NCBI GenBank assembly: GCA_018266395.1
Contig: JAFEAM010000038.1
Span: 46,741 to 110,740 of the forward strand
From: Bacteroidota bacterium
Lineage (GTDB): Bacteria; Bacteroidota; Bacteroidia; Cytophagales; Cyclobacteriaceae
Direction of reading: 5' to 3'
DNA length: 64,000 bases
Notes under the pieces: model-generated
Told to the model about the DNA's origin: nothing
The model's input: only the letters and a program-made list of their open reading frames with translations
Databases searched by the model: none
Made by a program: the position numbers and the translations under genes
Shown: one piece after another, positions 1-64,000 of the stretch
How the letters are laid out: each line of letters opens with the position of its first letter
Position numbering within the stretch: the stretch's first letter is position 1

Positions 1-2
1 CA

Positions 3-53
3 GAGGACCAGCGAGAGCTGCCCGAGGCCAACAAAATTTTAACCCAATTGTAA
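3..53 (+). CDS. 3' end of an upstream gene (partial)
   Basis: A reading frame enters from the left edge and gives 16 residues (EDQRELPEANKILTQL) before TAA at 51-53. The stop directly abuts the ATG of the next gene, which suggests co-transcription. The charged, helix-like composition looks coding, but 16 residues are too few to name a family. Confidence 0.4.
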   Translation, partial: EDQRELPEANKILTQL

Positions 54-1076
54 ATGGAAAGGAAACAGTTGTTCTTTATCGGTGCTTTGTTCCTTGCACA
101 AGTGTCATGGGCACAAGAGAGTTTCCACCTTATCAAGAAGACCGTAATTGGCGGAGAAGGAGGATGGGATTACCTGAGTGTTGATTCGAAGAGCAGTACG
201 CTCTACATTTCTCACAGTACACAAGTGGAGGTGCTTGATGCCAAGACGTACGAGAAGAAAGGCGTCATCCCCGGACTGCAAGGGGTGCACGGTGTGATTG
301 CCGTTCCTTCATCGGGACGCGGCATTACGACCAATGGCCGCAGCAATTCTGCCACCATCTTCGACCTGAAAACACTTAAGCCAATAGTTGAGGTACCTAC
401 CGGAAAGAATCCGGATGCCTTGCTCTACGACAGCTTTTCAAAACGAGTATTTACTTTTAATCACAGCGACGTAACCGCCACTGCCATTGATATTGAAAAC
501 GGTAAAGTAGTGGGAACAGTTGACCTCGGCGGAACAGCGCTGGAGGCAGGTGCAACCGATGAGAAGGGCACCATCTTTGTGAACCTTGAAGATGCCAGCG
601 AAATAGTTTCATTTGACGCCCGCACGCTGGTGATGAAAGATCGCTGGAAGCTTTCGCCTTGTGAGGAGCCGACAGGGCTGGCATTGGACATGAAGAACAA
701 CCGCCTCTTCAGTGTTTGTCATAATGGGATGATGATGGTGGTCGATTCGAAATCGGGGAAAATCATCGCACAGGTTCCCATTGGCAAGCGTGTCGATGGC
801 GCCGCGTTTGATCCTGAATTGAAAATGGCATTCAGCTCCAACGGCGAAGGAACTATTACGGTAGTTAAGGAGGTTTCGCCAAATGAGTTCAAAGTCATCC
901 AGACCATTGAGACCGCGGTGGGTGCCAGAACCATAGCGCTTGATCCCGTCACTCATCACTTGTTTGTATCCACTGCGCAGTATGGAGAGACTCCTGCCGC
1001 CACTGCCGAGAATCCGAATCCCCGTCCCAAGATCGTTCCCGGAACATTCATGGTGCTAGAGTATGGAATGAAATGA
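54..1076 (+). CDS. Exported YncE-like beta-propeller protein
   Basis: A 340-residue protein with an N-terminal signal peptide (about residues 1-20, ending VSWAQ) followed by repeated blades of the YVTN/YncE type, with recurring patterns such as YISHSTQVEVLDAKT, TIFDLKTLKP and VVDSKSGKII. Such proteins form seven-bladed propellers in the periplasm or at the cell surface and usually act in binding; no catalytic residues can be assigned. The ATG touches the stop of the upstream frame, so the two genes are probably in one operon. The start is supported by the signal peptide beginning immediately. The substrate is unknown. Confidence 0.8.
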   Translation: MERKQLFFIGALFLAQVSWAQESFHLIKKTVIGGEGGWDYLSVDSKSSTLYISHSTQVEVLDAKTYEKKGVIPGLQGVHGVIAVPSSGRGITTNGRSNSATIFDLKTLKPIVEVPTGKNPDALLYDSFSKRVFTFNHSDVTATAIDIENGKVVGTVDLGGTALEAGATDEKGTIFVNLEDASEIVSFDARTLVMKDRWKLSPCEEPTGLALDMKNNRLFSVCHNGMMMVVDSKSGKIIAQVPIGKRVDGAAFDPELKMAFSSNGEGTITVVKEVSPNEFKVIQTIETAVGARTIALDPVTHHLFVSTAQYGETPAATAENPNPRPKIVPGTFMVLEYGMK

Positions 1077-1175
1077 TTTTGAGATCTGAGATTATCTGAG
1101 ATCTGAAATATCTGAAATTTGAAATCTAAGTGCGTCCTTGAACCCCGGCGATAATTGTCGGGACACGCCTTGAAC
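1077..1175. repeat. Low-complexity GATCTGAGA/GAAATCTGA block with REP-like palindrome
   Basis: After the stop codon comes a degenerate run of GATCTGAGAT and TGAAATCTGA words, then the imperfect palindrome CCCCGGCGATAATTGTCGGGA (about 1143-1163) and GAACTTTGAACT words. The same combination recurs at 1700-1795, 2300-2411, 26900-27000, 28860-28980 and 30540-30680, so it is a dispersed intergenic repeat family. Confidence 0.6.
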
Positions 1176-1210
1176 ATTGAACTTTGAACTGGAAACCTTA
1201 CTTCCCGGAA

Positions 1211-1603
1211 CTACTTAAACATCATTCCGCCCATACTCGTCGGCATCGCAAATAATCCTATTACGGTGATGATAGCAATACCAGTACCCACCACTATCGA
1301 TCCTATTGCCAGTCCATTTAGTTTTCGCCGTTCTGCGGAGGCTATGGAATCGAGTTGTACTTTCTCGGGAAATCGGTATGGCAATGTCTCACCACGGAAT
1401 TCCTTGTAAGTTAGTTCTAACAGTTTCTGCTCCCTGGTTCTGCCATCTTTGAGTTTCAGCCTGTAGACTTTACCAGGCTTGAGCGCCTCCTGAAATTGGG
1501 ATTGCGTGCCTGAAAGCATGAGCGCCTTGTGACTGTAGCAGGAGCAAAGGCAAAGGGGTAGCAAAATGAGAAGGATCTTAAAAAAGGATTGGGGCTGTGT
1601 CAT
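1211..1603 (-). CDS. Small lipoprotein of unknown function
   Basis: The frame is open further upstream, but the ATG at 1603 is preferred because it starts a clean lipoprotein signal: MTQPQSFFKILL, a hydrophobic core and a lipobox ending LCSC. The mature part (about 110 residues) has a basic segment with the phrase KDGRTREQKLLELTY, then a C-terminal transmembrane stretch (about residues 100-125, GSIVVGTGIAIITVIGLF) and a Met/Gly-rich tail. The gene is flanked by REP-like repeats on both sides, and no family is recognised. Confidence 0.6.
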   Translation of the reverse strand: MTQPQSFFKILLILLPLCLCSCYSHKALMLSGTQSQFQEALKPGKVYRLKLKDGRTREQKLLELTYKEFRGETLPYRFPEKVQLDSIASAERRKLNGLAIGSIVVGTGIAIITVIGLFAMPTSMGGMMFK

Positions 1604-1699
1604 GGTTTTTATGTTTGGTAATCCAAGATCGCACAACCAACCGCTGACCCATGCCTGAATCCCGCAACAGGCATACCTCATAATTATTGAAAACCGCAA

Positions 1700-1795
1700 C
1701 TGTCACTCCCGACGATGAATGTCGGGGCTAACCTCGACGATAAATGTCAGGGCACGCCTCGTAACTTGAAATCTGAAATCTGAAATCTGAAACTA
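1700..1795. repeat. REP-like palindromes and GAAATCTGA repeats
   Basis: Two adjacent palindromes, TCCCGACGATGAATGTCGGGG (1707-1727) and CCTCGACGATAAATGTCAGGG (1732-1752), are followed by three tandem GAAATCTGA words up to about 1790. They belong to the same dispersed family as 1077-1175. Confidence 0.65.
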
Positions 1796-2296
1796 TCCCC
1801 CCGCCATCATCAACGTCACCACCCTGAACCCCAGCAACAAATAGATTAACCACGTCTTGCGTGTGATAGAGATCGCCAGCAACAGGGCAATGGCGCCGAG
1901 TCTCTGCCATACGTATTCATGGGGGTCGAGCGTGAAGTGGAGAAAGATGAACAGGGCGAGAAGTGCGAATACAGGCCGCATGTTCTGGTGGAAATAATCC
2001 TTGAGACTGGCCGTGCTTTCTTCCGGGGTAAAGATGGCCACGACGACCAGGAACACCAGCGGAGCGGCAAGAATCTTCATATAAACCAGGTAACTGCTGA
2101 AGTGGTCTTCACTGACCCAATCGAAGAGTTGATAGAAGTTCCAGAAAGAAGTGTCCAGTAAAAGGATGGACGTCAGGGTATAGGGCAGGTAGCGCTGATC
2201 CGGTTTCAGAAAGGAGCGCCATGAGTTGATCAGGTCCGTGATGCCGAGTCCGTACAACAGGAGAGGGAGGATGAGGTAGTATTCTTTTTGCGACAT
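1793..2296 (-). CDS. Multi-spanning membrane protein, function unknown
   Basis: A 167-residue very hydrophobic protein with about five predicted transmembrane helices (YYLILPLLLYGLGITDLI; LTSILLLDTSFWNFYQLF; LAAPLVFLVVVAIF; MRPVFALLALFIFLHF; LGAIALLLAISI plus a final hydrophobic segment). A signal peptide is not needed because the first helix begins at residue 6. No catalytic motif or known family is evident. It has its own intergenic spacers full of repeats, so it is likely transcribed alone. Confidence 0.6.
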   Translation of the reverse strand: MSQKEYYLILPLLLYGLGITDLINSWRSFLKPDQRYLPYTLTSILLLDTSFWNFYQLFDWVSEDHFSSYLVYMKILAAPLVFLVVVAIFTPEESTASLKDYFHQNMRPVFALLALFIFLHFTLDPHEYVWQRLGAIALLLAISITRKTWLIYLLLGFRVVTLMMAGG

Positions 2297-2302
2297 GGGT
2301 TA

Positions 2303-2411
2303 GTAAATTCAGATTTCAAATTTCAGATTTCAGGTGAGCCCGAAATTTATCGTCGAGGTTAGCCCCGACATTCATCGTCGGGCGAGCCCCGACATTTATC
2401 GTCGGGGTCAG
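2303..2411. repeat. Three tandem REP-like palindromes
   Basis: AAATTCAGATTTC words lead into three near-identical units of the form CCCGACATTTATCGTCGGG (about 2339-2361, 2363-2384 and 2388-2407). Each can fold into a hairpin. They lie between two convergent-to-tandem minus-strand genes, upstream of 1793-2296 and downstream of the M28 peptidase, and could act as a transcript stabiliser or attenuator there. Confidence 0.65.
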
Positions 2412-4021
2412 CGGTCCGATTTGACACTGATTGTACCGTTCCCTTTTCTCGGAAAGAGCCCATCGCGGTTGGCGGCAATCCAGGCAAAGGAAGCGGTAAT
2501 CACTGCATTGTTTTTCAAATCCCCCTCGATCGCCTTGTCATACACATCCATGGTCGTGTGGTGGGTTCGCGTGGAATATTCGATCGGATCCTGGATGAAC
2601 TGGAACCCTGGTAGCCCGATGGCATCAAATGAAAGATGGTCCGTTCCGCCGGTGTTTTCGATCGTCAGGGTGGAAGCTCCCAGTTTTGCAAAAGGAACCA
2701 ACCAATTGCGTAAAACTGGGCGCGCAGCCTCATTGCCCTGCAGATAGACACCCCGATAGCGACCAGTTCCGTTGTCCATATTGAAGTACACCGAGAATTT
2801 GGACGCCTGCGGTTTCAGTGCAATGGAGTCGTAAGGTCTGGTTTTGTCCAGGCGTTCTCCGAAAGTCCGCTTGACATACGACCTTGATCCCAGTAGTCCC
2901 TGCTCTTCGCCACCCCATAGCGCAATACGGATCGTTCTCCGGGGATTTTTGCCGATTGCCTTAATGATGCGCATCGCCTCCATCATGACCGCAGATCCTG
3001 CACCGTTGTCAGTAGCGCCGGTACCGCCGTGCCAGGAGTCGAAGTGCGCCCCGATCATGACGACTTCGTCTTTCAGGTCCGTACCTGGAATCTCGCCGAT
3101 GATGTTGAACCCATGTTCGGCTGGTGTGAACTCTGTCTCCAGGGTCAGTTCGAGCTTCACAAGGTTCCCGTTTTGGATTTGCCTTACCATGCGGTTATAA
3201 TGTTCGTCCGCGACAACCACCTGTGGAAGAATTTTGGGAGCATCGGCCGCATAAACGCGTATCCGCTTTTCAAAACTCACTTCGGGACGATAAGGAACAG
3301 TTGCCCCTTGTACAGCGATGGTACCATCTTCCAGCCGGGAGGATGGACTCGCTTCCAACACGGCAAGGGCACCTTCCTTCATACAGAGATCCCACTTGGC
3401 GTAATTGAGTTTCTGACCCTCCATGTTGAAACGGAAGCCGTCCTGGTTTCCTTCCGGAGCGGCATTGGACATGACGAGGAGGGTGCTGTCGTTGAACCGT
3501 TTTGCATCAGCTTTAAAACCCGGACTGACGGGAGTAGGCGGTGAGAAGAGCACAAGCTTGCCTTTCAGCTTTCCGGCATATTTCGCAACCTCTTCAACTG
3601 TTTTGGCATCCAGATAAACGACCTCAGCAGTAACCGGTCCTTTCAGCCCCGGACTCCAGGCCTTTGCATAGGCAACGAGGGGGGTATAAACAGGCTCCAA
3701 TTCCTGTAAGCTGAATTTTTTGAGGTACCAGCCCTTTCCAAAGTCCTCACCCCAGTCGTCAAAATGTACATTCTGAAGTCCCCATGACTCAAGGGTGGCC
3801 TTTGCATATTCGGCAGCTTTCCGGTACCCGGGTGAATTGGTCAGTCGTGGACCATAAACATCGGTGATCATGCTGAGGGTATGCATCACCTGTGAACGGT
3901 TGAAGCCTTCGTTTTTGATGGTGGCTATCGTAACCGTGTCCAACTTTTCGGGAGTCTGCCCAAGCAGGCGCAAGGGGAGGAAAAGTGCGATTATCAGAAT
4001 GCTATTGAGTTTCATGGTCAT
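2408..4021 (-). CDS. Exported M28-family zinc peptidase with PA domain
   Basis: A 537-residue exported peptidase (signal peptide about 1-21, ending LLGQ). The middle carries a PA-like insertion (about 120-270). The C-terminal M28 catalytic domain shows the metal-ligand signatures: HFDSWHGGTGATDNGAG (H-x-D and second Asp), GGEEQGLLGS (catalytic Glu pair) and GGTDHLSFDAIGLPG (terminal His ligand). It probably removes N-terminal residues from peptides in the periplasm. ATGs at 4021 and 4015 are both possible starts. A second M28 peptidase is at 47486-48967. A strong tRNA promoter lies just upstream on the opposite strand. Confidence 0.9.
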   Translation of the reverse strand: MTMKLNSILIIALFLPLRLLGQTPEKLDTVTIATIKNEGFNRSQVMHTLSMITDVYGPRLTNSPGYRKAAEYAKATLESWGLQNVHFDDWGEDFGKGWYLKKFSLQELEPVYTPLVAYAKAWSPGLKGPVTAEVVYLDAKTVEEVAKYAGKLKGKLVLFSPPTPVSPGFKADAKRFNDSTLLVMSNAAPEGNQDGFRFNMEGQKLNYAKWDLCMKEGALAVLEASPSSRLEDGTIAVQGATVPYRPEVSFEKRIRVYAADAPKILPQVVVADEHYNRMVRQIQNGNLVKLELTLETEFTPAEHGFNIIGEIPGTDLKDEVVMIGAHFDSWHGGTGATDNGAGSAVMMEAMRIIKAIGKNPRRTIRIALWGGEEQGLLGSRSYVKRTFGERLDKTRPYDSIALKPQASKFSVYFNMDNGTGRYRGVYLQGNEAARPVLRNWLVPFAKLGASTLTIENTGGTDHLSFDAIGLPGFQFIQDPIEYSTRTHHTTMDVYDKAIEGDLKNNAVITASFAWIAANRDGLFPRKGNGTISVKSDR

Positions 4022-4093
4022 TGTGTGTAGGAATACGAAGTTATCATTTCTGAGCGAGTCCGGGGCGACCGCAATTCCTGATTCTGGCAGGCA

Positions 4094-4124
4094 TTTGGAT
4101 TAAACCGTTCAAGACTTATCTTTG
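4094..4124 (+). promoter_or_regulatory. Bacteroidota-type promoter for tRNA-Asp
   Basis: The -33 element TTTG (4094-4097) is separated by 19 bases from TATCTTTG (4117-4124), matching the Bacteroidota primary-sigma consensus TTTG-N19-TAnnTTTG exactly. It is followed by the CACC that typifies strong stable-RNA promoters in this phylum. Transcription would begin near 4130, giving a leader of roughly 200 bases before the mature tRNA. Confidence 0.75.
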
Positions 4125-4170
4125 CACCCTTGTTGCGGAGGTCCTGCCTCGGAACAAGGGAAAGGTTCGT

Positions 4171-4338
4171 TTCAGCTGGTTATCCCGACGGTCGGTCGGG
4201 ACCTTCGGGAATGCCAAAGCCAAGTAGAAATTATTAAGAAAAACGGTCCGGTAGTTCAGCTGGTTATCCCGACGGTAGGTCGGGACCTCCGGGAATGCCA
4301 AAGCCAAGTAGAAATTATTGAGAAAAACGGTCCGGTAG
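4171..4338 (+). repeat. Two tandem 84-bp units carrying tRNA-Asp 5' end copies
   Basis: The word TTCAGCTGGTTA occurs at 4171, 4255 and 4339, exactly 84 bases apart. Units 4171-4254 and 4255-4338 differ at only a few positions (for example GGTCGG/GGTAGG, CTTCGG/CTCCGG). Each holds a TCCCGAC...GTCGGGA hairpin, the phrase CCAAAGCCAAGTAGAAATT, and ends in GGTCCGGTAG. As a result the first 22 bases of tRNA-Asp are reproduced exactly at 4245-4266 and in degraded form at about 4164-4182, ahead of the real gene. Confidence 0.85.
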
Positions 4339-4405
4339 TTCAGCTGGTTAGAATGCCTGCCTGTCACGCAGGAGGTCGCGGGTTCGAGTCCCGTCCGGAC
4401 CGCCA
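4329..4405 (+). tRNA. tRNA-Asp (anticodon GTC)
   Basis: A complete cloverleaf: acceptor stem GGTCCGG (4329-4335) pairs with CCGGACC (4395-4401), discriminator G and encoded CCA at 4403-4405. The D arm contains AGCTGGTTAGA. The anticodon stem CCTGC/GCAGG surrounds the loop CTGTCAC, with anticodon GTC at 4363-4365. The T arm has GGTTCGAGTCC. It is 77 bases long with encoded CCA. It follows a strong promoter and two tandem copies of its own 5' end, and is followed by a hairpin. Confidence 0.97.
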
Positions 4406-4420
4406 ATAATTTAGCAATGA

Positions 4421-4446
4421 GCCCTCAATTGAGGGCTTCTTTGTTT
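4421..4446 (+). terminator. Hairpin terminator after tRNA-Asp
   Basis: The perfect 16-base palindrome GCCCTCAATTGAGGGC (4421-4436) lies 15 bases after the tRNA 3' end and is followed by TTCTTTGTTT. This is a plausible intrinsic terminator with an interrupted U tract. Confidence 0.7.
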
Positions 4447-4674
4447 CCGGGTCAAGGTAGGGGTCAAGTCATAAATGTGTCGCGCTTCCCTTCAACCAAA
4501 ACACAAGTCACTATAGAAACTTCTGAAATGGAACAAGGCAGGATCGCAATTGCGGTCTTCACAGGGGTCGTTTTTTATCTCCCATTCCCGATGGTATCTT
4601 TAATCATATAAGTCGCGAACGAGATAAGATCTGGATTCTGACAAGCTTTGCCGGTGAAAGTAATGTGATATAAC

Positions 4675-5055
4675 ATGAAAAAGAATAACCTCTTAGTCAT
4701 CTCATCGCTGCTTTCAATACTCTTTACGTCTGTTCATGTCACAGGCGATATTATCTATGGCTTTGAGAAAGGGGGCACTTCAAACCTTATCATCTTGCCG
4801 ATCCTCGCATTATGGTTATATGGAACACTGGTTCTTACCGACCATAAAGGGGGGTACATTATCATACTTCTGGCCTCATTATTGGGACTGGCAGTGCCCA
4901 TTGTTCACATGAAGGGTGCCGGACTTGCATCGCAAGTTTCAGCCACCATCGTCGGATACGTTTTTGTATGGACTACTATCGCACTTGGAGTTACTTCAAT
5001 TCTGTCCATTGTTCTTTCAATAGGGGGACTATTGAGGCGCGACAGACCTGTATAG
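4675..5055 (+). CDS. Small membrane protein, function unknown
   Basis: A 126-residue protein with four predicted transmembrane helices (about 7-25, 38-54, 61-77 and 90-115) and short basic loops; the C-terminus is RRDRPV. The ATG is preceded by ATATAAC, the usual A/T-rich leader in this genome. No family is recognised. It stands alone between the tRNA-Asp region and the convergent CHAT gene. The 268 bases before it hold only the terminator and no convincing gene. Confidence 0.55.
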   Translation: MKKNNLLVISSLLSILFTSVHVTGDIIYGFEKGGTSNLIILPILALWLYGTLVLTDHKGGYIIILLASLLGLAVPIVHMKGAGLASQVSATIVGYVFVWTTIALGVTSILSIVLSIGGLLRRDRPV

Positions 5056-5189
5056 AAGACTAAAGAAGAGAGTGGGCTTATGAAACCGTAGGCTGCATAA
5101 AGAGTCAAAGTTATTAAGGACGCGAGTGTTGCTATGCCCACACTTCAGCCGCTAATTCAAAAATCCGTTAAGGCCACTACTGATCGCTA

Positions 5190-8100
5190 CTAGTTCTCGG
5201 AATTCAACACAAATGCTCCCCAAAAGTAAGGATGAGGAAACATTGCTTTGGTCTTAGTCATTGCAAAATTATAAGCTTGCTGCACAGTAGCCCCTCCAAA
5301 ATAGGAATTGTAAAAGGATTCCATATAGTTCACCGTTGCCTCATCGCTGATTTTCCACAATGACCCCAATACGCTCTTCGCGCCGGCAAGTTGAAAGGCT
5401 CGTTGCAAACCAAAAACACCTTCTCCAGCCTGCACTTCGCCTAATCCGGTATCACAGGCAGACAGCACTACCAGCTGCGTTTTGGGCAATTGAAGCTGTG
5501 TCACCTCATATGCTGTTAAGAATCCGTCCTCGTATTGCTTATAGTCGGCCAGAGTGAAAAAGTCTTGATCACCTGCGCCTGCCAAAATCAGTTTCGACTG
5601 TAAGTACGAGTCAACCATTTTGCGGTTGTCGAAAGTGCCATGGGTAGCGATATGCAATACACCTGGGTTCTTCAGCTGTTTTACTTTGGCTTCGGTGGCC
5701 TCTGGGCCTTCTAGTCTTTGGATATTTACTTTTTTGTTACCTGCTAATTGTGCTATTACATCGACTTCTTGTTTGGTTCCGGGTAAAGCTGAAAAGCCGG
5801 CACGCGTACCACTGCCTGCCGAAGCAACCTCTTCCAGATCGAATGACTTCAATTCAATTTTATTAACGCTGTTCTTTCTATTCATTAGAAAGTCCGGGTT
5901 GCCCAACAAGGCCACCGAAGTGATCGGCAGGGCTGCCAATTTCTTCTTCAACAAATCCCGTCCGGTGGAAATGCGCACAAGGTCCGTTTCTTCGAACAAA
6001 AACTTCCCGGTTGTCGGATTCCTCAGGGTCAAAGGGTTGATCATGTTGTATACACCGTCGCTGCTTAGATATACACGACTTTTGCCTACGGCATCGCTTA
6101 TCTGCTTCCAGTAGACATTATAGCTATCGTTATCATCCGATTGCGATCGGATCAGGTTTTGATAGCGTTTCAAGCTGCGCAATTCAAAATCATCACCTTC
6201 ACCTAAATACAGTGCAGCAGGGGAAGAGGTGCCACCCTTGATGACAAAAGCCCAGTATTGCGGAACAGGCTTATCGAACATGAAGTTTTCGCGTTCTATA
6301 CGAACGATTTCCACCAGGGCTTCATTAGTCTTCAGTACAGCCTGAATTTTCTGCCAGCTTACCGGCTGAATCAGGGTTGTAGCAATCCCAAGTTTTTCAT
6401 TGACCTTCCGCTGAAGCTCATCGGTAATCACGGCATAGCGGTTGATGGAATCAGTTAGAGCAGGAGTCATTGCCTGCTGAATCTGCTGCGTAAATGCGGC
6501 TTGTTTGTCGCGGTAATCTTTGAGCCGTGCCAACTGCGCGATCACTAGAGTATCGGTCACAGATTGAAGAATTGATGTTTGGCTGCGCGTAATGTCGAGA
6601 ATAAGCCCTTTGGTTTGAAGTGATTTGTTTAATACCTCAAGTACTCTGGCTTGATCCTGATCCGCAAATGAAAGCAGCATGGAATAGTATAGGTGCAGGG
6701 ATTTGTTGAAATCCTTCATGAACTCTTTCCGCTGGCCTTCAGAAAAGGAAATAAAATAACGCTCAAGATCTTGCTCTTTGGAACGAAGATCGCCTAGTAT
6801 TTTTTCATTAGCTTCTTTGAATTTGCCAGAGGCACAAAGCAGCTTCACGTAATCATCATTTTGCCGTTGCTCAAGATTGACAACTGCCTTACCGAAGTGC
6901 TTGGACTCCGAAAATGTCCGGAGTTTATCTGACAGATCAGCATAAGATTGCTGGGACATGCCAAACTCCTTGTTGAGATGATAATAAATAGCCTTGTCAT
7001 GGAAGCCAATGGACGCTTGCAATGCCTCATTTTTCCGACCCAACTTCATAAGTGAAATCACATATGCTGATGACTCTGAAAACTCACTTTCCACCAACGA
7101 TCGAAATTCTTCGCTTTCCTTAATCAACTGTTTTACTGAATCTGGAAGATAAACGGGTGTCTTGGCAATGGTGTGTTTTAAGGTATTCCCCAGTAATTTA
7201 TCTTTCTCCTTGTTCAGGTTTTGATATTCAACCAGATAGGGTAAGGCTTTTTCAAAGTCATATTGCCTAAAATAAGCCGTGGCCAGAACATAGACATATT
7301 GCCACTCAGCCAGAACCTTCATTATATTCTCTGTGTTTGACTCGATTGGCTTCAACGTTTTCTCAAATGCCTCCTTTTGCTTCGACTGCTGTTTCTGAAG
7401 CCATTTTGGATCGTCTTTGTCCACTTTATAAATCTTGTGCCACGCAGAATCATTTTCGGTGAGCTTTTGCCCTGATTTCAAAATCTCCGCTACCGGCATC
7501 ACCGCTTCGATAGCTTTTTCGGGTTCATCATTAAGGTTGTAAAATGTTCCCAGTGAGCATAGATATGTGGCTCTTGACATTGGATCCCTGGCCATGTCCT
7601 TGTTTACTTCCAACAACCGTATGGCGCTGTTAAGGAGACCATGTTGAGCATATGAGGTTGCTAAATTTGTGATATCCATATTTGCGGTTTTCTCAGGATA
7701 TAGCTGGTAGAAAAACCTTGTGACAAATGGGAAATATCTTCTCCTCGCTTCAATGGCCGTTTCAAAACAACTGATGGATCCGATCAGATCAGACTTGGCC
7801 AATGCCGCCCCGGCATACTTATAGGCAGCATAATACTCTTCGTCTTCCGGCGTGAATGTCTTATTTACTTCTTCCAACAATAATTTTGCATGAGCAGGAC
7901 TGTAGCTTAGGCTTCTCATTAATTCATCATACCGTGTATAATCAACGGTTCTTGTTCTTTTTCGGCTTTTGAGGTTTTTTAATCGGATACTAACGATGTC
8001 AATTATGTCCTGCGTTGACATTGGAGATCGAAAAGCTTTCTCGTAAGTCTTGTACCCATCTAGTTCCACTTTAATGGTGTAATCACCTTCAGGACATCTT

Positions 8101-8312
8101 TTGAATTCAAAAGTACCTGCAGCTCCAGGACTCGTAGTCCTAACTCCACCAGGCCCGGTTAACGTAATTACAGCGTCTGACAAAGCATTATAATTGTCAG
8201 CATCTATGACTGATCCTGATATGGGCATTTTTTGCCCAGCAAGGAATGAGGACATGAAACATAATATTACCGTTATAGAAAATCGGGGGGTTAAGATTGT
8301 CTTTAGATGCAT
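5190..8312 (-). CDS. Exported TPR-CHAT protein (caspase-like protease fold)
   Basis: A 1040-residue protein. A signal peptide (about 1-26, ending FLAGQ) is followed by a carboxypeptidase-regulatory-like beta sandwich (about 29-105, SGSVIDADNYNALSDAVITL). A long helical TPR region (about 125-560) and a coiled segment precede a C-terminal CHAT domain (about 690-1035). The CHAT dyad is intact: His in HIATHGTFD and Cys in LSACDTGLGEVQAGEG, followed by GLQRAFQLAGAKSVLGSLW. CHAT domains are clan CD peptidases related to caspase and separase. The TPRs likely recruit a partner, and the signal peptide places it in the periplasm or outside. Target and partner are unknown. It is transcribed alone, convergent with 4675-5055. 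Confidence 0.9.
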   Translation of the reverse strand: MHLKTILTPRFSITVILCFMSSFLAGQKMPISGSVIDADNYNALSDAVITLTGPGGVRTTSPGAAGTFEFKRCPEGDYTIKVELDGYKTYEKAFRSPMSTQDIIDIVSIRLKNLKSRKRTRTVDYTRYDELMRSLSYSPAHAKLLLEEVNKTFTPEDEEYYAAYKYAGAALAKSDLIGSISCFETAIEARRRYFPFVTRFFYQLYPEKTANMDITNLATSYAQHGLLNSAIRLLEVNKDMARDPMSRATYLCSLGTFYNLNDEPEKAIEAVMPVAEILKSGQKLTENDSAWHKIYKVDKDDPKWLQKQQSKQKEAFEKTLKPIESNTENIMKVLAEWQYVYVLATAYFRQYDFEKALPYLVEYQNLNKEKDKLLGNTLKHTIAKTPVYLPDSVKQLIKESEEFRSLVESEFSESSAYVISLMKLGRKNEALQASIGFHDKAIYYHLNKEFGMSQQSYADLSDKLRTFSESKHFGKAVVNLEQRQNDDYVKLLCASGKFKEANEKILGDLRSKEQDLERYFISFSEGQRKEFMKDFNKSLHLYYSMLLSFADQDQARVLEVLNKSLQTKGLILDITRSQTSILQSVTDTLVIAQLARLKDYRDKQAAFTQQIQQAMTPALTDSINRYAVITDELQRKVNEKLGIATTLIQPVSWQKIQAVLKTNEALVEIVRIERENFMFDKPVPQYWAFVIKGGTSSPAALYLGEGDDFELRSLKRYQNLIRSQSDDNDSYNVYWKQISDAVGKSRVYLSSDGVYNMINPLTLRNPTTGKFLFEETDLVRISTGRDLLKKKLAALPITSVALLGNPDFLMNRKNSVNKIELKSFDLEEVASAGSGTRAGFSALPGTKQEVDVIAQLAGNKKVNIQRLEGPEATEAKVKQLKNPGVLHIATHGTFDNRKMVDSYLQSKLILAGAGDQDFFTLADYKQYEDGFLTAYEVTQLQLPKTQLVVLSACDTGLGEVQAGEGVFGLQRAFQLAGAKSVLGSLWKISDEATVNYMESFYNSYFGGATVQQAYNFAMTKTKAMFPHPYFWGAFVLNSEN

Positions 8313-8638
8313 AGAAGGTGGGAGAAGATTTGGGGTTAACTTTAGATTAGATTTATTTCTTGATCACAGTAGAGGCTTACATTGTTTGAAAAATTCGAAA
8401 ACGTTTCCTGGGTAGAGGGGTCCAAAAGTGCAGCTTTCGCTTCATGTATACTCGTAATATAAACGGTTGAAATTAATTCAACAGTTTACTTTTTAAATTG
8501 TTTTCTCGAACCACTTTGTTTGGCACTTAATGTCACAGAGAAGTGTTCAAAAATAACTTGTGGTGTTTGATGTTTTGAATTGTCGTTGAGTTGCATGACT
8601 ATTAATTATTCAGAGACTTCGAGTGTCTGCAGGAAATA
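8313..8638. other. Intergenic spacer upstream of the CHAT gene
   Basis: This A/T-rich stretch has no open frame or RNA gene that can be supported. It should contain the promoter of the minus-strand CHAT gene, but no convincing TAnnTTTG box is distinguishable on that strand. Confidence 0.4.
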
Positions 8639-8770
8639 GGCGCCCCAAGCGGATGGGTAATGATGGAGGTGAGAGTTGACAGTGCGTAGGCTTGGTGGTT
8701 CAAAGACCAAGAAAAGGAGGGATGGACGGGATGGGTGCTATTTCGCAATAAGACCAACGAGGGCGCGCGG
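8639..8770. repeat. Cassette-type hairpin repeat, copy A
   Basis: This copy begins GGCGCCCCAAGCGGATGGGTAA and contains TGCGTAGGCTTGGTGGTT, a short loop, ACCAAG, then GGGTGCTATTTC and GACCAACGAGGGCG. It shares its order of words with copies at 9478, 10386, 11300 and 12213. The hairpin arms here read CTTGGT/ACCAAG. It ends 8 bases beyond the 3' end of the gene at 8779-9426. Confidence 0.7.
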
Positions 8771-8778
8771 TAAATATT

Positions 8779-9426
8779 TTATTTGCTGTATATACTTCCT
8801 TTAAAGGCCTCAGTCTTTTTAAACCATAACGCAAGAAACAACATCATCAGGGGTGCAGTTATCGTCCATGGAATGGCTAAAAGCAGGATGGTTTCAGAAA
8901 AATCAGGATAGAAATAAACAAAGGCAATAAGGGGCGTTACCAGGGCATTTGCCAAAAATGCAATCCGCACCCATTTATCAAATCCTTGCCTTTTAAATAG
9001 TGGTAATACAAATGCAGATGCCAACCCCATGCAGATATAACCTACAGCATCAAAGTCCCAGAACATGGAATGTGGGTATTGAACCAGCACTGCAACTTTA
9101 TCTATTTCGCCTTTGAGGTTCATGGGTATCACCGTGGCCAGCTGAACAACATAGTTGGCGGAAACGAACACAGCATACATAACGGTGAAAATCAGCGCCG
9201 CATGGCTCCAGAATTTGTTATCGTTTTCGGTTACATAATGCAAGGCAAGTATTTCAATTATGAAGGGCAGAACTATGCAAAGAGAGAACCCGTAGATAAG
9301 AATTTCATCGTACGGATAGCTTAATAGTCTCAAGAGTTGCAAAGACTGAGCTATTATGAACAATGCATTTGCAGCGAATGCTATTATTCCGGCACGAAAG
9401 CCAATTTTATAAACATTTGTATTCAT
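8779..9426 (-). CDS. Six- to seven-helix membrane protein, function unknown
   Basis: A 215-residue integral membrane protein with about six hydrophobic helices (for example FRAGIIAFAANALFIIAQ, ILIYGFSLCIVLPFIIEIL, ALIFTVMYAVFVSANYVV, VGYICMGLASAFVLPLF and two more near the C-terminus) and no recognised catalytic motif. Family unknown. It is the last gene of a minus-strand series of accessory genes, each followed by the same hairpin repeat (copy A here), so it may be a mobile cassette rather than part of an operon. Confidence 0.65.
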   Translation of the reverse strand: MNTNVYKIGFRAGIIAFAANALFIIAQSLQLLRLLSYPYDEILIYGFSLCIVLPFIIEILALHYVTENDNKFWSHAALIFTVMYAVFVSANYVVQLATVIPMNLKGEIDKVAVLVQYPHSMFWDFDAVGYICMGLASAFVLPLFKRQGFDKWVRIAFLANALVTPLIAFVYFYPDFSETILLLAIPWTITAPLMMLFLALWFKKTEAFKGSIYSK

Positions 9427-9477
9427 TTGTCTGAAACTCTTTTGTGTCGAACGATTGCTCAGTTCCGCGTGGCTGCA

Positions 9478-9674
9478 ATGCTAATCTACGAATTAGACCA
9501 GGCACGTAGGACTTCAAATGCCTGAATTGAGAATTCTAATCCCACCGGAATGACAATGAATGCGTGCGACTCGATAATCCGCGGGCTTGTTGGTTCTGCC
9601 TGCCTGACGGCAGTCAGGCAAACCAACCAAGGGCGGCGCGGGTGCCATTTGGCGGGAAGACCACCGAGGGCGGA
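9478..9674. repeat. Cassette-type hairpin repeat, copy B
   Basis: Left part: TGCTAATCTACGAATTAGAC and ATGAATGCGTGCGACTCGAT. Core: GGGCTTGTTGGTT, then a nested hairpin TGCCTG...CAGGCA, AACCAACCAAGGGCGG, GGTGCCATTTGG and GACCACCGAGGGCGG. It lies 125 bases beyond the 3' end of the VOC gene (9800-10276). Confidence 0.75.
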
Positions 9675-9747
9675 AGGTTAATGGGTAATAGTATCAGCAA
9701 GTCTTGTAGACTATTCTTAGTTGTCGTTACTCGATTTGGTGCATCCC

Positions 9748-9787
9748 TTCCTCGCGGAGTCTCCCGTGAGGGGACTCTGCAGGGGGT
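9748..9787. repeat. REP-like palindrome (GAGTC...GACTC type)
   Basis: CGCGGAGTCTCCCGTGAGGG followed by GACTCTGCAGG forms an imperfect hairpin. The same element occurs at 37137-37167 and in variant form at 37213-37241, so this is another dispersed palindrome family. Confidence 0.55.
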
Positions 9788-9799
9788 TGGCCACTGAAT

Positions 9800-10276
9800 T
9801 CATTTAAGTTCCGACAGTATCAATTTCTTTTGCTTAAATGTGTTTCTCATTGCTCTTTCTCTGACTTTTGGATCGCTACTGTGTATCAAGTCAAAATATT
9901 CAACTGGCACAACTTGCCATGACAAGCCGTACTTGTCTTTGCACCACCCACAAGGTCCTTCTTGCCCTCCATTGGAAGTAAGCGCTTCCCAATAGTAATC
10001 AACCTCGTCCTGGTCTTTACAATTTATCACGAGTGACAATGCTTCATTGAATTTAAACATGGGTCCCGCAGCGAGAATGGAAAATTCCACTCCTGCAAGT
10101 TCCATTACAGCAGTTTCAAAACTGCCATCATTGCCAGCACCGTCAGCATTTGGTGTATTTTCAAATAGACGATAGTCTTTAAGTCTGCCGTCTTTAAATA
10201 TGGACAAATAGTATTCAGTAACCGCGTTGGCATCCTTTTCAACCCAGAGACAGGGGGTGATTTTTTGATTGTTCAT
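9800..10276 (-). CDS. VOC-superfamily (PhnB-like) protein
   Basis: A 158-residue protein typical in length and sequence of the PhnB/3-demethylubiquinone-methyltransferase-like branch of the vicinal-oxygen-chelate superfamily. The start ITPCLWVEKDANAVTEYY matches the family opening, followed by FETAVMELAGVEF, LVINCKDQDEVDYYWEAL and the C-terminal CGWCKDKYGLSWQVVP. Family members bind small molecules and sometimes metal; most are uncharacterised, so the substrate cannot be given. It sits between repeat copies B and C and is transcribed away from an unusually strong hairpin at 10331-10363. VOC proteins are common cargo of gene-cassette arrays. Confidence 0.85.
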   Translation of the reverse strand: MNNQKITPCLWVEKDANAVTEYYLSIFKDGRLKDYRLFENTPNADGAGNDGSFETAVMELAGVEFSILAAGPMFKFNEALSLVINCKDQDEVDYYWEALTSNGGQEGPCGWCKDKYGLSWQVVPVEYFDLIHSSDPKVRERAMRNTFKQKKLILSELK

Positions 10277-10330
10277 GGGATTTGATTTTATGATCGTTGA
10301 TAATTAGTATGACGTTGCGGTGTGGGAGTT

Positions 10331-10363
10331 TGGTATTCTCCGGATGGCGTCCGGAGAATGCCA
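10331..10363. repeat. Long perfect hairpin upstream of the VOC gene
   Basis: TGGTATTCTCCGGA (10331-10344), loop TGGCG, then TCCGGAGAATGCCA (10350-10363): 14 paired positions including one T-G wobble. It lies 55 bases upstream of the VOC start on the other strand and next to repeat copy C. It has no T tract, so it is more likely part of the repeat or a structured leader than a terminator. Confidence 0.65.
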
Positions 10364-10385
10364 GGCGCGACTGGTTCGCGGCCTC

Positions 10386-10574
10386 GCACATGCCGGGTGT
10401 TGCTAGGGAACTAATTTACAAATTAAGCGGTGACTGGAGGATTGCACATATCAGAAGGTAATCCTAATTCCATCGATGGATAATGAATGCGTGCGACTTG
10501 ATTGTGAATAGGCTTGTCGGTTCCAGCAGCCAAGGGGGGAGCGGCTGCTATTTGGAAGGGAGACCAACGGGCGG
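10386..10574. repeat. Cassette-type hairpin repeat, copy C
   Basis: Left part: ACATGCCGGGTGTTGCTA and CTAATTTACAAATTA, nearly identical to copy D. Then ATGAATGCGTGCGACTTGAT, a shortened arm pair CTTGTCGGTT/AGCCAAG, GGCTGCTATTTGG and GACCAACGGGCGG. It lies 103 bases beyond the restored 3' end of the ParE-type toxin. Confidence 0.75.
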
Positions 10575-10676
10575 AGTGCATATGACTTTTGCAGTATAGG
10601 AGCGATTGATAAATAATCCGCCAGCGTAGAAGACTCTTGATCACAAATTGGATTATCTCTATGATATTAATAGTGC

Positions 10677-10980
10677 TCAAGTTAAAAATCCTTTTCGCTT
10701 GGGTCCTGATCTGGTGTCAAAGAAATTCAGAAGAATGATTTCTTCGTCAGTAACTCTGTAAAAAAAGTCGGTTGTGTTTTGTCAGCAAGAAACCCCGAAT
10801 TTTTCTTTCATGGTTTTCTAAGGTTCCCAATTCAGGTTGGTCTGAAATTAAATCGATTATGTCGTAAGTCTTCCTGACGAAGTTTTGGGTAACATTCGGC
10901 CCCCATTCTTGCTCCAAATAATCAATGATTTTGTTGAACTTGTTGTTGGCCCTTCTTGTCCAAACTATTTTCTTAGCCAT
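10677..10980 (-). pseudogene. RelE/ParE-type toxin, frameshifted in a T7 run
   Basis: The open part (77 residues, MAKKIVWTRRANNKFNKI, then GFLLTKHNRLF) is a RelE/ParE-superfamily toxin of the kind that inhibits gyrase or cleaves mRNA. After LF the frame runs into a premature stop at 10747. Removing one base from the seven-base homopolymer at 10760-10766 restores a normal C-terminus (YRVTDEEIILLNFFDTR, then SGPKRKGFLT) ending with TGA at 10677-10679, giving the usual length near 100 residues. So the gene is intact except for a +1 homopolymer change: a real mutation, phase variation or a sequencing error. Its start overlaps the antitoxin by 16 bases. Confidence 0.8.
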
Positions 10981-11204
10981 TTGTCATGCTGTCCTCTAAC
11001 TTCCTCGTGGCTAATTAAATTCTTTGGGTCAGAACTTTCCGCATATGAAATCAAAAGTTCATCCTTTTCCTCAGAACTTAAGGAGTCCCAAAGCCCCCCA
11101 GTCTGGTTCTTATTCAGTCTTTGTATCAGTTCAAAATAGCCCTTTAAGGTTTCTTCATTTTCAATATGGTCTATCAGCTTATGGAATGCTTCTTTGGTAC
11201 TCAT
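10965..11204 (-). CDS. Antitoxin partner of the ParE-type toxin
   Basis: A 79-residue acidic, helical protein (MSTKEAFHKLIDHIENEETL...SSEEKDELLISYAESSDPKNLISHEEV) whose last 16 bases overlap the start of the toxin, the classic coupled arrangement. The C-terminal phrase ending EVRGQHDKWLRK is similar to antitoxins that wrap around ParE toxins. The DNA-binding domain is not obvious. It is intact, whereas its toxin is frameshifted. The cassette is bounded by repeat copies D (upstream) and C (downstream). Confidence 0.75.
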   Translation of the reverse strand: MSTKEAFHKLIDHIENEETLKGYFELIQRLNKNQTGGLWDSLSSEEKDELLISYAESSDPKNLISHEEVRGQHDKWLRK

Positions 11205-11299
11205 AATTTCAATAATTCATTGTTCAATTTACTCGATTCTCCCGTGTTTTGAAAGTTAGCAATAACCGATAACGTCCCATGCGCATACTCGCAGGATCG

Positions 11300-11520
11300 C
11301 AACATACCGGGTGTTGCTAAGAAACTAATTTACAAATTATAAGGTGACTATAGGATTGCACATACCAGAAGGTAATCCCAATCCAATCGATGGGCAATGA
11401 GTACGTGCGACTTGATGGCACGTAGGCTAGTTGGTTCTGCCTGCCTGACGGCAGTCAGGGAAACCAACTAGGGCAAGGGCAGGGTGGGTGCTATTTGTCG
11501 AGAAGATCAACGAGGGCGGA
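11300..11520. repeat. Cassette-type hairpin repeat, copy D
   Basis: The longest copy: ACATACCGGGTGTTGCTAAG, CTAATTTACAAATTA, ATGAGTACGTGCGACTTGAT, arm CTAGTTGGTT, nested TGCCTGCCTGACGGCAGTCA, arm AACCAACTAG, GGGTGCTATTTG and GATCAACGAGGGCGG. The outer arms read CTAG...CTAG where copy E reads CTTG...CAAG, a compensatory change. It ends 10 bases beyond the 3' end of the hepT remnant. An inverted pair TTAGCAA (11258) / TTGCTAA (11313) flanks its left side. Confidence 0.8.
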
Positions 11521-11529
11521 GGCCCTCAC

Positions 11530-11842
11530 TCAATTACTTTTCTTGGCTTCCTCTTTTAGAGGTCTCAAATGTCGTGTACCAGATAATAGAGTCGTCAACA
11601 TTGTCGTAAGAGTGGATCAACCGATTTCTCAGACTGATTATCTGAGACGCGTTCATTTGAGCCTGATTCTTTTAAAAATTTATTGACTGCTTCTCCTGTA
11701 ATACCTAAATGTCTTTCGACAGCTCCTTTTGTTTGAGATCTTTCTCGTAGTCAGCGAATGATTTTAAATCTCTTGTAAAAGTCTCAATTAGTTCAATTGA
11801 GTTTATGATGTCAGACAAAAACGTTTTCTCCTTCTCTGTCAT
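11530..11842 (-). pseudogene. hepT: hepT-like HEPN toxin, three frameshifts
   Basis: No single open frame spans this stretch, but stepping through frames recovers an almost complete HepT: MTEKEKTFLSDIINSIELIE and DYEKDLK in frame one; KGAVERHLGITGEAVNKFLK in a second; SLRNRLIHSYDNVDDSIIWY in a third; HLRPLKEEAKKSN before TGA at 11530-11532 in a fourth. The HEPN RNase motif R-x4-H (RNRLIH) with the following Tyr is still readable. At least three indels make it non-functional. It overlaps the end of the intact mntA by 32 bases, the standard MntA-HepT order. Confidence 0.85.
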
Positions 11843-12152
11843 AAATCAACTTTTTTGTCCGATCAATATTTGCCTTCAGATAGGGATTTCGAATTGAGTC
11901 CTCAGTCAATAAGTCTACCTTCCACTTGAAAAGTCCTTCAAGTTTGTCCCATAACGAAAGAAGTGCTTCTCCCCGGTCAATAGGGTCGTCAATGTCCACC
12001 TTAACAACAATGTCGATGTCGCTTTTTTCAGAGTCAAAATGGTCAGTGATCGATGACCCAAAGGCATAGATTTTGTCGACTTTGTGAGAACGACATAGTT
12101 CAACAAAGTCGGTATACCTTTCTCTTATTAAAGTCATCAAATCCATATCCAA
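11811..12152 (-). CDS. mntA: MntA-type minimal nucleotidyltransferase antitoxin
   Basis: A 113-residue protein of the minimal nucleotidyltransferase family. The polymerase-beta-like active site is visible: GSS (about 32-34), then DIDIVV with Asp45 and Asp47, and a third carboxylate in KVDLLTED (Asp80). In characterised pairs MntA AMPylates and silences the HEPN toxin HepT. Here mntA is complete while the downstream hepT carries three frameshifts. Alternative in-frame starts exist at residues 3 and 6. The pair lies between repeat copies E and D. Confidence 0.85.
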   Translation of the reverse strand: MDMDLMTLIRERYTDFVELCRSHKVDKIYAFGSSITDHFDSEKSDIDIVVKVDIDDPIDRGEALLSLWDKLEGLFKWKVDLLTEDSIRNPYLKANIDRTKKLIYDREGENVFV

Positions 12153-12212
12153 ATATACCTAATTTTTGGCCGTCACTTTTTTGAGGCGCCTGGGAACTGT
12201 GAGCGACTTGAC

Positions 12213-12370
12213 AGGCGCTCCCAAGTGGATGGGTATGAAGGGGGAGAGACTTGATAGTGCGTAGGCTTGTTGGTTCTGGAAACCAACAAGGGCGGCGTGG
12301 GTGCAATTCGACAAGAAGCCAACGAGGGCGGGGTGGGTGCTATTTGGCAAGAAGTCCAACCGAGGGCGGG
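12213..12370. repeat. Cassette-type hairpin repeat, copy E (with internal duplication)
   Basis: This copy begins GGCGCTCCCAAGTGGATGGGTA, as copy A does. Its compact hairpin is GGCTTGTTGGTT-CTGG-AAACCAACAAGG, followed by two consecutive versions of the tail: GGTGCAATTCGACAAGAAGC with CAACGAGGGCGG, then GGTGCTATTTGGCAAGAAGT with CAACCGAGGGCGG. It lies 74 bases beyond the 3' end of the helical-repeat gene at 12444, marking the upstream end of the repeat-punctuated region. Confidence 0.75.
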
Positions 12371-12443
12371 CAGGAAACAATCACCGTGCCCAGTTGGTCA
12401 CCGATGCCAAGAAGATTCGTTTACCAGCAACTCAAAATTCTGA

Positions 12444-12965
12444 TCACTCCAAAATCGGATGCGGAGCATCGGAGGGGCGCTCCTCCAGGTTGAATTGCAT
12501 GATGGTGCGTGCACAAGTATTCCATCGCAGAACAGGATCGTTGTTCCCGGAAGGAGCCAATGTGCTCGCTTTCTCATAATAATCCATGGCCTCGAGATAC
12601 CACTCGTACGCATCATAATCGGAACCGTGTACGGCTGATGCAAGCGCCACGGAGCCTTGTCGTTCATGGACAATGCCGGTATAATAAAGCCGGCTGTAAT
12701 CGTCTTTCAGTTTGTTGGCAATTTCCTGAGCTTGTTTGGCCGCGTTAGGCGCCGAGCCGAATTGATCCGTGAGTGCAAGCAACAGTACGATAGAAGCTTT
12801 CTGGTTATTGGCATCTACATCCAAAATGTCGAGACAGATGCTTTCGGCCAGTTTAGGTTGATTCAACAGGCGGTAGTGCTCGGCTTTGTTGAGCGCGCTT
12901 TCAACGGCTTCCCTGGCGAGTGGCTTCAGGGAGAAAACCTTCTTATTTGTCTCACTAGTGCTCAT
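12444..12965 (-). CDS. TPR-like helical protein at the end of the sdh operon
   Basis: A 173-residue all-helical protein resembling tetratricopeptide repeats: ALNKAEHYRLLNQPKLAESICLDILDVDANN and later AYEWYLEAMDYYEKASTLAPSGNNDPVLRWNTCARTI. There is no signal peptide or membrane segment, so it is cytoplasmic. It starts 12 bases after the sdhB stop and is therefore almost certainly co-transcribed with sdhCAB. It could help assemble or tether the complex, but that is inference from position only. Confidence 0.7.
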   Translation of the reverse strand: MSTSETNKKVFSLKPLAREAVESALNKAEHYRLLNQPKLAESICLDILDVDANNQKASIVLLLALTDQFGSAPNAAKQAQEIANKLKDDYSRLYYTGIVHERQGSVALASAVHGSDYDAYEWYLEAMDYYEKASTLAPSGNNDPVLRWNTCARTIMQFNLEERPSDAPHPILE

Positions 12966-12977
12966 ATCGAAGAGTAT

Positions 12978-13721
12978 CTATTTAAATATCCGAAAAAATC
13001 TCATAATCGGGTCATAATATTTGTCCACCACCCGCTCTTTCAGAGGAATTATGGCGTTGTCCGTTATCGTGATGTTTTCCGGGCAAACGGTAGTACAGCA
13101 TTTGGTGATGTTGCAAAAGCCGATACCGCCTTCATCCTTGAGGTCGCCACGTCGGTCTTCCACATCGAGTGGATGCATTTCCAATGCTGCCGTGTATACC
13201 AGATGACGAGGCCCGACAAACTCTTCATGCAGGTTGTGCTCACGAAGAACATGGCAGACGTCCTGGCACAGGAAACATTCTATACACTTCCTGAACTCCT
13301 GCACCCGGTCTATGTCGCTTTGTGCCATCCTCCACGTTCCGTCTGGAGCATCGGGAGGACGCGGTTTGAATTTTTTGATCTTTTTCTTCGTCCTGAAATT
13401 GACTGACACGTCCGTAACGAGGTCGCGGATGACAGGGAAAGATTTCATCGGCTGGATCATCACGGGCTTGCCCTCTGGCATGTCGCCCATGCGCGTCATG
13501 CACATGAGTCTGGGTCTTCCGTTGATTTCTGCGGAACATGATCCACATTTCCCTGCCTTGCAGTTCCATCGCACTGCCAGGTCGCTGGCGCTTTCCGCCT
13601 GGATCTGGTGAACGGCATCGAGCACCACCATCCCCTCGGTAATGTCTGTTTCATAATCCTGAAACTTCCCGTCACCAGGAGATCCATTCGACCGCCAGAT
13701 CTTAAATGTTACTTTGGTCAT
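12978..13721 (-). CDS. sdhB: Succinate dehydrogenase iron-sulfur subunit (Sdh1 type)
   Basis: A 247-residue ferredoxin-like electron-transfer subunit. Cys54, Cys59, Cys62 (CKAGKCGSC) and Cys74 ligate the 2Fe-2S cluster. Cys146, 149, 152 and 156 (CIECFLCQDVC), together with Cys203, 208/209 and 213 (CNITKCCTTVCP), hold the 4Fe-4S and 3Fe-4S clusters. Long stretches (RWNCKAGKCGSCSAEINGRP, RKCIECFLCQ, CNITKCCT) match what I recall of the mycobacterial Sdh1 iron-sulfur subunit more closely than the usual SdhB. It passes electrons from SdhA to the membrane subunit. The gap to sdhA is 36 bases. Confidence 0.95.
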   Translation of the reverse strand: MTKVTFKIWRSNGSPGDGKFQDYETDITEGMVVLDAVHQIQAESASDLAVRWNCKAGKCGSCSAEINGRPRLMCMTRMGDMPEGKPVMIQPMKSFPVIRDLVTDVSVNFRTKKKIKKFKPRPPDAPDGTWRMAQSDIDRVQEFRKCIECFLCQDVCHVLREHNLHEEFVGPRHLVYTAALEMHPLDVEDRRGDLKDEGGIGFCNITKCCTTVCPENITITDNAIIPLKERVVDKYYDPIMRFFRIFK

Positions 13722-13757
13722 CCTTTTTGGTTATTCTCAAGTAACAATGAACCTAAA

Positions 13758-15572
13758 CTATTTCATCTCTTCGATTATCTGCTTCAAATCCTCCCTCATC
13801 TTTTCCTTCTGCACCCGTTCCATCTTCATATTCCCAGCAGCATCTTTTTTGATGCTGATGTTGACGTTTCCGAATTCTTCGCTCTTGTCGGGAAAATCTT
13901 CCCTGAAATGTCCGCCCCGGCTTTCCTTGCGGTCGATGGCTGCACGCGTGATCGCCTCGGCTACTGTCACCATGTGTGGCAGTTCGATGGCTGTATGCCA
14001 TCCTGGGTTATATCCACGGTTGCCGTCACAGGAGACCTGTTCAACTTGTTTCTTAAGCGCTTCGATCTTATCGAGGGCTGCATTCAGATCTTTTTCGTTT
14101 CTCACAATACCCACCAGTTCCTGCATGAAGTCCTGCATCTGCGACTGGATCTGAAAAGCGTTTTGTCCGCTGCCAGAACGATTGAAGGGGGCCAGGGATT
14201 CCTCAATTATCCTTTGAATCTGGTCCACACTTGCTGACGGAATGGTATTCTCTTTGGCATACTTTGCCGCAAACTCGCCGGCACGTTTCCCAAAAACCAG
14301 CAGGTCAGAGAGTGAATTACCGCCGAGCCTGTTTGCACCATGGAGTCCGGCTGCACATTCGCCGGCAGCAAATAACCCGGATACACTCGTCATTTGCGTA
14401 TCCGCATTGACTTTGACACCGCCCATAATATAATGCGTAGTGGGCCCCACTTCCATGGGCTCCTTCGTGATGTCTACGCCAGCCAGTTCCTTGAACTGAT
14501 GGTACATGCTGGGAAGTTTTTTCCTGATGTGCTCCGGTGCATTCGAGATTTTCTCCTTGATCCAGGCGATATCAAGAAATACACCTCCATGAGGCGAACC
14601 ACGACCTTCCCGGATTTCGCGCATGATGCACCGAGCCACATGGTCCCGCGTCAGCAATTCAGGAGGACGCCTGGCATTCTTGTCTCCCTGCGTGTAGCGC
14701 CAGCCTTCTTCTTCATCCATCGAGGTCTGGTTCTTGTAGTTTTCAGGGATATCGTCGAACATAAAGCGGCGGCCTTTGTTGTTGCGCAATACACCTCCTT
14801 CGCCGCGAACACCTTCAGTGATCAAAAGGCCACGTACACTTGGCGGCCACACCATGCCGGTAGGATGGAATTGCACGAATTCCATGTCAATGAGTTCGGC
14901 GCCGGCGTGATAGGCGAGAGAAATGCCTCCACCCGTACAATCCCAGCTGTTGCTGGAGATCTTGTAGATGCGACCCATGCCGCCAGTGGCAATGATCACC
15001 GCTTTCGATTCGAATACTTTGAAGAGCCCTTTTTCCCGGTCATAGCCAATTGCTCCAGTAATTTTTCCTGAATAGGTGAGGAGACGGATGATGGTGAACT
15101 CCTGGTAGATTTCGATCCCCTGGTGAATTCCATGATCTTGCAATGTGCGGATCATCTCCAGCCCTGTTCTATCGCCGACGTGGGCGAGGCGCGGGTATCT
15201 GTGTCCTCCGAAATTCCGCTGAAGGATTCTTCCGTCGTCAGTGCGGTCGAACACTGCCCCCCAGGCTTCAAGTTCTTTCACGCGATCAGGAGATTCCTTC
15301 GCATGGATCTCCGCCATGCGCCAGTTATTTAGGTATTGGCCGCCACGCATGGTGTCAGCAAAATGAACTTTCCAGCTGTCGCGGTCATCGACATTGGCGA
15401 GGGCTGCTGCAACACCGCCTTCCGCCATTACGGTGTGTGCTTTGCCCAGGAGCGAACGGCAAACCATTCCAACCGAAACACCCAACGCGGAGGCTTCAAT
15501 GGCTGCACGCAGTCCGGCGCCGCCAGAGCCAATGACGAGGACATCGTGTTTAACGGTTGTGTATCCTTCCAT
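13758..15572 (-). CDS. sdhA: Succinate dehydrogenase flavoprotein subunit
   Basis: A 604-residue catalytic subunit that oxidises succinate to fumarate in the citric acid cycle. The FAD-binding motif VLVIGSGGAG is at about 11-20. His46 in GKAHTVMAEGG aligns with the histidine that carries covalent FAD. QFHPTGMVWPPSVRG, the active-site region RDHVARCI and NRLGGNSLSDLLVFG are all present. The start at 15572 is chosen because ATG overlaps the sdhC stop by one base (TGATG), a coupled junction, although the frame is open 13 codons further. The sequence resembles the mycobacterial Sdh1 flavoprotein. Confidence 0.96.
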   Translation of the reverse strand: MEGYTTVKHDVLVIGSGGAGLRAAIEASALGVSVGMVCRSLLGKAHTVMAEGGVAAALANVDDRDSWKVHFADTMRGGQYLNNWRMAEIHAKESPDRVKELEAWGAVFDRTDDGRILQRNFGGHRYPRLAHVGDRTGLEMIRTLQDHGIHQGIEIYQEFTIIRLLTYSGKITGAIGYDREKGLFKVFESKAVIIATGGMGRIYKISSNSWDCTGGGISLAYHAGAELIDMEFVQFHPTGMVWPPSVRGLLITEGVRGEGGVLRNNKGRRFMFDDIPENYKNQTSMDEEEGWRYTQGDKNARRPPELLTRDHVARCIMREIREGRGSPHGGVFLDIAWIKEKISNAPEHIRKKLPSMYHQFKELAGVDITKEPMEVGPTTHYIMGGVKVNADTQMTSVSGLFAAGECAAGLHGANRLGGNSLSDLLVFGKRAGEFAAKYAKENTIPSASVDQIQRIIEESLAPFNRSGSGQNAFQIQSQMQDFMQELVGIVRNEKDLNAALDKIEALKKQVEQVSCDGNRGYNPGWHTAIELPHMVTVAEAITRAAIDRKESRGGHFREDFPDKSEEFGNVNISIKKDAAGNMKMERVQKEKMREDLKQIIEEMK

Positions 15573-16348
15573 CAGAATATTCTCAAGTCGGTCCAGACTC
15601 CCATTGAACACAAACGCACATAGATATCGGCGAAAAGCACACAGAAGAGGCTGAGCCAGGCCCAGTTGCTGTGTTTGCGGTTCAGACAGCTCACACAGTC
15701 ATACGATATTTTCCGGATGGGCGACTTTGACAGCTGGTCACGAATCCCTCCGACCAAATGCCTGAACGAATGACATCCGAAGGTGTAGCATCCCAAGAGG
15801 GTGGCGTTTGCTGCCAGCACCAGCGTGCCGATTCCCATGCCAAAATGAGTTTCTCCTGCGACATCAGTAAACCACATCGCTTTGTATGCATCATAGGCCA
15901 GGATGATAACAAACGCGGCTGCCGGATAAAAAAAGTAACGGTGAATATTCTGCATGATCAAAGGGAACGAATGCTCCCCCTTGTAAGTCTTGCGCGGTTC
16001 CGTGACCGTACACGCTGGTGGATCCGCCCAGAAAGCTTTGTAATATGATCCGCGGTAGTAGTAACACGTGAAGCGCATCCCTGCCGGTCCTGCCAGGATG
16101 ATAAATGCAGGAGAGAAAGGGATGATGGCCGGCCACCAGGAAGGTTGGGGACCGAACCAAGCATGGGGTGAACTGCCGAAAATTTCAGGAGAATAAAAAG
16201 GCGAGAGGTAGGGACCAAACGTATAATGATCGCCTTGAAATGCCGCCCAGGTCGTATAGATAATAAAGGCGGTGAGTCCGGAGAAGATAAGCAAAGGGCG
16301 CAGCCACCAGTTATCTTTTCTGTAGGTATGAAAGGCGGTGACTGCCAA
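15572..16348 (-). CDS. sdhC: Sdh1-type membrane anchor with Cys/His-rich helices
   Basis: A 258-residue membrane subunit with about five helices, unlike the b558 anchor usual in Bacteroidota. Conserved polar landmarks are RFTCYYYRGSYYKAFW (Cys95), MQNIHRYFFYP (His136), CYTFGCHSFRHLVGG (Cys187, Cys192, His193, His197), CVSCLNRKH (Cys218, Cys221) and the ending TDLRIF. This pattern is that of the mycobacterial Sdh1 anchor, which binds a membrane-embedded Rieske-type 2Fe-2S cluster instead of haem; which residues would ligate it here is inference. The only in-frame start after the upstream stop is TTG at 16348. It is the first gene of sdhCAB. Confidence 0.85.
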   Translation of the reverse strand: MAVTAFHTYRKDNWWLRPLLIFSGLTAFIIYTTWAAFQGDHYTFGPYLSPFYSPEIFGSSPHAWFGPQPSWWPAIIPFSPAFIILAGPAGMRFTCYYYRGSYYKAFWADPPACTVTEPRKTYKGEHSFPLIMQNIHRYFFYPAAAFVIILAYDAYKAMWFTDVAGETHFGMGIGTLVLAANATLLGCYTFGCHSFRHLVGGIRDQLSKSPIRKISYDCVSCLNRKHSNWAWLSLFCVLFADIYVRLCSMGVWTDLRIF

Positions 16349-16474
16349 GTGGAGCTAGTAATTAAATTTAATTCAGTTTAGATAAAAAACGAATGCCATG
16401 CAAGGGGAACTTTGTGAGGTGACCTTATTTTCTTTTTAGAAAATGTGGGTATTGCGTAGAGCGTAGTGCGTTAG

Positions 16475-16598
16475 GCGTTTTAGTATGAGGAAAGAGATAT
16501 TACCTGGATTGTCGATCCCTATTGAATTATGTCGAAACCTTTGCTCCTCAATTAAGAATACTCGTTAGTGGGAAGTTTTCGTTAGCTAATAATTTCAT
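16475..16598 (-). pseudogene. DUF5615 (PIN-like) toxin remnant
   Basis: ATG at 16598 opens MKLLANENFPLTSILN, the hallmark start of the DUF5615 PIN-like toxin family, and stops after 16 codons. One frame over, homology continues as RFRHNSIGIDNPGNISFL and then dissolves. The rest of the usual 110-residue toxin, including later acidic residues, is missing. It begins 7 bases after the stop of the intact DUF433 antitoxin, the expected operon order, so this is a truncated, frameshifted toxin. Confidence 0.75.
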
Positions 16599-16605
16599 GA
16601 ATCAG

Positions 16606-16845
16606 TCAAGCCGTCTCTTTGGTCGGTGTAAATAAAAGTCCATCGTTAATACAGTCCTGTATATAAGAGAACACGGCTTGGAGTGATTCTTTTGTGAGTC
16701 GCGGGAAATTTTCCAAAACCTCATGTTCTGTCCACCCTTGAGCCAGTAGTCCAACGATATGCTCAACAGAAATTCTGGTCCCCTTGATTGTCGGTTTGCC
16801 TAAAAGAACTTCTTTATCCGATACTATATATTCTTGCCAGTTCAT
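16606..16845 (-). CDS. DUF433-family antitoxin
   Basis: A 79-residue protein of the DUF433 family: GKPTIKGTRISVEHIVGLLAQGWTEHEVLENFPRLTKESLQAVFSYI. The family adopts a winged-helix-like fold and acts as antitoxin for PIN-like DUF5615 toxins. The C-terminus is slightly short. The toxin downstream is a remnant, so the antitoxin is an orphan. Upstream, at about 16904-16930, the words ACATGCCTAGTGTTGCTGGG resemble the left end of cassette repeats C and D. Confidence 0.88.
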   Translation of the reverse strand: MNWQEYIVSDKEVLLGKPTIKGTRISVEHIVGLLAQGWTEHEVLENFPRLTKESLQAVFSYIQDCINDGLLFTPTKETA

Positions 16846-17038
16846 AATCCAAATTTAGTTCTTTTTGTTGAGTCTTAATTGTCGTGACGGCATTACCGCC
16901 TCGAACATGCCTAGTGTTGCTGGGAAAACTGTCTACTGTTGCAGTCAAGCGAACTTCCTTAGATATCCTTTATTTTGACTCCACCATTATTCCGTCTTGA
17001 ACCCATTTTTTCTCATCTTCGCGTCAATCATATTTTCT

Positions 17039-18874
17039 ATGAAACTATCCTTCCGATTCCTCTTTCTGATTTCCATCAGCTCTATTCTGATTTCATGCTC
17101 CGAGAAGAAGCAGTCAGCCGCCGTCAGGCCCGTTGACAGTTTGTTCCGTGAGTACTACAACTTCAAGAAGAGGATCAATCCCATCGAAGCTACCAAAGCC
17201 GGTTATTATGAATACAACGACCAGGTGGCAAACTACATTTCCAAACCGTACCAGAAAGACCTCATCGAGAACTACAACCGGTTTCTCGGAGAAATCGGAA
17301 AATATGATTCAACACAAGTCACTCCGTCGCAGTGGATGAGTCTGGGTGTGATGAAGTGGGACTGTCTGCTCAAGCTGGAGGGACTGACCAATCCGCTGGT
17401 CACGATCTCCTCGCCGATGTACGACATGCCGAACTTCGAGCTGATGCCTTTGATTCAGATTCAATCCTTGCACCTGTATTTCTCCCAGATGGCGGGTGGC
17501 ACCGGACTCCATCCGTTCAAGACAGTAAAAGACTACAACGACTGGCTCAAAAGGGTGGATGCATTCGTGCCTTTCCTGGATACCGCTGTCGTAAAGATGA
17601 GACAAGGAATGGCTCAGGGTATTGTTCTGCCCAAAATCCTGATCAAGCGGATGATTCCCCAGCTGGATGACTTTGTGAAGAAACCGGTCACGGAGCATTT
17701 GTTCTACGGCCCGGTCAAACTAATGCCTGCAGACTTTTCACCAACAGAAAAGGAGAGGCTTACCGCTGCGTTTACCGCCATGGTGAAAGAGAAGATCATT
17801 CCACACTACAAAATGCTGCAGGACTTTCTTGTGACCACTTACCTTCCAGCTGGACGTGAATCCTCCGGTATCGGGGCAGTTCCACATGGGCCTGAGGCCT
17901 TCCAGTACCTGATCAAATACTTCACGACGACCAATATGACGCCTGAGGAAATTCATCAGTTAGGGAAGAGAGAAGTAGAGCGTATCCGCGGTGAAATGGA
18001 GACGGTGAAGAAGCAGGTGGGATTCAATGGGGACCTCCGGGCCTTTTTTGATCATGTCAGGACCAATCAGAAATTAATGCCTTTCAAAAAGCCCGAGGAA
18101 GTGATTGCCAATTTCTACGCCATCAGGGACCGGATCAACCTGAGATTGGGCGATCTGTTTGAGATGAAGCCGAAAGGACCCTTTGAAGTACGACGTACAG
18201 AATCGTTCCGTGAAGCATCTGCCAGCGCTGAGTTTCTACCGGGTAACAAGGACGGATCGCGTCCCGGTATCTTCTATGTTCCCATCCCAGATGTGAAACA
18301 CTACAACACCTTCGCTGACGAATCGCTGTTCCTGCACGAAGCCATCCCCGGACACTACTACCAGCTCACGCTGCAGCAGGAAAATGATGAACTGCCTGAA
18401 TTCCTCCATCCTGAAAGTATCAGCGTCTTTGTAGAGGGATGGGCGCTATACGCAGAGTCTCTGGGCAAAGAACTCGGCATGTATGAAGATCCCTACCAAT
18501 ATTTCGGCATGTTGAGCATGGAGATGCACCGGGCCATCCGGTTGGTGCTGGAGACGGGTATCCACGCCAAAGGGTGGACACGCGAAGAAGCCATTCAGTA
18601 TTCCCTGGATAATGAAGCGGAATCGGAAGACAAGATCACCGTTGAGGTAGAGCGTTATATGGCTACACCAGGCGCTGCCTTGTGCTACAAAGTGGGACAA
18701 ATTAAGATCAGGGAACTGCGTACAAGGGCAGAGGCCGCGCTGGGGGACAAATTCTCCATCAAGGCCTTTCACACCCAGGTATTGAATTCTGGCAGCCTTC
18801 CACTCGTGCTGCTGGAGAAGAAGATCAATGCATGGATTGCACAGGAATTAAAAGCAAAAGGTCCGCGTGGTTGA
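17039..18874 (+). CDS. DUF885-family lipoprotein metallopeptidase
   Basis: A 611-residue DUF885 protein. The start at 17039 is preferred because it begins a lipoprotein signal (MKLSFRFLFLISISSILISC, lipidated Cys20); an upstream in-frame ATG at 16997 would bury it. The zinc-peptidase signature HEAIPGHYYQ (HExxx-GH type) and the later EGWALYAESLGKELG (possible third ligand Glu) are present, followed by YMATPGAALCYKVGQIKI, typical of the family. It is probably a carboxypeptidase-like enzyme anchored in the outer membrane or periplasm. Monocistronic by position. Confidence 0.88.
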   Translation: MKLSFRFLFLISISSILISCSEKKQSAAVRPVDSLFREYYNFKKRINPIEATKAGYYEYNDQVANYISKPYQKDLIENYNRFLGEIGKYDSTQVTPSQWMSLGVMKWDCLLKLEGLTNPLVTISSPMYDMPNFELMPLIQIQSLHLYFSQMAGGTGLHPFKTVKDYNDWLKRVDAFVPFLDTAVVKMRQGMAQGIVLPKILIKRMIPQLDDFVKKPVTEHLFYGPVKLMPADFSPTEKERLTAAFTAMVKEKIIPHYKMLQDFLVTTYLPAGRESSGIGAVPHGPEAFQYLIKYFTTTNMTPEEIHQLGKREVERIRGEMETVKKQVGFNGDLRAFFDHVRTNQKLMPFKKPEEVIANFYAIRDRINLRLGDLFEMKPKGPFEVRRTESFREASASAEFLPGNKDGSRPGIFYVPIPDVKHYNTFADESLFLHEAIPGHYYQLTLQQENDELPEFLHPESISVFVEGWALYAESLGKELGMYEDPYQYFGMLSMEMHRAIRLVLETGIHAKGWTREEAIQYSLDNEAESEDKITVEVERYMATPGAALCYKVGQIKIRELRTRAEAALGDKFSIKAFHTQVLNSGSLPLVLLEKKINAWIAQELKAKGPRG

Positions 18875-19054
18875 CGCCAACGCTAACAGAATGAATTGAC
18901 TTACTTCATCGACGTTCTTTCTAAGTACAGGCCCGAAGATTTATCAATGGGATTGGATTAAGAAACGCTTTAGAAAAAGCGACAAAGCATACTTCTATTT
19001 AGGTATTGACTTACTTTTTTATGGTGCGGAAATTGGTTTCCAAACATAGAAGTA

Positions 19055-19162
19055 ATGGATTTGAATTCTAAGAATCGCACCCTCATCGCAGTCCTTGCCC
19101 TCGTTGCAGTTGTTGTTGCTGCTGTGTATTTTTTTAATGGGCAGGAAAGCTACTTCTGGTAA
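19055..19162 (+). CDS. Possible 35-residue single-span membrane protein
   Basis: ATG at 19055 opens MDLNSKNRTLIAVLALVAVV, a hydrophobic helix, then YFFNGQESYFW and TAA at 19160-19162. One transmembrane helix with positive residues before it suggests a small inner-membrane protein. Support is limited to the clean hydrophobic pattern and a position 33 bases before the next gene. Confidence 0.4.
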   Translation: MDLNSKNRTLIAVLALVAVVVAAVYFFNGQESYFW

Positions 19163-19195
19163 GCGGACTTCCACATTTAACGAGGTTGTACTCCT

Positions 19196-19588
19196 ATGAA
19201 AGTCAGAGTCCTCCCACTACTCTTGGTTATTTTTCTGTCCACCCTGGTCAATGCCCAGGATGCTACATCAAAATGGCTGGAAGGAGCCAACTCCATTCTC
19301 TCCATCTATGAACGGCACGCTGATCCCTACTTCAGACGGTTCGCGCAGAATGCATACCCACCTGGAACTGATAAAAAGCTGATCGATGCCCAATACAGGG
19401 TTTACAAACAGAAAAGTGAAATGCTGGGTGATGAGCTTCGATCAGCAATCAAAGCGAAGAAGGAAAGTTTTGCGGGCGATTACTCCCGGCAGCAGATGCT
19501 CAATATAGTACAATTCACTTACCGCAATAACTTCCCCGGAGTGGATTATACCTTCTTTGAAAAGTGCAATGCTGAAACTACTAATTAG
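19196..19588 (+). CDS. Small exported protein of unknown function
   Basis: A 130-residue protein with a signal peptide (MKVRVLPLLLVIFLSTLVNA, cleaved before QDATS). The mature part is helical and basic-acidic mixed (SILSIYERHADPYFRRFAQ, YKQKSEMLGDELRSAIKAKKE) with one Cys near the C-terminus. No family is recognised. A coiled-coil-like middle suggests a small periplasmic structural or binding protein. Confidence 0.65.
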   Translation: MKVRVLPLLLVIFLSTLVNAQDATSKWLEGANSILSIYERHADPYFRRFAQNAYPPGTDKKLIDAQYRVYKQKSEMLGDELRSAIKAKKESFAGDYSRQQMLNIVQFTYRNNFPGVDYTFFEKCNAETTN

Positions 19589-19844
19589 AAATTAGTAGTT
19601 AGTATTGAGAACAGAGTTCTGGCATCCAAATTCAAGACCGACTTGCTTTGAGCCGATGCACACCGGCACCATTCAGAATCCCCAGTTCAGGGAAATCTAT
19701 TCACCCGTTGATGGGTTCATTTTCAACGGAGGCTTCAGGGTTTTCTTTTGATGAGCTAACACCGGAATGACCCTGGCCATGAAATGGAGTGTCACAGCTA
19801 AGGATCATCGCTATGGTTAATCTGGAATTAGCAATTGCCCATCA

Positions 19845-19891
19845 AATGATCTATATTTATATCATTATAGGCACTAAATGGCCATAATGAT
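19845..19891 (+). promoter_or_regulatory. Candidate HipB operator/promoter region
   Basis: ATCATTAT (19861-19868) and ATAATGAT (19884-19891) form a perfect inverted repeat, and a third half-site AATGAT lies at 19845-19850. The array ends 8 bases before the hipB ATG. HipB-type antitoxins repress their own operon through such palindromes, so this is a good operator candidate. The preceding 19589-19844 holds no supportable gene. Confidence 0.5.
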
Positions 19892-19898
19892 CTAAAAA

Positions 19899-20255
19899 AT
19901 GGACACCATTACCTATGAAATGAGCGATGCAGCGGTATTGCAATCCCTGGGCGCATTCATAAGGGAAACCCGGCTCCGGCAGAATAAAACGCAGGACGAG
20001 GTAGCCACGGCATCCGGCATCAAAAGGATGACCCTGGTGCGTATAGAAAAAGGCACCGGGGGTACCATGTCAACTTTTGTTCGCATACTGAGAAGCCTTC
20101 AGCTGTTCCACCTGCTCAGCCCATTTGCCGCACATGCCCGGCAAATAAGTCCGCTGGAACTAGCCAGACTTGAACAGTCCAGACGACAACGGGCAAGGCC
20201 CCCAAAAAGGCCGGGTCAAAGAGATTCCAAAAAGGATAAATCTTCCGATTGGTAA
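19899..20255 (+). CDS. hipB: HipB-like XRE-family antitoxin
   Basis: A 118-residue DNA-binding protein with an XRE helix-turn-helix at about 15-70 (LGAFIRETRLRQNKTQDEVA, KRMTLVRIEKGTGGTMSTFVRIL). The C-terminal third is basic (RRQRARPPKRPGQRDSKKDK), longer than E. coli HipB. It precedes hipA with a one-base TAATG overlap, so the two are translationally coupled. It should neutralise HipA and repress the operon through the palindromes just upstream. Confidence 0.85.
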   Translation: MDTITYEMSDAAVLQSLGAFIRETRLRQNKTQDEVATASGIKRMTLVRIEKGTGGTMSTFVRILRSLQLFHLLSPFAAHARQISPLELARLEQSRRQRARPPKRPGQRDSKKDKSSDW

Positions 20256-21541
20256 TGATCACCACGGCATACGTTCATCTCTGGGGCAAAAGAGTGGGAG
20301 CGGTGGCATGGGATGCTGCAAGCGGAGTTGCATCTTTTGAGTTTGAGCCTTCATTCACCATGGGAGGTTTGAACGTAGCGCCACTCAAAATGCCGGTTGA
20401 ATCAGGCCAAGCCATTTTTTCCTTTCCTGAGCTGATGAATACCAGCTTCAAAGGACTGCCGGGATTGCTGGCAGATGTGCTGCCCGACAAGTACGGAAGT
20501 GCGCTGATCAATGTATGGCTCGCACGTAACGGCCGTCCTGCCAACAGTCTTAATCCGGTGGAAATGTTGTGCTATATCGGCAAACGTGGGATGGGTGCTC
20601 TGGAATTTGAACCTGCTTTGCTAAAGGGAAAGAACGTATCCACTACCGTCGAACTGGATAGTTTGATCGATATGGCGTCCAACATCCTTACTGGCAGACA
20701 GAGGTTTAAAGCAGATCTCTCTGCACATGAAGAGAAAGCATTGATGGACATTCTCCGGATCGGAACCTCTGCGGGAGGAGCAAGGGCGAAAGCCATCATT
20801 GCCTATAATCCAGCCAGTGGTGAAGTCCGTTCCGGACAGGCCGATGCCCCAAAGGGTTTCTCACAGTGGCTGATCAAGTTTGACGGTGTTAATGACAACC
20901 AATTGGGGGTGACACTTGGATACGGGCGGGTGGAAATGGCTTATCACCTGATGACAAAAGACTGCGGAATCGAGATGATGGAATCACGGTTGCTTGAAGA
21001 AAATGGGAGAGCTCACTTCATGACCAGAAGATTTGACAGACCTGGCGGCAAGGAGAAACTTCATGTGCAGAGCTTTTGTGCACTACAGCACTTTGATTTT
21101 AACGACATACAGTCCTACAGCTATGAACAGCTTTTTCAGACCATGCGTCAGCTCCGTTTGCCCTATCCGCAGGCAGAGGAATTGTTCAGGCGCATGGTGT
21201 TCAATGTGCTGGCACGAAACTGCGATGACCACACGAAGAACTTTTCGTTTATCATGGACAGGTCTGGTACCTGGCGACTTGCGCCGGCCTTCGACATGTG
21301 CCATGCCTACCGGCCAGGCAGCGAATGGGTGAGCCAGCAGTCACTGAGCGTCAACGGAAAAAGAAAAGATATCACTGTTAATGACTTCCTTGAAGTTGCA
21401 AGGAACATGAGCATCAAGAAACCCGATGCCATCATAGATCGGATCAATAGAGTTGTAAAAAAATGGCCGGGTTACGCCGGTCAAGCGAAAGTGAGCGGGC
21501 GTCTGCGTGATGCCATCCTGAAGACACTGATCATCCTGTAA
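20255..21541 (+). CDS. hipA: HipA-type serine/threonine kinase toxin
   Basis: A 428-residue kinase toxin of full HipA length. The N-terminal HipA_N subdomain (about 1-110) is followed by GTSAGGARAKAII (about 170-182; Gly-rich loop region and a Lys), the catalytic loop NCDDHTKNFSF (about 322-332) and the metal-binding FDM of APAFDMCHAY (Asp347). In E. coli HipA phosphorylates glutamyl-tRNA synthetase and induces persistence; the target here is unknown. ATG at 20255 overlaps the hipB stop. Unlike the other toxin genes in this window, it has no visible lesion. Confidence 0.9.
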   Translation: MITTAYVHLWGKRVGAVAWDAASGVASFEFEPSFTMGGLNVAPLKMPVESGQAIFSFPELMNTSFKGLPGLLADVLPDKYGSALINVWLARNGRPANSLNPVEMLCYIGKRGMGALEFEPALLKGKNVSTTVELDSLIDMASNILTGRQRFKADLSAHEEKALMDILRIGTSAGGARAKAIIAYNPASGEVRSGQADAPKGFSQWLIKFDGVNDNQLGVTLGYGRVEMAYHLMTKDCGIEMMESRLLEENGRAHFMTRRFDRPGGKEKLHVQSFCALQHFDFNDIQSYSYEQLFQTMRQLRLPYPQAEELFRRMVFNVLARNCDDHTKNFSFIMDRSGTWRLAPAFDMCHAYRPGSEWVSQQSLSVNGKRKDITVNDFLEVARNMSIKKPDAIIDRINRVVKKWPGYAGQAKVSGRLRDAILKTLIIL

Positions 21542-21689
21542 AATAAGTCTGCATAATCCGTCGGGATGACCAGAAATTTTTTTTCTGAAATCTGTTGCTT
21601 TCTGCGCACTATTTGCGTTATTACGTTCATCTGATTTCTAATGCCATTTCCGGCATGCGCCATGAAATTCCGTGCTATATTAGGTGGAA

Positions 21690-21815
21690 TTTCGAGCGAA
21701 AACCCAGCGAAAATCGAGCGAACAAGGAGCGAAGAACGAGCGAAGAGGCAGCGAAAAAGTTATTCAAGTTGCCTTGCTCAGGATAGGTGTTGCCTTGCTG
21801 AGGATAGGGATGTGA
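21690..21815. repeat. Degenerate GAGCGAA array and a 21-bp tandem duplication
   Basis: From about 21692 to 21755 the motif (GA)GCGAA recurs about seven times at 9-12 base intervals. Immediately after, GTTGCCTTGCTCAGGATAGG (about 21768) is repeated as GTTGCCTTGCTGAGGATAGG. No coding function is apparent; the rest of 21542-21886 holds nothing else that can be supported. Confidence 0.55.
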
Positions 21816-21886
21816 TAGGAAAGTGATAATAAAACGGCCCGAAAAACAGGAATTAGAGGTTGGGTTAGCAATAGAGATTCAACAAT

Positions 21887-22207
21887 ATGCCCAGAAGTAC
21901 AGGAGAAAGGCCCAAATATAAGCGCTTGCCTGCGGGTCAGAACAGCGCGATGACCGCAAAGCGAGTGGTTGTCACGGTCGATGCCAACGGGAACCGGATA
22001 TTCACCGCCCTTCCGCCACGCAGGCGGAAGAAGTCATCCAAACTTCAGATGGATCGCATGAGCAAATTCCAGGATGCCGTATACTACGCCAAGCGAGTCC
22101 TTAAAGATCCCAAGTTGAAAGCTTCCTATCAACGCAAACTCAAGGGCCACCGCAATGTATTCCAGGCAGCGTTGTCGGAGTATATGCAGGGGAAGGTGAA
22201 GTGGTGA
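21887..22207 (+). CDS. Small basic conserved-looking protein
   Basis: A 106-residue strongly basic protein: a disordered N-terminus (MPRSTGERPKYKRLPAGQNS), a beta-like segment RVVVTVDANGNRIFTALPP, then RRRKKSSK and a helical C-terminus (FQDAVYYAKRVLKDPKLKASYQRKL). The composition suggests nucleic-acid binding. No family can be named. It is followed directly by a 7-base tandem repeat. Confidence 0.55.
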   Translation: MPRSTGERPKYKRLPAGQNSAMTAKRVVVTVDANGNRIFTALPPRRRKKSSKLQMDRMSKFQDAVYYAKRVLKDPKLKASYQRKLKGHRNVFQAALSEYMQGKVKW

Positions 22208-22209
22208 GG

Positions 22210-22258
22210 AGTGAGAGGTGAGAGGTGAGAGGTGAGAGGTGAGAGGTGAGAGGTGAGT
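22210..22258. repeat. (GTGAGAG)n heptamer tandem repeat
   Basis: About seven consecutive copies of the heptamer GTGAGAG, the last reading GTGAGTG, lie just after the stop at 22207 and about 50 bases upstream of the arsR operator. Such tracts change length by slippage. Confidence 0.85.
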
Positions 22259-22303
22259 GGTCATCAAATAAATTTGAATCTCCTTGACATCTGCCGATCC
22301 TTT

Positions 22304-22327
22304 ATCGTAATATTGCGTTATTACGAT
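22304..22327 (+). promoter_or_regulatory. ArsR operator 1 (autoregulatory)
   Basis: ATCGTAATA (22304-22312) and TATTACGAT (22319-22327) form a perfect 9-base inverted repeat that ends 3 bases before the arsR ATG. The same sequence recurs at 25500-25517 and partly at 22681-22690 before other genes of the arsenic cluster. Confidence 0.75.
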
Positions 22328-22330
22328 GCT

Positions 22331-22660
22331 ATGGGGATAACCAAATCGGAACTCTTTAAAAAACGGCAGAACAGGATAGCAACGCTGGCCAAGGCATTTA
22401 ACCATCCGGCACGTGTGGCTATCATCGAATACCTTCTGAGCAACCAAACTTGCATCTGCAACGATCTGGTGGATGTATTGCCTCTTTCACAGTCCACCAT
22501 CACGCAGCATCTTAAGGAACTCAAGCAAATCGGAATCATCAAGGGCGAGGTTGAAGGCCCCAAAGTCAATTACTGTATTGACGAAAAGGTTTGGGAAGAT
22601 GCCAGGGACATCTTCATCAACCTGTTCTCCAAATTTGCATCAAAGAACGATTGCTGCTGA
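22331..22660 (+). CDS. arsR: ArsR-family repressor
   Basis: A 109-residue winged-helix regulator. The recognition region QTCICNDLVDVLPLSQSTITQHLKEL contains the Cys pair Cys41/Cys43 at the place of the metal-sensing ELCVCDL motif; Cys82 and a C-terminal Cys108-Cys109 could add thiol ligands. ATG at 22331 is chosen over the upstream in-frame ATG because homology begins there and the operator would otherwise lie inside the gene. It heads the arsenic cluster and should release its operators on binding arsenite. Confidence 0.88.
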   Translation: MGITKSELFKKRQNRIATLAKAFNHPARVAIIEYLLSNQTCICNDLVDVLPLSQSTITQHLKELKQIGIIKGEVEGPKVNYCIDEKVWEDARDIFINLFSKFASKNDCC

Positions 22661-22680
22661 TTTTTTTGACCCAACGTAAC

Positions 22681-22690
22681 GTAATATTAC
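22681..22690 (+). promoter_or_regulatory. ArsR operator 2 (core palindrome)
   Basis: GTAATATTAC is the central ten bases of the 25500-25517 operator and lies 18 bases before the phosphatase-type arsenate reductase start. The outer arms are weaker (ACGTAATATTACAA). It could give internal ArsR control of the downstream genes. Confidence 0.5.
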
Positions 22691-22708
22691 AATATAACAA
22701 TAGCCCTA

Positions 22709-23338
22709 ATGCCACAGCCCCTCTTGCCCGCGTTGAATTCTACAGTGTCGCAACTTACCGCAGAATTTGATCTGATTTCGCCGGAGCGAAGACAATTGCT
22801 TGGTGAATTGACCCGATTTATTAAGGAAAAGGTGCTCTTGCATAAGAGGGTGTACCTCAATTTCATCTGTACACATAACTCGCGCAGAAGTCACCTGGCC
22901 CAAATATGGGCACAGGCTGCCGCACACTATTACAATATTCCCAATGTGATGTGCTACTCCGGGGGTACAGAGGCTACTGCGTTTAATTCCCGGGCAGTGA
23001 AGGCTATGCAGGAGGCCGGGTTTTCCATTGTAATGAAAGAGGAAGGTGAAAATCCTGTATATGAAGTTCGCTTTGCCTCGGGTGCTGAGCCTGTAATTTC
23101 ATTTTCAAAGAAATATGATGACCCTTTTAACCACAACAAGGACTTTGCAGCAATAATGACTTGCTCTCATGCTGATGAAAACTGCCCGTTGGTTTTGGGC
23201 GCAGCTACACGTATTGCTCTCACATACGATGATCCAAAGCACTTTGATGGCACACCACTTGAAGCGGTGAAGTATGCTGAGCGTGTGCACGAAATAGGCC
23301 GCGAAATCCTTTTTGCCTTCTCCCGAGTAAACACCTGA
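22709..23338 (+). CDS. arsC: Low-molecular-weight-phosphatase-type arsenate reductase
   Basis: A 209-residue protein. After an N-terminal helical extension (about 1-45) comes the LMW-phosphatase P-loop CTHNSRRS (CX5R, Cys54). Two further cysteines in [11 protein letters not shown] (Cys152 and Cys159, spaced seven) match the resolving pair of thioredoxin-coupled arsenate reductases. It would reduce arsenate to arsenite for export by Acr3. The gap to acr3 is 5 bases. The N-terminal extension is longer than in classical ArsC, as in related phosphatase-family proteins of Bacteroidota. Confidence 0.85.
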
Positions 23339-23343
23339 GCAAC

Positions 23344-24387
23344 ATGAATAATCAAAAACAACTTGGATTCCTTGACCGATACCTCACGTTATGGATTTTC
23401 CTGGCGATGGTAATTGGTGTTGCCTTAGGCAACTTCTTTTCTGTGGAACAATTCATGAGGCACTTTCAGGTGGGCACCACCAACCTGTTGATTGCTGCAG
23501 GGCTCATTATCATGATGTACCCGCCTCTGGCCAAAGTACGATATGAACATCTGGGAAAGGTATTCAGCAATTTGAAGGTTATAAGTTTATCGCTCATACT
23601 GAACTGGATTGTCGGCCCCATGCTGATGTTTTTGCTGGCGATCACCTTCCTCCGCGACAAACCGGACTACATGGTCGGACTTATTCTGATCGGTCTCGCC
23701 CGATGCATCGCAATGGTGCTGGTGTGGAATGACCTCGCCAAAGGCGATAAGGAATATGCAGCCGGACTGGTTGCAGTCAATAGCATCTTCCAGGTATTGT
23801 TCTACAGTGTATTTGCCTGGCTCTTCATTACAGTCTTACCTCCTTATTTTGGAGTAGAGGGTTCCGTGGTCGACGTGAGTATGAGCGACGTTGCTGAAAG
23901 CGTGTTTCTGTATCTGGGAGTTCCGTTTATTGCCGGCTTCCTGACACGGTACTTCTTCAGGAAGACCAGGGGCGAAGAATGGTATGTTCAGCATGTTGTT
24001 CCGAAAATCAGCCCGCTTACTTTGATCGCATTGCTTTTTACGATTGTAATCATGTTCAGCTTTAAAGGTAAAATGATAGTCGACATTCCGCTTGATGTCC
24101 TGCGCATTGCTGTTCCACTCGTGATCTACTTTATCATAATTTTCGTTCTCAGCTTTGTTCTTGCCAAACGGCTTGGTGCAAACTATGAGGAAAACACCTC
24201 GGTGTCTTTTACGGCCACCGGAAACAATTTTGAGTTGGCCATAGCGGTGGCAGTTGGTGTATTTGGAATCAATTCGGGACAGGCATTTGCCGGGGTTATA
24301 GGGCCGCTTATTGAGGTGCCTTCACTTATTCTTCTGGTGAACCTGGCCTTCTGGTTTCAGGGGAAGATGTATGCCAAAGCACAGTAA
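23344..24387 (+). CDS. acr3: Acr3-family arsenite efflux permease
   Basis: A 347-residue permease with about ten transmembrane helices. Landmarks of the ACR3 family are present: the opening [39 protein letters not shown] with the conserved transport Cys (Cys121), [16 protein letters not shown], and [20 protein letters not shown] near the C-terminus. It exports arsenite produced by the preceding reductase. The stop overlaps the start of the next gene by one base (TAATG). Confidence 0.95.
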
Positions 24388-25442
24388 TGGAGAACAGATT
24401 TGACGTAATTGTTATAGGTGGCGGTCAGAGTGGTTTGGCGATCGCTTACTACCTCAGACGGTCGGGCCTTACATATGTCATTCTGGATAATCAGCGTGAA
24501 TCTGGTGGTGCATGGTTACACGGCTGGAAGTCTTTGCGCCTTTTCTCACCTGCTCAATGGAGCTCTTTGCCCGGGATGATCATGACGGGTGGAAGTGATT
24601 ATTATCCTTCACGGAATGTTACGATTGAATATCTGAAATCCTATGAGGTGAGATACGGACTTCAAGTAAGGCGGCCTGTTCAGGTTGAAAGCGTGAGGAA
24701 AGGACAAGGAGAATTTATTCTGCAGACTTCGGACGGAACCTATCATGCGAGGTCTGTGGTGAGCGCCACCGGTACGTTTGCTAATCCATACATGCCGGTA
24801 TTCGAAGGGATGGATGTTTTCAAGGGCAGGATTCTGCATTCGAGTCAATACTATTCCCCGGAGGAATTTGAGGGGCAGCGTGTTGCTATCGTCGGTGAAG
24901 GTAATTCCGGTGCACAGATACTTGCTGAAGTGTCCCGAGTAACTGGCACCATCTGGATTGCACAAAAGGAACCTCGCTTTCTTCCGGATCATGTAGATGG
25001 GAGATTCCTTTTTGACGCTGCAACCCAGATGTATGAAGCGCAAAAAGCCGGCAAACAGTACAAGCCGCCCTCATTAGGAGACATTGTCATGGTTGACTCT
25101 GTCAAGGATGCAAGAGCCCGCAGAGTGTTAAGGAGCGGCAGACCCTTTAAGCGATTTACTGAAGACTCTGTTATTTGGGCCAATGGCCACGAAGAGAAGA
25201 TTGATGTGGTTATATTCTGCACCGGGTTCAGGCCTGTTCTAAAACATCTTGAATCGCTTAATGTGATCATGGAGGACGGAAAAGCAGATACTACAGGTAC
25301 AAAGTCGAACCACGTTGACGGTCTTTGGTTTGTTGGGTACGGCAACTGGACGGGCTTTGCCTCGGCCACCCTGATTGGTGTAGGAAGAAGCGCGAAACAA
25401 ACCGTCGAAGAAATCAAGAGTTTTGTCGGCCAGCCAGCTTAA
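24387..25442 (+). CDS. arsO: ArsO-like flavin-dependent monooxygenase
   Basis: A 351-residue flavoprotein. N-terminal FAD fold VIVIGGGQSGLAIAYYL (about 8-24), second nucleotide fold VAIVGEGNSGAQILAEV (about 171-187), and FCTGFRPVLKHL plus GYGNWTGFASATLIGVGRSA near the end, typical of the ArsO branch of NAD(P)H-dependent flavin monooxygenases found in arsenic operons. The exact reaction in arsenic metabolism is not established. Overlaps acr3 by one base, hence co-translated. Confidence 0.88.
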   Translation: MENRFDVIVIGGGQSGLAIAYYLRRSGLTYVILDNQRESGGAWLHGWKSLRLFSPAQWSSLPGMIMTGGSDYYPSRNVTIEYLKSYEVRYGLQVRRPVQVESVRKGQGEFILQTSDGTYHARSVVSATGTFANPYMPVFEGMDVFKGRILHSSQYYSPEEFEGQRVAIVGEGNSGAQILAEVSRVTGTIWIAQKEPRFLPDHVDGRFLFDAATQMYEAQKAGKQYKPPSLGDIVMVDSVKDARARRVLRSGRPFKRFTEDSVIWANGHEEKIDVVIFCTGFRPVLKHLESLNVIMEDGKADTTGTKSNHVDGLWFVGYGNWTGFASATLIGVGRSAKQTVEEIKSFVGQPA

Positions 25443-25499
25443 TTACTGCCGGAAATCATTGCCTCCTGGTGACGATGGTCACCGAAAACGATAAATAGT

Positions 25500-25517
25500 T
25501 ATCGTAATATTACGATA
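25500..25517 (+). promoter_or_regulatory. ArsR operator 3 (perfect 18-bp palindrome)
   Basis: TATCGTAATATTACGATA is a perfect palindrome 14 bases upstream of the thioredoxin start. It shares arms with the arsR operator, implying that the thioredoxin-permease unit is under the same repressor from a separate promoter. Confidence 0.8.
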
Positions 25518-25531
25518 TAAAAGAAAGTCAT

Positions 25532-25765
25532 ATGACATCGATCAAGATACTTGGGCCTGGTTGTGCGAAATGCAAGGCTACCTACGAAGTAGTGAAAAAA
25601 GCAATTGAACAAAGCGGCGTTCAGGCTGAGGTAACAAAAATTGAAGACCTTGAGGGAATGATGAAGTACAATATACTCACCACGCCTGTTGTTGTGATTG
25701 ACGAGCAAATAAGAATAAGCGGCAGGGTTCCTGCTTTGGACGAAATCAAAAGACTATTGAACTAG
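25532..25765 (+). CDS. Small thioredoxin-like protein
   Basis: A 77-residue minimal thioredoxin fold of the kind with CxxC near the N-terminus: LGPGCAKCKATYEVV (Cys11, Cys14), cis-Pro region TTPVVVIDEQIRISGRVP. Proteins of this family usually accompany DUF318/ArsP-type permeases. It ends one base before the GTG of the permease gene. It may hand electrons or a thiol-bound metalloid to the permease or reductase. Confidence 0.88.
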   Translation: MTSIKILGPGCAKCKATYEVVKKAIEQSGVQAEVTKIEDLEGMMKYNILTTPVVVIDEQIRISGRVPALDEIKRLLN

Positions 25766-25766
25766 T

Positions 25767-26744
25767 GTGTTCAACCTACTTCAGCGTTTTTCCGATTGGC
25801 TGATCTTTTCAGTGTTGGGCGTATCAGCAGAAAGTCACCTGGGGCAGGCGTTAACTTTCTTCGTCTACGATACCGCCAAGATACTCATACTGCTTTTCCT
25901 GATTACGATTCTGATGGGAATCGTGAATTCCTATTTTCCGATTGACAGAATCCGAAATTTTCTTTCCCGTAACAAGCTTTATGGAACCCAGTACCTAATG
26001 GCGTCGACTTTTGGAGCAATTACACCGTTTTGTTCCTGTTCATCGGTCCCGCTGTTCATTGGATTTGTAAAGGGGGGCATTCCACTTGGGGTTACATTTG
26101 CTTTTTTGATTACATCACCCTTGGTGAATGAAGTGGCAGTGGCTGTGTTTCTGGGGACTTTCGGGTTTAAAGCTACAATCGTTTACGTCATCAGTGGAAT
26201 ATTGCTGGGGGTAATCAGCGGAATGATTTTGGGCAGAATGAAACTGGAGCCGATGCTTACGGATTGGGTTCGCAAGGTATGGGAACAGGCCAAGGCTGAG
26301 CAGGCTGATTTTGAAATGGGAAAGGTATCGTTCATGGGCCGCTTGCCTGTCATCATCAGGGAAGCTTTGGGAATTGTAAAAGGTGTTGTTGTTTATGTAT
26401 TAATGGGCATTGCAATAGGGGCTGCCATGCACGGGTACGTGCCGGAAGGGTTTTTTGAAGAATATATTGGCAATGATACCTGGTATGCTGTACCACTGGC
26501 CGTGTTACTGGGTGTGCCCATGTACGCCAATGCCGCAGGCATTATTCCCGTCATCCAGGTAATGGTAGCAAAGGGAATTCCCATCGGCACCTCACTGGCA
26601 TTTATGATGGCAGTAGTTGGGCTTTCTATCCCGGAGGCAACGCTGCTTCGAAAGGTAATGACCACCAGGCTGGTACTCATCTTCTTCAGCGTGGTTGCTA
26701 CATGCATCATGATTTCAGGTTATCTGTTTAATTTCATTCTGTAA
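25767..26744 (+). CDS. arsP: ArsP/DUF318-type permease
   Basis: A 325-residue permease with about eight to ten helices and the family motif ITPFCSCSSVPLFIGF (Cys89 and Cys91), then ITSPLVNEVAV and GVPMYANAAGIIPVIQ in the second half. ArsP members export trivalent organoarsenicals; other members of this superfamily have unknown cargo, so the organoarsenical role is inferred from the arsenic context. It starts with GTG two bases after the thioredoxin stop. Confidence 0.88.
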   Translation: MFNLLQRFSDWLIFSVLGVSAESHLGQALTFFVYDTAKILILLFLITILMGIVNSYFPIDRIRNFLSRNKLYGTQYLMASTFGAITPFCSCSSVPLFIGFVKGGIPLGVTFAFLITSPLVNEVAVAVFLGTFGFKATIVYVISGILLGVISGMILGRMKLEPMLTDWVRKVWEQAKAEQADFEMGKVSFMGRLPVIIREALGIVKGVVVYVLMGIAIGAAMHGYVPEGFFEEYIGNDTWYAVPLAVLLGVPMYANAAGIIPVIQVMVAKGIPIGTSLAFMMAVVGLSIPEATLLRKVMTTRLVLIFFSVVATCIMISGYLFNFIL

Positions 26745-26824
26745 TGCAATGAGCAATGACATCACCGAATCCCCAATGATATATAACTAAACCTTGAAGA
26801 TATGTTACACGATAAAATTACAAA

Positions 26825-26905
26825 TCACTTTTCCTTTTCAACGTAAAGCATATTCGGATGCCCGATAATAGACTTCATTTTGGCTTTCATGTCATCCGGC
26901 ACATC
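26825..26905 (-). pseudogene. Possible 3' remnant of a gene
   Basis: Reading the minus strand towards TGA at 26825-26827 gives DVPDDMKAKMKSIIGHPNML and YVEKEK, which looks coding. Upstream the frame dissolves into REP-like repeats. It could be the tail of a gene truncated by repeat expansion; family unknown. Confidence 0.3.
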
Positions 26906-26990
26906 GGGCTAACCCCGACGCAGGAAGTCGGTCGGGGCTAACCCGGAACTCAGAACCCCTACGATAAATGTCGGGGCATGCTCGGAACTC
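26905..26990. repeat. REP-like palindromes (GTCGGGG family)
   Basis: Units such as CCCCGACGCAGGAAGTCGGTCG and CCTACGATAAATGTCGGGG alternate with GCTAACCCGGAACTC words, the same family as at 1143, 1707 and 2339. A TTTGCGCCTTCGCGCGAAAC phrase follows at about 27013. Confidence 0.6.
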
Positions 26991-27049
26991 TAAGCCCTGA
27001 ACCCGGAACAAAAAAACCGCGAGCTTTGCGCCTTCGCGCGAAACATCTC

Positions 27050-28279
27050 TCACTTTAACTTCCCCACCACCTCCAAAAACTTCTCCACCTCATCGGCAGT
27101 ATTATACAGTGCCGGAGAAACCCGCACCTGTTTTTCTTTGTCGCGGACAGTCACATCGATTACCGCGGCTGTGAATGCAGCCCTGGCCGAAGCCGGGTCT
27201 TCAATGTAGAAGGTGAGGGTGGGAGATTCATTTTCCATCGGGGTGAACAGGCGCTTGCCCTGCGCATCAATACGCTGACGGAGTTGGCGTGCAAGACCAA
27301 GAATATGTTGACCTATCTTGTCGACACCGACCTTCTCCAGGTAAGAAAGACCTGCACCCAGGGAATAAACTTCCGGGAAAGGCAGTGTGGCATATTCAAA
27401 CCTTTTGGCCTGATGGGAGAGCTCGAAACGACCGTCGGGCAATTCTTTTTCAATGTGCTTCCATCCATAGCGATCCAGAGGAATCTGCTCTATCAAATCC
27501 TTCCGTACATAAAAGGGAGCGACGCCGTAACTGGAGAGCAGCCACTTGTAGGTTCCTGAACACATGAAGTCGATCCCGGCGGAATGAACATCCAAAGGAA
27601 ATGCGCCGACCCCCTGGATGCCGTCAACATAGAGGTAAGCGCCATTGGCATGTGCCAGGCTGGCAAGTGCACGCAGATCATGTCTGAACCCGTTCAGGCT
27701 GGATACAAATGACAGTGAAAGCAGTCTTGTCTTCTTGTCCACCATCCTGGCATAGTCTTCCATGGCGATGCCTCCATTCTTGTTCTTCACAATCCGGAGT
27801 TCAACGCCCTTTGTTTCCTGGAGGTGTCTGAAGATGACAAATCCAGTCTCATAATGAAGATCGTCAGTCACCACATTATCGCCCTTGTTCCACGCAATGC
27901 CATTGGTCACGATGTTCTCACCCTCAGATGTCGACGACAGGAAAGCAATCTCTTCCGGCAAGGCATTTATCAGCCTCGCGTATTGTTGCCTGACCTTTTC
28001 CGTTTCCTTCAGCATGTCGCCCACGGAGCCGGGAAGATTTGCTTTTCCCTCCGCGAACGCGCAAGAAGCGGTTACCACTTGCCTGGGTACAGGAGCAGTG
28101 TAGGCTGCATTCAGGTAGGTGCGTTTTTGCGTGACAGGGAAGTCACCCCTTACACCCAGCGGATCTGTCGTTGAGGCAGCATTGTGATTGATGGCAGCGG
28201 CAGTCCTGTCGTTGATCACGGCCAGTGCGCCGGCAGCCATGGCAGTCTTTTGAAGGAATGTTCTTCTGTGGTAATTCAT
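27050..28279 (-). CDS. Exported class V aminotransferase-like PLP enzyme
   Basis: A 409-residue class V aminotransferase/cysteine-desulfurase-fold protein. The start at 28279 is chosen because it begins a twin-arginine-like signal (HRRTFLQK followed by TAMAAGALAV); the frame is open further but shows no homology. The PLP Lys is in CSGTYKWLLSSYG, preceded by VDGIQGVGAFPLDVHSAGIDF. There is no desulfurase Cys loop, so it is more likely an isopenicillin-epimerase-like or other PLP enzyme in the periplasm. Substrate unknown. Confidence 0.85.
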   Translation of the reverse strand: MNYHRRTFLQKTAMAAGALAVINDRTAAAINHNAASTTDPLGVRGDFPVTQKRTYLNAAYTAPVPRQVVTASCAFAEGKANLPGSVGDMLKETEKVRQQYARLINALPEEIAFLSSTSEGENIVTNGIAWNKGDNVVTDDLHYETGFVIFRHLQETKGVELRIVKNKNGGIAMEDYARMVDKKTRLLSLSFVSSLNGFRHDLRALASLAHANGAYLYVDGIQGVGAFPLDVHSAGIDFMCSGTYKWLLSSYGVAPFYVRKDLIEQIPLDRYGWKHIEKELPDGRFELSHQAKRFEYATLPFPEVYSLGAGLSYLEKVGVDKIGQHILGLARQLRQRIDAQGKRLFTPMENESPTLTFYIEDPASARAAFTAAVIDVTVRDKEKQVRVSPALYNTADEVEKFLEVVGKLK

Positions 28280-28392
28280 GACACTTAAGTAACGCCATGA
28301 ATTTAGGCAAAATTGAAAGAGGGCGGACCCTAAATCAGTGGACTGTGGAAGGTTGGCGGTGGACACCGCCCACAGTCTACCGTCTACCATTT

Positions 28393-28617
28393 TCACAACG
28401 CCGCGTAACTATTCCCTCCATTCTGCCAAAGTATCTTAATAGGAGAGGGCAGTTCATTGAACAACTCATAAAGGGCATTCATGAGGTCGCTGAGGGCCAT
28501 TTGCTTGGACTGGATAAACTCGCTTGTAAGGTCATCCAGTGTACGCCTCCGGTTGGGTCCTGCGAGGATAAAATTCAGGACTCTCTGGGCACCAAATGAT
28601 CTACCTAACGCATTCAT
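28393..28617 (-). CDS. Small protein of unknown function
   Basis: A 74-residue frame with coding-like composition (MNALGRSFGAQRVLNFILAG, then RRRTLDDLTSEF, LSDLMNALYELFNELPSP). Predicted mostly helical and possibly DNA-binding. It is 113 bases upstream of the aminotransferase on the same strand. No family is recognised, and it may be the remnant of a longer gene. Confidence 0.4.
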   Translation of the reverse strand: MNALGRSFGAQRVLNFILAGPNRRRTLDDLTSEFIQSKQMALSDLMNALYELFNELPSPIKILWQNGGNSYAAL

Positions 28618-28887
28618 AATCAGAATATTTACTTATTCAGGCATAGATACTGTTTAAGGCCAAATTGTGACCGCATTTTGGGCAATGCTTTTACGCCCCG
28701 CGCCATCAGCTTTCCTTGTAGCAAGATGCCCGAATTCGCCCGTTTATGAGGATGGCAATTTTCATTGCTACCTTAGTCTGACATAAACAGCATCAGCCAT
28801 CAAATCGCAAATACTATATATCGCATTCTTCCTCCTCGCGGCAGGATTAAAGGTCCGGGTTAGCTCCGCCATTCATTGTCAGAGTGC

Positions 28888-29047
28888 GGAGTTCAGGGTT
28901 CAGGGTTCTCAGTTCAAAGTTCAAGGTTCAAGGTAATTTCAGATCTCAGATTTCAAATCTCACGTTACCAAATCGAGCAATCAACCAAATCACCAAATGA
29001 TCTGCGCCTCCCCGCCTTAGCGGTCAAGTCACTCAGCGCCTCCGCAG
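28888..29047. repeat. Composite repeat, copy 1 (left of serine hydrolase)
   Basis: A mosaic of GTTCAAAGTTCAAGGTTCAA, AATTTCAGATCTCAGATTTC, ACGTTACCAAAT, ATCAACCAAATCACCAAATG and GCGCCTCCCCGCCTTAGCGG with CAAGTCACTCAGCGCCTC. The same order of words appears at 30600-30772 on the other side of the serine hydrolase gene. The rest of 28618-29081 shows no gene. Confidence 0.7.
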
Positions 29048-29081
29048 CATCATAGATAACACGGTAAACCTTCAATTAAAT

Positions 29082-30533
29082 ATGAGATCCCTAATATTAT
29101 TTGTCATCGTTCTAATTGTAACAACCAGTTGCAGCAGGAAAGAATCCAGTGTGAACAATCCGCGGTATAGTGCAGAGGTTGAGGCCAGGATAGCGCGTGT
29201 CACTGGCAATCTGCAGGCAGCTACAACAGTCAGAAATGTATACAGAAGTTCGTCACTCGCCGATCGGCTTCGATACTACCAAACGCCAGGCCTTAGCATT
29301 GCAGTCATTAACGAAGGCAAGGTCGAGTGGGCCAGAGGCTTTGGCATTCGAAACGAAAAGGGTGACTCTATTGACACTGAAACGCTTTTCGAGGCCGGGT
29401 CCGTGAGCAAGCCTGTGTTTGCACTGACTGTGATGCGGTTGAAGGAGCAGGGTATGGTTGATCTCGATAAAGATGTTAATGAATATCTCAAGTCATGGAA
29501 GATCCCGGCCTCCGGTAACTGGCAACCTTCTATCACGCTCCGCATGCTATTGAGTCATACGGCAGGTCTCAGTGTGCATGGATTCCCGGGCTATTTGAAG
29601 AGTGAGCCGATTCCCACCATTCCGCAACTGCTTAGCGGTGAAAGTCCTTCGAACACAGATTCGGTAAAAGTGAACATCATGCCGGGAACTGCATTCCGCT
29701 ACTCAGGGGGTGGCACGACGGTTGCGCAACTTACAATTATGGACCTGACAGGGAAGACATTGCCCGAAATAGCACGTGCTCAATTGTTCGCGCCCTTGCA
29801 GCTGAAGCATAGCACCTATAATCAACCCCTTCCTGACAGTCTGGAGGCGATCGCTTCCACCGGATACCCAAACAAAGCTCTGCCCATCAAGGGTAATTAT
29901 CACGTTTATCCGGAAATGGCTGCCGCAGGTTTATGGACCAACCCTTCGGAATTGGCTACGATTGCCATCGAAGTGCAGAAGTCGTTGAAAGGTGAATCAT
30001 CTGTTTTCAGGAAGGAAACCATTGAAGAGATGCTCACACCACAGAAGGTGGCGGAGCATATTGGCATTGGCTTCTTCTTAGAGCAAAAAGGAGACAGTGC
30101 CAGATTCAGACACGGGGGCTGGGACGAAGGTTTTGTAACTGAGCTGGTCGCATACAGACATATTGGAAAGGGTGCCGTGATTATGGTGAACTCCAACCAG
30201 GGCGTTGACATTATGGATGAGATATTGAGAGCCATCGCTGCAGAGTATCAGTGGCCGGCTTATCTGGAGAGAGGCAAGAAGATGGTGGAAATAACGGCCA
30301 CCGAGTTGAAGTCCATCCCGGGTACGTACCTTGATGACAAGGGCATGAGGCTGGTGCTGTCTGATAGTAATGGATCGTTGACGCTGGCCTATCAAAGCCA
30401 ATCGCCTTTGGCTCTGACAAAACTAGACGATGGGAGCTTTAAAAATCCTCATCTTAACTTCACCATCAAACCGGATGGCAGAGACCTGAAGTTTACGCAG
30501 ATGGGGGAGACGAGAGTGTTTAAAAGAAAATAG
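29082..30533 (+). CDS. Class C beta-lactamase-family serine hydrolase (lipoprotein)
   Basis: A 483-residue lipoprotein (MRSLILFVIVLIVTTSC, Cys17) with a serine-hydrolase/penicillin-binding-like domain. SVSK (Ser107, Lys110) is the nucleophile motif, FRYSGGG (Tyr207) the YxN-equivalent, and HGGWDEGF a plausible third motif in place of KTG. A C-terminal beta domain (about 400-483) of the type appended to such hydrolases follows. It may act as a peptidase or esterase rather than a beta-lactamase. It is flanked by direct copies of a composite repeat. Confidence 0.88.
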   Translation: MRSLILFVIVLIVTTSCSRKESSVNNPRYSAEVEARIARVTGNLQAATTVRNVYRSSSLADRLRYYQTPGLSIAVINEGKVEWARGFGIRNEKGDSIDTETLFEAGSVSKPVFALTVMRLKEQGMVDLDKDVNEYLKSWKIPASGNWQPSITLRMLLSHTAGLSVHGFPGYLKSEPIPTIPQLLSGESPSNTDSVKVNIMPGTAFRYSGGGTTVAQLTIMDLTGKTLPEIARAQLFAPLQLKHSTYNQPLPDSLEAIASTGYPNKALPIKGNYHVYPEMAAAGLWTNPSELATIAIEVQKSLKGESSVFRKETIEEMLTPQKVAEHIGIGFFLEQKGDSARFRHGGWDEGFVTELVAYRHIGKGAVIMVNSNQGVDIMDEILRAIAAEYQWPAYLERGKKMVEITATELKSIPGTYLDDKGMRLVLSDSNGSLTLAYQSQSPLALTKLDDGSFKNPHLNFTIKPDGRDLKFTQMGETRVFKRK

Positions 30534-30540
30534 TTCTGAG

Positions 30541-30610
30541 TTGTCAGTTCAGGGTTAGCCCAAAGATTTATCGTCGGGGTTAGCCGCGACATTTATCGTC
30601 GGGGTTCAAG
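30541..30610. repeat. REP-like palindromes (GTCGGGG family)
   Basis: AGATTTATCGTCGGGG and GCGACATTTATCGTCGGGG units separated by TTAGCC, matching the 2339-2407 array. Confidence 0.6.
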
Positions 30611-30772
30611 GTTCAAAGTTCGACATTCAAAGTAATTTGAGATCTCAGATTATCTCAGATTTCAGATCTCAGGTTACCAAATACCAATCAACCAATCAAT
30701 CACCAAATAACCCGCGCCTCCCTGCCTCTGCGGTTAAGTCACTCTGCGTCTCAGTGTCTCTGCAGCAATCAC
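30600..30772. repeat. Composite repeat, copy 2 (right of serine hydrolase)
   Basis: Same word order and orientation as 28888-29047: GGTTCAAGGTTCAAAGTTC, AATTTGAGATCTCAGATTA, GGTTACCAAATACC, ATCAACCAATCAATCACC, then GCGCCTCCCTGCCTCTGCGG and AAGTCACTCTGCGTCTC. Together they bracket the serine hydrolase gene. Confidence 0.7.
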
Positions 30773-30780
30773 CAAATGAT

Positions 30781-31266
30781 CTAGCTCCCTTTTGCCATCA
30801 GCATCGACTGCTGCCGCCGGTAGAGCCATGGCGGTGTAGGGTTCTCGTCTTCCCAGAGTCCGAGTCCTTGCGCACGGGCATGCTCTTTCAGCCCCTCGAA
30901 CTCGTCGTTGGACTCAGTTGTCCAGGCAAGGCCGGCCCTGATCAGCTCGACCCTGGGATCGGTCATTCCTTCTGCACGTACCTCACCGATGCGCTTGCCA
31001 TAGCGGTCCTTGCCGCTGACTGTCAGGATTACCTGTTTGTTCAGGATCAGATCCTCAAGAAACTTCCTTGCCTCCAGCGCATGGCTTTGACCTGAGTCAG
31101 GGCTGTCAATCCCTTTGAGCAATAGCGGAAAACGGTCTCCATCACCGGTCAGTATCTCGATGGTGTTGCCGTCGATGACTGATATCACTTTTACAGTGGG
31201 TTCATCTACGGCCACACAGGTGAGGGAATATGCACAACTGATGATAGTGAACACAAGCGTCTTCAT
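30781..31266 (-). CDS. SNase-like exported protein with altered catalytic residues
   Basis: A 161-residue staphylococcal-nuclease-fold protein. ATG at 31266 is preferred because a signal peptide begins there (MKTLVFTIISCAYSLTCVAV). Fold landmarks are VISVIDGNTIEIL, KGIDSPDSGQ, DRYGKRIGEV and LIRAGLAW. Compared with the classical enzyme, the first catalytic Arg aligns with Leu49 and the catalytic Glu with Asp57; the second Arg (Arg88) remains. Activity may therefore be altered or lost. It sits beside a composite repeat. Confidence 0.8.
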   Translation of the reverse strand: MKTLVFTIISCAYSLTCVAVDEPTVKVISVIDGNTIEILTGDGDRFPLLLKGIDSPDSGQSHALEARKFLEDLILNKQVILTVSGKDRYGKRIGEVRAEGMTDPRVELIRAGLAWTTESNDEFEGLKEHARAQGLGLWEDENPTPPWLYRRQQSMLMAKGS

Positions 31267-31503
31267 ACTGTGGTTGTCATTGTTGTCATAAAGGTCCTGT
31301 CGGATTTCCAGTCTGATAGTGTGATCTTGCAGTGCACATTTCTCGTGTAAGGAATAGGTCCATTTTGCAATGAATGTGTTCCCTATGCTTAGGGTAACCA
31401 TATATTGAGCTGAACATAGATAATGTGTTGATAATGAATTATGTGACATATCATTTGGTGTGCCATGATTCAGGGCTTATCTTAGGTCTGCATTAGATTC
31501 CCC

Positions 31504-32277
31504 ATGAATGATCTTCAGCTCCCCGCATGGTTGTCAGGTAACCTGGGAACCATCATGTTTCTTGGCGCTATTGTCTATTTTGTCATCTGGGCCAATAGAA
31601 AGCGAAAGCAGGCGGGAAGTGTGATCGAGCGATTTAGCGATTCGGGTTCGGTGCAGGGAAATTCCGTACCGTCAAAGGAATACTCGGGCAGGATTAATGA
31701 CATCATTTGGAAGTTGTCGACAGTGTACGAGAGAATCCGATCATCGAATTCCACGAGGTCTGGTGCGAGGCTTGTACAGAATACAAGATGGGAATCGGCA
31801 TCGGTAAAATTTCCAGTGGGCAAATTCCTGATGCTGATGCGGGCGGAAGGTTATCAAAGCTCCAGACATCCGATGAAGCACTCAGAGGGATTCCTCGGCA
31901 ACATTCTCAATATGGCTGCAGAGGGCTTCCTTGATGTTTACGTAACGGGGTACTTTGGTCCCCAATACAAGCCACTGGTCAACGTGGAGGGTTCTGCAAA
32001 GATTGACAAGGCGAACCTGGATGACTTTTTGATTCTGACCAACTACGAAGGAGTATCGCGGAAGTTTCTTTCCGATGAAACTGCAAGATTCATTGCCACC
32101 TGGGATACAAGACGGCCTGCCTTCACCCATGAATCACTGGCAAAGCAGTTCGGAATGCTTTTCAGCACTGAAGGGATGATACTTTCCTGCAAGGGTGCCA
32201 TGATGAGTGATACTGAGGTGAATACATATTCCCAATTTGGAGTGGAACTGGCATCAAGAATGAAGGGAACGCTGTAA
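31504..32277 (+). CDS. Membrane-anchored protein of unknown function
   Basis: A 257-residue protein with one N-terminal helix (LGTIMFLGAIVYFVIWANRKRK, about 14-35) and a soluble domain of about 220 residues inside the cell by the positive-inside rule. Mixed alpha/beta content (WKLSTVYERIRS, FPVGKFLMLMRAEGYQS, DVYVTGYFGPQYKPLVNVEG). No family is recognised. It converges with the sensor kinase at 32313. Confidence 0.55.
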   Translation: MNDLQLPAWLSGNLGTIMFLGAIVYFVIWANRKRKQAGSVIERFSDSGSVQGNSVPSKEYSGRINDIIWKLSTVYERIRSSNSTRSGARLVQNTRWESASVKFPVGKFLMLMRAEGYQSSRHPMKHSEGFLGNILNMAAEGFLDVYVTGYFGPQYKPLVNVEGSAKIDKANLDDFLILTNYEGVSRKFLSDETARFIATWDTRRPAFTHESLAKQFGMLFSTEGMILSCKGAMMSDTEVNTYSQFGVELASRMKGTL

Positions 32278-32312
32278 TGAGAGACGACTGGTGGCTCCAG
32301 TTCTGTCATCCC

Positions 32313-34220
32313 TCATCCCGTTACCGGAAAACTCATGCGTACCGATGCACCTTTGCCATTAACAGGGGCGAAAGAAATGCTGCCGCCAATAAACTCGGCG
32401 CGCTTCTTCATGTTCACGAGTCCAAAATGCTCTGCCCCATGTTGTTCCTGCGCATTGAAGCCTACCCCGTCATCATCGCAGGTGAGGATGCATTCATGAT
32501 CGGCCATGTGAAGCGTGATATTGATGTTTGCAGGTTTGCCGTGACGTATGCTGTTGTGAATGGCTTCCTGCAGCACCCTCAGGATATTGACGGCCTGGGT
32601 AGCAGTCAGGGTCTGATCGGGATTTGCAGTGATCGCAAAATCGAAACGGATATGTTCGTTAGGCTTCTGGAACTGCCATATCATGTTGCGGATCTTCATT
32701 TCAAGGTCGTCCGCCCTGATCTCATTCTTCTCGATCACCCAGATGGTGTTCCTGAGCTCGATCATCACCTGCTCCAGCTGATCCTGCAGGTCGGTGATAC
32801 GTTGTGACTTTGCTGGCCCGGGTTCCAGACGGCCCATCGCCAGCCCGAGGTTCGTAATCCTGGAGCCGAAGTTGTCGTGGAGTTCCCTTGATATTCTTTC
32901 CCGCTCGGATTGCAATTGACCGGCCTTTTCAACTTCAAGGCGTTCCTTGTCCTCTTCGGCGCGGATTCCGGCCTTCCGTACGCCGTTGAACTGATCTGCA
33001 ATACCAATGGCAAAGATGAGGCACCGGATGGCCTCTGCGAAATAATGATAGTCAGACTCATTGTTCTTGTAGTGCATGTATCCCGGCATGGGTATGAGAT
33101 AAACGACGGGAACCATGAGGAAGAGGAGATATCCGAAAAATACATACAATGCATAACGATTGCCTTTGAGGAAGCTCCTGAGCGAGGCAATAGTAACCAG
33201 CAGTGTGGACAGCAGTCCCAGGTAAATACTGATGATATTATTGACATACAAACCAACAAGGAAGAACAGAAGCAATGTGTTGATGACCAGCAACACCGCG
33301 ACACCGTTCATGATACGGTGCATCAGCAGGTCGTCTTTATACGTACGAAGAAACGATTGGGTGAAGAGGAGCACCGTCAGACTTACGAGCGAACCGGCTG
33401 GATCGTGTACATACCGGAGTGCTGAATAGAGCGGCTCAAGCCATGCGATCTCAGCCTGATAATACTTTTGCAGCGCTAGATAAATGACGACGATGCCGAG
33501 GTTAATGGAAAAGTACATGTAGGTCTTGCCGCGGAAGAAAATGAAAACAAATACGTGGAATATTGTCATAACCATGAGTATTCCCAATGCGATGCCGTGA
33601 TAATGACGCATGCGCAGGAAGAAATTGACAAACGTGTCCCTTTCAGCCAGATTCAGAATGATATTGCCCAACTGTTTGCTGATGAGAGATCGGGTTACGA
33701 CACACAGGTAGAAGGTTGTCTCGCCCGCTGGCAAATCCACAGGAAGGGCGAGTTCCTGGCTCAGATGCAGGGGGCGCTTGCTGCTGGCGATCAGGCTGCT
33801 GATCAAACTGGATTGTATTTTACCATCAGGCAAAATCAGATATACATGAATTGAATCAATGCTGGGGTGGAAGTAGAGTACATCCTTGAGCGTGCCACCT
33901 GAAAGATTATTTACTCTAAAGCGAAGCCAGTATCCGTCAACATCCTTGTCCTGATGCGTAGGATAGATATCCTGACCGACTGGACGAAAGGACGAATCAC
34001 GTTCTCGCACCATATCAAGGTTCAATGACCGGTTTGGGTCCTTGAGCATGTCTACATAGGGGTAGAGGATGAAAAGATCGCATTGCTCCCTTACGGTAAG
34101 TACACTGTCTGCGTTTTGCGCTTTACAAGGAATGCCGAATGAACTTGCCAGGATGATTGCTATAGTCAGGAAAATCGAATGGGCAGATCTGATCGGTTCA
34201 ATCATAGACTGGTCGGCCAA
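32313..34220 (-). CDS. 7TM-DISM sensor histidine kinase (orphan)
   Basis: A 635-residue sensor kinase. A signal segment (about 1-35) and a periplasmic 7TMR-DISMED2-like beta domain (about 45-185) precede seven helices (about 195-400). A coiled linker leads to a HisKA_3 dimerisation domain with the phospho-acceptor His in RERISRELHDNFGSR, then a HATPase domain (VLQEAIHNSIRHG, CDDDGVGFN, GLVNMKKRAEFIGG). This is the NarL/DesK-type kinase class. No response regulator lies next to it, so its partner is encoded elsewhere. The periplasmic domain may bind a carbohydrate-like ligand. Confidence 0.9.
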   Translation of the reverse strand: MADQSMIEPIRSAHSIFLTIAIILASSFGIPCKAQNADSVLTVREQCDLFILYPYVDMLKDPNRSLNLDMVRERDSSFRPVGQDIYPTHQDKDVDGYWLRFRVNNLSGGTLKDVLYFHPSIDSIHVYLILPDGKIQSSLISSLIASSKRPLHLSQELALPVDLPAGETTFYLCVVTRSLISKQLGNIILNLAERDTFVNFFLRMRHYHGIALGILMVMTIFHVFVFIFFRGKTYMYFSINLGIVVIYLALQKYYQAEIAWLEPLYSALRYVHDPAGSLVSLTVLLFTQSFLRTYKDDLLMHRIMNGVAVLLVINTLLLFFLVGLYVNNIISIYLGLLSTLLVTIASLRSFLKGNRYALYVFFGYLLFLMVPVVYLIPMPGYMHYKNNESDYHYFAEAIRCLIFAIGIADQFNGVRKAGIRAEEDKERLEVEKAGQLQSERERISRELHDNFGSRITNLGLAMGRLEPGPAKSQRITDLQDQLEQVMIELRNTIWVIEKNEIRADDLEMKIRNMIWQFQKPNEHIRFDFAITANPDQTLTATQAVNILRVLQEAIHNSIRHGKPANINITLHMADHECILTCDDDGVGFNAQEQHGAEHFGLVNMKKRAEFIGGSISFAPVNGKGASVRMSFPVTG

Positions 34221-34540
34221 AGCAAATCACTTTACCTGGGTGAGTCAATATATGGAGATTATCCATGGCCGTCAACGAATTCTGCATAACAGATTATCGA
34301 CAAAGAACTGCCAGTACAAAATAAGAAAGGGATTAGCCATGACGACTAACCCCTTTACCTAAACCTTGTAAACCTTAGAACTCTGCGGACCTTTCCCAGC
34401 AGTGTCTAAATGTACTCTGGAATCCCTGATCCAGTCCATTACCCTTTATAGGTATTTTGTATTGGTCAGCCTCATCCCGTTCGTCCCTGATCGCCTTCCG
34501 GCAGGACCTTTTTTTTCTTACGTTTCGAGAAAAAAGGACC
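34221..34540. other. Divergent intergenic region with a hairpin
   Basis: This holds the promoters of the sensor kinase and the amidohydrolase. An 11-base inverted repeat with one mismatch, AAAGGGATTAG (34326-34336) / CTAACCCCTTT (34346-34356), and a weaker CCTTTTTT...AAAAAAGG pair just before the amidohydrolase ATG are the only structures seen. No gene is supported. Confidence 0.45.
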
Positions 34541-35866
34541 ATGTCGACCAAATCTATCCGAAACCTGATCATCCTTCTATGGATGATGCATTCTGTCAAT
34601 CTCTTCGCACAAAGTACAGGCGTTACAGCCATCAAAGCCGGCAAGCTCCTTGATCCGGAAACGGGGACTTTGTCAAGCAACCAGATTATCCTCATCGAGA
34701 AGGAAAAGTTCACTGCCATCGGGCCTAATGTTTCAATACCAAAAGGTGCAAGGGTTATCGACCTCTCTGGCATGACCGTCATGCCGGGATTGGTGGATGC
34801 GCACAATCACCTGGCGCTTACCTATAAGATTGATCCCGAACGCAATCTTTATTACTTCACCTACATTACAGAGAGTACAGCCTTGCGGGCGATACAGGCT
34901 GCGTCCAATGGCATGCAGATGCTGGCTTCAGGGTTCACGATCGTCCGGGACATGGGCAACAATGGTAACTATGCCGACGTGGCATTGCGTCAGGCGATAG
35001 AGCAGGGATGGATACCTGGCCCGATGATCATCAATTCAGGAATCATCATCGGTGGCATGGGCGGACAATTCTGGCCCACACCAGAGATGGGTGAAAAAAA
35101 CATGGTATATCCCGAGTACCTCGATGCTGATACTCCTGACGAAATCGTCAAGGCCATCCATCAGAATATGCTGTATGGCGCTCGGGTGATCAAGATTTGC
35201 GTGGACTGCAAGCCGTGGGGTTATTCAGTAGATGATATCAAACTGGTGATTGCAGAGTCTGCCAAGGCGGGATTCAGGGTGGAAGGACACTGCCAGACAG
35301 TAGATGGCGCACGTCGGGCGATAGAGGCCGGCATCTGGTCAATTGCCCATGACAGCGGCATGACCGATGAGTTGCACAAGGAGATGGCGAGGAAGGGAAT
35401 ATGGAGAGCCGGAACAGAAACGCCCATCACCCTGCCGGAGCACACCACACCGGAGCGATATGCTCAGACAGTAACCATGCTGAAGAACGCCTATGACAAC
35501 AAGGTTCCCTTGACTTTTTCAACCGACGCCGATTATTATGTGCCAGGTAAAACGAGGGGAGAGGTGGCGATTGAGTTCATCGAAACGTGGAAGGCCGCCA
35601 AGGTCCCCAATGTGGATATCATCCGCGCCATGACGATCAATGGTTATAAATGCAGTGAAACAGAAAAGACACGCGGACCCATCAAGGTTGGTTTGGCAGC
35701 AGATCTGATTGCTGTGAAAGGAAATCCGGTAGAACAAATCGATGTGCTGCGCAATGTTGACTTTGTAATGAAGGACGGTGAGGTATTCAAGCAAAACGGC
35801 GTGATGACACCGGAAAAGTTTCTTCACGGTGGACCAGTGAAAGGAGTGAGATTAAAAGGGAACTAG
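34541..35866 (+). CDS. Exported amidohydrolase-family metal enzyme
   Basis: A 441-residue amidohydrolase. The start at 34541 is preferred because a signal peptide follows (MSTKSIRNLIILLWMMHSVN...FAQ). Metal-site motifs: VDAHNHL (HxH), VEGHCQT (His), IAHDSG (His) and FSTDADYY (Asp). Small beta-sandwich portions at both ends (AIKAGKLLDPETG; LIAVKGNPVEQIDVL) are typical of the imidazolonepropionase/prolidase-like group. The periplasmic substrate is probably a cyclic amide or dipeptide; this is not determinable from sequence. Confidence 0.88.
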   Translation: MSTKSIRNLIILLWMMHSVNLFAQSTGVTAIKAGKLLDPETGTLSSNQIILIEKEKFTAIGPNVSIPKGARVIDLSGMTVMPGLVDAHNHLALTYKIDPERNLYYFTYITESTALRAIQAASNGMQMLASGFTIVRDMGNNGNYADVALRQAIEQGWIPGPMIINSGIIIGGMGGQFWPTPEMGEKNMVYPEYLDADTPDEIVKAIHQNMLYGARVIKICVDCKPWGYSVDDIKLVIAESAKAGFRVEGHCQTVDGARRAIEAGIWSIAHDSGMTDELHKEMARKGIWRAGTETPITLPEHTTPERYAQTVTMLKNAYDNKVPLTFSTDADYYVPGKTRGEVAIEFIETWKAAKVPNVDIIRAMTINGYKCSETEKTRGPIKVGLAADLIAVKGNPVEQIDVLRNVDFVMKDGEVFKQNGVMTPEKFLHGGPVKGVRLKGN

Positions 35867-35870
35867 CCTG

Positions 35871-35909
35871 TAAAAAAAATCCAGGTGCTGCCTTTTTGTA
35901 GCACCTGGA
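35871..35909 (-). terminator. Intrinsic terminator after the peroxidase gene
   Basis: TCCAGGTGCT (35880-35889), a 10-base loop and AGCACCTGGA (35900-35909) form a perfect 10-bp stem. On the minus strand it is followed by eight T residues (the A tract at 35872-35879), an ideal terminator for the gene at 35928-36977; it may also slow the convergent amidohydrolase transcript. Confidence 0.85.
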
Positions 35910-35927
35910 TACTTGCTTCAATATTTG

Positions 35928-36977
35928 CTATTTGATCCGCGCAGCAAAGGGATTGATCTTTGCCTCTACTCGGATATCGCCGGTCAGTGATTTGAGGAAA
36001 GCTACAATGTCCTTAATCTGCTGGTCAGTCAGTTTTTTGTTCAATTGTGCCTGGCTCATGATTTTTACTGTGGTATCCAGGCTTGTGATGCTTCCATCGT
36101 GGAAATAGGGATAAGTCTTCTCCACATTTCTCAGGCCCTGCACTTTGAATACATCTTTGTCCCTTTCATTACGGGTTACATTCTTCCTGCCCTCGTCATT
36201 GTACCTGCTGTGGGTGAGCGTCCTGTAATCGGTAACCAGCCCGAACTTCTGCATGGTCGTTCCTCCAATTCCGACGCCGTTGTGGCATGATGTACAGCCG
36301 GTATTCATAAAAAGTCTCAGCCCGGACTTCTCCGTATCCGTGAGTGCATCTGCATTTCCCATCATGAACTTGTCAAATCTTGACGGGGTGAGCAACGTGC
36401 GCTCAAAAGCGCCGATGGCCTTCTGCACGTTTTCATAGGTTACAGGCTGCTTCTTATCAGGGAAGGCCGTTTTGAATAGTTCTTTGTAGTCAGGAACATT
36501 ATCAAGTCTTTGAACAAGGAAGCCTTCATGAGGAATGGCCATCTCGTCTTTATTGAGAATCGGCATGCCTGCCTGCTCCTCTACGTTGCGTGCCCTGCCA
36601 TCCCAGAACTGCATGTTGTGGATGGCGGCGTTAAATACAGTAGGGGAATTACGGTCGCCTTTGGCGCCGGATGCTCCTGTGCTGGTAGGCTTGTTGTCCA
36701 CCCCGTAACTCGCCAGGTTATGACATGAGTTGCAGCTGATTTTTTCGTTGCTGGAGAGCCTGGGGTCATAGAAAAGCATTTGCCCCAATTTGATCAGAGG
36801 TTCGTTGGCTGGCGTAATTTCATTTGGGGGCGGCAGTACATCGAAAATGTTCTTAGCCTCAGTGAGCAACAGACTGTCGGATCTCTGTTTTTCAAGGGCT
36901 TGCAGTTTCTCTTTGCTTTGCTGGCTGCAGGCAGTTAATAACACTGCGAGCATAAAAATGCCGGTGAGCGATTTCAT
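35928..36977 (-). CDS. Di-heme cytochrome c peroxidase (lipoprotein)
   Basis: A 349-residue MauG/CcpA-type peroxidase. Lipoprotein signal MKSLTGIFMLAVLLTAC (Cys17). Two c-type haem sites: CNSCH (82-86) and CTSCH (228-232), with FNAAIHNMQFWDGRA between them. It reduces hydrogen peroxide in the periplasm using electrons from cytochrome c. Length is normal for the family. It is followed by a clear terminator. Confidence 0.95.
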   Translation of the reverse strand: MKSLTGIFMLAVLLTACSQQSKEKLQALEKQRSDSLLLTEAKNIFDVLPPPNEITPANEPLIKLGQMLFYDPRLSSNEKISCNSCHNLASYGVDNKPTSTGASGAKGDRNSPTVFNAAIHNMQFWDGRARNVEEQAGMPILNKDEMAIPHEGFLVQRLDNVPDYKELFKTAFPDKKQPVTYENVQKAIGAFERTLLTPSRFDKFMMGNADALTDTEKSGLRLFMNTGCTSCHNGVGIGGTTMQKFGLVTDYRTLTHSRYNDEGRKNVTRNERDKDVFKVQGLRNVEKTYPYFHDGSITSLDTTVKIMSQAQLNKKLTDQQIKDIVAFLKSLTGDIRVEAKINPFAARIK

Positions 36978-37136
36978 GGCGGACTGTCTTTAGTTTATCA
37001 AAGAAAGAACAGTCGTCATCGACTTTCAATGAGGGAGATTGCCATCAAGTATGACTTTTGATAGGTGAAAGAACCAACCCTGTCAGGTCTTCCCAATTCC
37101 GTAAAAAGGGTTGCATTGACATGGTTTGAAGTGCTT

Positions 37137-37241
37137 CCTCGCAGAGTCGCCCGTGAGGGGACTCTGCGTTTGTAACTCTCTAAATGAGCGATGGCCTTGG
37201 AGGTTTTCTCTATCGCAGAGTCCCTGAAGGAGACTCTGCGG
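37137..37241. repeat. Two GCAGAGTC/GACTCTGC hairpins
   Basis: CTCGCAGAGTCGCCCGTGAG with GGGACTCTGCG (37138-37167) and TCGCAGAGTCCCTGAAGG with AGACTCTGCG (37213-37240) form hairpins of the type also seen at 9748-9787. A half copy is near 37420. The gap 36978-37497 contains no gene that can be supported. Confidence 0.65.
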
Positions 37242-37302
37242 GGAAGGCAACTGATGGGACCTGCCTTAGGAAAGAAATTGTTTTGGATTATCGGAGACAG
37301 TC

Positions 37303-37370
37303 TGTGAGGACACAGACCTGTTTGTTCGATGGAGAACTCTACCAGGGGTACAGATGCCTGTGTCCTCACA
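37303..37370. repeat. 13-bp inverted repeat with 42-base spacer
   Basis: TGTGAGGACACAG (37303-37315) is inverted exactly as CTGTGTCCTCACA (37358-37370). The spacer encodes nothing apparent. TTTGTGAGGAC recurs at about 49372, suggesting a dispersed family. Confidence 0.65.
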
Positions 37371-37497
37371 GGTATCTGTAAATCGATTCTACTTTTTATT
37401 CAAATGAATGGATCTGCATCGCAGAGTCCCTCTGCAGGAGAAGGCAGCTTTTTACTGGATTCACCAAAGGTTGTCTAACTACTCACCACTCCCCATA

Positions 37498-38337
37498 TCA
37501 CTTTTCCCACCCTGTATTCTTAAGCGCGGGGTCGTTCTCTTTCCTAAGGAAGTCCGCCCGGGATAGCGACTCAGCTTTCCAGTTCAGCACTGCATCATCC
37601 GGTACCGTGTCAACAGGTTTATTCCAGGAGGTTGATGTTTCCTGGTAGGCAAGATTGCTCTGAGAACAGAAGCAGGAGATGATCGACCAACGCGGTTTGT
37701 CGGACAAGTTGGCTTCGGACCTGTGGATCAGATTCGGATGAAAGAAAAGCGCATCGCCCGGATTCAGTTCACAGTAAACCAGTTCCATGGACTTCAACGC
37801 ATTGTTCACCATCACCATATCCGCGCCCACTTGTTCACCGGCGAACCCGTGATTGACGCGCCCCATTTTATGTGAGCCCTTGATCACTTGCAGGCAGCCG
37901 TTGGCTTTGGTGGCAGAAGTGAGCGCCACCATCACGCTGATGAGCTGATCAGGAAACATGAACTGGTTCTTGTACCAATATCCGTAGTCCTGGTGCCATT
38001 CCCAGGCGCCGCCGACACGGGGCTCTTTCTGCATGAGCTTGGAATGGAAATGGCAGACGGGCGCATCGCTGTCCATCAACTGACCACAGGCCCCGACCAT
38101 CCGCTCGCTGCGGGTCAGGTATCCGAATGCATCGTTTCCCGGAGTGAACCACAGGGAGAGCCTTGTCTTGCGGCCGTTCTGATCATTCAGGTCGATGGCG
38201 TTTTTCCTCATCGCATCATCCTGAAGCGCGGTTGCAAGCAATTTGTGCGTTTCCTCCTTCCCGCAAAAGTTATTTATCCGCAGATACCCGTCGCGATGGT
38301 AGTTTTTTATTTGTTCTGCTGAGAGGGGATGGCTCAT
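37498..38337 (-). CDS. Phytanoyl-CoA dioxygenase-family protein
   Basis: A 279-residue Fe(II)/2-oxoglutarate-dependent dioxygenase. The iron ligands are visible as H-x-D in EWHQDYGYW and the distal His in FFHPNLIHRSEANLSDKPRW, which also carries the Arg that binds 2-oxoglutarate. ATG at 38337 is preferred; a TTG four codons upstream overlaps the previous gene. It follows the Gfo/Idh gene with a 4-base gap, so the two act in one pathway, perhaps sugar or amino-alcohol catabolism. Substrate unknown. Confidence 0.88.
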   Translation of the reverse strand: MSHPLSAEQIKNYHRDGYLRINNFCGKEETHKLLATALQDDAMRKNAIDLNDQNGRKTRLSLWFTPGNDAFGYLTRSERMVGACGQLMDSDAPVCHFHSKLMQKEPRVGGAWEWHQDYGYWYKNQFMFPDQLISVMVALTSATKANGCLQVIKGSHKMGRVNHGFAGEQVGADMVMVNNALKSMELVYCELNPGDALFFHPNLIHRSEANLSDKPRWSIISCFCSQSNLAYQETSTSWNKPVDTVPDDAVLNWKAESLSRADFLRKENDPALKNTGWEK

Positions 38338-38341
38338 GATG

Positions 38342-39742
38342 TCATGCAATTAGCTTCGCATTCTCGGGGTCCCAATTGATGATCTTCTTTTCGAAGAAGC
38401 TCTTGTTGGCGATCAACGCCGGTCCCGCTGCCCGCATTCCGAAAACTGCATCTTCCCTTATGGGTTTTCCCTCACGTATGCCTGCGTAGAAGTTTATATG
38501 ATGATCCAGGTCGGCGCTATAGCCTTTGGGCACGCTGAACTCAGTTCCTTCTGAAATCATGGCTGGCTTTTCTTCAGGGAAGTGGGCCTTGTACCACGCC
38601 TCATATTCCTTTTGTTGTGCAGCACTGAAGGTTGCGTATGAGTCCCATCCTCCGTAACCCGGATTCTTCGGCATTTTATGAAGCGACACTTTGACTGTGT
38701 CCCATCCCAGGTCGATGACGCCTTCTGAACCCACCAGTCGCACAGCCTGACCATGATGGCTTCCGTCAACAAAGTTGACGCGCATCTGGAGATTGAACGC
38801 CGGGTGTTTGTCTCCAACGGGGTAGTCATACAATGCAGCCATTACGTCCGGCACGTCACGCCCATCCTTGAAGTAGCGAAGACCACCGGTTGCATAAACG
38901 CGCTGGGGTCCCTTTGAACTCAGCACCGTATGCATGGCAGTGAACAAATGAACAAACAGATCGCCGGCCATACCCGTGCCATAGTCCACGTAATTGCGCC
39001 AACGGAAGAAACGCACCGGGTCGTATGGAATCCTGGGGGCGTCACCGAGGAAGTGGTCCCAGTCTACCGTTCCAGCGTTTGCATCTGTGGGGATGGCATA
39101 TTGCCAGGCACCGTTGGGCGACTGGCGGTCATTCCATGTCTCGACCAGAATCAGTTCGCCAATCACTCCGGATTCATAGACCTCCCTTGCCTTTTCAGAA
39201 ACGATGGAGCTGGCCCACTGGCTGCCCACCTGAAACACTTTGCCTGTCTTCTTCTGTGTGGCGATTACTGCCTCTCCTTCATCGAGGTGGTGCACCATGG
39301 GTTTTTCGCAGTAGACATGTTTGCCTTTGTTCATCGCCTCGATGGAGATGCGGTCGTGCCAGTGATCAGAAGTGGCAATTATCACTGCGTCAATGTCTTT
39401 GCGGTCCAGTATTTCCTGGTAATTTTTTGTGGTGAAGAGATCCTTCCCGTAAAGTTCTTTCACCCGTTCCAGCCGGCCGCTGTACAGGTCGCAGGCCGCG
39501 ACAAGTTTGACACCGGGTACCTTGACAGCGCTTTCCAGATCCTGGAATCCCATGATGCCAGTTCCAATCGCGGCGATGTTGACTTTGTCGTTCGGACTGT
39601 AGTTTTTGCCGGGGTAGTGAGGGGCCTCGAGTTCAAAGGATTTACCTGGGTTTGAAATAAAGGCGGAGGCGATGGTTGGAAGTGCGGACCCGGCAAGTGC
39701 GGTGCCAAATGCTTTCCGGATGAATTTTCTGCGTGAAGTCAC
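38342..39742 (-). CDS. Exported Gfo/Idh/MocA-family oxidoreductase
   Basis: A 466-residue NAD(P)-dependent oxidoreductase with a twin-arginine signal (SRRKFIRKAFGTALAGSALP). Rossmann motif IAAIGTGIMGFQDL (about 55-68), then VAACDLYSGRL, the family's EKP motif in YCEKPMVHHLDEG and the catalytic-region WDHFLGDAPRIPYDP. Tat-exported members usually act on sugars or glycosides in the periplasm. It is coupled to the phytanoyl-CoA dioxygenase gene. Confidence 0.92.
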   Translation of the reverse strand: MTSRRKFIRKAFGTALAGSALPTIASAFISNPGKSFELEAPHYPGKNYSPNDKVNIAAIGTGIMGFQDLESAVKVPGVKLVAACDLYSGRLERVKELYGKDLFTTKNYQEILDRKDIDAVIIATSDHWHDRISIEAMNKGKHVYCEKPMVHHLDEGEAVIATQKKTGKVFQVGSQWASSIVSEKAREVYESGVIGELILVETWNDRQSPNGAWQYAIPTDANAGTVDWDHFLGDAPRIPYDPVRFFRWRNYVDYGTGMAGDLFVHLFTAMHTVLSSKGPQRVYATGGLRYFKDGRDVPDVMAALYDYPVGDKHPAFNLQMRVNFVDGSHHGQAVRLVGSEGVIDLGWDTVKVSLHKMPKNPGYGGWDSYATFSAAQQKEYEAWYKAHFPEEKPAMISEGTEFSVPKGYSADLDHHINFYAGIREGKPIREDAVFGMRAAGPALIANKSFFEKKIINWDPENAKLIA

Positions 39743-39879
39743 GTAATGTAAATGATTAGGTACTCTTTAGATGACAATCAAATAATCAGCAATCGGTGGT
39801 CAATGATCCACTCTCCAAGTTAGCAGTTCATTTTATAAAGCGGTAAATTCACGTATAATTCTAACCTGAACAAGACGTT

Positions 39880-40812
39880 ATGAAAAGGCTCGTTCTTGCA
39901 GGCATGGCCTGCATGATGGTATTTGCGTCGCAGGCGCAAACCCGTACCATACAGGAAAAGCTTGGCTATGCAAAGGATGCACGGTTGCTGATCATCCACG
40001 CAGATGATCTCGGTGTTTCTCATTCTGAAAATGAGGCCAGTATTCTGGCAATGAAAACGGGTTCAGTTTCGTCCGCAAGCATGATGGTGCCCACGCCATG
40101 GTTTTCGGAGATCGCATCTTATGCCGCCAGTCATCCGAACGCCGATTTGGGGCTGCACCTGACACTGACAAGTGAATGGAAGTACTACAAGTGGTCTACA
40201 GTTGCCGGCCGCAATGAGGTTCCTGGCCTGCTCAACAAAAAAGGTTATATGTTCAGTACAGTCGATTCCGTTCATCGGTCTGCGAAGCCTGCCGAGGTGG
40301 AAACCGAACTGAAAGCGCAAATTGAGATGGCCAAAAAGGCAGGAATCGATTTTACTCATTTCGACTCGCATATGGGAACCTTGTACGGCAGCCTGGATTA
40401 TCTGAAAGTGATGATTAATCTCGGAAGGGAATACAAAGTGCCGGTTATGATCAACCAGCCGGCGTTCAAGGCGGCCTTTGGCACGGACATCAGTCCGCTG
40501 CTTTCAGACAAGGACGTCCAGGTGGATGCCATCTTCATGGCCAACCCGCAGGATTTCAAGTCCGGGATGGCAGGCTTCTACAAAGGCGTAATCAGCAATC
40601 TCAAGCCGGGGCTCAACCTGATCATTCTTCATTCCGCCTTTGACAATGATGAAATGAAATCCATAACTGCCGACCATCCCGACTATGGGGCTGCTTGGCG
40701 TCAGGCGGACTTTGAATTCTTCAACAGCGAGACCTGCAAGAATCTCCTGAAGGAACAAAAGATACAGTTGGTTACATGGAGAGAAGTGCGGGATAAGCTC
40801 GTGAGGAAGTAG
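39880..40812 (+). CDS. Exported YdjC/ChbG-like carbohydrate deacetylase
   Basis: A 310-residue protein with a signal peptide (MKRLVLAGMACMMVFASQAQ). Metal motif LIIHADDLGVSHSEN (Asp-Asp), His in LGLHLTLTSEW and THFDSHMGTLYG (catalytic His region) mark the YdjC family, which deacetylates N-acetylated sugars such as chitooligosaccharides. It is divergent from the Gfo/Idh gene, so a shared carbohydrate theme is plausible. Confidence 0.88.
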   Translation: MKRLVLAGMACMMVFASQAQTRTIQEKLGYAKDARLLIIHADDLGVSHSENEASILAMKTGSVSSASMMVPTPWFSEIASYAASHPNADLGLHLTLTSEWKYYKWSTVAGRNEVPGLLNKKGYMFSTVDSVHRSAKPAEVETELKAQIEMAKKAGIDFTHFDSHMGTLYGSLDYLKVMINLGREYKVPVMINQPAFKAAFGTDISPLLSDKDVQVDAIFMANPQDFKSGMAGFYKGVISNLKPGLNLIILHSAFDNDEMKSITADHPDYGAAWRQADFEFFNSETCKNLLKEQKIQLVTWREVRDKLVRK

Positions 40813-40837
40813 TTGCAGATTTTCCTTATTCTTGTCT

Positions 40838-41185
40838 ATGTCCCAACTACAATTTGACCTTTATGATCTCAAAGTGGAGGTCATAGAAGGTGACAGACCT
40901 TTTGTGTGCAGTCACGAGGTAGGCGATGCGTTTGAAGTGAGGGGGGAGAATCTACACTTCAGGACCGAGCGCCCTTTCTCGCTTTATGCACTTGCCGCAT
41001 TGCTCCCTTTGCTGACGCCAAAACAAAGACCGTTGCAGGAGTCGGACTGGATGGCTACCGACCATATCATCGCCTGCCCCGACCCCAACTGCGGAGCGCG
41101 ATTCAGGATCAGCAGGACTGGCAAAAGAACATTCAAAAGATCAGACACTACGGTTGTAGCACCGGATAACGCCTGGAAGGAATGA
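40838..41185 (+). CDS. TIGR04076-like small protein
   Basis: A 115-residue protein: DLYDLKVEVIEGDRPFVCSHEVGDAF, FSLYALAALLPLLTPKQRPLQESDWMATDHIIACPDPNCGARFRI. The layout (Cys in VCSHEVGD, the PLLTPKQR phrase, the CPDPNC pair) matches a small family typically found beside aldo/keto reductases and radical or redox enzymes. Function unknown. Its stop overlaps the next ATG by four bases (ATGA). Confidence 0.75.
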   Translation: MSQLQFDLYDLKVEVIEGDRPFVCSHEVGDAFEVRGENLHFRTERPFSLYALAALLPLLTPKQRPLQESDWMATDHIIACPDPNCGARFRISRTGKRTFKRSDTTVVAPDNAWKE

Positions 41186-42228
41186 TCGAGCGGTTTGGTT
41201 TAACCCCGGATTTCTCCATCTCGCGCATGATCAAAGGCGGATGGCAACTTTCGGAAGGGCACAGCACAGGACTGATGTCCGACCCGGTTGGAGACATGAC
41301 AGCTTTCGTAAGAGCCGGAATTACCACATTTGATTGCGCTGATATTTATACTGGTGTTGAGGAAGTTATAGGTAAATATTTAAGACATCACAAGAGCAGT
41401 GGTGGCCGCTTAAATGAGGTTCAGGTGCTCACTAAATTCGTTCCTGATTACGATGCTCTTGCAGGTCTCACAAAGGCGTACGTGGTGAAAGTGATTGACC
41501 GTTCGTTGCAGCGGTTGGGGCTGGATCGCCTGGACATGGTACAATTCAGTTGGTGGAGTTATGATATTGAAGGCTGGCTTGAGGCCGCACATTGGCTTGA
41601 TGAACTCCGTGAGGAGGGGAAGATCAGGTACGTTTCTGCGACGAATTTCAATACGAAATGCACAAGGGACATATTGTCATCCGGTGTTTCCTTGAAGACG
41701 CTTCAAATACAGTATTCCCTGCTGGACAATCGGCCTGAGAAGGAGTTGACCAAGTTGTGCCTGGAGCATGGTCCGAGGATGTTATGCTATGGTACAGTCG
41801 GCGGAGGATTTCTGAGTGAATACTGGCTGGGCAAGGCTGAACCGTCAGCTCCATTTGCAAACAGGTCATTAGTTAAGTACAAACTCATCGTCGATGACTT
41901 TGGCGGCTGGGATTTATTTCAGGAACTTCTTATTGTCTTGAAGGGTATCGCAGATAGGCACAATGTGGGAATTGCCAATGTGGCCATGCGTTATATTCTT
42001 GATCAACCTGCCGTGGCCGGCATTATTGTCGGCGCCAGAACAGCGACCCATCTTGACGAAAATCTCAAGACATTTTCATTTGCACTGGATCCATCCGATT
42101 TGAGTGCTATCCGGAATGTACTAAGCACGCGTAAGGGACCTGAAGGCGATGTCTTTGACCTCGAGCGCGTGAAGGAAGGCCCTCATGGAAGGATCATGCG
42201 GTATAATCTCAACCGTGTGGAATTGTAG
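41182..42228 (+). CDS. Aldo/keto reductase-family protein
   Basis: A 348-residue TIM-barrel aldo/keto reductase: FDCADIYTGVEEVIGKYL carries the Asp/Tyr of the catalytic tetrad and VLTKFVPD the Lys. In MVQFSWWSYD the usual HW of the fourth catalytic residue is SWW, so catalysis may differ. NADPH-binding IIVGARTATHLDENLK is near the end. Overlaps the preceding small gene by 4 bases and precedes an NSS transporter by 3 bases, forming a three-gene operon. Confidence 0.85.
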   Translation: MIERFGLTPDFSISRMIKGGWQLSEGHSTGLMSDPVGDMTAFVRAGITTFDCADIYTGVEEVIGKYLRHHKSSGGRLNEVQVLTKFVPDYDALAGLTKAYVVKVIDRSLQRLGLDRLDMVQFSWWSYDIEGWLEAAHWLDELREEGKIRYVSATNFNTKCTRDILSSGVSLKTLQIQYSLLDNRPEKELTKLCLEHGPRMLCYGTVGGGFLSEYWLGKAEPSAPFANRSLVKYKLIVDDFGGWDLFQELLIVLKGIADRHNVGIANVAMRYILDQPAVAGIIVGARTATHLDENLKTFSFALDPSDLSAIRNVLSTRKGPEGDVFDLERVKEGPHGRIMRYNLNRVEL

Positions 42229-42231
42229 CAC

Positions 42232-43593
42232 ATGGCTGAAACGACGTCCCCACAGTGGTCTTCACGGTACATGTTTCTGCTTGCTTCCATCGGAAGCACG
42301 GTGGGTCTTTCGAACATTTGGAAGTTCACCTACCTGGCGGGCGAAAATGGGGGCGGCGCGTTTGTACTCATCTATCTGCTTTCCCTGATGGTGATGGGGA
42401 TTCCCATATTGGCTGCTGAATTGATGATTGGCCGGCGCGGAAGGAAGAGTATGGTGGGTACCATGCATACCCTGGCGCAACTGGATGGTATCAGCAGGAA
42501 CTGGCAATACTTCGGATGGGCGGCGATGATTACAGTCTTCCTTGTGCTTAGTTTCTATTGCGTCATTGCCGGGATGACTATGGATTACACTATTTCCACT
42601 TTGATGGGAAATCTGAAAGGTCTGGATGCTTCTACTGCTGTGCTTTACTACAACAACCTCCTATCCAATCCATGGCGCCTGATGTTAACCCAATTCATTT
42701 TTGTTGGGCTGAACATCTGGGTGGTGGCGAAAGGCGTTCAGGCGGGCCTCGAGCGTTCGCTGGGATGGATGACGCCGGCGTTGTTCATTATACTGGTAAT
42801 GCTGGTGATCTATTCCGCTCTCACTTCAGAGTTTACCGCTGGTCTTGATTTTCTGTTCAGGCCTGATTTCTCACGGATCACAGGAAAGGTGGTATTGGCT
42901 GCATTTGGTCAGTCGTTCTTTTCTCTTGGGATTGGCGTCGGAGTCATGCTCACCTATGGTGCCTACATGTCAAGGGAGACCTCGATACTTTCTTCAGCAG
43001 CCATCATCTCATTTTCTGACGGCTTTGCTTCTATCCTGGCCGGGCTAGCCATTTTCCCGATCGTATTTCAATATGGCCTTTCACCCACAGAAGGTCCGGG
43101 CTTGCTGTTTATGACACTTCCCATTGCCTTTGATCAAATTCCCGGGGGAATCATCGTTGGCGCTTCTTTCTTCTTGCTCCTTTTTTTCGCTGCCTTCACT
43201 TCCTCTATATCGTTGCTGGAATCCATCGTAGCTCACCTGGCGGAGAGTACACGGCTGGGAAGGGGCAAGGCAACAGCGTTGACTGGATTGTTGTTGTGGT
43301 TAACCGGACTGCTTACCGTATTTTCTTTCAACTGGTGGAGTAATTTTTATCCGCTTGAACTAGTGAGGCCATTGCAAGGCAAGACCATCTTTGGAATCAT
43401 TGATTACTTTGCCTCAAACTTCATGATGCCCATTGGTGGAATTCTGATGGCAATCATTGCTGGTTGGATGTTGCAGCCAGGCTCTGCGAAGGAAGAACTG
43501 GATGTACCGGATCTTCATTTCAGCGTGTGGAGATTCCTTATCCGCTTTGTCGCACCCTTATCCGTTTTGTTCATCCTGCTTGCAGGAATCTGA
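42232..43593 (+). CDS. Neurotransmitter:sodium symporter (NSS)-family transporter
   Basis: A 453-residue protein with about eleven or twelve helices of the LeuT fold. Helix 1 GSTVGLSNIWKFTYLAGENGGGAF is the family signature (Na+ and substrate site); helix 6 GQSFFSLGIGVGVMLTYGAYM is the second. It imports an amino acid or related amine driven by sodium. Third gene of the operon that begins at 40838, hinting that the reductase acts on what it imports. Confidence 0.94.
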   Translation: MAETTSPQWSSRYMFLLASIGSTVGLSNIWKFTYLAGENGGGAFVLIYLLSLMVMGIPILAAELMIGRRGRKSMVGTMHTLAQLDGISRNWQYFGWAAMITVFLVLSFYCVIAGMTMDYTISTLMGNLKGLDASTAVLYYNNLLSNPWRLMLTQFIFVGLNIWVVAKGVQAGLERSLGWMTPALFIILVMLVIYSALTSEFTAGLDFLFRPDFSRITGKVVLAAFGQSFFSLGIGVGVMLTYGAYMSRETSILSSAAIISFSDGFASILAGLAIFPIVFQYGLSPTEGPGLLFMTLPIAFDQIPGGIIVGASFFLLLFFAAFTSSISLLESIVAHLAESTRLGRGKATALTGLLLWLTGLLTVFSFNWWSNFYPLELVRPLQGKTIFGIIDYFASNFMMPIGGILMAIIAGWMLQPGSAKEELDVPDLHFSVWRFLIRFVAPLSVLFILLAGI

Positions 43594-43601
43594 TAGGGCA
43601 G

Positions 43602-44051
43602 CTATCTGCCGTTGAACTTCATTGACTCCTCGATTTCTTCCTCAAATTTGGTATCAAAGTCCACATGGGTGATTTCCCATCCGGAATTGGTTTTGTAGAG
43701 TTCAATGATGAAACGCAACGGGTCACGTTCATAGTAAACAAAGAATGTTACAAATCTCAATCGCGATCCTACCCGGCTGCTCCGAATCTCCTCATAGCCG
43801 ATGTAGTCACCCATGGTGCTCACCAGTTTGGTCAACCTCATGCTGATGTTCAATGTTTCGTCTCCGGAAGCGTTGTTGATCCATTTGTTGGTACTGAACG
43901 CATATTTCAACGCGATTTCAGGGCCGCGCTGTTTGTAGTAAGTGAAGAAATTATCAATCAGTTCCTGCCCGTCGCTTTTGTCCTGAACGGGGGACTGTGC
44001 CATCAACATCCCGCCGGTGAGCAGGAGGGTACCGATCAATAGGGCTTTCAT
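43602..44051 (-). CDS. Small exported protein of unknown function
   Basis: A 149-residue protein. The start at 44051 opens a signal peptide (MKALLIGTLLLTGGMLMAQS). Mature region: LIDNFFTYYKQRGPEIALKYAFSTNKWI, then beta strands RLRFVTFFVYYERDPLRFIIELYKT and a DFDTKFEEEIEES tail. The alpha+beta pattern is like NTF2/cystatin folds. Convergent with the NSS gene (8-base gap). No family is recognised. Confidence 0.65.
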   Translation of the reverse strand: MKALLIGTLLLTGGMLMAQSPVQDKSDGQELIDNFFTYYKQRGPEIALKYAFSTNKWINNASGDETLNISMRLTKLVSTMGDYIGYEEIRSSRVGSRLRFVTFFVYYERDPLRFIIELYKTNSGWEITHVDFDTKFEEEIEESMKFNGR

Positions 44052-44164
44052 ATGGATTTTGGTTGGGTAATTCTGGATACCAAAATACACCCAAAAATAA
44101 TGGCACAGGTCGATTTCGCCGTTGGACGAACGCCCTGTGCCTTGAATGGTAGCCGGATGCCTTG

Positions 44165-44644
44165 TCAGGCAGTTACCGTCATGGCCTGCACTTCGATAAC
44201 AGGCTCCATGATTACTTTGGATTTGACCGAATTCGAGATAAGGCAGTTGGCTTCTGACTTCTGCAGTATTCTGATCGCTTTCTCCCTGTCTTTCTCATCC
44301 CTGATCACAACCCGCGGACGCAGCAGTATTTCTGTCATCAGAAACTTGCCATCCACTTGTTCGAGTTTGCCATCCGATGAACATTGGAAGTTGACAAAGT
44401 CCAGTTTGGAATTCTCTGCCACTGCCAGAAATGTCGTCATGAGGCAGCTGCTGACCGAAGCGGTGAACAGGTGCTCGGGCGACCAGATGCCCGGGATACC
44501 TTTCGGAAACTCGGGCGGTGTAGCCACCTGGATGCATCCCTCATTTTCTGCTTGGGTGTGAGCCTCTTTCAACTCGGGGGAGCACATCATGCCCAGCCGG
44601 TCATGGCTCCACGAGATGTCGACGTGATATAAGTGCGGTTCCAT
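44165..44644 (-). CDS. OsmC-family peroxiredoxin-like protein
   Basis: A 159-residue OsmC/Ohr-family thiol peroxidase. The two catalytic cysteines are Cys67 (TASVSSCLMTTF) and Cys134 (SEANCLISNSVKS), and the family phrase GIWSPEHLF precedes the first. It detoxifies organic peroxides or hydroperoxides in the cytoplasm. It starts 2 bases after the rhodanese stop and is the last gene of the Crp-linked redox operon. Confidence 0.93.
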   Translation of the reverse strand: MEPHLYHVDISWSHDRLGMMCSPELKEAHTQAENEGCIQVATPPEFPKGIPGIWSPEHLFTASVSSCLMTTFLAVAENSKLDFVNFQCSSDGKLEQVDGKFLMTEILLRPRVVIRDEKDREKAIRILQKSEANCLISNSVKSKVIMEPVIEVQAMTVTA

Positions 44645-44646
44645 AG

Positions 44647-44964
44647 TTACTTGATTTTATATTGAAGGCCTGCCCAGCCTCCGCCGTTGTGCACGTTCTT
44701 GTAGCCGTTGGATTGAAGTATCCTCTTGGCAGAACCGCTGCGCATGCCGGAGGCGCAACAGGTGATAATGGTTTTGTCTTTATGTGGAATCCGGTGCAGG
44801 TTCGCGTTAAGCTGATCAACGGGAATATTGACTGCGCCTTTGATATGCCCTCCTGCAAATTCCCCTTTGGAGCGCACATCGAGGATGATCGCTCCTTGTT
44901 TTACGAGTGAGGGATAATCAACAGAGGGTCCAAGCCCTAACATTTCTTTAAGTGAATCAAACAT
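44647..44964 (-). CDS. Single-domain rhodanese
   Basis: A 105-residue rhodanese domain: LDVRSKGEFAGGHIKGAVNIP and the active-site loop with Cys70 (CASGMRSG, C-x4-R). ATG at 44964 is preferred because the domain starts there; the frame is open much further with no homology. Cytoplasmic sulfur-transfer enzyme for persulfide handling. It sits between a DUF6132 protein and OsmC in the same operon. Confidence 0.93.
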   Translation of the reverse strand: MFDSLKEMLGLGPSVDYPSLVKQGAIILDVRSKGEFAGGHIKGAVNIPVDQLNANLHRIPHKDKTIITCCASGMRSGSAKRILQSNGYKNVHNGGGWAGLQYKIK

Positions 44965-44978
44965 TTGTTTTATGGTTA

Positions 44979-45167
44979 TTATTTCTTTTTGAACATGCTC
45001 CCCAGCAGGCCGCCCATGAAGGCGCCATATGCTGTAGAGTTGAGTGGATGGGATGTAATGGGGCAGGTGCCGGTCAGGCAACCCACATGTTTCCAATAAA
45101 GATATCCGCCCACAGCGCCCAACAGGACGCCTGCCACCAGTAATCCGTTACGCTTTACCAGCTGCAT
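44979..45167 (-). CDS. DUF6132-type small membrane protein
   Basis: About 62 residues from ATG 45167 (an ATG at 45182 is also possible). One helix LLVAGVLLGAVGGYLYWKHV is followed by GCLTGTCPITSHPLNSTAYG and a second Gly-rich helix ending FKKK. The GCLTGTCPI pair of cysteines in a membrane-adjacent loop is the family hallmark; the function is unknown, but association with rhodanese and YgaP-like proteins suggests sulfur transport. Overlaps the upstream gene by 20 bases. Confidence 0.75.
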   Translation of the reverse strand: MQLVKRNGLLVAGVLLGAVGGYLYWKHVGCLTGTCPITSHPLNSTAYGAFMGGLLGSMFKKK

Positions 45168-45372
45168 CTTCCTTCTTTCCATTTGAGCTGATACCCAATG
45201 CATAATATATCGGGCAGAAGCTGACAAAACTGGTGAGGGCAAAGACAGCGCCCAACACGATCAATACCAGTCCCAGTGTTCCGGAAGTAATTCCGGTAAA
45301 GTAAAGGACAACGAAAAGGACCGCAAGCACCAGACGGATGACGCGGTCAGCAGATCCAAGGTTCTTTTTCAT
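45148..45372 (-). CDS. DUF2892 (YgaP-type) membrane protein
   Basis: About 74 residues from ATG 45372 (frame open to 45390). DUF2892 signature: MKKNLGSADRVIRLVLAVLF, two helices and SFCPIYYALGIS with the conserved Cys. The family is the membrane part of YgaP-like rhodanese proteins and likely lies in the inner membrane as a small pore or anchor for sulfur relay. First structural gene of the operon downstream of the Crp/Fnr regulator. Confidence 0.85.
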   Translation of the reverse strand: MKKNLGSADRVIRLVLAVLFVVLYFTGITSGTLGLVLIVLGAVFALTSFVSFCPIYYALGISSNGKKEDAAGKA

Positions 45373-45415
45373 GGTGTCTAATTTCGACAAACCTACACCA
45401 TGCTCCTGTTACGGA

Positions 45416-45433
45416 AAGTGACTAATGTCACTT
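45416..45433. promoter_or_regulatory. Candidate Crp/Fnr-type operator
   Basis: AAGTGAC-TAAT-GTCACTT is a perfect 7-base inverted repeat with a 4-base spacer. It overlaps the stop codon of the regulator gene and lies 44 bases upstream of the DUF2892 start, in the position of a promoter operator. The arm TGAC is close to Crp/Fnr half-sites. Confidence 0.55.
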
Positions 45434-46036
45434 AAGGGTAATTTTGTTGCGGGAAAGTTGGAGAAGGCCGTTTTGCTCCATGGTCTTGACGATCCTGGAT
45501 ATCACCTCCCGTGTGCTGCCCACTTCCTGGGCCAGCTGCTGGTGGGTAATTTTGATCTCTTTCGACTTCAGGACATCAGATTTCTGCCTGAGTAACTGCA
45601 GAATCCGCTCGTCAAGCCGTTTGAAGACGATGCCATTCACAACTTCCAGAAGCTCTTCAAAACGCTTGTGGTAAAGCTTGAAGATGTAGTCCGTCCATTC
45701 CGGGAATTCCTTCAGCCAGGCGCTGGTCTTGTCCACCGGGATAAAGAGGACCTCTGCATCCTCTTCCACGATTGCCCTTACCTTACTGGTCTCCTGGTGC
45801 AGGCCGCCCAGGAATGACATGATACAACTCTCGCCGGGCTGGATATAGTACAACAGGATTTCGCGTCCGTCTTCATCCATGCGCATTACCCGCAGGCTGC
45901 CTTTCAATACGATCGGTATGGCCTGGATATAGCTGGCTTCACTTAGAATGACGGAGCCGGCAGGGAAGGACTTTACCTGTCCGAACCTGCTCATCTCATG
46001 CTCCAGCCTTTCAGTAAATTGATTTTTTTCAGCCAT
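45428..46036 (-). CDS. Crp/Fnr-family transcription regulator
   Basis: A 202-residue regulator with an N-terminal cyclic-nucleotide-like beta roll (GSVILSEASYIQAIPIVLKGSLRVMRMDEDGREILLYYIQPGESC) and a C-terminal winged helix (LAQEVGSTREVISRIVKTMEQNGLL). Only scattered cysteines, so no Fnr iron-sulfur cluster is evident. ATG at 46036 follows the end of the unrelated upstream stretch. It precedes a membrane/rhodanese/OsmC operon in the same orientation and probably controls it through the adjacent palindrome. Confidence 0.9.
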   Translation of the reverse strand: MAEKNQFTERLEHEMSRFGQVKSFPAGSVILSEASYIQAIPIVLKGSLRVMRMDEDGREILLYYIQPGESCIMSFLGGLHQETSKVRAIVEEDAEVLFIPVDKTSAWLKEFPEWTDYIFKLYHKRFEELLEVVNGIVFKRLDERILQLLRQKSDVLKSKEIKITHQQLAQEVGSTREVISRIVKTMEQNGLLQLSRNKITLK

Positions 46037-46083
46037 AAGGATATTTAGCGGGTTGAAGCTAATGCTAATTCCTGACATGCGGC

Positions 46084-47475
46084 TCATTCAGCCCTTTGTT
46101 TCAGCGTCAGCACTCTCGAGGGGCTAAGAATAAACGGCGGAAGATAGGCTGGTATGTTCGAGAAGGGAAGGACTTCCGGTTTCAACGCAATGCCGATGTA
46201 ATCTCTCATGAACTTTCTTCTTGCTTCAATACGCCTCCATGCATGAGGGTATTTACGGGCAATTTCAGAACGCAGATGATCATCGGCAAGAGCGATGCCA
46301 TCTTCAATATTAATGGTATGATAGGAACTTCCAGTAGCCGGAATGACATCCACTTGAAGGGCCATTCCTGATTTCAGCCTGATGGAAGAACCTTCATACA
46401 CAGGTGAGCTTACCCATTCGTCGATGTGGATGTAATGTCCGGGATTCAGACCCAGGCCAAAGAACGGATCACCAATCTCCTGGTGGATGACATCATAGAG
46501 GTCACCGCCGGTCACATCCAGTCCAACTGTTTTGTACCACCGTGCGATAGCCCTGAAGTAGGGAATGGCAAGTTTGTCAAGGTAATCAGACACGCCATGT
46601 GGGAGTTGCTTTTCATTCTCAACGAACCAGCCGGCGCGAGCATTCAGTGCGCCCCAATATCCGAGGGCCATGGTGAAGGGTTCACCAACCGACAGCTGAT
46701 GATCGGAAGGACTGGGCAAACCATAGGCGGCTCTTGCGCCACTGCTTAGCATGGGATGCGCACTAAGCGGAAAGCCATTCAGATTCATCAGGGTGCAGGC
46801 CTCCAACTCCGTCATTCCGGGTCGTATGCCAAACAATACTTTCCTGAGTCCTTCTGAGGTAAAGGAGGAGGCAAACTCGAAGAGTGCCAGCTGATCCGCC
46901 TCATTGATGATACGTAGTCCATGCTCCGGATGCATGAAAAGATCCGATGCATTCACAACAGTACCAGCAGTACTCCTGGCTGCATCCGCGAGATAAGAAG
47001 GGACTTCGAACTGGGTATCCGGCAAATCAAATTCTTCTTTGGAAAAGTATTTCCAGCCGGCAAGTCCCGCAGCAGTGGAACGGCTAATCCCTTCTTCCTC
47101 CAGGAGAACGTCAAGCCGTTTGCTTCTGCTTCGGTCCTGTCCTAATAAACTCAGCGATTGGTAAAGAACACGACGGATGGGAACGTTCACAAGGGAAGCA
47201 TAGCCCCATCCTTCATTGCCAACAAGCAATATCGGATCACCTTCCTTGTGAACAATGAGGATGCTTTCTTCAAACCTCGGATCATATCCAGTCAGGTAAG
47301 TTGTATTGGCATTATGCTCCCTGTCACCATAAATGATCAGCACGTCCAGTTTCCTGTCTCTCATCCGATTCCTTAGTGCATTGAGTCTCGAAGAGTATAC
47401 CGAGGCGGGTATGACCGGCATCTTTTCGGGCAAACCAAAATCGGGAAGGGTCACTTCCTTGAATTCTATGTTCAT
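46084..47475 (-). CDS. M24-family metallopeptidase (Xaa-Pro type)
   Basis: A 463-residue protein of the creatinase/aminopeptidase P fold. N-terminal creatinase-like domain (RLNALRNRMRDRKLDVLIIYGDREHNANTTYLTGYDPRFEE) and a C-terminal pita-bread domain (LFGIRPGMTELEACTLMN; GLNPGHYIHIDEWVSS; GMALQVDVIPATG). The five canonical metal ligands cannot all be identified: the His of PGHYIHIDE is present but Asp/Glu positions are unclear, so activity is uncertain. ATG at 47475 is chosen; the frame is open to 47535. Confidence 0.8.
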   Translation of the reverse strand: MNIEFKEVTLPDFGLPEKMPVIPASVYSSRLNALRNRMRDRKLDVLIIYGDREHNANTTYLTGYDPRFEESILIVHKEGDPILLVGNEGWGYASLVNVPIRRVLYQSLSLLGQDRSRSKRLDVLLEEEGISRSTAAGLAGWKYFSKEEFDLPDTQFEVPSYLADAARSTAGTVVNASDLFMHPEHGLRIINEADQLALFEFASSFTSEGLRKVLFGIRPGMTELEACTLMNLNGFPLSAHPMLSSGARAAYGLPSPSDHQLSVGEPFTMALGYWGALNARAGWFVENEKQLPHGVSDYLDKLAIPYFRAIARWYKTVGLDVTGGDLYDVIHQEIGDPFFGLGLNPGHYIHIDEWVSSPVYEGSSIRLKSGMALQVDVIPATGSSYHTINIEDGIALADDHLRSEIARKYPHAWRRIEARRKFMRDYIGIALKPEVLPFSNIPAYLPPFILSPSRVLTLKQRAE

Positions 47476-47485
47476 AAGGGGTTGT

Positions 47486-48967
47486 TCAGCGTTCCGGTTT
47501 GAAAGAAGGGTCCCGGTCGGGTCGTTTATCTGCATTGGCAGCCTTCCATCCTGTTCTGTAGATCCATTCCGTCATTTTCTTCAACTTCTCATAGTTGATG
47601 TGGGCAGCATCGTCAATCACGGTATGGTAGTCCGGATGAAGGAGGGTGGTGTACATCAGGGCAGGTATTCCCAGCCGGGCATATGGCACATGATCGCTTC
47701 GGAAATACCAGAACTCCTTATGGGCAGGATTATCCCAAAGCGTGTCCAGTTTGAAACGAGGTCCTTCCTGATTGGCCTCAATGGCCATGCGGGTAAGATC
47801 AAGAGAGTTTCGATGCGGCGGCTGGGTTCCCAGAACGGCTGCGCTGTCCGGGTGGTTACGTCCAATCATGTCACCGTTGAGCACTGCCACGACATTGTCG
47901 AGGGAGATTGTGGGATGCGCGGCATACCATCTTGAGCCAAGCAGTCCGCGCTCTTCTGCCCCATGAGAAATAAACAACGCTGATCTTCTTGCCGGATTCC
48001 TTTTGAAGGCGCGGGCGATGGCCAGCATGGAGACTCCGACGCTGCCATTGTCATCTGCACCGTTATAGATGGAATCCTGTCCCACCGCATTTCGTATACC
48101 ATGCGCATCATGGTGGCTGCTGAAGAGTACATATTCTTTGCGAAGGGAGGGATCCGTTCCATCCAGTTTGCCGATCACGTTTGCCGAAGGGTATTCAAAT
48201 CGCTCAATAATTACCTGGGCAGTAATGCTTGCACCAGGGGCCTGGAGCAATTGGCGTGAACCCGCGTGAACCCAAAACACCGGCACCGTGGTCGTTACCT
48301 TTGCGTTGGGCATGCCCTGGAGGGCAAACAATCCCTGCTTGAGATTTTCCACCGCCTCAACCCAGCTTCTCTCGCCCATTTCATCAGCTATGAAGATGAT
48401 GGCCGCAGCACCTTTGGTTGCCAGGGCATCACCGTACTTCAGCATCATGGAACGCCAATAACGCCAGTACGGAAGTGAGACCTTTGTATCAATGCCGTCA
48501 GGTGAGGCCTCCATCACTACCGCTTTACCCTTCACATCCAATTCTTGCACCGACATCTTGTTGGCAGGGCCCGCGTACAATAGAGGTACAGAGATCAGAC
48601 CAGGCGCCATTTGTGCGATGGCATAATCTTTCCAAAGCTTTAACTCTTGCTGTCCTACTTTCAAATAACTCGAACTGGCCGGTCGGTTTCTCCAGAGGGA
48701 GAAGAACTGAAAGTAAGTTCCATTGTCCCCGGCAGGCAGAAGTCCGATCTCTCTGAACTTGTCGGCCTGCCACACTGCGGCGTTCAGTTCGTCCAATGTG
48801 CCTGCGCCTCTTCCCCTGAACCGGTCGCCAGTCATATCCTCCATGTCCTTTCGCAGATCCTCAATCCTGATGGATTGTAATGCAGGAGGAGGGGAGGTCT
48901 TAGGTTGTGCCTGCAAACACATGGCAAAGGACAGAAGACCCGTTGTGATATAAAATCCCTTAAGCAT
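47486..48967 (-). CDS. Exported M28-family peptidase
   Basis: A 493-residue exported peptidase (signal MLKGFYITTGLLSFAMCLQAQ). M28 metal-site motifs are SSHHDAHGIRNAVGQDSIYNGADDNGS (His and Asp ligands), SHGAEERGLLGSRWY (Glu pair) and the C-terminal PDYHTVIDDAAHI (His). Only 10 bases separate it from the M24 gene, so the two peptidases form an operon, suggesting scavenging of peptides from the environment. Confidence 0.92.
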   Translation of the reverse strand: MLKGFYITTGLLSFAMCLQAQPKTSPPPALQSIRIEDLRKDMEDMTGDRFRGRGAGTLDELNAAVWQADKFREIGLLPAGDNGTYFQFFSLWRNRPASSSYLKVGQQELKLWKDYAIAQMAPGLISVPLLYAGPANKMSVQELDVKGKAVVMEASPDGIDTKVSLPYWRYWRSMMLKYGDALATKGAAAIIFIADEMGERSWVEAVENLKQGLFALQGMPNAKVTTTVPVFWVHAGSRQLLQAPGASITAQVIIERFEYPSANVIGKLDGTDPSLRKEYVLFSSHHDAHGIRNAVGQDSIYNGADDNGSVGVSMLAIARAFKRNPARRSALFISHGAEERGLLGSRWYAAHPTISLDNVVAVLNGDMIGRNHPDSAAVLGTQPPHRNSLDLTRMAIEANQEGPRFKLDTLWDNPAHKEFWYFRSDHVPYARLGIPALMYTTLLHPDYHTVIDDAAHINYEKLKKMTEWIYRTGWKAANADKRPDRDPSFKPER

Positions 48968-48972
48968 GCTTA

Positions 48973-49230
48973 TTAATTCTTATACATCAAAATACCCAGG
49001 ACCACAAAAGCCAGGACGAATCCTATGACCAGCAGTCCAAGGGCGATCTTATTCCAGATATTTTCCTTATTGAGGATTCGTCCCTGGTTCCATAGATACA
49101 TGCCGAGCAAGCCAATCGGAAATGAAATTACAAGGTTGGCAAAATAGACCCATAAAGAGCTTGTGAGGATAAACCAAATGCCACAGATGATGGCGGCGCC
49201 GTTATAAAAGGTGTAGGATCGTGGTGACAC
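48973..49230 (-). CDS. Small membrane protein, function unknown
   Basis: An 85-residue protein with two to three hydrophobic helices (NGAAIICGIWFILTSSLWVYF; ANLVISFPIGLLGMYLW; KIALGLLVIGFVLAFVVLGILM). No family is recognised. It ends 5 bases before the M28 gene and may be co-transcribed with it. Confidence 0.6.
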   Translation of the reverse strand: MSPRSYTFYNGAAIICGIWFILTSSLWVYFANLVISFPIGLLGMYLWNQGRILNKENIWNKIALGLLVIGFVLAFVVLGILMYKN

Positions 49231-49424
49231 GTGATAAAGATAACTATTATCAATTGGTGATTGGCTGATTGGGTGTTGGTGTGATTGTTTCCCGCAACCT
49301 GTGGTTATACAGCTATTGACGGAGGATCGGATGTCCCGTGAAATTCAAAGTGTTGGATGGGCATAGGACAGTTTGTGAGGACGCCATCCTTTTTCTGCCT
49401 GAGAGTGCAATCGTCAAAATTCCT

Positions 49425-49432
49425 TAATTTTG
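49425..49432 (+). promoter_or_regulatory. Possible -7 box for accA
   Basis: TAATTTTG matches TAnnTTTG and lies 22 bases upstream of the accA ATG. A -33 TTG at the proper distance is not apparent, so the call is tentative. Confidence 0.35.
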
Positions 49433-49454
49433 ATCCCTATTATCCATTTTTAGA

Positions 49455-50405
49455 ATGAATCTTCTGGATTTCGAGAAGCCGATAGCAGAGCTGGAGAATA
49501 AGTTGCAGGACATGAAGCAATTGGCCGACGACAGCGATGCATCAGTAACCCAGGCCATCCTGGCACTGGAGAAAAAAATAGTCGACTTGAAGAAAGAAAC
49601 ATTTGAAAACCTCACCGGTTGGCAGAGGGTTCAGCTGTCACGACATCCGGATCGTCCTTACACACTGGATTACATTTACGAAATCACGACAGACTTCATC
49701 GAGTTGCACGGGGACCGCGGGGTGTCAGATGACAAGGCCATGGTTGGCGGTCTGGGCACCATTGAAGGAAAAACATTCATGCTGATCGGTCAGCAGAAAG
49801 GCCGCAACACCAAGCAGCGCCAGATGCGCAACTTCGGCATGGCCAATCCCGAGGGCTACCGCAAGGCGCTTCGCCTGATGAAGATCGCTGAGAAGTTCAA
49901 CAAGCCGATTGTGACTTTCATCGATACGCCTGGCGCTTTTCCGGGTCTCGAGGCCGAGGAGCGTGGGCAAGGGGAGGCAATTGCAAGAAACCTCAAGGAA
50001 ATGTTCAAGTTGACGGTGCCAGTCATCTGCATTATCATCGGAGAAGGAGCTTCGGGCGGTGCGCTTGGCATTGCCATCGGCGACAGGGTCTTTATGCTGG
50101 AAAATACCTGGTACTCAGTGATTTCCCCGGAGTCCTGCTCTTCTATTCTATGGAGGAGTTGGGACTACAAAGAACAGGCAGCAGAAGTACTCAGACTGAC
50201 AGCAAAGGACATGAAGGACCTCAAACTTATTGACGGCATCATCAAAGAGCCGCTCGGCGGAGCGCACACGGATATCAAGTGGATGGCAAATGAAGTGAAG
50301 CGTGTGATCCTCGAGACCACGGCGGAAGTTGGCAAGCTTTCAGTTCCTGACATGATCAGCCAGCGTATCGAGAAGTTCTGCAGCATGGGAGTCGTAAAAG
50401 AATAG
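49455..50405 (+). CDS. accA: Acetyl-CoA carboxylase carboxyltransferase subunit alpha
   Basis: A 316-residue protein of full AccA length, with an N-terminal helical hairpin ([20 protein letters not shown]) and the carboxyltransferase core [73 protein letters not shown]. It transfers carboxyl from biotin to acetyl-CoA, the first step of fatty-acid synthesis, together with AccD (encoded elsewhere; no zinc-finger subunit is seen here). It begins a plus-strand series of genes to 55 kb. Confidence 0.97.
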
Positions 50406-50426
50406 TTCCCCTGCAGACTCGCCGAT

Positions 50427-51263
50427 ATGAAGTTGCACGTAATTGACACCGGATTCTTCAAGCTCGACGGTGGCGCCATGTTCGGCGTAGTTCCCAAAAC
50501 CATCTGGCAAAAGACAAACCCTCCGGACGAAAATAATCTGTGTTCCTGGGCGATGCGTTGTCTCCTCGTTGAGGACGGGAATCGACTGATTCTCATCGAC
50601 AACGGCATTGGCGACAAGCAGGACGCAAAGTTCCTGGGCTACTACTATCTGCATGGCAATGACTCCCTGATCCCGTCAATTCGTAAAGCCGGATTTTCGG
50701 AGGGCGACCTTACCGACATGTTTCTTACCCATCTGCATTTTGACCATTGCGGAGGGGGCATTCGGTATGATCAGGGAAAGCCGGTGCTGACCTTTCAGAA
50801 TGCACAGTACTGGAGCAATGAAGATCACTGGAATTGGGCCACCATTCCCAATGCACGTGAAAAGGCCAGCTTCCTTAAAGAAAATATTTATCCAATGAAG
50901 GAGAGCGGACATCTGCAGATGATTGATCGCAAAATGCCTTCTCCATTTTCGCAGTTTGATATACTTTACGTGTGCGGCCATACCGATCAAATGATGCTGC
51001 CTATGATTCCTTATAAAGGACACACCATTTGTTACATGGCCGACCTGATTCCGTCGGTAAGCCACATTCCTGTTCCATATGTAATGGGATACGACACGCG
51101 GCCGCTGCTGACGATGGAGGAGAAGGAGGCTTTTCTGAAAGAGGCAGCAGAAAAGGGTTATATCCTTTTCTTTGAGCATGATCCTGTCGTCGAGTGCTGC
51201 AGCCTGAAGATGACCGAACGTGGTGTGCGCGCAGACAGGACCTTCAAACTCAGCGAACTCTAA
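50427..51263 (+). CDS. Metallo-beta-lactamase-fold hydrolase
   Basis: A 278-residue MBL-fold protein: the metal motif LTHLHFDHCGG, later CGHTDQMM with His and DLIPSV with Asp, and a C-terminal FFEHDP His. This is the arrangement of lactonase/esterase-like members. Start supported by MKLHVIDTGFFKLDGGAMFG. It lies 21 bases after accA and 14 bases before the patatin gene. Substrate unknown; perhaps a lactone or phosphodiester. Confidence 0.9.
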   Translation: MKLHVIDTGFFKLDGGAMFGVVPKTIWQKTNPPDENNLCSWAMRCLLVEDGNRLILIDNGIGDKQDAKFLGYYYLHGNDSLIPSIRKAGFSEGDLTDMFLTHLHFDHCGGGIRYDQGKPVLTFQNAQYWSNEDHWNWATIPNAREKASFLKENIYPMKESGHLQMIDRKMPSPFSQFDILYVCGHTDQMMLPMIPYKGHTICYMADLIPSVSHIPVPYVMGYDTRPLLTMEEKEAFLKEAAEKGYILFFEHDPVVECCSLKMTERGVRADRTFKLSEL

Positions 51264-51277
51264 GTTATAACTTATTA

Positions 51278-52042
51278 ATGAAAGAGATAGGACTGGTTCT
51301 GTCCGGAGGCGGTGTCAGAGGGGTGGCGCACATCGGCGTGTTGAAAGCGCTGGAGGAATACGGGCTGCGGTTCAAACGGGTATCTGGAACAAGTGCCGGA
51401 TCAATTGTTGGAGCACTTTACGCCAGGGGATATTCACCATCCGAGATTCTTGACATCATCCTTCAGGTGAGCATGCTCAAGTCTGTGAGACCTGCGTGGG
51501 CATGGTCAGGGCTTCTTCGCATGGATGGATTAAGGGAGTTGCTGCAGAAGCATCTTCCCGCTGACTTTTCAGGGTTAGCCATTCCATTGACTGTTGCGGC
51601 CGTTGAAATCAGGAAGGGAGAGGTGACCTATTTCAATGAAGGTGATCTCGTGGCGGCAGTCATTTCTTCATGCAGCATACCGGCCATCTTCAACCCCTAT
51701 CCCCATAATGGTTCATTGTATGTGGATGGAGGCCTGATGGACAACCTTCCTGTCCGCCCCATCCGTTCCAAATGTGAGTTTATCATAGGCTCACATTGTA
51801 ATCACATCAGCCCTGCATTTGATCCGGCCAACATAAAGGGGGTTATTGAACGAACCTTGCTGATCGCGATCGGTGCCAATACGCTGGTCAGCAAGCATCT
51901 CTGTGATGTGGTGGTGGAACCTCCAGGTCTTGACAAATTCAGTGCGTTCGATATTGGTAAGGCGAAGGAGATTTTCGACATTGGGTACAAATTCGTAAAA
52001 GAGAATTTTACGCCCGCTCATTTTGAAGGAATGCTAGTCTGA
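51278..52042 (+). CDS. Patatin-like phospholipase
   Basis: A 254-residue patatin/RssA-type serine hydrolase. GGGVRGVAHIGVLKAL is the oxyanion glycine loop, GTSAGSIVGAL contains the catalytic Ser, and DGGLMDNLP contains the catalytic Asp. The start at 51278 is chosen because the family begins MKEIGLVLSGGG; the frame is open upstream through the preceding gene. Likely an acyl hydrolase acting on membrane lipids. Confidence 0.94.
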   Translation: MKEIGLVLSGGGVRGVAHIGVLKALEEYGLRFKRVSGTSAGSIVGALYARGYSPSEILDIILQVSMLKSVRPAWAWSGLLRMDGLRELLQKHLPADFSGLAIPLTVAAVEIRKGEVTYFNEGDLVAAVISSCSIPAIFNPYPHNGSLYVDGGLMDNLPVRPIRSKCEFIIGSHCNHISPAFDPANIKGVIERTLLIAIGANTLVSKHLCDVVVEPPGLDKFSAFDIGKAKEIFDIGYKFVKENFTPAHFEGMLV

Positions 52043-52043
52043 C

Positions 52044-54059
52044 ATGGATCAAGATCTCTCTTTTCAGGATCAAATTCTGGCCGGTCTGGGAGAAGACCTT
52101 CCCGCCCCCAAGCCCTACGACGAATCTGCGAACCATGCTCCCCGCAGGAAAGAAATCCTCTCTGCTGATGAGGTGAAGCTGGCGTTGAAGAACGCCCTCA
52201 GATACTTCCACCCCAGGCACCACGAGACGCTGGCTCCGGAATTCTATGAAGAGCTAAGCCGCTTCGGTCGCATCTACATGTACCGTTACAGACCTGAATA
52301 TGAGTTATTTGCACGCCCTTTATCCGAGTATCCCCACAAGTCCGTTCAGGCTGCCGCTATTCAGCTGATGATCCAGAATAACCTGGATCCTGCTGTTGCT
52401 CAACACCCGCATGAACTGATCACCTATGGCGGCAACGGGGCCGTCTTCCAGAACTGGGCGCAATACAGGTTAACCATGCAGTACCTGGCGACCATGACCG
52501 ATCTGCAGACACTTCACATGTATTCGGGCCATCCGATGGGATTATTTCCATCATCCAAAGGGGCACCCCGCGTGGTGGTGACAAACGGTATGATGATCCC
52601 GAATTATTCAAAGCCCGACGATTGGGAACGCTACAACGCGCTGGGAGTGACCCAGTATGGCCAGATGACTGCAGGCTCATACATGTATATCGGTCCACAG
52701 GGAATAGTGCATGGCACCAACATTACGCTGCTGAACGCCGGCAGGAAGATCTCAAAACGTGGAGAGGGACTGGAGGGAAAACTGTTCCTTTCATCGGGTC
52801 TTGGCGGCATGAGTGGTGCTCAGCCGAAGGCGGGAAAGATTGCAGGATGTGTTTCCGTCATTGCTGAAGTCAACCCCAAAGCTGCTCACAAAAGACATCA
52901 GCAGGGATGGGTGGATGAGTTGACGAGCGACCTTGGTGAGTTATCGCGTCGCGTGGCGAGAGCAAAGCGCGACAAAGAAGCCGTGTCACTCGCTTACCTC
53001 GGCAACATTGTTGATGTGTGGGAGCGCTTTGCATTTGAAGAGATAAATATTGACCTGGGATCGGACCAGACTTCGTTGCACAATCCGTGGGCGGGTGGTT
53101 ACTATCCGGTATCACTGAGTTTTGAAGATTCCAATAAACTTATGGCCAGTGACCCTGATGCATTTAAGGGTCATGTTCAGGAATCCCTTCGCAGGCAGGC
53201 TACCGCCATCCGTCATCATACCAACCGGGGAACTTATTTCTTTGACTACGGCAATGCATTCCTGTTGGAAGCATCCCGTGCCGGCGCCGATGTACTTTCC
53301 GATGACAAGATGCGCTTCGCATATCCTTCTTATGTCGAAGACATCATGGGCCCCATGTGTTTCGATTATGGCTTTGGACCTTTCCGTTGGGTTTGCACCA
53401 GCGGGAAAGAGGAGGATCTGGATATGACCGATGCACTCGCAGCAGAGGTGATTACAGGGCTGTTGAAGAATGCACCGGAAGAAATCACGGGACAGTTGGA
53501 AGATAACCTGAACTGGATCAACGCAGCCAGGGCCAATCAGCTCGTTGTAGGTTCAAAGGCCCGCATTCTTTACGCAGATGCGACCGGGAGGCAGATGATA
53601 GCCGAAGCATTTAACAAGGCCGTTCGGGAGGGAAAAATTGGGCCCGTGGTGTTGGGTCGTGACCATCATGATGTGTCTGGTACCGACAGCCCGTATCGGG
53701 AGACCGCCAATATTTATGACGGATCACGCTACACTGCGGATATGGCTGTACAGAATGTGATCGGCGACAGCTTTCGCGGAGCCACCTGGGTCTCTCTGCA
53801 CAACGGCGGAGGCGTAGGCTGGGGTGAAGTGATCAACGGGGGTTTCGGCATGTTGCTTGATGGTTCAATGGAAACCGACCGGAAGATCAGGAGCATGCTG
53901 AGTTACGATGTCAATAATGGTATTGCCAGAAGAGCATGGGCGCGTAACCCTGGTGCATTGGCAACCGCAAGGAATGCCATGACGCACAATGAAGACCTTC
54001 GCGTTACGCTGCCACACCTTGCTGACGATGGCTTGCTGGATCGTGTAGTAAAGAAGTAA
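52044..54059 (+). CDS. hutU: Urocanate hydratase (long form)
   Basis: A 671-residue urocanase, longer than the common 550-residue enzyme. Core motifs are intact: YGGNGAVFQNWAQY, LTMQYLATMTDLQTLHMYSGHPMGLFPS, GQMTAGSYMYIGPQGIVHGT, SGLGGMSGAQPKAGKIAG (NAD+ site) and YGFGPFRWVCTSG (Cys near the active site). It hydrates urocanate to imidazolone propionate in histidine catabolism. hutH and hutI are not in this window. The N-terminal 100-residue extension may be a Bacteroidota-type addition. The start follows the patatin stop by one base. Confidence 0.93.
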   Translation: MDQDLSFQDQILAGLGEDLPAPKPYDESANHAPRRKEILSADEVKLALKNALRYFHPRHHETLAPEFYEELSRFGRIYMYRYRPEYELFARPLSEYPHKSVQAAAIQLMIQNNLDPAVAQHPHELITYGGNGAVFQNWAQYRLTMQYLATMTDLQTLHMYSGHPMGLFPSSKGAPRVVVTNGMMIPNYSKPDDWERYNALGVTQYGQMTAGSYMYIGPQGIVHGTNITLLNAGRKISKRGEGLEGKLFLSSGLGGMSGAQPKAGKIAGCVSVIAEVNPKAAHKRHQQGWVDELTSDLGELSRRVARAKRDKEAVSLAYLGNIVDVWERFAFEEINIDLGSDQTSLHNPWAGGYYPVSLSFEDSNKLMASDPDAFKGHVQESLRRQATAIRHHTNRGTYFFDYGNAFLLEASRAGADVLSDDKMRFAYPSYVEDIMGPMCFDYGFGPFRWVCTSGKEEDLDMTDALAAEVITGLLKNAPEEITGQLEDNLNWINAARANQLVVGSKARILYADATGRQMIAEAFNKAVREGKIGPVVLGRDHHDVSGTDSPYRETANIYDGSRYTADMAVQNVIGDSFRGATWVSLHNGGGVGWGEVINGGFGMLLDGSMETDRKIRSMLSYDVNNGIARRAWARNPGALATARNAMTHNEDLRVTLPHLADDGLLDRVVKK

Positions 54060-54074
54060 GAAGTCAGCCACACC

Positions 54075-54620
54075 ATGCTCCGCCCTTTGTATGCTCTTAT
54101 TTTCAAAATCATTGGCTGGAAGGTCGTTGGTGGGGTACCCAACATAAAGAAATTCGTAATTGCAGTGGCACCGCACACCAGCAACTGGGACTTTCCAGTA
54201 GGTGTGGCGGCGAGAAGTCTGCTTCGCATTCGGAATGCCCAGTTCCTGGGAAAGAGTCAATTGTTCAGACCACCTTTTGGCTGGTTCTTCAGGATGTTGG
54301 GCGGACATCCCGTCAAGCGGACCACTTCAGAGGACATGGTTGACCAGGTTGTGAAGATCTTCAACAGACATTCAGAATTTATTTTGGCCATGGCGCCCGA
54401 AGGCACGCGTAAAAAGGTTGACCGTCTGCGGACGGGTTTCTACTACATCGCCAAAGGTGCAGGAGTACCGGTGGTACCGGTTGGTTTTGACTATGCGCGC
54501 AAAGAGGTCATTATCGGCGAACCCATCTATCTGACCCATAATTTTGACGCCGACATGGACAAGTTGATGGCCTTTTACCGCCCGATTACAGGAAAAAACC
54601 CTGAATTGGGCCTGGGTTGA
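54075..54620 (+). CDS. PlsC-like 1-acylglycerol-3-phosphate acyltransferase
   Basis: A 181-residue acyltransferase. The HX4D motif appears as HTSNWD, followed by FLGKSQLFRPPFGWFFRMLGG and the second conserved block APEGTRKKVDRLRTGFYYIAKGAGVPVVPVGFD. Short form without transmembrane helices beyond the N-terminal hydrophobic patch. It likely acylates lysophosphatidic acid or another lysolipid. It follows hutU by 15 bases. Confidence 0.92.
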   Translation: MLRPLYALIFKIIGWKVVGGVPNIKKFVIAVAPHTSNWDFPVGVAARSLLRIRNAQFLGKSQLFRPPFGWFFRMLGGHPVKRTTSEDMVDQVVKIFNRHSEFILAMAPEGTRKKVDRLRTGFYYIAKGAGVPVVPVGFDYARKEVIIGEPIYLTHNFDADMDKLMAFYRPITGKNPELGLG

Positions 54621-54680
54621 TTTTTCGGCAGGAATTAAGGCATTACTTTTGTTTTAGTCAGTTTAACAAACCAATTCAAC

Positions 54681-55292
54681 ATGAAACAGACCAGGATTCT
54701 AGTTTTGAGCGCTTTGCTCTTAATGTGTGGAGGAGCTGCCTTCGGGCAGGCGGAGGTAGCTATCGGTATAAAGGGGGGGCTGAATTTCGCAAACGTTGAT
54801 GCAAGCAGTATTGCAGCAGCCTACAACAGTCGGACAGGCTATCATGCGGGTGCCTACGTTCGATTTAAATTCACCAAGATTGCCATCCAGCCTGAACTGA
54901 TTTATTCACAGCAGGGAACTACAGTGAAAATCAATACATCGAACTTTGATTCGAATTTCAGCTATATGAACATACCTGTTATCCTTAAGCTTTACCTAAT
55001 TGGAGGGCTTAATCTTCAAGCCGGACCACAATTCGGATTCCTTACTGCTGCCACCGGACCAGTATATGATGCATTTGGAAACCTTTCTTCAGGTAATATT
55101 AAAAATCAGTTGAAGGGCTCAGACATCAGCGTTGGGCTTGGGGCGGGTTGGGATCTACCTTTTGGCCTGAATATCGATGCACGATACAACATGGGCGTCT
55201 CGGATATTAACAACAGCGCAGCTGCCAGTGCAATTAAGAATCAGGTATTTCAGTTGTCAGCTGGCTTTAGGTTGTTTAAGCTCGGCAAGTAA
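54681..55292 (+). CDS. Outer-membrane beta-barrel protein
   Basis: A 203-residue protein with a signal peptide (MKQTRILVLSALLLMCGGAAFGQ) and eight alternating beta strands typical of the OmpA/PorT-type porin family: EVAIGIKGGLNFANVD, AGAYVRFKFTKIAIQPELIYSQQGTT, MNIPVILKLYL, LNLQAGPQFGFL and ending QVFQLSAGFRLFKLGK. A structural or adhesion-like role is likely. It is followed by a rho-independent terminator. Confidence 0.9.
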   Translation: MKQTRILVLSALLLMCGGAAFGQAEVAIGIKGGLNFANVDASSIAAAYNSRTGYHAGAYVRFKFTKIAIQPELIYSQQGTTVKINTSNFDSNFSYMNIPVILKLYLIGGLNLQAGPQFGFLTAATGPVYDAFGNLSSGNIKNQLKGSDISVGLGAGWDLPFGLNIDARYNMGVSDINNSAAASAIKNQVFQLSAGFRLFKLGK

Positions 55293-55319
55293 CTATTGGT
55301 TCTTCAGATAACTTTAAAG

Positions 55320-55344
55320 ACCGCCTTCTTTGGGCGGTTTTTTT
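55320..55344 (+). terminator. Intrinsic terminator after the barrel gene
   Basis: ACCGCC (55320-55325), loop TTCTTTG, GGCGGT (55333-55338) and then TTTTTT. This is a classical hairpin and U tract that ends the barrel-gene transcript and separates it from folC. Confidence 0.85.
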
Positions 55345-55364
55345 GTTGCTTAATTTGGTACCGG

Positions 55365-56642
55365 ATGACCTACAATCAGACGCTTGACTATCTATACAGC
55401 GCCCTGCCTATGTTTCAGCGCATAGGCGCGGCCGCCTACAGGAAGGATCTGACCAACACTATTGCGCTTTGCGACTTTCTGGACAATCCCCAAAGGAGGT
55501 TCCGCTCGATACATGTTGCGGGCACCAATGGGAAGGGAAGTACTTCCCATATGCTGGCAGCTATTCTTCAATCAGCAGGATACAAAACAGGGTTGCACAC
55601 CTCTCCGCACCTGAAAGAATTCACTGAGCGGATCAAGGTGAATGGACATGAAGTGGATCAGCAATATGTCATCGATTTTGTTGAACGGGTCAGGTCCGCC
55701 ATAAACTCCATCCAGCCTTCGTTTTTTGAACTTACAGTTGCCATGGCATTCGACTACTTCGCCACGCAGGCAGTGGATATTGCTGTGATTGAAGTGGGAA
55801 TGGGTGGAAGACTGGATTCCACGAACGTGATTCATCCCATGTTGTCCGTCATTACCAATATCAGCTTCGATCACAAGGAGTTTCTTGGGGACACATTGCC
55901 GAAAATAGCGGGCGAGAAAGCGGGAATAATAAAATCAGGAGTACCGGTGGTCATCAGCGAGCATCTGGATGAAGTGGATGAAGTGTTCCGTCGCAAGGCA
56001 GCAGAAGAAAACGCTGAAATTACTTTTGCCGGTGATGAAATTGAAGTACACCCTGGAGGAAATGAATGGGAAGTTCTTCTTCATGGACGACCCTGGTTGT
56101 ATCCACTGCATCCTGGATTAAAGGGTGATTATCAGAAAAAGAATATTCCGGGTGTACTCGCTGCAGTGCTGAAACTAAGGTCGATGGGTCTTCATATTGA
56201 TGATGCTGCTATCATGGAGGGAGTGAACAATGTAGTGCCGCTCACCGGACTCAAGGGGAGGTGGCAAACGCTGCGTGAACGGCCGCTCACCATCTGCGAC
56301 ACAGGGCACAATCCTGCCGGTATTCGCGAAGTTGTTGAGCAGATAAGGCACACGCCGCATCGCCACCTTCATTTTGTGATGGGTGCTGTCAACGATAAAG
56401 ACCTCAGTGAAATATTCAAATTGTTGCCTAAGGATGCGGACTATTATTTTTGCCAAGCCAAAATACCGAGGGCAATGGATGCAAACAAATTGTATCGGCT
56501 CGCAACTGAAACGGGCCTGAAGGGTAAGGTGATTCGTGACGTAAATGACGCACTGAACTCAGCTACCAAAGCTGCAGCGAATGATGATCTCATATTTGTC
56601 GGGGGAAGTACATTCGTCGTTGCAGAATTGAACGGCTTGTAA
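55365..56642 (+). CDS. folC: Bifunctional folylpolyglutamate/dihydrofolate synthase
   Basis: A 425-residue Mur-ligase-fold enzyme. ATP site AGTNGKGSTSHM, then TSPHLKEFTERIKVNG, EVGMGGRLDSTNVI (catalytic region) and NISFDHKEFLG. The C-terminal domain carries DTGHNPAG and ends FVGGSTFVVAEL. It joins glutamate to dihydropteroate or folates. ATG at 55365 is preferred because the family begins MTYNQTLDYLYSALPMFQRIG; the frame is open upstream into the terminator. Ends adjacent to trmB. Confidence 0.95.
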   Translation: MTYNQTLDYLYSALPMFQRIGAAAYRKDLTNTIALCDFLDNPQRRFRSIHVAGTNGKGSTSHMLAAILQSAGYKTGLHTSPHLKEFTERIKVNGHEVDQQYVIDFVERVRSAINSIQPSFFELTVAMAFDYFATQAVDIAVIEVGMGGRLDSTNVIHPMLSVITNISFDHKEFLGDTLPKIAGEKAGIIKSGVPVVISEHLDEVDEVFRRKAAEENAEITFAGDEIEVHPGGNEWEVLLHGRPWLYPLHPGLKGDYQKKNIPGVLAAVLKLRSMGLHIDDAAIMEGVNNVVPLTGLKGRWQTLRERPLTICDTGHNPAGIREVVEQIRHTPHRHLHFVMGAVNDKDLSEIFKLLPKDADYYFCQAKIPRAMDANKLYRLATETGLKGKVIRDVNDALNSATKAAANDDLIFVGGSTFVVAELNGL

Positions 56643-57320
56643 TTGTCAGGAACTTTGAAAAGCAAACTCAAACGATTCGAAATTATTGCCGGACGCGAGA
56701 ATGTACTTGAGCCAGGCAAAGAGCTATATCATCAAATCAAGGGCAACTGGAATGTGCGCTATTTCAAGAATGACCATCCCATTACAATCGAACTGGCTTG
56801 CGGCAGGGGTGAGTATTCGGTGGCGTTGGCTTCCAGATTCCCGGAGCGGAATTACATTGGAGTAGACGTCAAGGGCGACCGCATCTGGAAAGGCAGTACG
56901 CTGGCCACTGAACAAAAGCTTCAGAACATCGCTTTCCTCCGCACCAACATCCTGATGATCGAGAATTTCTTTGCGCCGGGTGAGGTTGATGAAATTTGGA
57001 TCACCTTCCCTGATCCCCGTCCTAAGAAACGCGACATAAAGCGAAGGCTGACTTCACCCCGGTTCATGGCCATGTACAAGAACATCCTCCGGCCCGGCGG
57101 ATTCCTGAGACTCAAGACGGATAACACCGGCCTCTTCAATTATACCCTCGAGGAACTGATGCAGCGGGAGGATATCGAGGACCTGAAGTCCACAGACAAA
57201 CTCTACGAGTCCTCACTTGCCGCAGAGTGTTTTGAGATCAAGACCCGGTACGAAGAGATGTTTTCTTCAAAAGGGGAGACCATCAAGTATCTTCGTTTTC
57301 GGTTCCGGAACGAGGCTTAA
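56643..57320 (+). CDS. trmB: tRNA (guanine-N7-)-methyltransferase
   Basis: A 225-residue SAM methyltransferase. The glycine motif ELACGRGEYSVAL, PERNYIGVDVKGDRIWKG, IWITFPDPRPKKRDIKRRLTSPRF and LRLKTDN are family hallmarks. It methylates G46 of tRNA. No ATG is available near the N-terminus: TTG at 56643 directly follows the folC stop, or TTG at 56655. A TTG start is therefore required. Confidence 0.94.
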   Translation: MSGTLKSKLKRFEIIAGRENVLEPGKELYHQIKGNWNVRYFKNDHPITIELACGRGEYSVALASRFPERNYIGVDVKGDRIWKGSTLATEQKLQNIAFLRTNILMIENFFAPGEVDEIWITFPDPRPKKRDIKRRLTSPRFMAMYKNILRPGGFLRLKTDNTGLFNYTLEELMQREDIEDLKSTDKLYESSLAAECFEIKTRYEEMFSSKGETIKYLRFRFRNEA

Positions 57321-57364
57321 CAATGCCATAACAGAAGGGTGGAGGCAACCATCTGAATTTGAGG

Positions 57365-57372
57365 TAATTTTG
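57365..57372 (+). promoter_or_regulatory. Possible -7 box upstream of the phosphoesterase gene
   Basis: TAATTTTG (TAnnTTTG) lies 11 bases before the ATG at 57383. No good -33 element accompanies it, so this is a weak call. Confidence 0.3.
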
Positions 57373-57382
57373 CATTCAGAAA

Positions 57383-58255
57383 ATGGGAAAAGTCGAAAGG
57401 CGGGAACTGGAAATAGTCGTTCTCTCAGACATCCACCTGGGGACCTATGGCTGTCATGCCGAAGAACTGTACCGCTACCTCAAGACCATCAAGCCCAAGA
57501 CTATTGTATTGAACGGCGACATCATTGACATGTGGCAGTTCAGCAAGCGTTACTGGCCGAAATCCCATATGCAGATCGTCAAGTATCTGGCAGGGCTGCT
57601 GACGAAGGGAACCAAAATCATCTACCTGACGGGCAACCATGACGAGATGCTGAGAAAGTTCGCCGGCTTCCGGTTGGGTTCATTTCAGATCGAAAACAAA
57701 AAGGTGATTACGCTCCAGGGCAAGAAGGTATGGATCTTCCATGGAGATGTATTTGACGTGACGATGCGCTACTCCAAGTGGCTGGCAAAGTTGGGCGCCG
57801 TTGGATATGATATGCTGATCCTTCTGAACCGCTTCGTAAACTGGATGTTAAGACTGATGGGGATAGGCAAGATCTCGTTGTCCAAACGGGTTAAAGACAG
57901 CGTGAAAGGGGCCGTGAAGTTCATCAATGACTTTGAGAAGACAGCGGCAGAGATTGCGATTTCCAGGGGATACGATTTTGTGGTTTGCGGACATATTCAT
58001 CATGCAGATATGAAAACAATCGCCACATCCAAAGGTGAGGTATGGTATCTTAATTCAGGCGACTGGGTGGAGAACCTTACAGCTCTGGAATATGCAGGAG
58101 GTGGTTGGAAACTCTACCGGTATGAGGAGGATCCGGTGGCAAAGACAGTAAAGATCCCCAAGCGGCTCAAGACCAACCGTGACAATCAGGAAATCTTTGA
58201 AGACCTTGTTAACGAATTCCTTTCAGAAGGGTCAAAAGAAAAGAAATCTGAATGA
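57383..58255 (+). CDS. LpxH-like metallophosphoesterase
   Basis: A 290-residue calcineurin-like phosphoesterase with the complete metal-ligand series SDIHLG, NGDIID, GNHDEML, FHGDVFD and CGHIHHAD. Similar to UDP-2,3-diacylglucosamine diphosphatases, though longer than E. coli LpxH and with an added helical insert (about 120-180). Its last four bases overlap the start of a glycosyltransferase gene (ATGA), so both likely act on a membrane glycolipid. Confidence 0.88.
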   Translation: MGKVERRELEIVVLSDIHLGTYGCHAEELYRYLKTIKPKTIVLNGDIIDMWQFSKRYWPKSHMQIVKYLAGLLTKGTKIIYLTGNHDEMLRKFAGFRLGSFQIENKKVITLQGKKVWIFHGDVFDVTMRYSKWLAKLGAVGYDMLILLNRFVNWMLRLMGIGKISLSKRVKDSVKGAVKFINDFEKTAAEIAISRGYDFVVCGHIHHADMKTIATSKGEVWYLNSGDWVENLTALEYAGGGWKLYRYEEDPVAKTVKIPKRLKTNRDNQEIFEDLVNEFLSEGSKEKKSE

Positions 58256-59244
58256 AAATCCTGTATGCCATCCAGGGAACGGGTAACGGACACCTGAGCC
58301 GTGCCGTGGACATTATCCCGGAGCTCCGTCAATATGGCGCCGTGGATCTTTTTGTAAGCGGCGCACAGGCAGAGGTCGAGCTTCCCTATCCTGTAAAGTA
58401 CACTTCGAAGGGGTTGAGCTTCTATTTCGGAAAGAAGGGAGGAATCAATTTCTACAAAACCTTCAGCAAGAACTCTTCCAGGGATTTCATCAGGGAAGTG
58501 CAGGAATTTCCAGTTGACCAGTACGACCTCATCGTCAATGACTTTGAACCCATTACGGCCTGGGCTGCAAAGAAGAGAGATGTAAAAATAGTTGGACTCG
58601 GACATCAGGTGGCGCTGCTTTCAAAAAAGAGTCCCAGACCCAAGGTGACAGACCCTTTTGGCGAATGGATGCTGCGCAACTATGCGCCTGTGGAGAATTA
58701 TATTGGATTCCATTTCAAAGTCTACGACCGGAACATTTTCACCCCCGTAATCAGAAAGGCAATTGCCGAGCGACAAATAGAAAAAGGCAATCACTACACG
58801 GTGTACCTTCCAGCCTACGACGACAAGAAACTGGTCGGATGGCTCATGAAGTTCAAGTCGGTACGTTGGCACATCTTCTCCAAACACATCCGCAAACCCT
58901 ACCATGTGGGGCGCATATCGGTGTTCCCGGTTAGCGGTGAAGATTTTGTTGAAAGCATGGTGACCAGCGCCGGTGTACTCTGTGGCGCCGGTTTTGAAAC
59001 TCCGGCAGAAGTCCTTTTTATGAACAAGAAACTCATTGTGGTTCCGATGAAGAATCAGTATGAGCAACAATGCAATGCAGCAGCACTTAAAAAACTGGGC
59101 GTCCCGGTAATCAAGCGCCTCCGACGGAAACGGCTGGACAGGATAGAAGAATGGCTTGACAGCAAGAAGGTCGTTGAGATGGACTATCGGCCCACCGCCG
59201 ATAAAGCGGTAGCTTACCTGATGAAGAAATATGGCGGTGATTAA
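58252..59244 (+). CDS. MurG-like glycosyltransferase
   Basis: A 330-residue GT-B-fold enzyme: ILYAIQGTGNGHLSRAVDII (MurG/GT28-like N-terminal loop), VNDFEPITAWAAKKRDVKIVGLGHQVALL, then CGAGFETPAEVLFMNKKLIVVPMKNQYEQQCNAAAL (UDP-sugar-binding C-terminal half). It overlaps the phosphoesterase gene by 4 bases, implying a shared pathway; the sugar donor and acceptor cannot be read from sequence. Confidence 0.87.
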   Translation: MKILYAIQGTGNGHLSRAVDIIPELRQYGAVDLFVSGAQAEVELPYPVKYTSKGLSFYFGKKGGINFYKTFSKNSSRDFIREVQEFPVDQYDLIVNDFEPITAWAAKKRDVKIVGLGHQVALLSKKSPRPKVTDPFGEWMLRNYAPVENYIGFHFKVYDRNIFTPVIRKAIAERQIEKGNHYTVYLPAYDDKKLVGWLMKFKSVRWHIFSKHIRKPYHVGRISVFPVSGEDFVESMVTSAGVLCGAGFETPAEVLFMNKKLIVVPMKNQYEQQCNAAALKKLGVPVIKRLRRKRLDRIEEWLDSKKVVEMDYRPTADKAVAYLMKKYGGD

Positions 59245-59250
59245 TAAATC

Positions 59251-59826
59251 CTAATCAAACTTCTCGAGGACTTCAGCCAGCCGGCCATAGTCATTAATTC
59301 CCGGACTAATTTCGCGGCTTCCCTTGAGGTAAAGCCCATGTGCACCGGTTTTAAGATACCAGTCATCCGCTTCCACACCGTCCGGAACGCTAATAAGGAT
59401 CCTGATCTCTTTTGGGAAATTCTGCAGTGTCTGATGCACAAGGGTTGCATCACCAGGAAGATCAGTGAGAAGCAGATAGGATGGTTTTCTGCTCATGCGG
59501 AAATGGCCATCCTTGGGGGATGCCTGAAAAGGCATTTCGAGCATGAAAGGCAACTCTGACTGACCCGCATCGGTAACCCTGATGACGTGAAGGTACTCAG
59601 GGTCATAGCCTGCAACAGCAGTTTCCGCGGATGCAATCTGGATAACGCGACCGGGCCCGCTTACCCATCCCATGATTTCCTGATAAAGGGCAGGGCTGAC
59701 ATAGTCATGGGAAGAAGGGTCCGCAACGAAGCCAAGTAAGTCGACGCCCATTCCGGCGCAATACCGGGCGTCTCCGAGATTGGTGATGTTACTCACATAA
59801 AGGATTGGTCGCTGTTGCACGGCCAA
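59251..59826 (-). CDS. Phosphoribosylanthranilate isomerase-like protein lacking the catalytic Cys
   Basis: A 191-residue TrpF-fold protein: ILYVSNITNLGDARYCAGMGVDLLGFVADPSSHDYVSP aligns with the TrpF opening KICGITNLEDA...GFIF..KSPRYVSP. The catalytic Cys of KICG is Ser12 here, and the general-acid Asp region is not clearly conserved. It is probably not a functional TrpF; it may be a structural relative with a new role. It stands alone, convergent with the glycosyltransferase gene and divergent from the next lipoprotein. No other trp gene is nearby. Confidence 0.75.
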   Translation of the reverse strand: MAVQQRPILYVSNITNLGDARYCAGMGVDLLGFVADPSSHDYVSPALYQEIMGWVSGPGRVIQIASAETAVAGYDPEYLHVIRVTDAGQSELPFMLEMPFQASPKDGHFRMSRKPSYLLLTDLPGDATLVHQTLQNFPKEIRILISVPDGVEADDWYLKTGAHGLYLKGSREISPGINDYGRLAEVLEKFD

Positions 59827-59865
59827 ATATCAAAAAGAAAAAATAACTTTGGAAAATCAGTTTGG

Positions 59866-60588
59866 ATGTCTGGACGGAGCGCTGCACTTCTTTTCTATTT
59901 GTTCCTGTTGACTACCTGTCAATCCCGGGAGGTCAGTCCCGCTATTAGCGGCGCTGAGTACTTTCCCTTGTCTGTGGGCACCTATTGGATCTATGATGTA
60001 ACGGAAACAAATATTTCGCAGGTAAATGGGCAGACAAACGACATTTATCAATTGATGCTTTCCGTCACTGATACGGTCCACATGTCAGGTGAAATTCTTT
60101 TTAAGGTGGTCCGTTCCCGGCGTCCGGATGCAAGTGCAGGGTGGTCTGTAGTGGATACCTGGTCTTTCCGGAAGAATGACCTCAGGGCCGTCATACAGGA
60201 GGGTAACATATCTTATGTGGTGATGACATTTCCCATGACGGAAGGCAAGACGTGGGATGGAAATGCTTTGAACAACCTGGGAGGTATTGACAAATGCAGT
60301 GATGGAACCAGGCATTGCGATAATTATTCATCGATCCAACTAATGAAACGCTTCGATGGAACGGGGATAGCATACGATGATACGGTAACTGTGCTGGAGA
60401 GTAATGAAGATGACAAAACAACTGGAAAAGATATCAGAAAGTCAGTGTACGGCCGTGCCGTTGGGTTGGTGTACCATGAAGAGACAGTACTGGAGTATTG
60501 CACACAATACGACAGTTGCATCGGCAAACAGATTGTGGATAGCGGCCATATCCTGAAACAGACTATTACATCGTATGGCAGTTTGTAG
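59866..60588 (+). CDS. Lipoprotein of unknown function
   Basis: A 240-residue lipoprotein; the start at 59866 gives MSGRSAALLFYLFLLTTC (Cys18). The mature domain is beta-rich (YFPLSVGTYWIYDVTETNIS; WSFRKNDLRAVIQEGNISYVVMTFPMTEGKTWDGNA; GRAVGLVYHEE), resembling the conserved hypothetical lipoproteins common in Bacteroidota that begin YFPLxxGxYWxY. Function unknown. It overlaps the next gene by 14 bases. Confidence 0.7.
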   Translation: MSGRSAALLFYLFLLTTCQSREVSPAISGAEYFPLSVGTYWIYDVTETNISQVNGQTNDIYQLMLSVTDTVHMSGEILFKVVRSRRPDASAGWSVVDTWSFRKNDLRAVIQEGNISYVVMTFPMTEGKTWDGNALNNLGGIDKCSDGTRHCDNYSSIQLMKRFDGTGIAYDDTVTVLESNEDDKTTGKDIRKSVYGRAVGLVYHEETVLEYCTQYDSCIGKQIVDSGHILKQTITSYGSL

Positions 60589-62185
60589 ACTGGCCATTGC
60601 CTTCTTAACGGTATGGTTCACAGGCATCCGCCTCCACGCCCAGGCTGACCGTCACGTGGTGTACTTCAAGGATAAGAACAACTCACCTTATAGTGTGCAG
60701 CAACCGGGGGCTTTTCTTTCGGAAAGGTCAATCAAGCGGAGAACACACAGTGGAATTGCCGTTTCAACGGAAGACTTGCCCGTCAATTCAACCTATGTTT
60801 CCCAGGTACATGCAACTGGGGCGCGGACTTACTTCACATCCAGGTGGATGAACGTAGTATTGGTTGAAGCTACCCCAGCCCAAATCACATCCATTGCCGC
60901 ATTGCCATTCGTTCAAAGGACCGAATTGGTTGCCCCAGATCAGCAGTTGCTGGGCGGCAGAATGGGCAAAACCAAAAATGGCCTTGCAACTCCCACAGAG
61001 ACCAGTACCGATGTGCAATTGAACATGCTGGGCCTTGATAAAATGCATATCGAAGGTTTCCGGGGCAACGGCATTATGATCGCCGTCTTTGACGCCGGAT
61101 TTCCCGGCATCAATACCCTACAGCCATTTCAATCCATCTTTGATCAGGGAAGAATGATCATGACCAAAGACTATGTCTATAATTCCAATAATGTGTACCA
61201 GTACAATGCGCATGGAACAGAAGTGCTTTCCGTGATGGCGGCGAACAACGGTATGGGATTTGTCGGAGGCGCAGATGCCGCTGCATACCTCTTGTTCGTG
61301 ACAGAAGACTACAACACCGAATACAGAATTGAGGAATTCAACTGGCTGTTTGCTGCGGAAAAGGCTGACAGTGCCGGTGCAGATATCATACAGGCCTCCC
61401 TGGGTTACAACTTCTTTGATGACTACAATATGGATTACGCCATCACCTCCCTGGATGGTAAGTCGGCAGTGGTTTCCAAAGCTGCAGGGTTCGCGCGGGA
61501 CAGGGGCATGATTGTGTGCGTAAGCGCAGGTAACGAGGGCACCAAGCCCTGGCATTACATTACTCCTCCGGCCGATGTTGACGGAATACTGGCTACCGGA
61601 GCAGTTACCGCTTCACTGACAAAGGCCAGCTTCAGCTCATTCGGTCCAACAGCCGATGGGCGTATCAAGCCGGATGTGATGGCCCTGGGAAGCAATGCCG
61701 CCATCATGCGCCAGGATGGAAGCATTGCACTGTCGAGTGGCACTTCCTTCGCGTCGCCATTGGTGGCAAGCCTGGCGGCAGGGTTGCTGCAGGCCTATCC
61801 AGGTTTGAAGCCTGCTCAACTTGTACAGATTATCAGAAGCACCGCCTCCAAAAGCGCCGAGCCAGACAACAGCCTTGGATATGGAATACCTCACTATTTG
61901 GCTGTGAAAAATTACATGACCGTATCAGAACTCAACGATGATATTTTCCTCTTCCCCAATCCATCCGTAGGGTCTGTCTTCATCGGGTTTGCAACACTGC
62001 CTCTCGAACCGGTGTCACTGGTAATGACGGACCTCGCCGGAAGAACAGTCATGGACACCAGTGTGTTGCCCGATTGGCAGAACAATCCCCTGGAAATACC
62101 ACTGTCAAATCTCGCATCTGGCCTGTATGTGCTGAAAGTTTCTGTGTCAGGGAAGGTGAATGTGATGCGGTTTCTGAAAATGTAG
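60575..62185 (+). CDS. T9SS-secreted subtilase-family serine peptidase
   Basis: A 536-residue S8 peptidase: signal peptide (about 1-22), a propeptide-like N-terminus (RHVVYFKDKNN), the catalytic triad Asp173 (VFDAG), His213 (NAHGTEV) and Ser391 (SSGTSFASP), and oxyanion Asn320 (SAGNEG). The C-terminal 75 residues (FLFPNPSVGSVFIGFATLPLEPVSLVMTDLAGR... GLYVLKVSVSGKVNVMRFLK) form a type A T9SS sorting domain, so it is exported through the type IX system and probably anchored at the surface. The start overlaps the preceding lipoprotein gene. Confidence 0.95.
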   Translation: MAVCRLAIAFLTVWFTGIRLHAQADRHVVYFKDKNNSPYSVQQPGAFLSERSIKRRTHSGIAVSTEDLPVNSTYVSQVHATGARTYFTSRWMNVVLVEATPAQITSIAALPFVQRTELVAPDQQLLGGRMGKTKNGLATPTETSTDVQLNMLGLDKMHIEGFRGNGIMIAVFDAGFPGINTLQPFQSIFDQGRMIMTKDYVYNSNNVYQYNAHGTEVLSVMAANNGMGFVGGADAAAYLLFVTEDYNTEYRIEEFNWLFAAEKADSAGADIIQASLGYNFFDDYNMDYAITSLDGKSAVVSKAAGFARDRGMIVCVSAGNEGTKPWHYITPPADVDGILATGAVTASLTKASFSSFGPTADGRIKPDVMALGSNAAIMRQDGSIALSSGTSFASPLVASLAAGLLQAYPGLKPAQLVQIIRSTASKSAEPDNSLGYGIPHYLAVKNYMTVSELNDDIFLFPNPSVGSVFIGFATLPLEPVSLVMTDLAGRTVMDTSVLPDWQNNPLEIPLSNLASGLYVLKVSVSGKVNVMRFLKM

Positions 62186-62207
62186 GAACGGCGCAACCAA
62201 TTTTGGC

Positions 62208-62215
62208 TAAATTTG
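62208..62215 (+). promoter_or_regulatory. Possible -7 box upstream of rpe
   Basis: TAAATTTG (TAnnTTTG) lies 10 bases before the rpe ATG; a -33 TTG is not evident. Low-confidence promoter call. Confidence 0.3.
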
Positions 62216-62225
62216 TGGTCAAGTT

Positions 62226-62876
62226 ATGCCACCCATAGTTGCCCCCTCCATCCTCGCCGCAGATTTTGCCAACCTTCAGCGGGAAATTGAAATGATCAAT
62301 CAAAGCGCAGCCGACTGGATCCATGTGGATGTGATGGATGGTGTGTTTGTTCCGAATATCTCGATGGGAATTCCTGTGTTGGAGTCTGTGAAAAGGCATG
62401 CGAACAAGCCTATCGATGTTCACCTCATGATTGTCCAGCCCGAAAAAATGGTGGACGCTTTCCGGAAGGCTGGTGCCGACACTATTTCGGTTCATATAGA
62501 GGCCTGCCCTCATTTGCACCGCAATATTCAGCAGATAAAGGCTTTGGGGGCAAAGGCAGGTGTTGCAGTGAATCCTCACACCCCTGTCAGCCACCTGGAA
62601 AATATCATCCGTGAAATAGATCTTGTTTGCTTGATGTCAGTAAATCCGGGCTTCGGTGGCCAGAAGTTCATTGAGCATACCTATCAGAAAATCAAGGATT
62701 TAAAGCACCTTATAACCTTAAATGGTTCATCAGCGTTGATTGAGATTGACGGAGGCGTGAACGCCAACAATGCGGTTCCGTTACTGAACGCCGGGGCAGA
62801 CGTGCTGGTGGCTGGCAATGTGGTATTCTCTTCATCAGATCCTCAGCAGGTTATCCGGCAACTGAAAGGTGCCTGA
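62226..62876 (+). CDS. rpe: Ribulose-phosphate 3-epimerase
   Basis: A 216-residue TIM-barrel enzyme of standard length: PSILAADFANLQREIEMI, DWIHVDVMDGVFVPNISMG (metal His and catalytic Asp), VHLMIVQPEKMVD, MSVNPGFGGQKFIEHTYQKI and EIDGGVNANN (second Asp). It interconverts ribulose-5-phosphate and xylulose-5-phosphate in the pentose phosphate pathway. Confidence 0.97.
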   Translation: MPPIVAPSILAADFANLQREIEMINQSAADWIHVDVMDGVFVPNISMGIPVLESVKRHANKPIDVHLMIVQPEKMVDAFRKAGADTISVHIEACPHLHRNIQQIKALGAKAGVAVNPHTPVSHLENIIREIDLVCLMSVNPGFGGQKFIEHTYQKIKDLKHLITLNGSSALIEIDGGVNANNAVPLLNAGADVLVAGNVVFSSSDPQQVIRQLKGA

Positions 62877-62913
62877 GCCTGCGTGACCCTGGCAGGAATT
62901 TTGATCTTTATTT

Positions 62914-63507
62914 ATGCAAAAGCATCATCTCATGTCACGAATAGCGTTGGTCGCCATGGTCATCTTTCTGCTTGCGGGCTGCGCCAGATCGGTAACGAGA
63001 ATTGATCCCGGAACCCAGATTGACCTCAGCGGCCGATGGAATGATTCTGACTCGCGTCTGGTGGCAGAAAAAATGATCAGTCAGCTCCTTAATAGCGAGT
63101 CGTTCAAGGATTATTCCAAACAGTTGGGCAGGAAGCCTGCAATTATCGTTGGTCAGATACGCAACAAGACGACCGAGCACATAGATGCCGATGCCTATAT
63201 CAAGAAAATGGAGATGGCTATCTATTCTTCAAATGTGGCCGACCTCGTGGAGTCAGACGCATTCAGGGACAAACTGCGCCAGGAGAGGGCAGAACAACAG
63301 GATTTTGCAGATCCGAAAACAGTCGCCCAGTGGGGGAAGGAAGTGGGGGCCAATCTCATGTTGTTTGGAGAGATGACATCGGAGACTGATACCTATCAGA
63401 AGAAGCGGGTGGTCAATTACACCACTACACTCTTTCTTACGGACATGGAAACCAACAAGCGAATCTGGTACGGCCAGGAAGAAATCAAAAAGTACGTCCG
63501 TAATTAG
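62914..63507 (+). CDS. lpoB: LpoB-like penicillin-binding-protein activator
   Basis: A 197-residue lipoprotein (lipobox ending LLAGC) with the LpoB fold: RIDPGTQIDLSGRWNDSDSRLVAEKMISQLL, GRKPAIIVGQIRNKTTEHIDADAYIKKME, VAQWGKEVGANLMLFGEMTSETD and TDMETNKRIWYGQEEIKKY. In E. coli LpoB activates PBP1b from the outer membrane; in Bacteroidota the partner is unproven. ATG at 62914 or 62932. It precedes a COG3014-like lipoprotein, its usual neighbour. Confidence 0.88.
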   Translation: MQKHHLMSRIALVAMVIFLLAGCARSVTRIDPGTQIDLSGRWNDSDSRLVAEKMISQLLNSESFKDYSKQLGRKPAIIVGQIRNKTTEHIDADAYIKKMEMAIYSSNVADLVESDAFRDKLRQERAEQQDFADPKTVAQWGKEVGANLMLFGEMTSETDTYQKKRVVNYTTTLFLTDMETNKRIWYGQEEIKKYVRN

Positions 63508-63524
63508 ACCAGGGCCTTGCTCTT

Positions 63525-64000
63525 ATGAAAAAGGTTCTGTTAGCATGGTGGGTAATCTGGTGTTTAGGTTCCTGTGCCAGCTACTATCAGGCCAATTACA
63601 CCTTCAATGAAGAGTTTGAAAAGGGCGACCTTGAGAAAGCATTGAAGACCCTGAGAAGCCATTCCTCAGAGGGCAGCGGAAAACGGCAGTTTCTGTATGA
63701 GGTGAACAACGGGCTTTTGCTTTCTATGATGGGCCGTTATGAGGAAAGCAATCAATATCTCGAGAAAGCCTACCTCTATGGCGAGGACTACCGTATCAAC
63801 TATCTCAATGAGGTTGGTTCCTATCTCACCAATCCCAATTTCGTCTCCTACAAGGGGGAAGATCACGAGCACTTGTTGCTTTTGTATTACAAGGCCCTGA
63901 ATTACCTCAAACTCGGCAACAAGGAGGATGCCCTCGTAGAATGCAGAAGGCTGAACATCAGGGAACAGCAACTTACAGATCGCTATGCTTCCGAGACCAA
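63525..64000 (+). CDS. COG3014-like lipoprotein (partial, runs off right edge)
   Basis: ATG at 63525 opens MKKVLLAWWVIWCLGSC (lipidated Cys17) followed by ASYYQANYTFNEEFEKGDLE and TPR-like helices (SMMGRYEESNQYLEKAYLYGED; LLYYKALNYLKLGNKEDALVECRRLN). The pattern and position after lpoB match the COG3014 lipoproteins that accompany LpoB. The 3' end lies outside the window; about 158 codons are visible. Confidence 0.75.
   Translation, partial: MKKVLLAWWVIWCLGSCASYYQANYTFNEEFEKGDLEKALKTLRSHSSEGSGKRQFLYEVNNGLLLSMMGRYEESNQYLEKAYLYGEDYRINYLNEVGSYLTNPNFVSYKGEDHEHLLLLYYKALNYLKLGNKEDALVECRRLNIREQQLTDRYASET

Follow-up and report, generated by a model that had tools for sequence, protein, structure and literature searches.

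Integrons consist of the integrase IntI, the attI site, and attC sites. According to the parts of the literature considered here, attC clusters without an integrase are known as CALIN (PMC9668308, PMC9024848), Bacteroidota belong to the integron-bearing phyla (PMC8618304, PMC9668308), and the Bacteroidetes/Chlorobi group is among the integron bearers (PMC2426708). In the portion of the IntegronFinder 2.0 report used here, one complete integron is named in Bacteroidetes, that of Salinibacter ruber (PMC9024848). The extra helix of IntI has been discussed as perhaps an ancestral acquisition that enabled recognition of folded single-stranded sites (PMC4792948). In Riemerella anatipestifer, the gene aph(3')-IVb has an attC-like 3' UTR, and its insertion without flanking homology has been described (PMC13148043). 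A Bacteroidota system like the one analyzed below was not found described in the titles and abstract openings searched, a set that lies outside preprints and most subscription journals; earlier sightings of the family in the literature are possible.

The window, i.e., the whole stretch of 64,000 nucleotides analyzed here, had been predicted to contain an integron-like cassette region with five repeats, A to E, as its attC-like sites. This interpretation is supported in part: it fails for A–E, but a cassette system with different repeats was found in the genome, and fragments of its sites were found in the window.

Repeats A–E and the RAYT transposase

The five predicted repeat copies are real, and all share one orientation in the window. 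Their approximate coordinates and matches to the 3' end of the RAYT element are as follows:

8639..8767, plus strand, REP copy A (E 2e-13)
9554..9674, plus strand, REP copy B (E 2e-6)
10480..10577, plus strand, REP copy C (E 4e-8)
11395..11522, plus strand, REP copy D (E 1e-8)
12213..12370, plus strand, REP copy E, with its tail present twice (E 4e-21)

The tail pattern, with at most three mismatches, has three matches in the window (A, B, and D) vs. none in 100 shuffles. Folding was done on four copies, C being left out. The hairpin predicted for every copy folds better than its shuffles in E, D, and B (z -3.2 to -4.0), but not clearly so in A (z -1.1). An Rfam scan of the window at gathering cut-offs detected nothing but a tRNA.

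Judged by their sequence, repeats A–E are REP-type elements made by a RAYT transposase and are different from attC sites. The 3' end of the RAYT element was matched by all 21 copies compared (5 from the window and 16 from elsewhere; E 9e-55 to 2e-6), the copy belonging to the query itself being excluded, and 13 of these 21 begin within the RAYT gene. This gene (L038:9693-10238, contig C11) is flanked on both sides by repeat copies and matches NF047646 REP_Tyr_transpos with 90 bits (cut-off 80). With the Pfam family Y1_Tnp it reached 14.3 bits, below the cut-off; none of the three Y1_Tnp matches in the genome is the RAYT beside the repeats, which was detected by NCBIfam. Thus, the REP/MITE-like element that the original prediction had named as its main rival is the correct explanation of the repeats.

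A genome-wide search with copy E yielded 21 matches, with copy C missing among them; in total, the copies are distributed over ten contigs and lie in both orientations. The GTAG motif was found 5' of the hairpin in about 9 of the 22 listed copies (3 of 5 in the window), the rest having GCAG or variants; this count was made by eye, with one row misregistered. At E 1e-5, none of the 35 other congeneric genomes searched gave a match to the REP sequence family.

Genes and attC-like fragments of the window

The following genes lie in and next to the region of the repeats:

8779..9426, minus strand, membrane protein gene, weakly similar to DUF4386 (19.7 bits, cut-off of 27.6 not reached)
9800..10276, minus strand, VOC-type protein gene (PF06983, 125 bits)
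10747..10980, minus strand, ParE-like toxin ORF (PF05016, 33 bits)
10965..11204, minus strand, antitoxin gene (nothing over the Pfam cut-offs)
11811..12152, minus strand, MntA-like nucleotidyltransferase antitoxin gene (PF18765, 45 bits, over the cut-off)
12444..12965, minus strand, helical-repeat gene after sdhB, present in all six fetched congeners having this sdhB

Of the predicted mntA/hepT pair, the MntA-like gene passes the Pfam nucleotidyltransferase cut-offs but stays below that of NF047752 MntA (36.5 vs. 60 bits), and no minus-strand ORF of at least 60 aa is listed for hepT. Because of this absence, the distance to the repeat copy was counted from mntA and amounts to 288 nt. The predicted spacing of 8–125 bases after the last stop holds for three of the five copies, those behind the helical-repeat gene (73 nt), the VOC gene (125 nt), and the membrane protein gene (11 nt), but not for those behind mntA and the toxin ORF (169 nt).

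Homologues of several window genes were found at or near arrays elsewhere in the genome. The antitoxin is 40% identical to the gene directly behind the last attC-like site of contig C37. The toxin ORF aligns with ParE_toxin at positions 1-61 of 89, stopping early relative to the profile; it also has a homologue behind that site. A homologue of the MntA-like gene lies about 1 kb from the recombinase of contig C18.

In total, four worn attC-like fragments were found in the window (E 2.4e-16 to 1.6e-5), three of them adjoining copies C and D:

10353..10426, minus strand, fragment adjoining copy C and preceding the VOC gene (82% over 74 nt to the last C37 site, E 2.4e-16)
10574..10614, minus strand, right-arm fragment that abuts copy C behind the toxin gene (87% over 31 nt, E 1.6e-5; 79% over 39 nt, E 2e-4)
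11302..11339, minus strand, fragment adjoining copy D (92% over 38 nt to the C44 site, E 1.5e-10)
16895..16936, minus strand, fragment beyond the sdh operon, outside the range 8639..12370 (85% over 39 nt, E 2.9e-7)

No attC fragment adjoins copy A, B, or E. Copies C and D have a longer stretch in common (83% over 136 nt), and two of the fragments may therefore go back to a single duplicated piece. With the R1 model, built from the attC-like sites of the genome, the fragment at 10353..10426 scored 14.6 bits (E 0.073). Neither an intact site nor a mirror box pair in place was found by searching the window with this model and with the boxes, and therefore none of the window genes qualifies as a cassette by this test. 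No cassette box lies at the expected place, and the 8-of-9 box matches resemble chance. A fifth sequence match, 18 nt at positions 53601-53618 (E 0.029), was taken as a chance one.

As predicted, the window has no integrase: the integron-integrase model gave no match on its contig, C31. In the comparison with relatives that had been suggested along with the prediction, gene content behind sdhB varies in six congeners; gain or loss between intact repeats was observed in none of the six. The six congener stretches, which extend past sdhB for about 3 to 14 kb and in some cases stop at a contig end, have no similarity to the window array DNA, and the window locus itself was found in none of the fetched congeners.

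Cassette arrays and recombinases in Bacteroidota

About 25 distinct attC-like hairpin sites were found in the genome, on contigs C18, C19, C37, C44, C9, and C42; 18 of them are training sites of the detecting model itself. The arrays consist of tandem cassettes and attC-like hairpins in mostly uniform orientation, and two of them (C18 and C19) sit behind a tyrosine recombinase gene. In the L stem, two-sided changes were found in 15 of 17 pairs (18 sites), with a covariation score of 0.67 vs. 0.17 for shuffled and at most 0.12 for slid sites. One of the five attC-like sites folded was no better than its shuffles (z -0.87). The core box is GTTR in 79 of 79 cases, with the GTTRRRY form in only 5 of them.

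In 76 of the 101 cassettes tested in three Bacteroidota array sets, the end box exactly matches the reverse complement of the start box. Per set, the perfect boxes number 36 of 46, 23 of 31, and 17 of 24, and the largest permuted counts are 8, 7, and 6, respectively. Such mirrored boxes are the signature of circular cassette exchange. The other 25 cassettes have imperfect boxes. Only one of three cassettes is perfect on contig C9, two of five tested cassettes of genome G044 (L210) match in 0 of 6 positions, and one cassette of L144 matches in 1 of 6. For the first set, 83 of 109 rows were left after removal of 19 antisense rows and of 7 that were incomplete (partial, short, or cut), giving 54 adjacent pairs, 1 of them too far and 7 with a box out of register. 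The second set used 43 of 47 rows (34 pairs, 2 too far and 1 rejected), and the third 41 of 49 (35 pairs, 2 too far and 9 rejected).

In the contig scan, the relatives were limited to the best 80 of 439. The arrays lie 3' of the long recombinases and are co-directional with them: over about 482 kb, 69 sites were found on the 3' side and none on the 5' side. A site is present in 23 of the 24 loci with at least 2 kb of 3' flank, L169 having none despite a flank of more than 2 kb. In 13 of 24 loci an attI-like box, fitting the end of the first cassette in at least 8 of 9 positions, lies 60-150 nt behind the recombinase; boxes dealt among loci (2000 deals) gave 1.2 such loci on average and 6 at most. 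The box is perfect in the genome's own C18 and C19 loci and in L208; of the other 11 of the 24 loci, nine have it farther off and two lack it.

The IntI-specific insert of about 40 residues (I2) was found in none of the 88 recombinases checked (80 loci, 2 own, and 6 further) and in all five IntI references; the I2 region has 38-63 residues in the family vs. 99-101 in the references. The two recombinases of the genome scored 209 and 206 bits with TIGR02249 (cut-off of 265 not reached). The cut-off of NF040815, whose name includes 'integron integrase', is barely reached by the C18 protein (220.8 vs. 220) and not by the C19 protein (212.9). The C18 protein is also below the canonical XerC and XerD cut-offs of NCBIfam (196 vs. 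335 and 205 vs. 330 bits), and it matches IntI4 across both halves and the C-terminal tail. In a tree of 36 rows, which included 27 of the 80 loci, the IntI sequences group as one clade (SH-aLRT 99), and IntI together with the family recombinases is split from the two own Xer proteins (SH-aLRT 97). Support for the new family as monophyletic is weak (63) and long branches come together, so that both a sister and an ancestor of IntI are compatible with the tree. For the L117 recombinase, a fold search was run with its AlphaFold model (pLDDT 85.7, pTM 0.61); the 50 matches listed are all recombinases, with XerA and IntI4 leading.

At least one attC-like site was found in 119 of the 247 Bacteroidota genomes sampled. 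Sites co-occur with the recombinase, being present in 70 of the 80 genomes having it vs. 49 of the 167 without it, in a count that treats the genomes of two surveys as one draw; the exceptions are thus 10 recombinase genomes without a site and the 49 recombinase-free genomes with one. The 25 layouts were hand-picked from genomes for which a site was listed on the same contig. Such sites also seem to be present on some Bacteroidota plasmids, where a simple box finder gave plus-strand chains of 3, 2, and 3 on L243, L244, and L245. This finder is noisy (3 and 2 chance matches on the reversed window), and these chains therefore rest mainly on model matches, strong ones in Chryseobacterium but weak ones in Pontibacter.

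Origin of the window region and comparison with known systems

The window region is quite probably a cassette region that has decayed and on which REP elements are superimposed. The toxin–antitoxin pair, the VOC gene, and other genes would have come in as cassettes belonging to an integron-type system of Bacteroidota. In this system, a tyrosine recombinase would cut folded attC-like hairpins at the GTT(A/G) box; the exact cut position we infer, since the constant GTT hides it. The sites are presumed to fold as single strands in vivo, and the cassettes would move as circles and insert at the attI-like box that adjoins the gene of the recombinase. The window array would have had no recombinase of its own, its sites would have decayed, and the RAYT transposase would have deposited hairpin REP copies after genes, beside the site remnants.

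That A–E themselves are attC sites of a cassette array is hardly credible and was rejected, because they are 3' ends of the RAYT element. One copy behind each gene or gene pair, the common orientation in the window, and the cassette-like cargo would agree with it, but elsewhere the copies lie in either orientation across ten contigs, and the genome's attC-like sites differ from them in sequence, the R1 model finding none of A–E. The region could also be a plain REP-rich intergenic island, formed by ordinary horizontal transfer of genes and REP build-up, with attC fragments present by chance. Gene content varies regardless, the fragments near C and D are perhaps one duplicated piece, and in seven of the ten REP contigs (C24, C11, C10, C6, C52, C35, and C53) the fetched stretches are free of attC-like sites. 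However, four fragments with such E-values lie within one 64 kb window, and three of them surround genes with homologues at or near real arrays, which makes the plain island unlikely.

The association could also be caused by the transposase target, if REPs favor folded attC-like hairpins for insertion. REP transposases and integron recombinases both act on folded single strands, and three of the ten REP contigs (C18, C44, and C31) have REPs within a few kb of attC-like sites, recombinase, or fragments. This count is post hoc and without a control, and a clean insertion point in an intact site was not seen, so this explanation appears improbable. As to the arrays elsewhere, the likeness of the C18 recombinase to IntI4 and the TIGR02249 and NF040815 scores would fit ordinary integrons with a diverged IntI. 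With both recombinases below the TIGR02249 cut-off, the I2 insert absent throughout, and GTTRRRY rare among the boxes, such a nature of the arrays is rather unlikely. It is likely that an integron family, apparently overlooked so far, exists throughout the phylum Bacteroidota, in which folded-site cassettes are moved by recombinases without the I2 insert, and that the window represents the fate of such an array overrun by REPs. Either integron-type recombination arose without the insert, or the family represents a pre-I2 stage between Xer and IntI. If this is true, cassette swapping without the extra helix would make the origin of integrons directly testable, and the sites in these 119 genomes would mark a large unmapped reservoir of mobile genes.

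Like known REP/RAYT elements, A–E have a short hairpin, a position after genes, and a RAYT gene with copies on both sides; they differ in the family being unmatched in the 35 congeneric genomes searched and in the limited presence of GTAG. The attC-like fold behind the gene in Bacteroidota is common to the array family and the aph(3')-IVb 3' UTR, likened here by description, and so would be insertion without flanking homology; the part of PMC13148043 considered does not name a recombinase. The C9 and C42 arrays are similar to CALIN, the integron-integrase model having no match on their contigs, whereas the window, with fragments only as its sites, would be a decayed CALIN. Reverse-orientation integrons such as those of Treponema have a true IntI; in the arrays described here, recombinase and cassettes likewise run the same way. 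With integrons in general, the arrays share small cassettes, a hairpin whose inner arms pair, outer boxes that mirror each other, and an attI-like box near the recombinase. In contrast to integrons, their recombinase lacks the IntI-specific insert, they have GTTR as their box, paired over 9-10 nt, rather than GTTRRRY, and they lie 3' of, and co-directional with, a long recombinase.

REP elements in the window

Examination of the window sequence confirmed five repeats, A to E, at 8639-12370, where the original prediction had placed attC-like repeats of an integron cassette region. With copy E as a query, 21 matches were found in the genome. They are spread over ten contigs, occur in either orientation, and often cluster; four of them are copies from the window, and the search missed copy C. 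On contig C11, a gene for a 181-aa protein (stretch L038, 9693-10238, minus strand) is flanked by three copies, two located upstream and one overlapping its 3′ end. NCBIfam names the product a REP-associated tyrosine transposase, RAYT (90 bits versus a cut-off of 80). The 3′ end of this gene (the last 150 nt plus 140 nt downstream) was compared with 21 copies, five from the window and 16 from elsewhere, and matched all of them (E-values 9e-55 to 2e-6), the match starting inside the gene for 13. Because A to E match the RAYT 3′ end like all other compared copies, they are RAYT-derived REPs. Thus, the attC-like reading was not borne out for these repeats, and the rival named with it, a REP/MITE-like element, was correct. 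No match to this REP family was found in the 35 other searched genomes of the genus.

Cassette arrays outside the window

Beyond the hairpin, the sequence of copies C and D has matches on other contigs of the same genome. Region 1-6150 of contig C37 contains small same-strand genes, nearly each of them followed by a hairpin site of 131-183 nt. Further arrays were found on C18 and C19, each immediately 3′ of a tyrosine recombinase gene and reading in the same direction as that gene. A covariance model built from 18 sites retrieved the training sites along with several others, bringing the number of distinct sites to about 25, on C18, C19, C37, C44, C9, and C42; the arrays on C18, C19, C37, and C44 are located at contig ends. 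In the inner stem, two-sided changes were found in 15 of the 17 pairs, with a covariation score of 0.67 (versus a mean of 0.17 when shuffled and no more than 0.12 when slid) for a structure derived from the same 18-site alignment. Compared with shuffles, the bottom strand shows better folding in four of five sites. Two 235-nt stretches in C19:6-1109, 97% identical, are part of a short cassette that occurs twice in the C19 array and has no obvious gene. Additionally, other short palindromic repeats, around CCGCAGAGTC...GGGACTCTGCG, form dense families in C42:1-7200; a similar motif was seen by eye near window positions 9750-9785.

The arrays outside the window look like integron-type cassettes. 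Integron cassettes are circles that close at a single site; therefore, the end box of a cassette must complement its own start box (mirror boxes), not the partner box of its site in the array. In set 1, mirror boxes are perfect over six variable positions in 36 of the 46 tested cassettes (mean 5.63 of 6), compared with 3 of 46 when the site's own box is used. Across 20,000 permutations, the mean was 2.69 and the highest number of perfect cassettes was 8. Perfect mirror boxes were also found in 23/31 cassettes of set 2 (own box 0/31; permuted at most 7) and 17/24 of set 3 (own box 1/24; permuted at most 6). The pairing starts sharply at the G of GTT (one base earlier, 0/48), extends to position 9-10, and resumes past position 11 up to position 15; position 11 is a fixed mismatch, with A on the start side in 48/48.

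In 13 of 24 loci, an attI-like box (a putative insertion box beside the recombinase) that fits the first cassette lies 60-150 nt behind the recombinase, versus a mean of 1.2 and a maximum of 6 when boxes were dealt among loci. It is perfect for C18, C19, and the congener stretch L208, at 67, 34, and 137 nt, respectively. Over the whole recombinase-array interval, such a box was found in 22 of the 24 loci, sometimes >400 nt away and twice >1 kb; the fit of these distant boxes is likely due to chance. L208 (G007:C8:1-14000) is a clean array of a recombinase, an attI-like box, and twelve sites, with perfect mirror boxes in 10 of 11 cassettes; by eye, its cargo includes a DNA methyltransferase-like gene.

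Site fragments in the window

In the window, the site covariance model gave one partial match alone (14.6 bits, E 0.073). BLAST with the 25 own sites gave four attC-like site fragments, all on the minus strand:

10353-10426, minus strand, site fragment beside copies C/D
10574-10614, minus strand, site fragment beside copies C/D
11302-11339, minus strand, site fragment beside copies C/D
16895-16936, minus strand, site fragment

The three fragments beside copies C and D surround the toxin-antitoxin pair and precede the VOC gene. The genome has homologues of this pair on C11 and immediately after the last C37 site, and a homologue of the window mntA some 1 kb away from the C18 recombinase. The box search found no surviving mirror pair in the window. 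We therefore interpret the region as a cassette region that has decayed and been overrun by REP elements, inferring both the decay and the arrival by cassette. In the comparison with relatives, sdhB and the helical gene are kept in six congeners, but the stretches fetched behind them yielded none of the remaining window genes that were tested. Window positions 5190-8312 encode a 1040-aa protein with an N-terminal carboxypeptidase-regulatory-like domain and a C-terminal CHAT protease domain.

Recombinase family and its distribution

With the two own recombinases as queries, the best 80 of 439 loci were kept, mostly from Bacteroidota, with a few records labelled otherwise. Around these 80 loci, in about 482 kb, 69 sites lie 3′ of the recombinase and none 5′. 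Sites were found at 25 of the 80 loci, and at 23 of 24 where the 3′ flank is at least 2 kb; a contig end lies within 300 nt 3′ of the recombinase in 31 of the 80 (expected 2.8). Among 25 array layouts, hand-picked from genomes with a listed site on the recombinase's contig, 19 have the array downstream of a long recombinase form with about 90-100 extra N-terminal residues. The other six have a divergent array on the 5′ side, and the recombinase frames are shorter (282-335 aa between stops in five fetched cases). The N-terminal ~90 residues of the long form are a conserved alpha/beta part; a fold search with the whole predicted AlphaFold model of the L117 recombinase listed 50 PDB matches, all whole recombinases.

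In 247 evenly drawn Bacteroidota genomes, sites were found in at least 119, a lower bound because 13 candidates were scored per genome, and the recombinase in 80. Sites are present in 70 of the 80 genomes with the recombinase versus 49 of the 167 others (Fisher p 9e-19). Chryseobacterium plasmids carry attC-like sites behind a recombinase of the array family, and Rufibacter and Pontibacter plasmids appear to have the same layout, with weaker site matches. On an Acinetobacter plasmid (L242:4052-6205), an array-family recombinase without the N-terminal part, 50% identical to the C18 protein, is located just before tet(X3). By eye, tet(X3) is preceded by an attI-like inverted repeat containing a GTTA box; downstream of the gene lies a weak, partial match to a site (17.1 bits, E 0.047). 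The boxes flanking tet(X3) do not mirror each other. This gene is possibly an old first cassette.

The C18 protein has sequence matches to XerC-like/XerA structures and IntI4. Neither own protein reaches the integron integrase cut-off of 265 bits (209 and 206). The spacing between GKGxKDR and HTLRHSF is 99-101 residues in all five IntI references, versus 38-63 in the best 80 of 439 related loci; it is 58 in 68 of these 80, in both own recombinases, and in six more. In the literature searched (excluding preprints and most subscription journals), no paper was found to describe, by its title or the opening of its abstract, an integron system whose recombinase lacks I2, the IntI-specific additional insert. 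For integrons themselves, published reports name one complete integron in Bacteroidetes, in Salinibacter ruber (IntegronFinder 2.0, PMC9024848), count Bacteroidota among the phyla with integrons (PMC8618304; PMC9668308), report intI genes for the Bacteroidetes/Chlorobi group (PMC2426708), and describe in Riemerella an attC-like 3′ UTR inserting without homology (PMC13148043).
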